Assembly: GCA_017477005.1 (NCBI GenBank)
Contig: JAFUXY010000380.1
Location: 1-10,549 of the forward strand
From: Lachnospiraceae bacterium
GTDB taxonomy: Bacteria > Bacillota > Clostridia > Lachnospirales > Lachnospiraceae
DNA: 10,549 bases
Direction of reading: 5' to 3'
Notes under the pieces: model-generated
The model's input: the letters and a program-made list of their open reading frames with translations, nothing else
The model's database searches: none
Told to the model about the DNA's origin: nothing
Position numbers and translations under genes: made by a program
Shown here: piece after piece, positions 1-10,549 of the stretch
How positions within the stretch are numbered: position 1 is the first letter of the stretch
Layout of the letters: each line of letters begins with the position of its first letter

Positions 1-16
1 AAGGAGGATAATCAAA

Positions 17-628
17 ATGACGAATAAAAAACGAATCGTCCGCCAGATGGCTGCCGTTTTCATTGCCGCTTCTCTGGTGGCGTGCGGGCAGTCCGGAACG
101 AAAGCGGATCCGTCCGCGGACAGCGCCCAAGAAGATGGTCCGAGCAGCGACGAAGTGCTTGAGGATTATACGAAATCGGTAGAGGATACGTTGAAGGAGC
201 ATTTCGGGGCGAATTTCAAGGTCGAGCGAGACGGGCTGTTTATCAATGCTTCGGTGTGGAGCGACGGGATGGCGAAGATCGCCGAGGACGCCTCGGCCGG
301 GGACGAGGCGCAGCAGCAGAAATGGGACGAAGAGTTGAAGAGCCTGTTGGAGCTGTCAAAGGAGCTTGGGATTTCTATGGAAGCAACCGGCGTGAAAAAC
401 GGGCATGCGGTGCTGTCCTTGATGGACGAGACAAACCTCGACCGAATGCTGGCGATGTTATCCGAGGATGTGGTGATTTTCGACGAAGTTGCCTCCAACA
501 AGGAGAATGAAGCGGCAAATAATGCCGAAAATGCGACAGAAAACGATGACAATGCGGCAAATGCTGCCGGGGCAGAATCTGAGGAAACGACAGAGGGCGT
601 GGAAGGAGCCGAGGAAGCTAGCGAGTGA
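17..628 (+). CDS. Small lipoprotein, probable accessory to the adjacent two-component sensor
   Basis: Predicted 203-residue exported lipoprotein of unknown function. The start follows AAGGAGG at 1-7 with 9 nt spacing. The N-terminus has a basic n-region (KKRIVR), a short hydrophobic stretch (about residues 11-22) and a lipobox L20-V-A-C23, so Cys23 would be lipidated and the mature protein anchored outside the membrane. Residues 45-155 form a compact soluble region with predicted helices (around YTKSVEDTLKEHF and EELKSLLELSKEL). From about residue 157 to the end it is low-complexity and rich in Asn, Ala and Glu, probably disordered. I recognise no named family. The stop overlaps the next start (GTGA, 4 nt), so it is translationally coupled to the histidine kinase. 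By inference it may sense or modulate the envelope signal for that kinase, whose own outside loop is tiny. The lipoprotein call is firm; the role is not. Confidence 0.85.
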   Translation: MTNKKRIVRQMAAVFIAASLVACGQSGTKADPSADSAQEDGPSSDEVLEDYTKSVEDTLKEHFGANFKVERDGLFINASVWSDGMAKIAEDASAGDEAQQQKWDEELKSLLELSKELGISMEATGVKNGHAVLSLMDETNLDRMLAMLSEDVVIFDEVASNKENEAANNAENATENDDNAANAAGAESEETTEGVEGAEEASE

Positions 629-1731
629 AATTAAAACATCGATTAATTATTTCTTTCTTGATTATTGTAATCGTGCCGTTTTTACTCTACGGCACGATAT
701 TTATACATGCGTTTGACAACCCCGAAAATATGTTGGGACTACCCCCAGGCGCACCGCCGGATGTGGTGCGGGAGAAGGCAGCGGATGTGTTGATTTCGAT
801 TGTGCTGATTATGACACTCACGTCGATCCTGCTGATTTTCTGGAGTTATCATGGCGTGATGCGAAAGATATCCATTTTGATGATGGGCGCGGACAAGATC
901 AAGGAAGGAGATTTAGATTTTTCGATTGAGATAAAGGGAAACGACGAGCTGGCGGATGTGAGTGTGGCTTTTGAGGAAATGCGCCTTCGGCTGAAGACGG
1001 ACGCGATGCGGCGGCTTGAGCAGGAGCGGAATCAGCGACAGCTTGTTTCCAATATCGCCCACGATCTGAAAACACCGCTGACGGCGATCCGCGGTTATTC
1101 GGAGGGAATCTTGGACGGGGTGGCGGATACGGAAGAGAAGCGTTCTTCTTATATTATGACGATCCGCAACAAGGCCGAGGAAATGGATGTCCTTTTGAAT
1201 GAGCTGACGGCGTATTCGAAGTTGGATGCAAACCAGATTCCGTATATGTTTCAGAGGTTGAACGTCCGGAAGTACTTTACCGATTTGGCGGACGATCTGC
1301 AGATGGATCTCAAGAATCGGGGCGCGAGGCTCGTGTATTACAATTATGTACAGGAGGACGCGGTCTTCGTGGTAGACCCGGTGCAGATGGGACGCGTGTT
1401 TCAAAATTGCATCGACAATTCGGTGAAATACGCCAAAGAGGACGAGCCTTTGGCAATCCATTTTGGGGTCTGGGTCGAGGAAGACCTTTTGCACGTTGAG
1501 ATCAAGGACAACGGCATCGGCATCGCGGCGAAGGATCTGCCGCGGGTGTTTGAGCGGATGTACCGCGGCGACGCGGCGCGGACTTCGGCGGGCGGCAGCG
1601 GCATCGGGCTGTCGATTGTGAAGAAGATCACGGAAGACCACGGCGGCAGCGTTGAGGTGTATTCGAGACAGGGGCAGGGCTGCACGGTTTCGTTTATCCT
1701 GAAGAAGCTGCGGACGGTGGCGACGAAATAG
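625..1731 (+). CDS. Membrane sensor histidine kinase (HAMP-HisKA-HATPase_c)
   Basis: A 368-residue sensor kinase that autophosphorylates and passes phosphate to the regulator encoded next. Order: membrane segment at about 7-29; a short outside loop of about 25 residues (31-54, proline-rich); second membrane segment at about 55-75; HAMP-like linker 76-128; HisKA dimerisation domain with the H-box around NIAHDLKTP (phosphoacceptor His146); and an ATPase domain with N-box NCIDNSVKYA (Asn265), G1 box DNGIGI (295-300), F box near 309-313 and G2 box GGSGIGLS (323-330). All catalytic boxes are intact. The GTG start at 625 overlaps the lipoprotein stop and has a GAGGAAG SD 7 nt upstream. The short loop resembles kinases that sense within the membrane or through a partner, so the upstream lipoprotein is the likely partner. 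The family is certain from the motifs; the signal is unknown. Confidence 0.97.
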   Translation: MKLKHRLIISFLIIVIVPFLLYGTIFIHAFDNPENMLGLPPGAPPDVVREKAADVLISIVLIMTLTSILLIFWSYHGVMRKISILMMGADKIKEGDLDFSIEIKGNDELADVSVAFEEMRLRLKTDAMRRLEQERNQRQLVSNIAHDLKTPLTAIRGYSEGILDGVADTEEKRSSYIMTIRNKAEEMDVLLNELTAYSKLDANQIPYMFQRLNVRKYFTDLADDLQMDLKNRGARLVYYNYVQEDAVFVVDPVQMGRVFQNCIDNSVKYAKEDEPLAIHFGVWVEEDLLHVEIKDNGIGIAAKDLPRVFERMYRGDAARTSAGGSGIGLSIVKKITEDHGGSVEVYSRQGQGCTVSFILKKLRTVATK

Positions 1732-1748
1732 GGAAAAGGGAGTATAGG

Positions 1749-2438
1749 TTGAGCAGGATATTGATTGTGGAGGACGAAGAGGCCATTGCGGAGCTCGAAA
1801 AGGATTATTTGGAGCTTTCCGGCTTTGAAGTCGCAATTGAGCGGGACGGCGATTCCGCTCTGGAGCGAGGGCTTTCGGAAAAGTTTGATATGTTCATTTT
1901 GGATGTCATGCTTCCGGGAGTCGATGGGTTTGAGCTGTGTCGGCGGTTTCGAGACAAGAGCAATGTGCCGATTTTGCTGGTTTCGGCGCGCAAGGAGGAC
2001 ATCGACAAGATTCGCGGGCTGGGCTTGGGCGCGGACGATTATATTACCAAGCCTTTTTCGCCAAGTGAGCTGGTGGCGAGGGTCAAGGCGCATTTGGGCA
2101 GATATGAGCGGCTGATCGGGGCGATGCCGCCGAAGGATGATATTATTATAATCCAAAATCTGCGCATCGATCGGGAGACGCATCGGGTGTGGGTGAATGG
2201 GAACGAGCGCACGCTGACTTCGAAGGAGTACGAGCTGTTGATTTTTCTGGTAATGAATCCGAATCAGGTGTTTTCGAAGGAGGAATTGTTCCGCAAGCTG
2301 TGGGACGAGGATATTATTGGAGATATTGCCACCGTGCCCGTGCATATCAAGAAGGTGCGGGAGAAGATTGAGGTGGATCCCGCGCGGCCGCAGTTTATTG
2401 AGACGGTGTGGGGCGTGGGGTATCGGTTTCGAGTGTGA
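1749..2438 (+). CDS. OmpR/PhoB-family response regulator
   Basis: A 229-residue cytoplasmic DNA-binding regulator, the probable partner of the upstream kinase. The receiver domain (about 1-120) has the acidic pocket D9-E10, phosphoacceptor Asp52 (in FILDVMLPG), Ser79 at the switch position and Lys101 in the conserved KPF. The C-terminal winged helix (about 130-229) has the usual family features: TLTSKEYELLIFL, then LWDEDI, the recognition region VPVHIKKVREKIE and the ending WGVGYRF. The start is TTG at 1749 with SD AAAGGGAG (1735-1742), 17 nt after the kinase stop; no better in-frame start gives the standard IL(I/V)VEDE opening. The rarer TTG start may keep translation modest. It ends the first operon, and its stop is followed at once by a dispersed repeat and hairpins. 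Confidence 0.97.
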   Translation: MSRILIVEDEEAIAELEKDYLELSGFEVAIERDGDSALERGLSEKFDMFILDVMLPGVDGFELCRRFRDKSNVPILLVSARKEDIDKIRGLGLGADDYITKPFSPSELVARVKAHLGRYERLIGAMPPKDDIIIIQNLRIDRETHRVWVNGNERTLTSKEYELLIFLVMNPNQVFSKEELFRKLWDEDIIGDIATVPVHIKKVREKIEVDPARPQFIETVWGVGYRFRV

Positions 2439-2487
2439 CTAGTCGAACTTAGCGTCTGTATTTCAAGACGCTTAGGGAGACTGTCAT
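2439..2487 (+). repeat. Dispersed intergenic repeat, copy 1
   Basis: Two conserved blocks, CTAGTCGAACTT (2439-2450) and GAGACTGTCAT (2477-2487), recur in the same order and strand at 10431-10489. The first block begins at the base after the regulator stop codon. The 26 nt between them hold a hairpin AGCGTCT/AGACGCT (2451-2457 with 2466-2472, 8 nt loop) absent from the other copy, so the flanks are conserved and the middle varies. There is no T-run after this hairpin, so it is not a classic terminator. Function unknown. Confidence 0.6.
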
Positions 2488-2501
2488 TCCGAGTATCGCA
2501 G

Positions 2502-2557
2502 AAAATCGTTCGGCAAATGCGTGCCTCGGGCACGCGCTTATGCTGTCGAATGATTTT
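2502..2557 (+). terminator. Long hairpin between operons, possible bidirectional terminator
   Basis: Bases 2502-2515 pair with 2544-2557 over 14 positions, including two G-U pairs. An inner stem GCGTGCC/GGCACGC (2519-2525 with 2529-2535, loop TCG) caps it. The outer end pairs an A-run with a T-run (AAAA/TTTT), as in bidirectional intrinsic terminators. It sits between the convergence-free operons ending at 2438 and starting at 2619, so it could end the two-component transcript. The T-run is short and lies mostly inside the stem, so termination is an inference; it may instead be part of the neighbouring repeat. Confidence 0.45.
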
Positions 2558-2618
2558 TGAGAAACGCAGGAACCCTATGGGGATTTTTTAGGAATAATAA
2601 TTATAGAAAGGTTTTTTT

Positions 2619-4055
2619 ATGGCGGAGAAAAAGCTGGTGGAAGAGATCACCTCTATGAAAGAGGATTTTGCGCAGTGGTATACGGATGTGGTGAAGAAGG
2701 CGGAGTTGATGGATTATTCCTCAATCAAGGGGTGTATGATCTTCAAGCCGGGCGGCTATGCGATCTGGGAGAATATTCAGCGTTTGCTGGATGCCCGCTT
2801 CAAGGAGACGGGTGTGGAGAATGTCTATCTGCCGCTGTTCATTCCGGAAAGCCTGCTGCAGAAGGAGAAGGATCATGTGGAGGGCTTCGCGCCAGAGGCG
2901 GCGTGGGTGACCTATGGCGGTAATGAAAAGCTGGTGGAGCGGCTGGCGGTGCGGCCGACTTCGGAGACCCTGTTCTGCGATCTTTATGCGAATATCGTGC
3001 ATTCGTATCGGGATTTGCCGAAGGTCTACAACCAGTGGTGCTCGGTGGTGCGTTGGGAAAAGACGACCCGGCCGTTTTTGCGTTCTTCGGAGTTTCTGTG
3101 GCAGGAGGGGCATACCGCCCATGCGACCGCGGAGGAGGCAGAGGCTCGGACGATCCAGATGCTCAATGTGTATGCGGATTTCTGCGAGCAGGAGTTGGCG
3201 ATTCCGATGATCAAGGGCCAAAAGACGGACAAGGAAAAGTTTTCCGGCGCGAAGTCCACGTACACGGTCGAGGCGCTGATGCATGATGGAAAGGCGCTGC
3301 AGTCGGGTACGTCGCACAATTTCGGCGACGGCTTTGCGCAGGCTTTCGGCATACAGTATACGGATCAAAATAATGAACTGCAATACGTGCATCAGACCTC
3401 GTGGGGCGTATCGACACGGCTGATTGGGGCGATTATCATGGTGCATGGAGACGATTCCGGTCTGGTGCTGCCGCCGCATATCGCGCCTACACAGTTGATG
3501 ATCGTGCCGATCCGGCAGGAGGCGGAGGGCGTGGCCGAGGCTGCGAATGGCTTGAAGGAAGCGTTTGCGGCAGCCGGTCTCCGCACGGGGATCGATCTTT
3601 CGGATAAGCGTCCCGGGTGGAAGTTTGCCGAGGCGGAGATGCGGGGGATTCCGCTGCGGGCGGAGATCGGGCCGAAGGATGCCGCGGCCGGGAACTGCGT
3701 GCTGGTGCGCAGAGATACGAGGGAGAAAACCGTTGTTTCGATCGAGGAAGCGCCGCAGAAGGCAGCAGAATTACTTGAAACTATACAACAGGATATGCTT
3801 TCCCGTGCCAAAGATTTCCTCGAGAATCATATTTCCGAGGCCAAGACCTACGAAGAATTTGTGGATGCGGTGGAGAGCAAGCCGGGCTTCATCCGGGCTA
3901 TGTGGTGCGGTGATGTGGCTTGCGAAGAGAAAATCAAGGAGGATACCACGGCGACCAGCCGTTGTATGCCGTTTGAACAGGAGCGAATTTCTGAGACCTG
4001 TGTGTGCTGTGGCCGTCCGGCGAAGAAGCTGGTGCTGTGGGGCAAGGCGTATTGA
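2619..4055 (+). CDS. proS: Prolyl-tRNA synthetase, archaeal/eukaryote-like type with C-terminal zinc domain
   Basis: Charges tRNA-Pro with proline using ATP in the cytoplasm. The 478-residue length and the ending WGKAY fit the shorter, archaeal/eukaryote-like ProRS that many Clostridia carry, which lacks the YbaK-type editing insertion of the roughly 570-residue bacterial form. Visible class II features are: motif 1 region around residues 57-77 ([10 protein letters not shown]), the proline-pocket RPTSE (112-116), motif 2 [19 protein letters not shown] (145-163, with the catalytic Arg and Glu), motif 3 around [12 protein letters not shown] (263-274), an anticodon-binding HGTP domain at about 290-390, and a C-terminal zinc-type domain with Cys430, Cys435, Cys461 and Cys463/464. 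The start has SD GAAAGG (2606-2611) 7 nt upstream. Its stop overlaps the cca start by one base (TGATG), suggesting a shared tRNA-function operon. I saw no T-box leader. Confidence 0.97.
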
Positions 4056-5473
4056 TGGATGGTTCAACGGTAATGGATGACGAATCGTTGATGGAAGAAC
4101 CAACCAAAGGAAGCGTAGTATTGTTGGATGAATCAGAGCCTGCGATCACGCTTCCGGATGGGGTCGCTACGATCATAGATACGCTCGAGCAAAACGGGTT
4201 TGAGGCGTACGCAGTGGGCGGCTGCGTCCGGGACAGTATTTTGGGACGAACGCCGGAAGATTGGGATATTACCACGAATGCGCTGCCTGAAGAGGCAAAA
4301 TCTCTGTTTCGAAAAACCTTTGATACCGGGATCAAACATGGTACGATTACCGTTCGAATGAGTGGCAAAAGCTACGAATTGACGACCTATCGGGTGGATG
4401 GCGAGTATTCGGACGGACGGCACCCGGATGAGGTGCGTTTTGTATCGAATTTAAGGGAAGATTTAAGAAGACGGGATTTCACGATTAACGCTATGGCCTA
4501 TCATCCCGCGCATGGGCTGATCGATCTCTTTGGCGGAAAAGAGGATTTGGGAAAACGCAGGATCCGCTGTGTGGGAGAGGCAAGGGAGCGTTTTTCGGAG
4601 GACGCGCTGCGGATGCTGCGGGCGCTGCGGTTTTCGGCGCAGTTGGACTTTGAAATCGAGGCAGAGACGGCGGAGGCGATCTGCGTTTTGCATGCGAATA
4701 TTCGCCAGGTATCGGCAGAGCGGGTTCGAATGGAGCTTGAAAAGCTGCTGTGTTCTCCGCATCCGGAAAGGCTTTTGGAGGCGGCCGAGCTGGGTCTGAC
4801 CGGCGAGTTTTTGCCTGAATGGGATGCGATGCTTGCGACAGAGCAGCATAGCGTACACCACCATTTGGACGTGGGAAGGCATACGTTGGTGGTCGTACAG
4901 GCATGTCCTCTGAATAATAAGACGCTTCGACTGGCCGGGCTTTTGCATGATGTGGCGAAGCCAGTGACAAAAAAGACGGACAAGAAGGGGGTCGATCACT
5001 TTGTCGGGCATCCGTTCGTGGGGGAACGTATGGCGGCGGGCATTTTGCGGCGGCTCAAATACGACAACCGAACGATTCAGGAGGTTTCGAGGCTGGTGCG
5101 ATTTCACGACGAGCGGCTGGTGCCGGGGGAGCGAAACGCCCGCAGGCTGGCGGCGAGAATCGGGGCGGAGCATATGGACGCGCTGTTGGTGTTGAAGCGG
5201 GCGGATCTGGAAGGGCAGAGTGATTACAACAAGGAAGAAAAACGCGCGCGCCTGGATCGGCTGGAGGCGGATTTTTCCAGATGCCGGGAGCGGGGCGACG
5301 CGTTGTCTATGCGAGAGCTTGCAATCGATGGGCAGAGATTGATTCATTTGGGAGCAAAGCGGGGGCCGCAGATTGGCGAACTGTTGGGACAATTGTTTGA
5401 AGAAGTGGTGGACGAGCCGGAGAAAAACTGTCTGGAGTATTTGGAGAAGCGGGCGAAGGAGCTCATGAGGTAG
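4055..5473 (+). CDS. cca: CCA-adding tRNA nucleotidyltransferase with HD domain
   Basis: Adds or repairs the 3' CCA end of tRNAs from CTP and ATP without a template. 472 residues from the chosen start. Class II nucleotidyltransferase features: GGCVRD (55-60), the metal-binding DWD (Asp69, Asp71), RRDFTINAMAY (139-149), EDALRMLRALRF (182-193, nucleotide-selecting region) and ERVRMELEKLL. A C-terminal HD phosphohydrolase-type domain follows, with HHH (268-270), LLHDVAKP (296-303), GHPFVG and RFHDE (349-353). The ATG at 4055 overlaps the proS stop by one base, which favours coupled translation. A further 17 codons are open upstream to ATG 4004, but that start lies inside proS and lacks an SD. 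Alternative starts at 4073 or 4091 would shorten an acidic extension of about 32 residues that precedes the conserved fold and is unusual. Three nt separate it from the next gene. Confidence 0.96.
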   Translation: MDGSTVMDDESLMEEPTKGSVVLLDESEPAITLPDGVATIIDTLEQNGFEAYAVGGCVRDSILGRTPEDWDITTNALPEEAKSLFRKTFDTGIKHGTITVRMSGKSYELTTYRVDGEYSDGRHPDEVRFVSNLREDLRRRDFTINAMAYHPAHGLIDLFGGKEDLGKRRIRCVGEARERFSEDALRMLRALRFSAQLDFEIEAETAEAICVLHANIRQVSAERVRMELEKLLCSPHPERLLEAAELGLTGEFLPEWDAMLATEQHSVHHHLDVGRHTLVVVQACPLNNKTLRLAGLLHDVAKPVTKKTDKKGVDHFVGHPFVGERMAAGILRRLKYDNRTIQEVSRLVRFHDERLVPGERNARRLAARIGAEHMDALLVLKRADLEGQSDYNKEEKRARLDRLEADFSRCRERGDALSMRELAIDGQRLIHLGAKRGPQIGELLGQLFEEVVDEPEKNCLEYLEKRAKELMR

Positions 5474-5476
5474 GCG

Positions 5477-7135
5477 ATGGAGAAACAGGGGAAGAAAACG
5501 GATCGAAAAAAGGACCTTTCTCCGTGGCGATGGCGCCTGGTTTTGGGACTGGCGCTGCTGCTGGCGTTGAGCGGCTGCGAATATTTGCAGCCATATAAGG
5601 ATCCGAGCGAGCTCGAGGAGTCGGACGAAGAGACGGAGGAACTGTCGGAGGATGAGATTGCGGCGGAAAACGCTGCTTCGACAGAAAATACCACTTCAAC
5701 AGAGAAAGAATTGGCGGATTCTGCAAATCAGGATTACCAGGAGCTTTTGCAGGACGAATATATGGTTATGGACTGGAGCGATGGCGAGGAGAGGGTGATT
5801 TTGAAGAGCCTGACGACCGGCCGCCAGTATCGTTTTGCGTTCGGCATGGCTACGAAGTTTTTGGACAAATGGGGGAATGTGACGAGCCAGACCAATTTTT
5901 CGAAGGGCAGTGTCGTGAGTTTGAGCGGCGTGCAAGACAATATGCTCGCCACGATCTCGCTGTCGAAGGACGCATGGGTGATTGAAGGACTACGCAATTT
6001 TTCCTTCAATATAAAGAAGGAAACCTTTCAGGTGGGGGAAACAAAATACCGCTTGAAGCCCGATGTCAGTGTATTTTCAGACGATCGCAGTATTACGATG
6101 GACGAGGTCTCAACGGACGATCGCTTGCGGGTCGTGGGAAAGGGAAAGACGATCCTGTCGATTACTGTGGAGACGGGGCATGGGTATATCTCGCTGCAGA
6201 ATACGGAGTTTTTCAATGGGAGCATCGTGTCAATTGGGACAAAAATCCACGCAATGTTGAATGGAGATACAACTGTATCGGTGCCGCAGGGGAAGTATCG
6301 AATTACCGTGGCGAAGAATGGTTATGGCGGGTCTACGAAGGTGCAGGTGCGAAAGGACCAGACTACTTATGTCGACCTGAGTACCTTGATCGGTGAGGGG
6401 CCGAAAAAATGCCAGCTTCATTTTGTGGCTTCGGTCAAAGGGGTGAAGGCGTTTTTGGATGGCGAGAAATCCAAGGTCAACAAGGATGTGGAGGTGGATT
6501 ATGGCGAGCACAAGCTGCGGGTGGAGGTGCCAGGTTTCCAGCCGTGGACGAAGAGCCTGATTGTGAACTCGCCTTCGGCAAGGATTTCCATTGATCCGAC
6601 GGCGGAGAGTATTCCGCTTCCGGTTTCTGTGACGGCGTCGGATAATTCCAATTCCAAAAAGCAAAAGAGCAATAATGCTTCCGGGAGTGATGGGGACGGG
6701 GCGAATGCGTCAGATAGCGCGCAGAGCAATACGTCCGGACAAAATGCGACCAATAATACCACTTCCAGTCAGACGACGCAGAATCAGACGGGCGGAAGCA
6801 CGACCGGCGGCACAACGACGAATAACACACAGACGACGAGTTCGAATACTGGACAGACGGGGCAGACAACGGGAGGCAGTCTGACCGGTGGCTCGGCCAC
6901 GACAAACACGACGAATACCGGGCAGACGTACAATACGAATGCACAGAATACGTCGGAAGACAGCGCTTCGGGGACGGATCGGTATGCCGGAGGGGGTTAT
7001 GGCGGGAGCACGACGAATTCCGGGAGCGATTATGGCGCACAGGCTGGTGGGAATAATACGAACGCCGCCACGCAGCGGGAGTTGGATTACCTTGACACGC
7101 TTTCGAATATGATCGATGAGCTGACGGGGGAGTGA
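5477..7135 (+). CDS. PEGA-type repeat lipoprotein with Thr/Asn/Gly/Ser-rich tail
   Basis: A 552-residue predicted lipoprotein exposed at the cell surface. A basic N-terminus is followed by a hydrophobic stretch (about 21-33) and a lipobox L31-S-G-C34. Residues 46-80 are acidic. Residues 85-240 are a beta-rich region I cannot name. Two PEGA-like units follow, at about 241-302 (GKYRITVAKNGYGGSTKVQV, threonine-rich edge, ending in YVDL) and 312-373 (GEHKLRVEVPGFQPWTKSL), matching the usual pattern of a G-x-Y/L-x-V core, then G-Y/F, then paired strands. Residues about 388-530 are low-complexity, rich in Thr, Asn, Gly, Ser and Gln, and probably act as a flexible wall-spanning stalk. A short helical ending (RELDYLDTLSNMIDEL) closes it. 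The ATG is 3 nt after the cca stop, so it shares the proS-cca transcript although its job appears unrelated. The PEGA call rests on pattern only. Confidence 0.85.
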   Translation: MEKQGKKTDRKKDLSPWRWRLVLGLALLLALSGCEYLQPYKDPSELEESDEETEELSEDEIAAENAASTENTTSTEKELADSANQDYQELLQDEYMVMDWSDGEERVILKSLTTGRQYRFAFGMATKFLDKWGNVTSQTNFSKGSVVSLSGVQDNMLATISLSKDAWVIEGLRNFSFNIKKETFQVGETKYRLKPDVSVFSDDRSITMDEVSTDDRLRVVGKGKTILSITVETGHGYISLQNTEFFNGSIVSIGTKIHAMLNGDTTVSVPQGKYRITVAKNGYGGSTKVQVRKDQTTYVDLSTLIGEGPKKCQLHFVASVKGVKAFLDGEKSKVNKDVEVDYGEHKLRVEVPGFQPWTKSLIVNSPSARISIDPTAESIPLPVSVTASDNSNSKKQKSNNASGSDGDGANASDSAQSNTSGQNATNNTTSSQTTQNQTGGSTTGGTTTNNTQTTSSNTGQTGQTTGGSLTGGSATTNTTNTGQTYNTNAQNTSEDSASGTDRYAGGGYGGSTTNSGSDYGAQAGGNNTNAATQRELDYLDTLSNMIDELTGE

Positions 7136-7169
7136 GAGAGCGCGGTTTGCAATGGACAGTCGGGTTGCG

Positions 7170-7267
7170 TTGCCATTCACTGCTTGAGGGGAAAATGGCT
7201 TGCGGCTAAGCCGTGAATGGTAAGGATTTCCGAGCCTAAGGACGTTGCGCTCCTTGACGGTGTCGGA
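7170..7267 (+). other. Two nested hairpins upstream of the sugar-kinase-like gene
   Basis: First element: TTGCCATTCAC (7170-7180) pairs with GTGAATGGTAA (7213-7223), 11 bp with one G-U. The right part holds an inner hairpin GGCTT/AAGCC (7197-7201 with 7208-7212) stacked directly on the outer stem, leaving a 16 nt bulge on the left. Second element: TCCGA (7229-7233) pairs with TCGGA (7263-7267) around an inner AAGGA/TCCTT stem (7238-7242 with 7251-7255). Neither is followed by a T-run, so termination is not obvious. They could be a palindromic repeat or part of the end of the proS-cca-lipoprotein transcript. The region 7136-7169 shows nothing else. Confidence 0.45.
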
Positions 7268-7286
7268 GGGTTTGTGATAGTATAAT
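7254..7286 (+). promoter_or_regulatory. Probable promoter of the PfkB-family gene
   Basis: A perfect -10 TATAAT lies at 7281-7286. The only good -35 match is TTGACG at 7254-7259, but the spacer would be 21 nt, which is longer than the usual 17. Either a weaker -35 is used or the gap reflects regulator dependence. The -35 candidate overlaps the second hairpin. Predicted transcription would start near 7293, giving a leader of about 65 nt before the ATG at 7359. Confidence 0.45.
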
Positions 7287-7358
7287 ACTGCTTTTTATTA
7301 CTGTTTTTCAAAAGACAACGTAAGGTCGTTTACCATAATTTAAGAAAAGAGGATGCCT

Positions 7359-8330
7359 ATGTTTAATTACATTGTCGCCGGGATCACCCAGCTTGAGACG
7401 ATTGTTAAAGTCAAAGAAATTCCGATTGCATTTCGGCCGAGCACAGAGTCGCACGATGCGATCCATACTTCGGCGGGAGGAGACGCTTTCAATATTTCCC
7501 TTGCTTTGAAGTGGCTGGGCGACGAAGTGAAGTTCATGACGGTGGTGGGCGAGCATCAGGATCTGTCGATCTTCAATCCCTCCGACCGCGAGGTGACGCT
7601 GGACACGAAATATGTGATGCCGGTGATGAAGGAATCGCCGATCGAGGTGCTGTTCTATGACGACTGGCGCAGGCAGCAGGGGTTTGAAGATTTGAAGGAT
7701 ATCCGCGAGGCGGAGTACGATACGGAACTCGTCGAGCCGATTGCGGATCAGGCAGATATGTTTGTTTTGTCAAACGCCAATTTCTGCCGCCCGTTTATCA
7801 AAATGGCGGAGTCGCATGGCAAGAAGCTGGCGGTGAAGATCCATAGCTTCAAGAGGGAAAAGGAGAAGTACAACACCGATTTTCTGGAGAACGCCAATAT
7901 TTTGTATTTCTCGGACAATTCCATCGAGGAAGAGCCATTTGCGTTCGTACAGGACATTGCGGATCGGTACAATACGGATATTATTATTTTGGGTCAGGGC
8001 GAGAAGGGCGTGATTTTGTATGATCGTTATCGCAAGATCAAGGTGCATTACGATCCTGTGAAATCTACCAAGATCGTCAACCTGGCGGGTTCGGACAATG
8101 CGTTTTTCGCGTGCTTTTTGCATTACTTCATGAAGACCGAGGATCCGAAGATGGCGGTACACAAGGCTCTGCTTTTCGCGTCCCACAAGATTGGGTATAT
8201 GGGTACGTCGAATGGGTTCATGACTGAGGAGCAGCTTGACCATTGGGATGAGCTGGTGTGGAATCCGAGAGGAACATCGGCCTTGGGCGGCGGCTTCAAT
8301 ATTCCGGGGATGCCGGGGCTGACGTTGTAG
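7359..8330 (+). CDS. PfkB/ribokinase-family sugar-kinase-like protein
   Basis: A 323-residue cytoplasmic protein of the PfkB fold, which normally phosphorylates sugars or nucleosides with ATP; the substrate is unknown. The N-terminal signature is AGGDAFNISLALKWLG (39-54), followed by VKFMTVVG. The middle holds NANFCRPF and IIILGQGEKGVILYD (208-222), matching the usual strand before the ATP site. The C-terminal signature is unusual: the normal DT-x-GAGD-x-F region reads NLAGSDNAFFACF (241-253), so the anion-hole and catalytic Asp motif is altered, with Asp246 shifted or replaced. Activity could differ or be lost. The tail (302-323) is glycine-rich. I chose ATG 7359 because AGAGG (7348-7352) is 6 nt upstream; ATG 7353 would touch the SD directly. 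It has its own promoter candidate and terminator, so is likely monocistronic. Confidence 0.85.
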   Translation: MFNYIVAGITQLETIVKVKEIPIAFRPSTESHDAIHTSAGGDAFNISLALKWLGDEVKFMTVVGEHQDLSIFNPSDREVTLDTKYVMPVMKESPIEVLFYDDWRRQQGFEDLKDIREAEYDTELVEPIADQADMFVLSNANFCRPFIKMAESHGKKLAVKIHSFKREKEKYNTDFLENANILYFSDNSIEEEPFAFVQDIADRYNTDIIILGQGEKGVILYDRYRKIKVHYDPVKSTKIVNLAGSDNAFFACFLHYFMKTEDPKMAVHKALLFASHKIGYMGTSNGFMTEEQLDHWDELVWNPRGTSALGGGFNIPGMPGLTL

Positions 8331-8352
8331 GGAAAACGAAAAATAGGATTAG

Positions 8353-8392
8353 TGATTTGAGGGGCTTTGATGAAAAGCCCCTTTTTGCAAAG
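8353..8392 (+). repeat. 40-bp direct repeat containing the terminator, copy 1
   Basis: Matches 9304-9343 at 39 of 40 positions, 951 bp apart; the only difference is C8379 against T9330. It spans the whole terminator hairpin, its T-run and the following GCAAAG. Together the copies bracket the first small-ORF/retropepsin unit. Confidence 0.9.
8361..8386 (+). terminator. Intrinsic terminator after the PfkB-family gene
   Basis: GGGGCTTT (8361-8368) pairs perfectly with AAAGCCCC (8374-8381) around a 5 nt loop, followed directly by TTTTT (8382-8386). It lies 30 nt after the stop codon and is a textbook Rho-independent terminator. Confidence 0.93.
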
Positions 8393-8432
8393 AAATGAAT
8401 ATATTCGTTCCAGCATAGGGAGGTGAAGCTAC

Positions 8433-8702
8433 ATGATTTCTATGATAAAAAGTAATGAAATGGAGACTCCTCAGGCTATTGAGGAAAGATATCCACATTG
8501 CAAATATATTTTAACAGACTTTCAAGACTTGAACCATATGCAGGGGCATCTGTACGCAGTCAGCGATGGAAAAGATTCTTTCCGTGAGCTATGCGAATTA
8601 TCAGATGTGTTAACGGATGAAGGGGTTATATGTATTATCATGGGTGAGTACGAAGAAGGAGGGATGATGATCGGTGTACAGCGTGAATTCAAAAAACAAT
8701 AG
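8433..8702 (+). CDS. Small protein of unknown function, partner of retropepsin 1
   Basis: An 89-residue acidic protein with no signal peptide or membrane segment. GGGAGGTGA (8418-8425) lies 7 nt before the ATG, an excellent SD, so I keep the first ATG over the in-frame one at 8442. The middle has a helix-like segment after a DGKD turn (residues about 45-60: DSFRELCELSDVLTDEG), then a strand (VICIIMGEYEE). I recognise no family. It overlaps the following retropepsin gene by 29 nt, in a different frame, so translation is probably coupled. The downstream small protein at 9361 has a loosely similar DG-x-D turn, helix, then strand ending in YE, which suggests, weakly, that the two are distant paralogues. 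Possible roles, as inference only, are protease substrate, inhibitor or adaptor. Confidence 0.75.
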   Translation: MISMIKSNEMETPQAIEERYPHCKYILTDFQDLNHMQGHLYAVSDGKDSFRELCELSDVLTDEGVICIIMGEYEEGGMMIGVQREFKKQ

Positions 8703-9096
8703 AGTTACTGTCCAATGTAATATACTGAAAAAGGGACGAATAAAATTTCTAGAAGCTGTATATGATACGGGAGCAAGATACACTTGCTTTCATGCCTCAT
8801 TTATCGATTCATCTTTGAAGGAAGAGGAGTTCAAAGATGAAGAGTGCAAAGCTTTGTCCGGGTTCGTCGGCAGTCAGGCATCGATATTTTACAAGTTCGA
8901 GGTAGACCGATTTGCGTTTGGCAATATAGATCTGTCAAGTCAGTTTGTATGGATTACATTTGATCCAGATGTGACATCGAATGTGGTAGGGCTTGACATC
9001 ATAAGGCGACTGACAAGGCTTTCAATTGGGGAAACCGATGAAATCCGTTTCTTTGAATCCATAGGGGAACTAAAACGATTTGTCGAAAACATATGA
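8674..9096 (+). CDS. Retropepsin-like aspartic protease 1, single domain
   Basis: A 140-residue soluble protein with the retropepsin pattern. The catalytic motif is D31-T-G-A in AVYDTGARYTCF, a flap-like segment GFVGSQ lies at 63-68, and the hydrophobic-Gly core VVGLDI (104-109) sits where retropepsins have ILG-x-D. With one DTG it would need to dimerise to be active. The GTG start at 8674 is 10 nt after AAGGAGGG (8656-8663), lying inside the previous gene; the ATGs at 8664 and 8667 belong to the other frame. There is no signal peptide, so it should act in the cytoplasm. Its partner is the small protein just upstream, and a paralogue lies at 9603. Retropepsin-like enzymes in bacteria are known but mostly uncharacterised; the substrate is unknown. 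Confidence 0.8.
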   Translation: MYSVNSKNNRVTVQCNILKKGRIKFLEAVYDTGARYTCFHASFIDSSLKEEEFKDEECKALSGFVGSQASIFYKFEVDRFAFGNIDLSSQFVWITFDPDVTSNVVGLDIIRRLTRLSIGETDEIRFFESIGELKRFVENI

Positions 9097-9128
9097 TGGT
9101 GTTGTGTAAAGGGTATGGAGGTGACACC

Positions 9129-9251
9129 ATGAGAGCGAATGATGAAGCAATCTTTTGGATGAGAAATGATGATTGGTTTAGAGTCGATGATGAACGGGAT
9201 TGCTTGGAATTGAGAGGGGATAAGGTTGGATGCCGAGCAGCAGGGGTATAG
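9129..9251 (+). CDS. 40-codon small ORF, possibly a broken gene
   Basis: Encodes 40 residues rich in Asp, Arg and Trp (start MRANDEAIFWMRNDDWFRVD). The ATG has a near-perfect SD, GGAGGTGA at 9117-9124, 4 nt upstream, which is the main reason to call it. It starts 32 nt after the retropepsin 1 stop and ends at TAG 9249-9251. After that stop the same frame stays open to TGA 9309-9311, reading FAGDVLMHDSIRELLI near its end, while the shifted frame in between (9229-9258) reads DAEQQGYRDC. This suggests a longer ancestral gene damaged by small indels, one perhaps at the T-run 9258-9263. Without a homologue this is inference, and the ORF could equally be an intact small protein. Confidence 0.45.
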   Translation: MRANDEAIFWMRNDDWFRVDDERDCLELRGDKVGCRAAGV

Positions 9252-9303
9252 GGACTGTTTTTTGCTGGTGATGTTCTGATGCACGATAGTATCAGGGAGT
9301 TAT

Positions 9304-9343
9304 TGATTTGAGGGGCTTTGATGAAAAGCTCCTTTTTGCAAAG
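9304..9343 (+). repeat. 40-bp direct repeat containing the terminator, copy 2
   Basis: Matches 8353-8392 with one substitution (T9330 for C8379). The substitution turns one G-C pair of the hairpin into G-U, so the fold is kept. It separates the two retropepsin units. Confidence 0.9.
9312..9337 (+). terminator. Intrinsic terminator between the two retropepsin units
   Basis: GGGGCTTT (9312-9319) pairs with AAAGCTCC (9325-9332), 8 bp with one G-U, followed by TTTTT (9333-9337). Only 15 nt lie between its T-run and the next SD, so there is no room for a full promoter after it. Confidence 0.85.
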
Positions 9344-9360
9344 TTTGGAGTTGGAGGAAT

Positions 9361-9606
9361 ATGGTTACGAAATATAGAAATCCGAAGAAAGTGTCAGTCA
9401 CGGATTATCTGGCAAATAAAGAAAATTCAGGAAGGGTTGCGGTTTTCGACCTTGGAATACCTGCAATAGTGGCGGAAGGCGATGGGACAGATTGGGTTGA
9501 ATTAGAATTGATGTATGAAAGTCTGCGAGAGCAAGGCGACTATGAGCTTGTCATAGTTCGGGGATACGAGCCAACGGTCACGAGATTTGAGAGGTTGCCT
9601 GTATGA
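9361..9606 (+). CDS. Small protein of unknown function, partner of retropepsin 2
   Basis: An 81-residue soluble protein with no export signal. The N-terminus is basic (VTKYRNPKKVS); the rest is acidic, with strand-like VAVFDLGIPAIVAEG, a DGTD turn, a helix-like stretch (WVELELMYESLREQG) and strand YELVIVRGYE. GGAGG (9353-9357) lies 3 nt before the ATG, a short but usable spacing. Its stop overlaps the retropepsin 2 start as ATGA, showing translational coupling. No family recognised. The order and rough pattern match the small gene at 8433, so it is probably the equivalent member of a duplicated and strongly diverged pair. No promoter fits between the upstream terminator and this start, so transcription likely comes from read-through. 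Confidence 0.75.
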   Translation: MVTKYRNPKKVSVTDYLANKENSGRVAVFDLGIPAIVAEGDGTDWVELELMYESLREQGDYELVIVRGYEPTVTRFERLPV

Positions 9607-10130
9607 CAGAACTTATTTTTCGAAAACATCAGTCCGGTTTTATCGCTCCGATTAAAATAAGCAAAAACCAGAATGCCATTATGCAGCTAGACACCGGTTC
9701 CCCAATAACGGTTATATCGATACCGGACATTTTGGCGCTTACGGAAGAAAAGCTATCGCTTTTCAGAATTCGTGTAGAGCAGTGTATCAACAAATACGGT
9801 ACGCTGGATTTTGGCGTTTATGGTTCGCAAATTACAAGGGTAAAGCATTTGTTTGTGCCATATGTAGTCAAGGACATCGAAATAGGCCATACAAAGGTGC
9901 CGAGATTTATGTTTTGGGTAGACGTGACGTTCTATAACAAGATGCAAATAGAACCGACTTCTATACTTTTTGGATATGATTATGTTTATTTTGGAAAAAA
10001 GTATTTTGATAATGACGATAGTTTTCATATTCAGATAGACAACATTTCTCCTGATACGAAATCTATAGGCTACGCGTTATCTAATATTGATGATAGAATC
10101 GATGAGATTGCGTTGCTTATGAGGTGGTAA
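9603..10130 (+). CDS. Retropepsin-like aspartic protease 2
   Basis: A 175-residue soluble protein. The catalytic motif is D30-T-G-S in MQLDTGSPITVIS, a stronger match than the DTGA of copy 1. A flap-like segment GVYGSQ (71-76) shares the GSQ core with copy 1, and ILFGYD (121-126) takes the ILG position. It is longer than copy 1 by a bigger segment between DTG and GSQ and by a C-terminal tail from about 135. The gene is notably AT-rich compared with the housekeeping genes. Its ATG overlaps the small-protein stop by 4 nt, and a terminator follows. It would act as a dimer in the cytoplasm; substrate unknown. The family call rests on the motif set and on its match to copy 1. Confidence 0.78.
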   Translation: MTELIFRKHQSGFIAPIKISKNQNAIMQLDTGSPITVISIPDILALTEEKLSLFRIRVEQCINKYGTLDFGVYGSQITRVKHLFVPYVVKDIEIGHTKVPRFMFWVDVTFYNKMQIEPTSILFGYDYVYFGKKYFDNDDSFHIQIDNISPDTKSIGYALSNIDDRIDEIALLMRW

Positions 10131-10134
10131 TATC

Positions 10135-10187
10135 CAGTGCCAAAGAAACTCCTTTGAAGAGAAATAAGGATTTTGGACTGTTTTTTT
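10135..10187 (+). terminator. Intrinsic terminator ending the retropepsin region
   Basis: CAGT plus CCAAA (10135-10138 and 10140-10144, one bulged G) pair with TTTGG plus ACTG (10172-10180), followed by seven T (10181-10187). The loop holds an inner hairpin TCCTT/AAGGA (10150-10154 with 10166-10170). It begins 5 nt after the retropepsin 2 stop and is unrelated in sequence to the repeated terminator at 8361 and 9312. Confidence 0.7.
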
Positions 10188-10208
10188 GATTCTTTCCCCA
10201 ATTTTTGT

Positions 10209-10237
10209 TTGCAATTTCCAAATAAAGGTAGTATAGT
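10209..10237 (+). promoter_or_regulatory. Strong sigma-70/SigA-type promoter
   Basis: TTGCAA (10209-10214) and TATAGT (10232-10237) are separated by exactly 17 nt; four of six and five of six bases match the consensus. It lies just after the terminator of the previous region. Transcription should begin near 10244, leaving a leader of about 275 nt before the ATG at 10521. Confidence 0.75.
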
Positions 10238-10262
10238 ACTATCGTTACCTATGCGGTGACCC

Positions 10263-10395
10263 GTGTTCGATTCGTGGCTATGTCCTTCTGACCAAAGGAT
10301 ATTCGGACGCAGGGGCTGCGGTGGACAAGATTCAAATCCGATATGTGGCTACATCCTTCTGACCAGGGGATGGATCGGAGGCGGAGTCGAAGTCC
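10263..10395 (+). ncRNA. Tandem structured leader RNA, candidate new cis-regulatory element
   Basis: Two stem-loop units lie 71 nt apart. Unit 1: outer stem GTGTTCGA/TCGGACGC (10263-10270 with 10303-10310), bulge ending GTGGCTA (10274-10280), inner stem 10280-10287 with 10295-10302, loop CTGACCA (10288-10294). Unit 2: outer stem TCCGAT/ATCGGA (10337-10342 with 10374-10379), bulge ending GTGGCTA (10345-10351), inner stem CATCCTT/GGGGATG (10352-10358 with 10366-10372), loop CTGACCA (10359-10365). Unit 2 is extended by GATTC/GAGTC (10329-10333 with 10384-10388) and GGAC/GTCC (10323-10326 with 10392-10395). Bulge and loop are identical while stem pairs change in step (T-A to C-G at the base, G-U to A-U next). 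The 3-base TGG/CCA match between bulge and loop could add a tertiary contact. I match it to no riboswitch class that I know. Confidence 0.6.
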
Positions 10396-10430
10396 GGGGT
10401 AGCGAGGCAATGTTGTTTAACGAAAGGAGG

Positions 10431-10489
10431 CTAGTCGAACTTGGTGAGAACGAGCGGAAGCGAAGTTTGAGCCATAGAGAGACTGTCAT
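10431..10489 (+). repeat. Dispersed intergenic repeat, copy 2
   Basis: Carries CTAGTCGAACTT (10431-10442) and GAGACTGTCAT (10479-10489), as at 2439-2487, with a different 36 nt middle made of purine-rich GAGCGGAAGCGAAG-type sequence. It is followed by CCGAAGCGAAGCG and then the SD of the next gene. GACT (10481-10484) and TCC (10489-10491) can pair with AGTC (10510-10513) and GGA (10506-10508), which would bury that SD. Confidence 0.6.
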
Positions 10490-10520
10490 CCGAAGCGAAG
10501 CGAAAGGAGAGTCAACAAGC

Positions 10521-10549
10521 ATGAAAAGAAAGTGGAATCAGTATTTAGC
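10521..10549 (+). CDS. Start of an unidentified gene, cut by the window end
   Basis: Only the first nine codons are present (MKRKWNQYL, then two more bases). AAAGGAG (10503-10509) lies 11 nt upstream of the ATG, a good SD. The basic opening would suit the n-region of a signal peptide or a membrane protein, but that is a guess from nine residues. It is the gene controlled by the promoter at 10209 and the structured leader, so its identity would help explain the leader. Confidence 0.6.

Follow-up and report, generated by a model that had tools for sequence, protein, structure and literature searches.

A candidate modular 5' leader RNA ahead of giant secreted-looking protein genes in a Lachnospiraceae draft genome

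T-box antiterminators carry a bulge containing UGGN on their 5' side, beneath a small hairpin. In Campylobacter, the S-layer genes form a surface-antigen family with a conserved promoter and 5' region. Among riboswitches, the glycine and guanidine-II classes place similar aptamers next to each other, as adjoining hairpins of a 5' leader with conserved unpaired nucleotides (excerpts of PMC9481103), and protein-binding leaders such as those of ribosomal-protein genes (candidates in the excerpted part of PMC8040213) consist of a short structured element shortly upstream of putative target genes.

The leader described here shares a feature with each of these. Like the tandem-aptamer riboswitches, it has two similar adjoining hairpins with constant unpaired nucleotides; it differs from them in matching no Rfam class, in having been found in one genome and one gene family only, in its variable number of units, and in the lack of a visible expression platform in the window leader. 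As in ribosomal-protein leaders, a short structured element lies shortly upstream of putative targets, but the linked genes encode secreted-looking proteins with Big_2 and fn3 domains, and nothing in them points to an RNA-binding product that would regulate its own synthesis. The UGGN-containing bulge is on the 5' side beneath a small hairpin, as in the T-box antiterminator, but it comes with no T-box match and, in the window leader, with no terminator. Paralogous surface proteins lie downstream of a conserved cassette, as in Campylobacter; in contrast to that system, six places here each have their own copy of the promoter, with unlike upstream sequence (compared by eye).

The reading that I tentatively prefer, at slightly under an even chance, is that this is a modular structured 5' leader RNA of a lineage-private family of giant secreted proteins with Ig-like domains, and that its units are putative sites for a trans-acting factor.

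Promoter, leader and gene start

The window, meaning the whole stretch of DNA analysed (10,549 nt), is an entire contig of a draft genome that comprises 538 contigs and is 76% complete. Other contigs of this same genome are designated C509, C332, C39, C534, C391, C4, C48, C189 and C211. The features near the end of the window are as follows.

10209..10237, + strand: promoter, with TTGCAA at 10209-10214, a 17-nt spacer and TATAGT at 10232-10237
10229-10241, + strand: 13-nt palindrome TAGTATAGTACTA, overlapping the -10 box
10244..10520, + strand: putative 5' leader of ~275 nt, placed from the -10 box and ATG positions; related leader pieces occur on 7 contigs
10260..10314, + strand: unit a hairpin, from the whole-leader fold and covariance model R1; 5' bulge TTCGTGGCT 10271-10279, inner stem 10280-10287/10295-10302, loop CTGACCA 10288-10294, outer stem 10260-10270/10303-10314 with A10311 bulged
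10315..10403, + strand: unit b hairpin, from the whole-leader fold and R1; bulge ATGTGGCTA 10343-10351, inner stem 10352-10358/10366-10372, loop CTGACCA 10359-10365, P1 10337-10342/10374-10379, lower stems 10329-10333/10384-10388, 10322-10326/10392-10396 and 10315-10319/10399-10403
10429..10487, + strand: third module, GGCTAGTCGAACTTGG...GAGCCATAGAGAGACTGTC, recognised by DNA similarity to the C534 and C391 leaders
10505..10510, + strand: Shine-Dalgarno AGGAGA, preceding the ATG at 10521
10521..10549, + strand: start of the downstream gene, MKRKWNQYL..., truncated by the contig end 29 bases in

An earlier reading of this stretch, made from the sequence only, had placed a promoter with a 17-nt spacing just upstream of two stem-loop units and a gene start downstream. 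Both are found, as TTGCAA-17-TATAGT and as an ATG at 10521 preceded by AAAGGAGA. A transcript from this promoter would start at about 10244-10247, and the units would then be transcribed as 5' UTR. A 40-nt block including the promoter (10209-10248) occurs at six places genome-wide, the window included (0 for a reversed-pattern control), and its copies differ at one position only, with A in the window and G in the other five. A unit lies downstream on the same contig for five of the six blocks, while the sixth contig, C391, ends first. The palindrome TAGTATAGTACTA falls inside the block common to the six copies, and may be an operator for one shared regulator.

Since the window is the whole contig, the downstream gene is cut after 9 codons. 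Positions 10502-10540 match the gene start of C509 over 39 nt (87%), and because its start, Shine-Dalgarno and leader resemble those of the giant-protein genes, I infer that the gene encodes a further member of the paralogous group of giant secreted-looking proteins that C509, C332 and C39 carry. The third module, which follows the units, is 76% identical over 59 nt to the start of the C534 leader, and identical to the C391 leader across the 16 nt which C391 reaches; in both of these leaders it adjoins the promoter. Its two-sequence consensus fold scores -14.5, against -7.0 when shuffled (z -2.8, p 0.01).

Unit copies and the linked proteins

A repeat search of the window returned one direct-repeat family, at 10268-10300 and 10339-10371 (33 nt, 82% identity, spacing 71), in agreement with the two units 71 nt apart that had been described as sharing a bulge and a loop. 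The coordinates given for these proved exact: GTGGCTA (10274-10280 and 10345-10351) and CTGACCA (10288-10294 and 10359-10365) are identical in both units. The inner stems carry the full compensation and the G-U to A-U change that had been claimed, with pair T10281-A10301 of unit a replaced by C10352-G10372 in unit b, and G10282.T10300 by A10353-T10371. Two more inner-stem pairs switch from U-A to U.G. The outer stems are unlike in sequence and both able to pair, as had also been proposed, and in the whole-leader fold the two units form back-to-back hairpins (10260-10314 and 10315-10403). When 10244-10420 is folded in isolation, the inner stems are retained but the outer stems are replaced by unit-to-unit pairing (z -1.06), and thermodynamics alone is therefore no proof of the structure. 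Single-unit folding gave z of -1.64 flanked and -1.05 core for unit a, and -1.30 flanked and +0.57 core for unit b.

A nucleotide search within the same genome located leader pieces on C391, C534, C4, C48, C509, C332 and C39. These hold, with the window, nine unit copies: two in the window, two in C332, and one each in C509, C39, C4, C48 and C534, the last being cut by the contig end. All are paralogues within one fragmented draft genome. As C39, C4 and C48 share an identical 141-nt stretch, C39 may be the continuation of C4 or C48, and the independent units number 8 or 9. The covariance model R1 was built from five of the nine units, which amount to only 3 distinct sequences within the shared core. 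The cut C534 unit and the two units of the window were excluded deliberately, and C48 as identical to C4. R1 recovers unit a (48.9 bits, E 3.2e-9 genome-wide) and unit b (40.8 bits, E 4.9e-7 genome-wide), both outside its training set, as well as six full units (five being its own training set) and the unit cut at the C534 end. Ahead of the C332 units lies what may be a diverged unit whose hairpin is longer (14.4 bits, E 0.17), and a stretch related to it is seen by eye in C509, C4 and C48. Two further weak R1 matches occur in the same genome (E 0.13 and 0.30); in the stretches extracted, R1 gave nothing for them at 1e-4.

A gene start is on the same contig for six of the nine units (two in the window, two in C332, and those of C509 and C39); C4, C48 and C534 end before any gene, as does C391. 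The path from promoter to start codon is complete in the window and C509, where the unit is seen between the promoter and the start codon of the gene family, and the C332 and C39 contigs begin within the leader, without a promoter. Alignment of the window leader with that of C509 (E 1e-3) is limited to the promoter, the unit plus GCGGAGTCGAAG, and the Shine-Dalgarno and start; the unit therefore persists amid a diverged remainder. The order of modules differs among leaders. The tandem architecture described in the earlier reading is not fixed, with two clear units in the window and C332 and one in C509. GTGGCTA is invariant in the 6 aligned units, and loop length varies among copies by a single base. 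Because single-base indels distinguish the copies, the idea that the unit derives from coding sequence was dropped.

In C509, both C332 units (C332a and C332b) and C39, the unit is followed by GGAGG, 8 nt and an ATG, giving the short open reading frames listed here.

L049 8334-8383: short ORF, peptide MRSRSPG
L050 139-187: short ORF, peptide MREFAAVDGRLLAF
L050 311-360: short ORF, peptide MRSRSPE
L051 (C39) 90-139: short ORF, peptide of 27 aa

This arrangement would suit a translated attenuator: GGAGG, as the 3' strand of the inner stem, would serve as Shine-Dalgarno for a peptide MRSRSPG/E, and translation of that peptide would open or block the leader. I consider it very unlikely: the start is absent from both window units, the peptides measure 7, 14, 7 and 27 aa with only those of C509 and C332b nearly agreeing, and the one-base variation in loop length also argues against it.

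On C509, C332 and C39, the leader runs into a giant open frame, each encoding a paralogous secreted-looking protein. The C509 protein has 2,677 aa from its ATG, that of C332 has 2,043 aa up to the contig limit, and the C39 open frame spans 2,590 aa. All three show, by eye, a signal-peptide-like start and a Glu-rich segment. Big_2 passes the Pfam cut-off in C509 and C39 and narrowly misses it in C332 (21.7 vs 22.8 bits), and fn3 passes it near the C terminus in C509 and C39. The C39 frame is broken in the signal-peptide region (L051 ~273-360), at a stretch of seven consecutive G that is five long in C509 and C332; this is either phase variation or an assembly error. Residues 1-697 of the C509 protein match 4 places in their own genome and none among 40 relatives. 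Residues 1-900 gave 3 matches in a database of 5.77 billion proteins, attributed to C509, C332 and C211 of the same genome; this search was non-exhaustive, as scoring was limited to the 7,992 candidates with the most words in common and the C39 protein was absent from the matches. An 87-residue N-terminal query matched weakly on C202, C289 (twice), C388 and C102 (E 3.6e-4 to 0.024), which I take as similarity of acidic composition.

Structural evidence for the unit

When the 6 distinct of the 9 rows are compared, 95.7% of pair cells are paired and 3 pairs show two-sided changes, against 29.4-63.4% and zero two-sided changes in slid-partner controls. Letter shuffles frequently reach the observed values (two-sided pairs 49/500, covariation score 64/500, paired percentage 141/500), and covariation alone is therefore weak evidence. 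In a placement test, all four variants tested keep more pairs than is usual when the same number of stem changes is placed at random (p 0.0046, 0.020, 0.021 and 0.053); these values are non-independent, since the commonest row served as common reference, and the cut row was left out. Each window unit has 5 stem differences from the commonest unit; of 13 pairs, one window unit retains all 13 (p 0.0046) and the other 12 (p 0.053).

Shuffle tests of the consensus fold gave z -2.71 and p 0.025 for six of the nine units with their flanks, and p 0.065 for the core of five units. They gave no signal for the 3' segment of four leaders (p 0.6), the H module (0.26), the S module (0.575) or H plus unit (p 0.125). 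RNAalifold, applied to the 6 flanked units in a MAFFT alignment that misplaces unit b, returned 15 pairs, 2 with a two-sided change and a covariation term of only -0.36. The lower stems of unit b and its counterparts vary yet pair, as GGAC/GTCC in the window and C332, GGGCT/AGCCC in C509 and GGC/GCC in C39. They also show an A-U to G-C exchange between copies, the base after GAAG being T with a lower-stem partner A in the window and C332b, and C with a partner G in C509 and C39.

P1 plus P2 is the predicted minimum in four of the nine flanked pieces (both window units, C509 and C332a) and in four of the nine cores (both window units, C509 and C332b); copies of the C39/C4/C48 type pair the bulge or flanks instead, and the C534 copy is cut. 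In predicted ensembles the loop bases UGACC stay unpaired in the 6 units that four leaders contain (at least 0.91, except one U at 0.43). Most of the bulge is paired in C332a, and part of it in C39 and in window unit a. The structural evidence overall is moderate and mixed, and the hairpin structure of the units is probably real.

The strongest rival to the preferred reading is that of a passively copied cassette, duplicated upstream and homogenised by recombination among paralogous surface-protein genes, with hairpins that are by-products, or DNA homology for gene shuffling, and have no RNA function. The identical stretch in C4, C48 and C39, the contigs that end inside leaders, the variable module order, the presence of units in one genome only (within the searches made), the modest folding z-scores and the shuffles that often equal the covariation all speak for it. 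Such copying accounts less readily for the pairs that the window units keep despite five stem changes each, and for an invariant GTGGCTA in six units while the flanks between units no longer align between the window and C509. I regard it as rather unlikely. Hits within one repeat family and without stem covariation had been named beforehand as the outcome that would speak against a regulatory leader; the hits do belong to one repeat family, but some compensating changes are present among them.

Distribution and interpretation

No match to Rfam 15 was obtained for the window at the gathering threshold, 10150-10549 gave two weak hits only (E 3.1, far under threshold), and the C332 and C509 leaders gave none at E up to 5. 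These scans covered the window, C332 and C509 leaders, and within that scope the Rfam comparison that the sequence-only reading had proposed yields no known class. The T-box gave nothing at E up to 10 in the leader of the window, nor at E up to 5 in those of C332 and C509, and the window leader contains 0 terminator-like sites. A tRNA-sensing element, in which the UGGC of the bulge would pair with the NCCA end of a tRNA, has in its favour the resemblance of the bulge under its short hairpin to the T-box antiterminator; given these two negative results and the multiple units per leader, I consider it extremely unlikely.

In other genomes, R1 found the unit in 0 of 298 from the family and 0 of 391 from the order, and R2 in 0 of 397 from the phylum, all at E 0.01, in overlapping samples and under Infernal's stricter filters. 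R2 gave weak matches in 3 of 39 relatives, at 4 places (E 0.18-0.46). A bare motif pattern matched in 16 of 41 genomes; of its 10 places in the window's own genome, nine are units and the tenth, on C189, has no R1 match up to E 1, and the matches elsewhere were attributed to chance (28 places, vs 74 for the reversed control). With a tighter pattern, named genomes gave 11 loci and viral contigs 0. Only 3 of these 11 reach E 10 with R1 (10.5-16.1 bits, the lowest being Butyrivibrio sp. CB08), and all 11 were likewise taken as chance, ~22 being expected by a rough estimate. Phages and plasmids gave no match, and the excerpts of PMC8040213 and PMC9481103 do not mention the element. Within the searches made, it is restricted to one genome and one surface-protein family.

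A metabolite riboswitch is unlikely. The form with tandem small-molecule aptamers, which would explain an invariant bulge and loop on variable stems in two adjacent copies, as the glycine and guanidine-II classes show adjacent similar aptamers (excerpts of PMC9481103), I hold to be quite improbable: there is no Rfam match for the window, C332 and C509 leaders, one genome and one gene family were found in the searches made, the number of units varies among leaders, the window leader has no terminator, and hiding of the Shine-Dalgarno is inconsistent over four leaders. In predicted ensembles this site is mostly open in the window, where GGAG has a probability of 0.55-0.92 of being unpaired, and likewise in C39; it is closed in C332 and intermediate in C509. 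The earlier proposal of an undescribed riboswitch or protein-binding leader therefore stands as regards a leader element ahead of related genes that Rfam does not match, and does not as regards a ligand-sensing class.

That bulge and loop are invariant while the stems vary, that the loop is predicted to be open, and that the units are repeated and linked to one gene family all suggest recognition by a trans-acting factor. Under the preferred reading, each leader would be transcribed from a near-identical promoter and contain at least one hairpin unit of ~50 nt, in which the GUGGCUA bulge and UGACC loop are fixed and the stems variable. Bulge and loop, possibly joined by a short UGG/CCA or UGG/CCG pairing, would form the recognition surface for a factor, probably an RNA-binding protein, which would set the translation or stability of the family members together, and several units per leader would raise avidity. 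Both the binding and the effect on expression are putative; as the window leader has no terminator-like site, its units no upstream open reading frame, and the leaders no consistent hiding of the Shine-Dalgarno, an effect on translation or stability is suggested by the anatomy of the leader.

A broader version, which I find unlikely as a whole, is a species-private RNA regulon, in which a new ~50-nt hairpin, perhaps a small pseudoknot between the UGG of the bulge and the CCA or CCG of the loop, has been copied, as a single unit or as a tandem, into the leaders of giant surface proteins; a dedicated factor would read it, and the whole coat, made of a protein family without known relatives, would thereby be controlled together. 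If the units are RNA control sites, they would represent a young cis-regulatory RNA caught while spreading within one gene family, a stage that would tend to escape searches keyed to broad conservation, and they would give a handle on how several giant surface proteins are coordinated in one bacterium. If they are only a homogenised repeat, they call for caution in reading covariation among paralogous copies.

Elsewhere in the window, a scan detected no tRNA or tmRNA. Two small open reading frames (8674-9096 and 9603-10130) carry DTGA/DTGS motifs similar to those of retropepsin-type aspartic proteases, and have no Pfam or NCBIfam match; the frame between them (9361-9606) has no NCBIfam match. 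The protein encoded at 5477-7135 has a PEGA domain and a long C-terminal half that is, by eye, rich in Ser, Thr, Asn and Gln.
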